Shown here: positions 1 through 6,852 of the stretch, one piece after another
How positions within the stretch are numbered: position 1 is the stretch's first letter
How the letters are laid out: every line of letters starts with the position of its first letter
Assembly: GCA_002792395.1 (NCBI GenBank)
Contig: PFOG01000080.1
Location: 1-6,852, forward strand
Source of the DNA: Candidatus Portnoybacteria bacterium CG_4_10_14_0_2_um_filter_44_20
GTDB taxonomy: Bacteria; Patescibacteriota; Minisyncoccia; Portnoybacterales; GCA-002795985
DNA length: 6,852 bases
Direction of reading: 5' to 3'
Notes under the pieces: generated by a model
Seen by the model: the letters and a program-made list of their open reading frames with translations, nothing else
The model's database searches: none
What the model was told of the DNA's origin: nothing
Made by a program: the position numbers and the translations under genes

Positions 1-73
1 CAGGCCGAGAAAGCGTCTTGGCTTTAAAACGCCGTTAGAAGTATTTAATGAAAGTGTTGCACTTACTTGTTGA
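1..73 (+). CDS. IS30-family transposase, C-terminal fragment
   Basis: Reading from base 2, an open frame ends in TGA at 71-73 and encodes RPRKRLGFKTPLEVF followed by NESVALTC. The Arg-Pro-Arg-Lys-x-Leu-Gly-Phe-Lys-Thr-Pro-x-Glu-Val-Phe pattern is the characteristic C-terminal tail of IS30-family DDE transposases, lying after the catalytic glutamate. Only about 23 residues are in the window; the rest lies to the left. The last codons sit inside a stretch (56-75) that probably forms the right terminal inverted repeat, as is common in this family where the gene runs nearly to the IS end. The call rests on motif recognition of a short tail, but the pattern is distinctive. Confidence 0.8.
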   Translation, partial: RPRKRLGFKTPLEVFNESVALTC

Positions 74-78
74 ACCTA
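56..78 (+). repeat. Probable right terminal inverted repeat of the IS30-family element
   Basis: The stretch GTTGCACTTACTTGTTGAAC overlaps the transposase stop codon. IS30-family elements usually end within a few bases of the transposase stop, so the IS boundary is expected here. The matching left end is outside the window, so the exact terminus and any target duplication cannot be set. Confidence 0.4.
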
Positions 79-88
79 TCCTTATCTT

Positions 89-110
89 CCCCTCCTCAGT
101 TGAGGAGGGG
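89..110. repeat. Perfect 10-bp stem hairpin repeat
   Basis: CCCCTCCTCA and TGAGGAGGGG are perfect reverse complements separated by GT. It starts the repeat cluster and is followed by a G-rich tail (ACTGAGGGAAGGTG), a layout typical of dispersed small non-autonomous elements. There is no T-run, so it is not an intrinsic terminator. Confidence 0.7.
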
Positions 111-177
111 ACTGAGGGAAGGTGTTGTTATAAATTCTGTGCTCCGTGCCCCCTCCCTGTTATTCCCGCCATTCCTT

Positions 178-203
178 GTCATCCTGAGCGGAGCGAAGGA
201 TCT
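178..203. repeat. Dispersed repeat of the CCTGAGCGGAGCGAAGG type
   Basis: ATCCT (181-185) pairs with AGGAT (197-201) around a purine-rich centre. When translated, the unit gives the HPERSEGS peptide found in spurious predicted proteins of many genomes, which marks it as a widespread repeat and not as coding sequence. Confidence 0.7.
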
Positions 204-230
204 CCTCCTTTGTCATTCCCGCTTCTCCTT

Positions 231-262
231 GTCATTCCCCCGCAGTACAGCAGGGGAATCCA
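231..262. repeat. ATTCCCC...GGGGAAT hairpin repeat
   Basis: ATTCCCC at 234-240 is complementary to GGGGAAT at 253-259, with a 12-base centre. The left arm word GTCATTCC also occurs at 212-219, and the right arm word GGGAATCCAG recurs at 334-343, so this is one complete unit among partial copies. Confidence 0.65.
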
Positions 263-273
263 GCGTCCAGTCC

Positions 274-298
274 GTCATCCTGAATTTATTTCAGGATC
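274..298. repeat. ATCCTGAA...TTCAGGAT hairpin repeat
   Basis: ATCCTGAA at 277-284 is a perfect reverse complement of TTCAGGAT at 290-297, with a five-base loop. Its translation (VILNLFQDL) is another recurrent spurious-protein signature of dispersed bacterial repeats. Confidence 0.7.
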
Positions 299-349
299 TT
301 AGGGGTAGAATCCAGAACGAGATAAACCCCGGCGGGAATCCAGACCCGC

Positions 350-379
350 TTGCCATTTCCATCCCGGCGACGGTATAAT
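350..379 (+). promoter_or_regulatory. Possible sigma-70 promoter TTGCCA-18-TATAAT
   Basis: TTGCCA at 350-355 (five of six consensus bases) and a perfect TATAAT at 374-379 are separated by 18 bp. Transcription would start near 386, only about eight bases before the hairpin at 394-415, so most transcripts should end early unless the hairpin is regulated. It sits on the edge of the repeat cluster. Confidence 0.4.
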
Positions 380-393
380 CTTAATGTATTAAG

Positions 394-415
394 AGGCATT
401 TCAAATGCCTTTTTT
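394..415 (+). terminator. Terminator-like hairpin before the gene at 429
   Basis: AGGCATTT and AAATGCCT are perfect arms around a single base (in practice a loop of about five), followed by five more T residues at 411-415. It can stop transcripts arriving from the IS30 and repeat region, shielding the downstream gene. If instead a promoter at 350-379 is used, the hairpin would act in the 5' leader as an attenuator. Confidence 0.55.
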
Positions 416-423
416 GGTAAAAT
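415..423 (+). promoter_or_regulatory. Extended -10 element at the start codon of 429
   Basis: TGGTAAAAT has the TGn extension and a TAAAAT -10 hexamer ending five bases before the ATG at 429. The start site would fall on or next to the A of the start codon, giving a leaderless mRNA. This agrees with the absence of any Shine-Dalgarno sequence before this ATG. No clear -35 box is present. Confidence 0.4.
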
Positions 424-428
424 AAATT

Positions 429-1181
429 ATGGAGAAAATAAGCAAATTGGCGCAAATTTTTGCCCAATATAAAATCTATCCAAGAGAAAAATTCACTATC
501 GATCCAGAGGCTGGCTGGTTTTTAGAAAATTCAGATAATTATTATGCAGAAGGTTTAAAAAGTGATTTTTTGCCGAAACAGAATTATCAATCAGAAAAGA
601 GGGGGGCGGATTTGCCCTTTTGGGGGAAAGAATATTTTTCTAATAAAGGGGGCAAAAGAGTTTTTATGGTCGCTCAGGATTCGAAGACGCCCGATGCCGG
701 CAGTATAGTTTTTTGGGCGCATCTATTTGGAAATTTAGATTTATACGAAAAATTCAAAAGCGCGTTTGGCATAAATCCAAAGAAATTGCTGCGCTACGAT
801 AAATTTATTTTAGAAGAATGTGGGTTGAGTTTGGATTTCCTTTGTCTGACCGATGCAAAAAAAGTTTATAAGGATAATTCTTGGGAAAAATTTAATTACG
901 ACCAAAGCCAAAATCTTTTGGAAGACGAAATAAATTTCTGTCGGCCCGACGCAATTATTTTTTTAGGCCGTTCGGGATTAGAATTGCTGGGGGAGAAATG
1001 TAAATTAGCAGATTATTATCGAGGCGATGAAAACATAAGAATAAAAGGGGTTGATTGTTTTGTGTTTCCTTTTCCAACTGGAATGGGATTAATCTGGAAA
1101 AAGAAATATCAAAATGAGGTAAAGATAGAAATCGGCAAATTAAAAAACAAATTGCACGGAAAAGGTGTCGAGTGCCGTTAA
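429..1181 (+). CDS. Uracil-DNA-glycosylase-like superfamily protein
   Basis: This 250-residue protein has the layout of the UDG fold. A first motif at 77-85 (RVFMVAQDS) stands where family members have a G-Q-D/E-P-type water-activating loop. A central PDAIIFLGRSGLELL segment at 173-187 matches the conserved 'P-x-x-I-I-x-L-G-x-x-A' strand-helix of families 4 to 6. VFPFPTGMG at 212-220 occupies the position of the HPSP DNA-intercalation motif. The usual His of HPSP is absent, and the four-Cys iron-sulfur set of family 4 is not visible, so activity on uracil is uncertain; it may be a divergent glycosylase or a catalytically altered relative. The gene has no Shine-Dalgarno and may be translated leaderless. 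It is notably AT-rich compared with the operon to the right. UDG-like is an inference from motif order; a hypothetical protein is the cautious alternative. Confidence 0.55.
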   Translation: MEKISKLAQIFAQYKIYPREKFTIDPEAGWFLENSDNYYAEGLKSDFLPKQNYQSEKRGADLPFWGKEYFSNKGGKRVFMVAQDSKTPDAGSIVFWAHLFGNLDLYEKFKSAFGINPKKLLRYDKFILEECGLSLDFLCLTDAKKVYKDNSWEKFNYDQSQNLLEDEINFCRPDAIIFLGRSGLELLGEKCKLADYYRGDENIRIKGVDCFVFPFPTGMGLIWKKKYQNEVKIEIGKLKNKLHGKGVECR

Positions 1182-1251
1182 TTTATATGGAATTTGACGA
1201 CGGAAATAAAAATTGCGGGGGTCTCAGGACGGGACACATTCGTACACGATT

Positions 1252-1265
1252 AATATTCCTACGCT
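1252..1265 (+). repeat. Truncated left-half copy (R0) of the palindromic repeat
   Basis: AATATTCCTACGCT resembles the left half of the full repeat (AATATTTCCACGCT) and stops in the middle of the palindrome, directly abutting copy R1. It looks like a degenerate or truncated fifth copy. Confidence 0.4.
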
Positions 1266-1305
1266 TTCAAATATTTCCACGCTATCGCGTAATTTTCTGT
1301 GATTT
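1266..1305 (+). repeat. Palindrome-centred repeat copy R1
   Basis: The copy begins TCAAATATTTCC, continues with core ACGCTATCGCGT (1279-1290, one base off the perfect palindrome) and ends AATTTTCTGTGATTT. All copies share this order and orientation: an AT-rich left arm with AAATATTT, a 12-bp core, then an AATTTTCTGTGA right arm. Confidence 0.85.
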
Positions 1306-1320
1306 CCTAGCCCAGCCAAA

Positions 1321-1360
1321 TTCAAATATTTTCATGCTATAGCGTAGTTTTCTTTGATTT
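1321..1360 (+). repeat. Palindrome-centred repeat copy R2
   Basis: Left arm TTCAAATATTTTC, core ATGCTATAGCGT (1334-1345, one base changed) and right arm AGTTTTCTTTGATTT. It follows R1 after a 15-base non-repeated spacer (core-to-core distance 55) and abuts R3. Confidence 0.85.
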
Positions 1361-1398
1361 TACAGATTTCCACGCTATAGCGTATTTTTATGTGAAAT
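1361..1398 (+). repeat. Palindrome-centred repeat copy R3
   Basis: The core ACGCTATAGCGT (1372-1383) is a perfect 12-bp palindrome. The left arm is shortened (CAGATTTCC) and the right arm is ATTTTTATGTGAAAT. The core lies 38 bases after that of R2, so the two are nearly in tandem. Its right arm TGTGAA occupies the expected -35 position of the downstream gene's promoter. Confidence 0.85.
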
Positions 1399-1410
1399 CC
1401 GGTTGGTTTG

Positions 1411-1419
1411 TGTTATGCT
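1411..1419 (+). promoter_or_regulatory. Probable extended -10 promoter of the PaaX/Cas2-like gene
   Basis: TGTTATGCT contains TATGCT (1414-1419) preceded by a TGn extension. Seventeen bases upstream, the -35 position (1391-1396) is TGTGAA, the right arm of repeat R3, and not a good consensus. A protein bound at the R3 palindrome would overlap or flank RNA polymerase here, making autoregulation plausible. Confidence 0.4.
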
Positions 1420-1423
1420 AGCA

Positions 1424-1439
1424 AAGGAGAAGATAAGGG
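1424..1439 (+). promoter_or_regulatory. Ribosome binding sites leaving the start codon ambiguous
   Basis: AAGGAG (1424-1429) lies 13 bases before the TTG at 1443, and AAGGG (1435-1439) lies 12 bases before the ATG at 1452 but only three before the TTG. Neither pairing is ideal, so the protein may start MKNMFEQ at 1443 or MFEQ at 1452. Confidence 0.45.
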
Positions 1440-1442
1440 TAG

Positions 1443-2033
1443 TTGAAAAACATGTTTGAGCAACGCGACAAAAAATCAAAGATTCAAATCTCCAGCAAGG
1501 ACATCCTGCAATTCCTGGGCATTGGCGGTGTTTTGGTTGCGGCCGTTGTAGCGCCTAATGCCATCCAGGCCTTCAAATTTTTATTGAAAGACGAGGAGTA
1601 CGTTTCCTGGGAAAAATTCAATAAATCCAGGGCCAGACAATACGTCGGCCAGCTGGAAAAACAAGACCTGATAAAACGCTCGATCAAAGATCATCAACGA
1701 TGCTATGTTTTGACCGACAAGGGAAGGAGATTTGTTCTAAAACAGGATGTCAATAAGCTCCAATTAAACAGGCCGAAAAAATGGGATGGGCGATGGCGGA
1801 TCGTCATTTTCGATATCCCGGAGAAAAAGAAGGCGGCGCGCGACGCGCTTCGCCAAAAATTCACCAAGATAGGAATGTTCCAGTTGCAGAAAAGCGTGTT
1901 TGTTTATCCTTTCGATTGCAAAAAGGAGGTCGATTTCGTGTCGGATTATTTCGAGGTTGCCAATGACATTTTATACCTTGAGGCAAGGGTCCACGAAGTA
2001 GAAAAGCAGTTGAGGAATTTTTTCAATCTTTAA
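1443..2033 (+). CDS. PaaX-like winged-helix protein with Cas2-fold domain
   Basis: This 196-residue protein has three parts. After a basic tail, residues 20-45 are unusually hydrophobic (FLGIGGVLVAAVVAPNAIQ). Residues about 46-105 fit a winged-helix DNA-binding fold, ending in the wing-like YVLTDKGRRFVLK. Residues 114-185 match the Cas2-like central domain of PaaX regulators: WRIVIFDIPEKKK with Asp124 at the Cas2 metal-binding position, then an R-x-x-L helix, and QLQKSVFVYPF corresponding to the Cas2 Q-x-S-V-F strand. The ligand-binding PaaX C-terminal domain of the approximately 300-residue phenylacetate repressors is missing. No cas1, cas genes or CRISPR are present, so it is not an adaptation Cas2. 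The gene is bracketed by direct palindromic repeats, three upstream and one downstream, suggesting that it binds them. Its role could be autoregulator or, more speculatively, nuclease or recombinase partner of the repeats. Confidence 0.8.
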   Translation: MKNMFEQRDKKSKIQISSKDILQFLGIGGVLVAAVVAPNAIQAFKFLLKDEEYVSWEKFNKSRARQYVGQLEKQDLIKRSIKDHQRCYVLTDKGRRFVLKQDVNKLQLNRPKKWDGRWRIVIFDIPEKKKAARDALRQKFTKIGMFQLQKSVFVYPFDCKKEVDFVSDYFEVANDILYLEARVHEVEKQLRNFFNL

Positions 2034-2057
2034 TGCCCTGTCACTCGTCCTGCGATC

Positions 2058-2095
2058 TCAAATATTTTAACGCTATAGCGTAATTTTCTGTGAAA
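2058..2095 (+). repeat. Palindrome-centred repeat copy R4, downstream of the gene
   Basis: Left arm TCAAATATTTTA, perfect core ACGCTATAGCGT (2070-2081) and right arm AATTTTCTGTGAAA. It is in the same orientation as R1-R3 and starts 24 bases after the stop codon of the PaaX/Cas2-like gene. No other copy was seen in the remaining 4.7 kb. Confidence 0.85.
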
Positions 2096-2131
2096 GCCGA
2101 GCGTGATATTAAGACTTGATGCAATAAAAAT

Positions 2132-2151
2132 GGCCCGCGTTTTTGCGGGCC
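2132..2151 (+). terminator. Strong GC hairpin, probable terminator after the PaaX/Cas2-like gene
   Basis: GGCCCGC (2132-2138) pairs perfectly with GCGGGCC (2145-2151) around GTTTTT. On the plus strand the tail (GGACTATTT) is a poor U-run. On the minus strand the hairpin is followed by ATTTTTATT, a better terminator tail, although no minus-strand gene reaches it. It most likely ends the plus-strand transcript weakly or acts in both directions. Confidence 0.5.
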
Positions 2152-2212
2152 GGACTATTTCGGCGGAGGAGGATTTAAGAAGTCCTCGGTCTTGCGGAGC
2201 GTTTTTGTTTTG

Positions 2213-2243
2213 TTGACGAAAGGCGTGGCTTATGCGATATAGA
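2213..2243 (+). promoter_or_regulatory. Possible promoter of the thioesterase gene
   Basis: TTGACG (2213-2218) is a near-consensus -35 box. TATAGA (2238-2243, spacer 19) or GATATA (2236-2241, spacer 17) could be the -10. The resulting leader of about 30 bases holds the strong ribosome binding site AAGGAG at 2267-2272, seven bases from the ATG. Confidence 0.4.
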
Positions 2244-2279
2244 AGATAGTAAAAAACTCTTTGGAAAAGGAGAAAACGA

Positions 2280-2750
2280 ATGGCCAAAAAAGCATTTCAG
2301 GATTATTATCCGGACGACTTGAGTCATTGTTACGGATGCGGACGGTTGAATCCGCACGGGTTGCATATCAAGAGCTATTGGGACGGCGATGAAACGGTGG
2401 CTGTGTTTATTCCAAAACCGTATCATGTGGCGATTCCCGGTTATGTCTACGGCGGACTGATCGCTTCCATTATCGATTGCCATGCGACTGGAACTGCTTC
2501 GGCGGCCGCTTATCGCCGGGAGGGACGGATGATGGGCACTGATCCATCCCTGCGTTTCGTTACCGCATCGCTTCATATCGATTATTTATGGCCGACTCCG
2601 ATCGGTTGCCGGCTGGAATTAAGGGGACAAATCGATGAAGTCAAGGGCCGCAAGGTCGTAGTGACGGTTACTTTGTCGGTAGGTGGAAAAATATGTGCCC
2701 GCGGTAAAGTGATTGCCGTGCAGATGCCGGACGATTTAGTAACCAAATAA
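2280..2750 (+). CDS. PaaI-family hotdog acyl-CoA thioesterase
   Basis: This 156-residue single hotdog-domain protein probably hydrolyses acyl- or aryl-CoA thioesters in the cytoplasm. An N-terminal C-Y-G-C-G-x-x-N-P-H-G-L segment (17-28) is typical of a PaaI-like subgroup. The central hotdog helix region VYGGLIASIIDCHATG (56-71) corresponds to the family's H-G-G...D motif; Tyr57 replaces the usual His and Asp66 is the likely catalytic acid. Strands follow at ASLHIDYLWPTPIG (96-109), matching 'V-x-Y-x-R-P-x-P-x-G', and KVVVTVTLSVGGKICARGK (125-143). Length is normal for the family. The ATG at 2280 has AAGGAG seven bases upstream. It stands alone between its own probable promoter and a bidirectional terminator, convergent with the ETF operon. 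Substrate cannot be told; the ETF genes suggest fatty- or aromatic-acyl-CoA metabolism. Confidence 0.85.
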   Translation: MAKKAFQDYYPDDLSHCYGCGRLNPHGLHIKSYWDGDETVAVFIPKPYHVAIPGYVYGGLIASIIDCHATGTASAAAYRREGRMMGTDPSLRFVTASLHIDYLWPTPIGCRLELRGQIDEVKGRKVVVTVTLSVGGKICARGKVIAVQMPDDLVTK

Positions 2751-2752
2751 AT

Positions 2753-2788
2753 AAAAAATGGCTCACATTGCTGTGAGCCGTTATTTTT
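2753..2788. terminator. Bidirectional intrinsic terminator between convergent genes
   Basis: GGCTCACA (2760-2767) pairs with TGTGAGCC (2772-2779) around TTGC. On the plus strand it is followed by GTTATTTTTA, closing the thioesterase transcript. On the minus strand it is followed by ATTTTTTATTTA, closing the ETF/oxidoreductase operon, whose last stop codon is at 2797-2799. Confidence 0.9.
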
Positions 2789-2796
2789 ACTTAAAT

Positions 2797-4849
2797 TTAC
2801 TCTTCTGTTTCTTCTATGGACCGAAGAAACAATTCGGCGATATCAAGGACCTCTACCGTCTCTTCTTTGTTCTGCGCCTTGAGGCCGTCCTCGAACATGG
2901 TGGTACAGTATGGACAGCAGACTCCGACAATCTCAGGGTCTTGGGCCAGCGCTTGGTCGGCGCGAGCCTCATTGATCTTTTGATGCCCCCCCCAGAGTCT
3001 CTTCCATCCACATCCGACCTCCGCCCGCGCCGCAACAAAAGGATTTGTTACGACAGCGTTCCATTTCTTTCAGGCGCAGACCCGGGATCGATCTTAAGAT
3101 CTCGCGCGGCTCTTCATATATATTGTTATAACGGCCCAAGTAGCAGGAATCGTGAAAAGTGATCTGCTTATCCAGGCGCCGCCGCGGCTTCAGCTTACCT
3201 TCGTTTAACAGCTGATGTAAGAGCTCTGAGTGGTGAAGGACTTCCCAGTTGCCGCCGAATTGGGGATATTCGTTCTTCAGGGTATTGTAGCAGTGGGGGC
3301 AGGTAGTAATTATCTTTTTGACTCCATGGCCATTGATAAGCTCGGTCAGTTCGGTGGCCATTGATTGGAATAAATATTCGTTGCCCAGACGCCGAGCGGT
3401 CTCGCCACAACACCTTTCTTCAGCCCCCAGGATGCCGAAACTGACTCCGGCCTGCTTGAGAAGCTTGACCATGGCAGCTGTCACTTTTTTGGCCCGCGTG
3501 TCGAAACTGCCGGTACAACCGACGTAGAGCAAATATTCCACCTCCGGATTTTCAGCCAGGGTTTGAACATCAAGTCCCTTGGCCCAATCGCCCCGGCTGG
3601 CAAAGGCCAGACCCCAGGGATTGGAGTTGGTTTCCCAGTTACGCAGGACCGTTTGGACCTCCAGAGAAAAATTGCTTTCCATAAGCACCAGGTAACGGCG
3701 CATATCCACCAGCTTCGGAATGTGTTCAATGAACACCGGGCAATGCTCCATGCAGTTTCCGCAAGTAGTACAAGACCAGATCTCGTCCGTCAGGCAGACT
3801 TCGCCCGCCAGAGCCTTTTTTAACTCTGTTGCCGCGCATCCCTCCGGATTAATTTTCGCGTCCGTTAACAGTTTGCCCTTGGCCAGCAGATGCTTTTTGA
3901 GATTATGGATCATTTCTTTGGGGCTCAAGGGTTTGCCGGTTAGGGCCGCCGGACAATTCTCGGAACAGCGGCCGCATTCGGTGCAGGCACAAAGGTCCAG
4001 GAGCTGCTTCCAGGTGAATTCCTCGATCTTAGAGACGCCGTAGGTCTCCACCGATTCATCCTCCAGGTCCATTTTGGAGAGCTCGCCGATAGGCCGGAAT
4101 CTGCGGAAGAAGACATTGGGAATGGCGCCTAAGATATGCAGGTGTTTGGAAAAAGGAACATAAACCAGAAAGCCCAGGATAACCAGCGTGTGGATCCACC
4201 AGAAAAAACTATACCAGACTACCAGGCTTGCTTCCGACAGACGGGCAAACAGTCCTGAAACGGCCACCGAAATGAAAGCGGCTGAAGGAAAGTAGCGGCC
4301 GGGCTCAAGCTGGGTCAGGCGATATTCCGCGCCCCGGGCCCCGAACAAGCAGGCAACTAACAGCAGGATCAAGCTGATGATGATACAGGCATCCAGGTTG
4401 GCCGCCTTTTGGTCGGAAAATCGCAACCGTTCCGGTCTGAGCACAAAGCGGCGGTAAAGCGAAACAACCAGGGCAAGAACCACGCCAGCGCACAACAAGT
4501 CCTGAAGCAGATAAAGAATCGCGGTCAGCGGCTTTCCGATAACCTTCCAGTAGGCAAAGCCGTGATAGAGGCCGACTCCAAAGGTTTCCAGGCTGCCGAT
4601 GGTAATGATGATAAAACCCCAAAAAATTAAGAAGTGGCCCCAGCCGGCGGGCTCTTGAATGACTCGCCGCTGTCCGAAGACAAAAGTGGCCACGCCCCGC
4701 AGGCGCCGTCCGATCTGATCGAAGCGGTCTTCCGGCTGGCCCAGCCGCAGAATGCGGTAGAGCTTGTAGACGGTGAATGAAAAGAATCCGAGCGCCGCGA
4801 AAAAGATAAGCGCAAAGATAATATTGGCGGGAAAATATCCCGGTTGCAT
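2797..4849 (-). CDS. ETF-linked membrane Fe-S oxidoreductase (NarI/HdrD-like), frameshifted
   Basis: Read through one frame change, this encodes about 683 residues, normal for ETF:menaquinone oxidoreductases. The N-terminal 240 residues hold about six membrane spans of NarI type, with candidate haem b ligands His72, His96, His220, His236 and His238. Two [4Fe-4S] motifs follow: C289-x2-C292-x2-C295-x3-C299-P and C360-x2-C363-x2-C366-x3-C370-P. Two CCG domains come next, with C445, C480-C481-G, C517 and C520 in the first and C569 and C605-C606-G in the second. The frame then stops early at 2969, just after a G8 run (C8 on the plus strand, 2986-2993). In the other frame the expected tail continues, with INEARADQAL, VCCPYCTTMFEDGLK and EVLDIAELF, to TAA at 2797. 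The ATG has GGGAGG eight bases upstream. The likely role is to pass electrons from the EtfAB encoded upstream to menaquinone. Confidence 0.88.
2986..2993 (-). other. Homopolymer C8/G8 run at the oxidoreductase frame break
   Basis: Eight consecutive C (G on the coding strand) sit exactly where the frame switches. With seven, the frame reads on as ETLGGHQKINEAR into a conserved tail; with eight it gives GGASKDQ and a stop. The remaining second CCG-domain cysteines lie beyond this point, so the truncated product would lack part of that cluster site. Confidence 0.9.
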
Positions 4850-4881
4850 AACCGCACCTCCCGTTTCATTAAGATTCTGAC

Positions 4882-4909
4882 AAAAAGGCGCTCTATTATT
4901 TTGAGCGCC
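4882..4909 (-). terminator. Intrinsic terminator or attenuator between etfA and the oxidoreductase gene
   Basis: On the minus strand GGCGCTC (4909-4903) pairs with GAGCGCC (4893-4887) around a nine-base AT-rich loop, followed directly by TTTTTG. It lies 22 bases after the etfA stop and upstream of the oxidoreductase start. It should lower readthrough into the membrane subunit gene, or separate the operon into two transcripts if an unseen promoter lies in the remaining 30 bases. Confidence 0.8.
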
Positions 4910-4931
4910 ACAGGCAATTCCGTCTGGTTTA

Positions 4932-5921
4932 TCAGCCGCAAGCCGCCTTCAGTTTTTTCACTTCTTTGATGAAGGCCGGAATGAACTGAAAAAGATCTTC
5001 CACCACGCCGTAGTCAGCCTTGCTGAAGATGGGCGCCTCCGGGTCTTTATTGATCGCCACGATGAATTTACTGGAGCCCATACCGGCCAAATGCTGGATG
5101 GCTCCGGAGATGCCGCAAGCGATATAAAGGGTCGGAGTAACTACCTTGCCAGTCTGCCCCACCTGATCCGCGTGCGGGCGCCAGCCGGCGTCCACCGCCG
5201 GGCGGGAAGCTCCCACCGCGCCGCCCAAAAGCTGTGCCAGTTCTTCCAGAAGGGCAAAATTCTTGGGATCCTTCATGCCGCGCCCTCCCGAAACAATGAC
5301 CTGCGCTTCGGCGAGATCAACCTTGGTCTCGGAGGCTTCGACCTTCACTATCCGGCTCTTGACGACTGCCGGCAGGGTAATGGCCGGAGTTTCCACCGAG
5401 GCGCTTTTTGAAGCATCGATCAGTGAACAGGCCATCACATTGGGCCGGCAAGAGGCCATCTGCGGATAAGAGCCATTGGTCCAGGCGCACCAGGCGTAGG
5501 TCTTGCCGGCATAGACCGGCCGCTTCGCCTTGAGCGCTCCGTTTTCGATCAGCAGTTCAGTGCAGTCTTGCGCTAAACCGGCGCCCAAGCGCGCTGCCAG
5601 CCGGGCACTCAAATCTTTTCCGTTCGCGGATGCCGCGCTAAGCACCACTTTGGGCTGCACACTTCGTAAGATTTCGGCCAGCACCGGCACGTGGATTTCG
5701 GCCAGGTAATCCTTCAGCTCCGGTTGGTCAATCAGATAGACTTTTTTGACCCCATACTGGCCCAATGTCGCGGCTTCGGCTGTCACACCATCTCCTAAAA
5801 CAATGGCAGTAAGAGGCTCGCCTAAAGCGTCAGCCAACCGCCGGCCTTCGCTGGCTATCTCAAAAGAGACTTGCCGGAAAGCGCCATTACGGAATTCAGC
5901 GATTATACATACCCCCGTCAT
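4932..5921 (-). CDS. etfA: Electron transfer flavoprotein alpha subunit
   Basis: The 329-residue protein is the FAD-binding subunit of the ETF heterodimer. The N-terminal alpha/beta domain (1-190) starts MTGVCIIAEF. The C-terminal FAD domain carries the classic signature in order: VSGGRGMKDPKNF (210-222), GASRPAVDAGW (237-247), QVGQTGKVVTP (253-263), CGISGAIQHLAGM (269-281) and INKDPEAPIF (290-299), then YGVVEDLFQFIP. I chose the ATG at 5921 because an excellent AAGGAGGA (5933-5926) lies four bases upstream; an in-frame ATG at 5954 would lie inside etfB, lack a ribosome site and add 11 unconserved residues. The etfB stop overlaps this ribosome site, so the two genes are translationally coupled. 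ETF accepts electrons from acyl-CoA or related dehydrogenases and hands them to the membrane oxidoreductase encoded next. Confidence 0.95.
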   Translation of the reverse strand: MTGVCIIAEFRNGAFRQVSFEIASEGRRLADALGEPLTAIVLGDGVTAEAATLGQYGVKKVYLIDQPELKDYLAEIHVPVLAEILRSVQPKVVLSAASANGKDLSARLAARLGAGLAQDCTELLIENGALKAKRPVYAGKTYAWCAWTNGSYPQMASCRPNVMACSLIDASKSASVETPAITLPAVVKSRIVKVEASETKVDLAEAQVIVSGGRGMKDPKNFALLEELAQLLGGAVGASRPAVDAGWRPHADQVGQTGKVVTPTLYIACGISGAIQHLAGMGSSKFIVAINKDPEAPIFSKADYGVVEDLFQFIPAFIKEVKKLKAACG

Positions 5922-5931
5922 AGTCTCCTCC

Positions 5932-6723
5932 TTAAATGACATTGGCTTCTTCATGGAGTAAACGGACCAACTCTTTAGCCTTAGCGGCAGTGTCTCCCGA
6001 TATCATCAATCCTGACTGCCGCGGAACCGGCATCTTCAGCGAGACAACCATGATCTTAGCGGCAGCGGCCCCCACTTGCTCCGGCGACAGTTCCAGGTCC
6101 GCAAGCTTTTTGACTTCCAGCGGTTTCTTTTTGGCCTTCATAATGCCGGGTAACGACGCATAGCGCGGCTGCCAAATCGCGTGGGCGCCGCCGAGGGTGA
6201 TCAGGGCCGGCATGGGGGATTCCAATTGTACCTTCGCCCCTTCGATCGGCCGACTGATCTTGATCAACCCATCCGCCATTTCGATGGTCACCGCCAAACC
6301 CAGATGGGGGATATCCAGAAGTTCCGCCACCATGATGCCCACCTGGTTTTCGTCGTCATCCACAGCCCGATGGCCGCAGAAGATGAGATCATGAGGAATT
6401 TGTTTCAGGGCCGCGGCAAGAACCCTGGCCTTGCCCAAGGCATCGCTGCCTTCGGCGGCCGGATCATCCACCAGAACTCCTTTATCGGCACCCATAGCCA
6501 GAGCCGCGCGAATGGATTCCACCATACGCTGAGGCCCGAGGCTGAGAATGGTGACATTGGCGCCCTGGCTGTCCTTGAGACGCAGGGCTGCCTCGACCGC
6601 ATATTCATCGTAGGGATTAATAACCCATTTAATACTACTGGTGGCAATAGATTTGCCGTCCTCTCCGATCTTAATGACAGTCTCTGTGTCGGGCACCTGT
6701 TTGAGCAAAACTATGATTTCCAA
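5932..6723 (-). CDS. etfB: Electron transfer flavoprotein beta subunit
   Basis: The 263-residue length is normal for EtfB. The start VLLKQVPDT (5-13), NPYDEYAVEAALRLK (36-50), MGADKGVLVDD (77-87) and PRYASLPGIMKAKKKPLE (186-203) are hallmark segments; the last contains the recognition loop that docks partner dehydrogenases. The nucleotide-binding region reads CGHRAVDDDENQVG (116-129), in place of the more usual G-x-x-A-x-D-G/D-D-T-x-Q-V-G; the Thr-x pair is replaced by Glu-Asn, which may alter AMP or second-FAD binding. Translation starts at a TTG with AAGGAG (6735-6730) six bases upstream. It is the first gene of the etfB-etfA-oxidoreductase operon, only ten bases before the etfA start. Whether this ETF is bifurcating cannot be decided; the quinone-linked partner favours a non-bifurcating or quinone-directed role. 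Confidence 0.95.
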   Translation of the reverse strand: MEIIVLLKQVPDTETVIKIGEDGKSIATSSIKWVINPYDEYAVEAALRLKDSQGANVTILSLGPQRMVESIRAALAMGADKGVLVDDPAAEGSDALGKARVLAAALKQIPHDLIFCGHRAVDDDENQVGIMVAELLDIPHLGLAVTIEMADGLIKISRPIEGAKVQLESPMPALITLGGAHAIWQPRYASLPGIMKAKKKPLEVKKLADLELSPEQVGAAAAKIMVVSLKMPVPRQSGLMISGDTAAKAKELVRLLHEEANVI

Positions 6724-6749
6724 TTTGTTCTCCTTCTTTTCTATTTTTT

Positions 6750-6779
6750 ATTCAAATGTTCGCGATTTCGCATTTGAAT
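6750..6779. repeat. Perfect 9-bp inverted repeat between etfB and the IS30 gene
   Basis: ATTCAAATG (6750-6758) and CATTTGAAT (6771-6779) are perfect reverse complements with a 12-base centre TTCGCGATTTCG. It lies 27 bases upstream of the etfB TTG and 25 bases before the ATG of the right IS30 gene. It may belong to the IS30 left end or be an operator for the etf operon. There is no T-run of terminator type on either exit side. Confidence 0.6.
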
Positions 6780-6788
6780 CCGAAAATT

Positions 6789-6797
6789 TGATAGAAT
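6789..6797 (+). promoter_or_regulatory. Possible extended -10 element for the right IS30 transposase gene
   Basis: TGATAGAAT contains TAGAAT (6792-6797) preceded by a TGn extension and ends six bases before the ATG at 6804. The message would be leaderless or nearly so, as at 415-429. No clear -35 box is seen. Confidence 0.3.
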
Positions 6798-6803
6798 GGC
6801 AGT

Positions 6804-6852
6804 ATGAAAAAAAACTAAAAAGTTCTCGCATCTTTCCAAAAGCGAGCGCCAC
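6804..6852 (+). pseudogene. IS30-family transposase, N-terminal fragment, frame broken at A8
   Basis: From 6808 to the window end one frame encodes KKTKKFSHLSKSERH, the typical basic N-terminus of IS30-family transposases, with the H-L-S-K-x-E-R motif that opens the helix-turn-helix region. The only nearby ATG, at 6804, is one base out of frame, because eight A follow it; seven would give MKKTKKFSHLSKSERH. As written, the ATG frame ends after four codons, and the transposase frame is preceded by TGA at 6805. A sequencing error or an inactivating indel are both possible. The rest lies beyond the window. It points in the same direction as the IS30 tail at 1-73. Confidence 0.65.

Follow-up and report, generated by a model that had tools for sequence, protein, structure and literature searches.

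Matched copies of a 36-bp repeat bracket genes for a PaaX/Cas2-fold protein and suggest a gene-repeat unit

Introduction

Two described systems tie a protein to palindromic DNA beside its own gene. In Escherichia coli, PaaX acts at the widely spaced site TGATTC(N27)GAATCA and represses its own promoter, as set out in the portion of PMC9493321 drawn on here. The RAYTs, or REP-associated tyrosine transposases, are encoded between two inverted REPs; perfect REP copies number 37-427 per genome in Stenotrophomonas, and the 3' ends of RAYT genes are swept into REP clusters called BIMEs (Nunvar 2010, PMC2817692, in the parts used here). The operator of T. thermophilus TTHA0973 was considered as a further PaaX-type precedent and set aside, because the part of its paper at hand calls TTHA0973 TetR-type.

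Here we describe a locus that shares features with both systems. The window, by which we mean the whole 6,852-nt stretch of DNA analysed, carries a gene for a PaaX/Cas2-fold protein with palindrome-centred repeats on both sides. This arrangement had been noticed in the window by the original prediction, and it is real and general across the family. The reading that we favour is a gene paired with its repeats much as in RAYT/REP, but with a PaaX/Cas2-fold protein that likely represses itself too; this unit is probably a new kind of gene-repeat element and one that spreads slowly. In a literature search at the level of titles and abstract openings, we recognised nothing that describes it.

The gene and its repeats in the window

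1267-1302, plus strand: repeat R1, 36 bp, core ACGCTATCGCGT (repeat search and core match)
1322-1357, plus strand: repeat R2, 36 bp, core ATGCTATAGCGT (repeat search and core match)
1360-1395, plus strand: repeat R3, 36 bp, nearest the gene, exact core, deviating left arm
1452-2033, plus strand: PaaX/Cas2-fold gene, 193 aa from ATG (PF20803 PaaX_M and Cas2 TIGR01573)
Within its protein: winged helix, residues ~50-100; Cas2-like domain, ~111-193; Q146-K147-S148 loop; D121
2058-2093, plus strand: repeat R4, 36 bp, downstream copy, exact core

R1-R4 form the first family in a repeat search of the window, all in direct orientation, which bears out the layout of three copies upstream and one downstream of the gene; R4 starts 25 nt past the last base of the stop codon. 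Over the whole window, the core ACGCTATAGCGT occurs exactly at 1372 and 2070 and with one mismatch at 1279 and 1334, just as two perfect and two one-off cores had been described. The sole further match at up to three mismatches lies at 5970 and has all three, in agreement with the claim that copies are absent elsewhere in the window, and none of 200 dinucleotide shuffles reached five core matches. A reported fragment is also there, a partial piece (ACGCT) that runs from 1261 into the left arm of R1. The conservation claimed for the arms stood in part: the left arm TCAAATATTT is present in three of the four copies, but it differs in R3, and the right arm is variable in R2 and R3. The length of about 39 bp did not stand, the family-wide length being 36 bp. 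As centred 36-mers, the four copies agree pairwise at 28-33 of 36 positions, and their dyad symmetry is low (10-12 of 18). Elsewhere, at 158-300, the window carries GTCATCC...GAGCGAAGGATC-type repeats, which may be REP-like.

In the Pfam scan the protein matches PF20803 PaaX_M at 79 bits (cut-off 24), and it narrowly passes NCBIfam Cas2 TIGR01573 (25.5 bits, cut-off 24.5); PF09827 Cas2 gives 17.2 bits, under the cut-off of 23.8. By fold, the protein matches E. coli PaaX best, a plain repressor, which counts against our best explanation. The PaaX equivalog TIGR02277 scores 41.5 bits, far below its cut-off of 264.55; the protein stops at residue 193, and Pfam gave no match to the C-terminal PaaX_C domain, to a recombinase domain or, at E 0.01, to an HUH/Y1 transposase domain. 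A PHROGs search returned weak matches only. D121 is invariant across 75 aligned proteins, and in our own alignment E. coli PaaX has no Asp at that position. Within the window we recognised no paa catabolic gene; the adjacent hotdog thioesterase is weakly like PaaD/PaaI (TIGR02286, 15.2 bits, cut-off 118.9). Neither a CRISPR array nor cas1 was seen in the 6.8 kb by repeat search and a scan of six ORFs.

GC content is 0.54 at 2280-6852 and 0.39 at 420-2040, and other contigs of the source genome stand at 0.40-0.45 in the stretches examined. Mis-binning or a mosaic contig is possible, given this contrast and the presence of ETF and Fe-S genes. A run of C at ~2980-2995 lies near the 3' end of the Fe-S gene (minus strand), close to the frame end.

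Homologues and samples

Among the matches listed, homologues occur in at least 91 of 286 sampled genomes of the phylum, the source genome counted, with up to 11 matches per genome. The phylum label was drawn from named homologue records: these comprise 17 loci, 16 that bear the label Patescibacteria or that of a lineage belonging there and one labelled 'uncultured bacterium'. The sample consisted of the 29 loci first returned and the next 60 in list order, plus named-record and other loci. With five left out as duplicates (one of G000 and four of G245, whose coordinates equal those of G003), its 129 loci hold 124 distinct genes or gene pieces. Gene contexts rest on simple ORF calls, and the neighbour names (exonuclease, rmuC-like, rpoB, secA, trmD, fmt, asd, uvrC, rnhB, dnaJ) are presumptive, from a look at the sequences.

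Neighbours are not conserved, 193 neighbour proteins falling into 163 clusters. A search of viral contigs gave no distinct locus, and a plasmid search gave eight partly matching records, none covering 80% of the query. Contig C17 of the source genome opens with a second, partial gene copy, which shares 73% identity across residues 63-193 and has palindromes of the window core type downstream. In G005, which is rich in paralogues, five are 60-71% identical to a sixth and the closest pair stands at 0.79. Near-identical unit copies at different places were not found, which counts against our best explanation.

A matched repeat pair brackets most homologues

To score bracketing, 460 nt of upstream and 430 nt of downstream sequence were compared for their best ungapped match, in the 115 genes flanked by 300 nt or more on each side (nine genes with short flanks were dropped). 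At a score of at least 18, a matched pair brackets 89 of the 115 homologues; the controls gave 8 of 1500 for cross-locus pairings and 14 of 309 for other ORFs from the same loci. In G005 all ten of ten paralogues are each bracketed by their own pair, and paralogues bear different repeats from one another; at a score of at least 16, the counts are 3 of 5 in G003, 5 of 5 in G004 and 1 of 1 in G006. These figures support the original proposal that gene and repeats form one unit, and they answer the check suggested with it, as most homologues examined do carry flanking palindromes. The other 26 of 115 have no pair at that score of 18, contrary to the best explanation. E. coli paaX has no downstream copy and no pair (score 11, null mean 10.7).

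The two repeats are copies of one another

Repeat anatomy was read from 95 centred pairs (score at least 16, sufficient flank), a few of them, L022 included, off-palindrome. Identity between upstream and downstream copies is 0.73-0.98 within 18 nt of the centre and 0.35-0.49 beyond; the family-wide repeat measures 36 bp and ends abruptly at +-18. It has strong dyad symmetry around the centre and again over roughly +-11 to 17, with a drop in between: the repeat is a two-box palindrome with a C-NNNN-G core. The C/G at +-3 is found in 0.90 of half-sites of the 95 upstream copies, and at 0.97 and 0.95 in 88 pairs pre-selected for that feature. Many repeats are perfect palindromes of 34-54 bp, and the centre is asymmetric in many. 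The median distance from the stop codon to the start of the downstream repeat is 20 nt over 84 pairs.

The upstream and downstream repeats are copies of one another. In fact, asymmetric middle bases are common to both in 53 of 125 cases (42%), against a mean of 4% and a maximum of 10% when copies were dealt among loci, in a test on 81 of the 95 pairs that were picked on core and boxes and placed in the better register, a choice favouring agreement. Where orientation can be resolved, 23 pairs are direct and 5 inverted. In a seven-member syntenic group, upstream and downstream copies vary in step (13 of 5040 permutations did as well).

Extra, solo and missing copies

Extra cognate copies lie nearby in 13 of 82 loci, the window and L087 included, with one hit in the control. 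L087 (genome G154) has four extra copies by one gene, with differing cores. The 12 other loci hold 15 extra copies, none within a called ORF; just 2 are as close as 30 nt to a stop codon, so the positions after stop codons reported below for six genomes are not a general rule.

Genome searches for extra copies used patterns with at most three mismatches only. Six Nomurabacteria-type genomes carry their own pair plus 0, 0, 2, 2, 2 and 3 copies, nine in total, and the control gave 0; G001 has its own pair plus 2 copies and G002 its own pair plus 0. Contexts are available for eight of the nine: four lie between convergent genes and four 2-3 nt after a stop codon (two do both), and of the remaining two, one sits 43 nt ahead of a start and the other follows a stop by 11 nt and precedes a start by 10 nt. 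The low number of copies beyond the pair (0-3 per genome) is a point against the best explanation, as is the fact that one of those between convergent genes adjoins another PaaX-like gene. In the source genome, pattern matches at up to three mismatches number 19, versus 24 for a reversed-pattern control, so only close matches were counted there. A single palindrome on C87 lies outside ORFs of at least 70 aa and has the window's left arm on both sides; another, on C146, lies within an open rnhB-like frame. At ~430-570 of L010, also on C146, the rnhB-like frame stays open despite the cognate and a second, different palindrome pair. Spread through the genome with no link to the gene, raised as a possible refutation, is not what was found: over the nine genomes searched, other copies are few and cognate.

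Some relatives differ in having the repeat or the unit. In G296, a 46-nt insert with a solo repeat sits between trmD- and rpoB-like genes; G293 is without it and its flanks align, G292 and G295 have other neighbours at this spot, and G297 gave no match. In L028, L033, L035, L036 and L037 an exonuclease and an rmuC-like gene flank the whole unit, and in L029 and L034 only one of these neighbours is visible. In three of six relatives examined (G138, G318, G169) these two genes adjoin directly, with neither the unit nor a junction repeat between them; the other three have different neighbours. One empty genome nests among occupied ones in the exonuclease tree with support of 0.47, which fits gain or loss. 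The asd-neighbour spot was matched in 3 of 6 genomes, and G292 bears another neighbour gene there. The genus of G132, where an empty site was sought, consists of one genome, and in that of G179 the search gave none, the uvrC-like neighbour of all 3 genomes having the unit beside it (L138, L139, L156).

Traces of neighbouring DNA lie at some units: a copy of roughly 20 nt from the 3' end of the gene itself lies beside the upstream repeat in L034, L033 retains a piece of the exonuclease 3' end (score 25.5, against at most 16 in 300 shuffles), and L022 has a 49-nt secA fragment. Target-site duplication as a rule was rejected, at 4 of 91 versus 0.9 expected with only L022 strong, which tells against the best explanation.

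Residue 147 varies with the repeat centre

Among 55 proteins, similarity of the Cas2-like domain tracks the core (rho 0.31, 0 of 500 permutations as good) and that of the winged helix does not (rho -0.02); both track the outer box weakly (0.08 and 0.09). No other single column is as strong as residue 147 for the central position. Over 84 genes, K or R there accompanies a central AT in 36 of 47, N accompanies AC/GT in 14 of 17, and E accompanies CG in 5 of 7, with D likewise paired with AT in 5 of 6. Between tree neighbours, a difference at residue 147 goes with a different centre in 11 of 16 pairs, whereas 6 of 26 pairs alike at residue 147 have different centres (p = 0.008). This covariation makes protein and repeat predicted partners. 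The Q-x-S loop of the Cas2-like domain is predicted to read the repeat centre and, less firmly, the winged helix to read the outer boxes. That the recognition helix reads the outer box was tried as a general rule and dropped for want of overall correlation (41 of 300 permutations as good), contrary to the best explanation; only the five most similar recognition-helix pairs agree on a mean of 6.4 of 8 outer-box bases, versus about 3.4.

Explaining the unit

To explain these results we propose that a dimer of the protein would bind the private 36-bp two-box palindrome around its own gene, the Q-x-S loop reading the centre and the winged helix the outer boxes. Upstream copies would mediate autorepression, as in E. 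coli PaaX, and the protein, by binding or nicking the repeat, would help both the repeat and the entire unit to be copied. That the protein binds its own repeat as a dimer, represses its own promoter and likely drives rare copying of repeat or unit has, in our judgement, about an even chance of being right. The autoregulated circuit named by the original prediction is plausible, given the repeat near the gene start and the PaaX precedent in the cited portion of PMC9493321.

A plain PaaX-type autorepressor, with repeats as operators, two sites strengthening repression and copying by ordinary recombination, is a serious alternative that we nevertheless hold to be somewhat improbable. By fold the protein is closest to E. 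coli PaaX, whose similarly wide site accompanies repression of its own promoter (PMC9493321, same portion). Promoter-like matches lie upstream in 46 of 88 loci, where ten shuffles gave 24-33, and 14 of the 46 place the -10 hexamer +3 to +6 from the repeat centre; in the seven-member group the unit is inherited syntenically with both copies changing together. However, the window has 2 promoter-like matches for a shuffle mean of 2.0, E. coli paaX is without the downstream copy, and DNA looping between the two sites was rejected as they show no helical phasing (p > 0.5). Moreover, 39 of 97 downstream neighbours are convergent, so autorepression alone is insufficient for the downstream copy; copies beyond the pair lie between convergent genes (4 of 8) or 2-3 nt after a stop (4 of 8), and repeat copying is left unexplained. 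The unit could also be a new class of mobile element in Patescibacteria, powered by a Cas2-fold protein, in which the Q-x-S loop would apply a K/N/E code to the palindrome centre, the invariant Asp would open the site and the repeat, or the complete unit, would be copied elsewhere; this we regard as doubtful.

The repeats could also be attachment sites, a circle of gene plus one repeat recombining with a solo repeat to leave two direct repeats. The excess of direct over inverted pairs (23 to 5), the common asymmetric centre, solo repeats that resemble empty sites and a unit present or absent at one spot among relatives all fit; yet inverted pairs do occur, the sites of paralogues differ, the three empty unit sites have no junction repeat and the Pfam scan found no recombinase domain, which makes this explanation improbable. 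Still further from our preference, and in our view very improbable, the palindromes would be RNA hairpins acting as terminators, paired with the gene incidentally. Perfect palindromes of 34-54 bp are indeed many, and 31 of 84 downstream copies begin within a span that reaches from 5 nt ahead of the stop codon's end to 10 nt past it, but many matched pairs, the window's included, are poorly palindromic, and neither a conserved C-NNNN-G core nor covariation with the protein is expected of hairpins.

Comparison with known systems

If the gene-repeat unit that we favour is real, REP/RAYT-like logic arose on an unrelated protein fold, and if the mobile-class reading were true, a stand-alone Cas2-like protein would be a self-spreading element. 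Patescibacteria genomes are very small, yet one sampled genome has 11 gene matches among those listed. The association between residue 147 and the repeat centre offers a code for recognition by a Cas2-like domain that can be put to the test, and it bears on how Cas2-fold proteins became tied to repeat DNA.

As with RAYT/REP, in the parts of PMC2817692 used here, the gene is flanked by two cognate palindromes (89 of 115) that coevolve with it, extra copies lie near the gene, and a gene 3' end can be swept up with the repeat, in BIMEs there and as ~20 nt in L034 here. The RAYT/REP logic suggested earlier thus stands as to copying, extra and solo copies and empty sites, but not as to high copy number or inverted flanks: the flanking repeats are mostly direct here (23 versus 5) and inverted in RAYTs, and the genomes searched hold 0-3 further copies where RAYT genomes have tens to hundreds. 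The protein is of the PaaX/Cas2 fold, with no HUH/Y1 domain found in the Pfam scan. We therefore do not file the unit as RAYT/REP on account of protein, orientation and copy number. With PaaX it shares the winged helix, the Cas2-like PaaX_M middle domain and a widely spaced palindrome near its own promoter, whose geometry fits the site given in the cited portion of PMC9493321 and whose binding is predicted. Unlike PaaX, it has sites on both sides of the gene, PaaX_C was not found in the protein nor paa catabolic genes in the window, and it keeps the Cas2-type Asp and the Q-x-S that E. coli PaaX is missing in our alignment. Compared with Cas2 itself, no CRISPR array or cas1 was seen in the window and the domain is fused to a winged helix; it nonetheless has the FDIP Asp and the Q-x-S motif, and narrowly passes the NCBIfam Cas2 cut-off.
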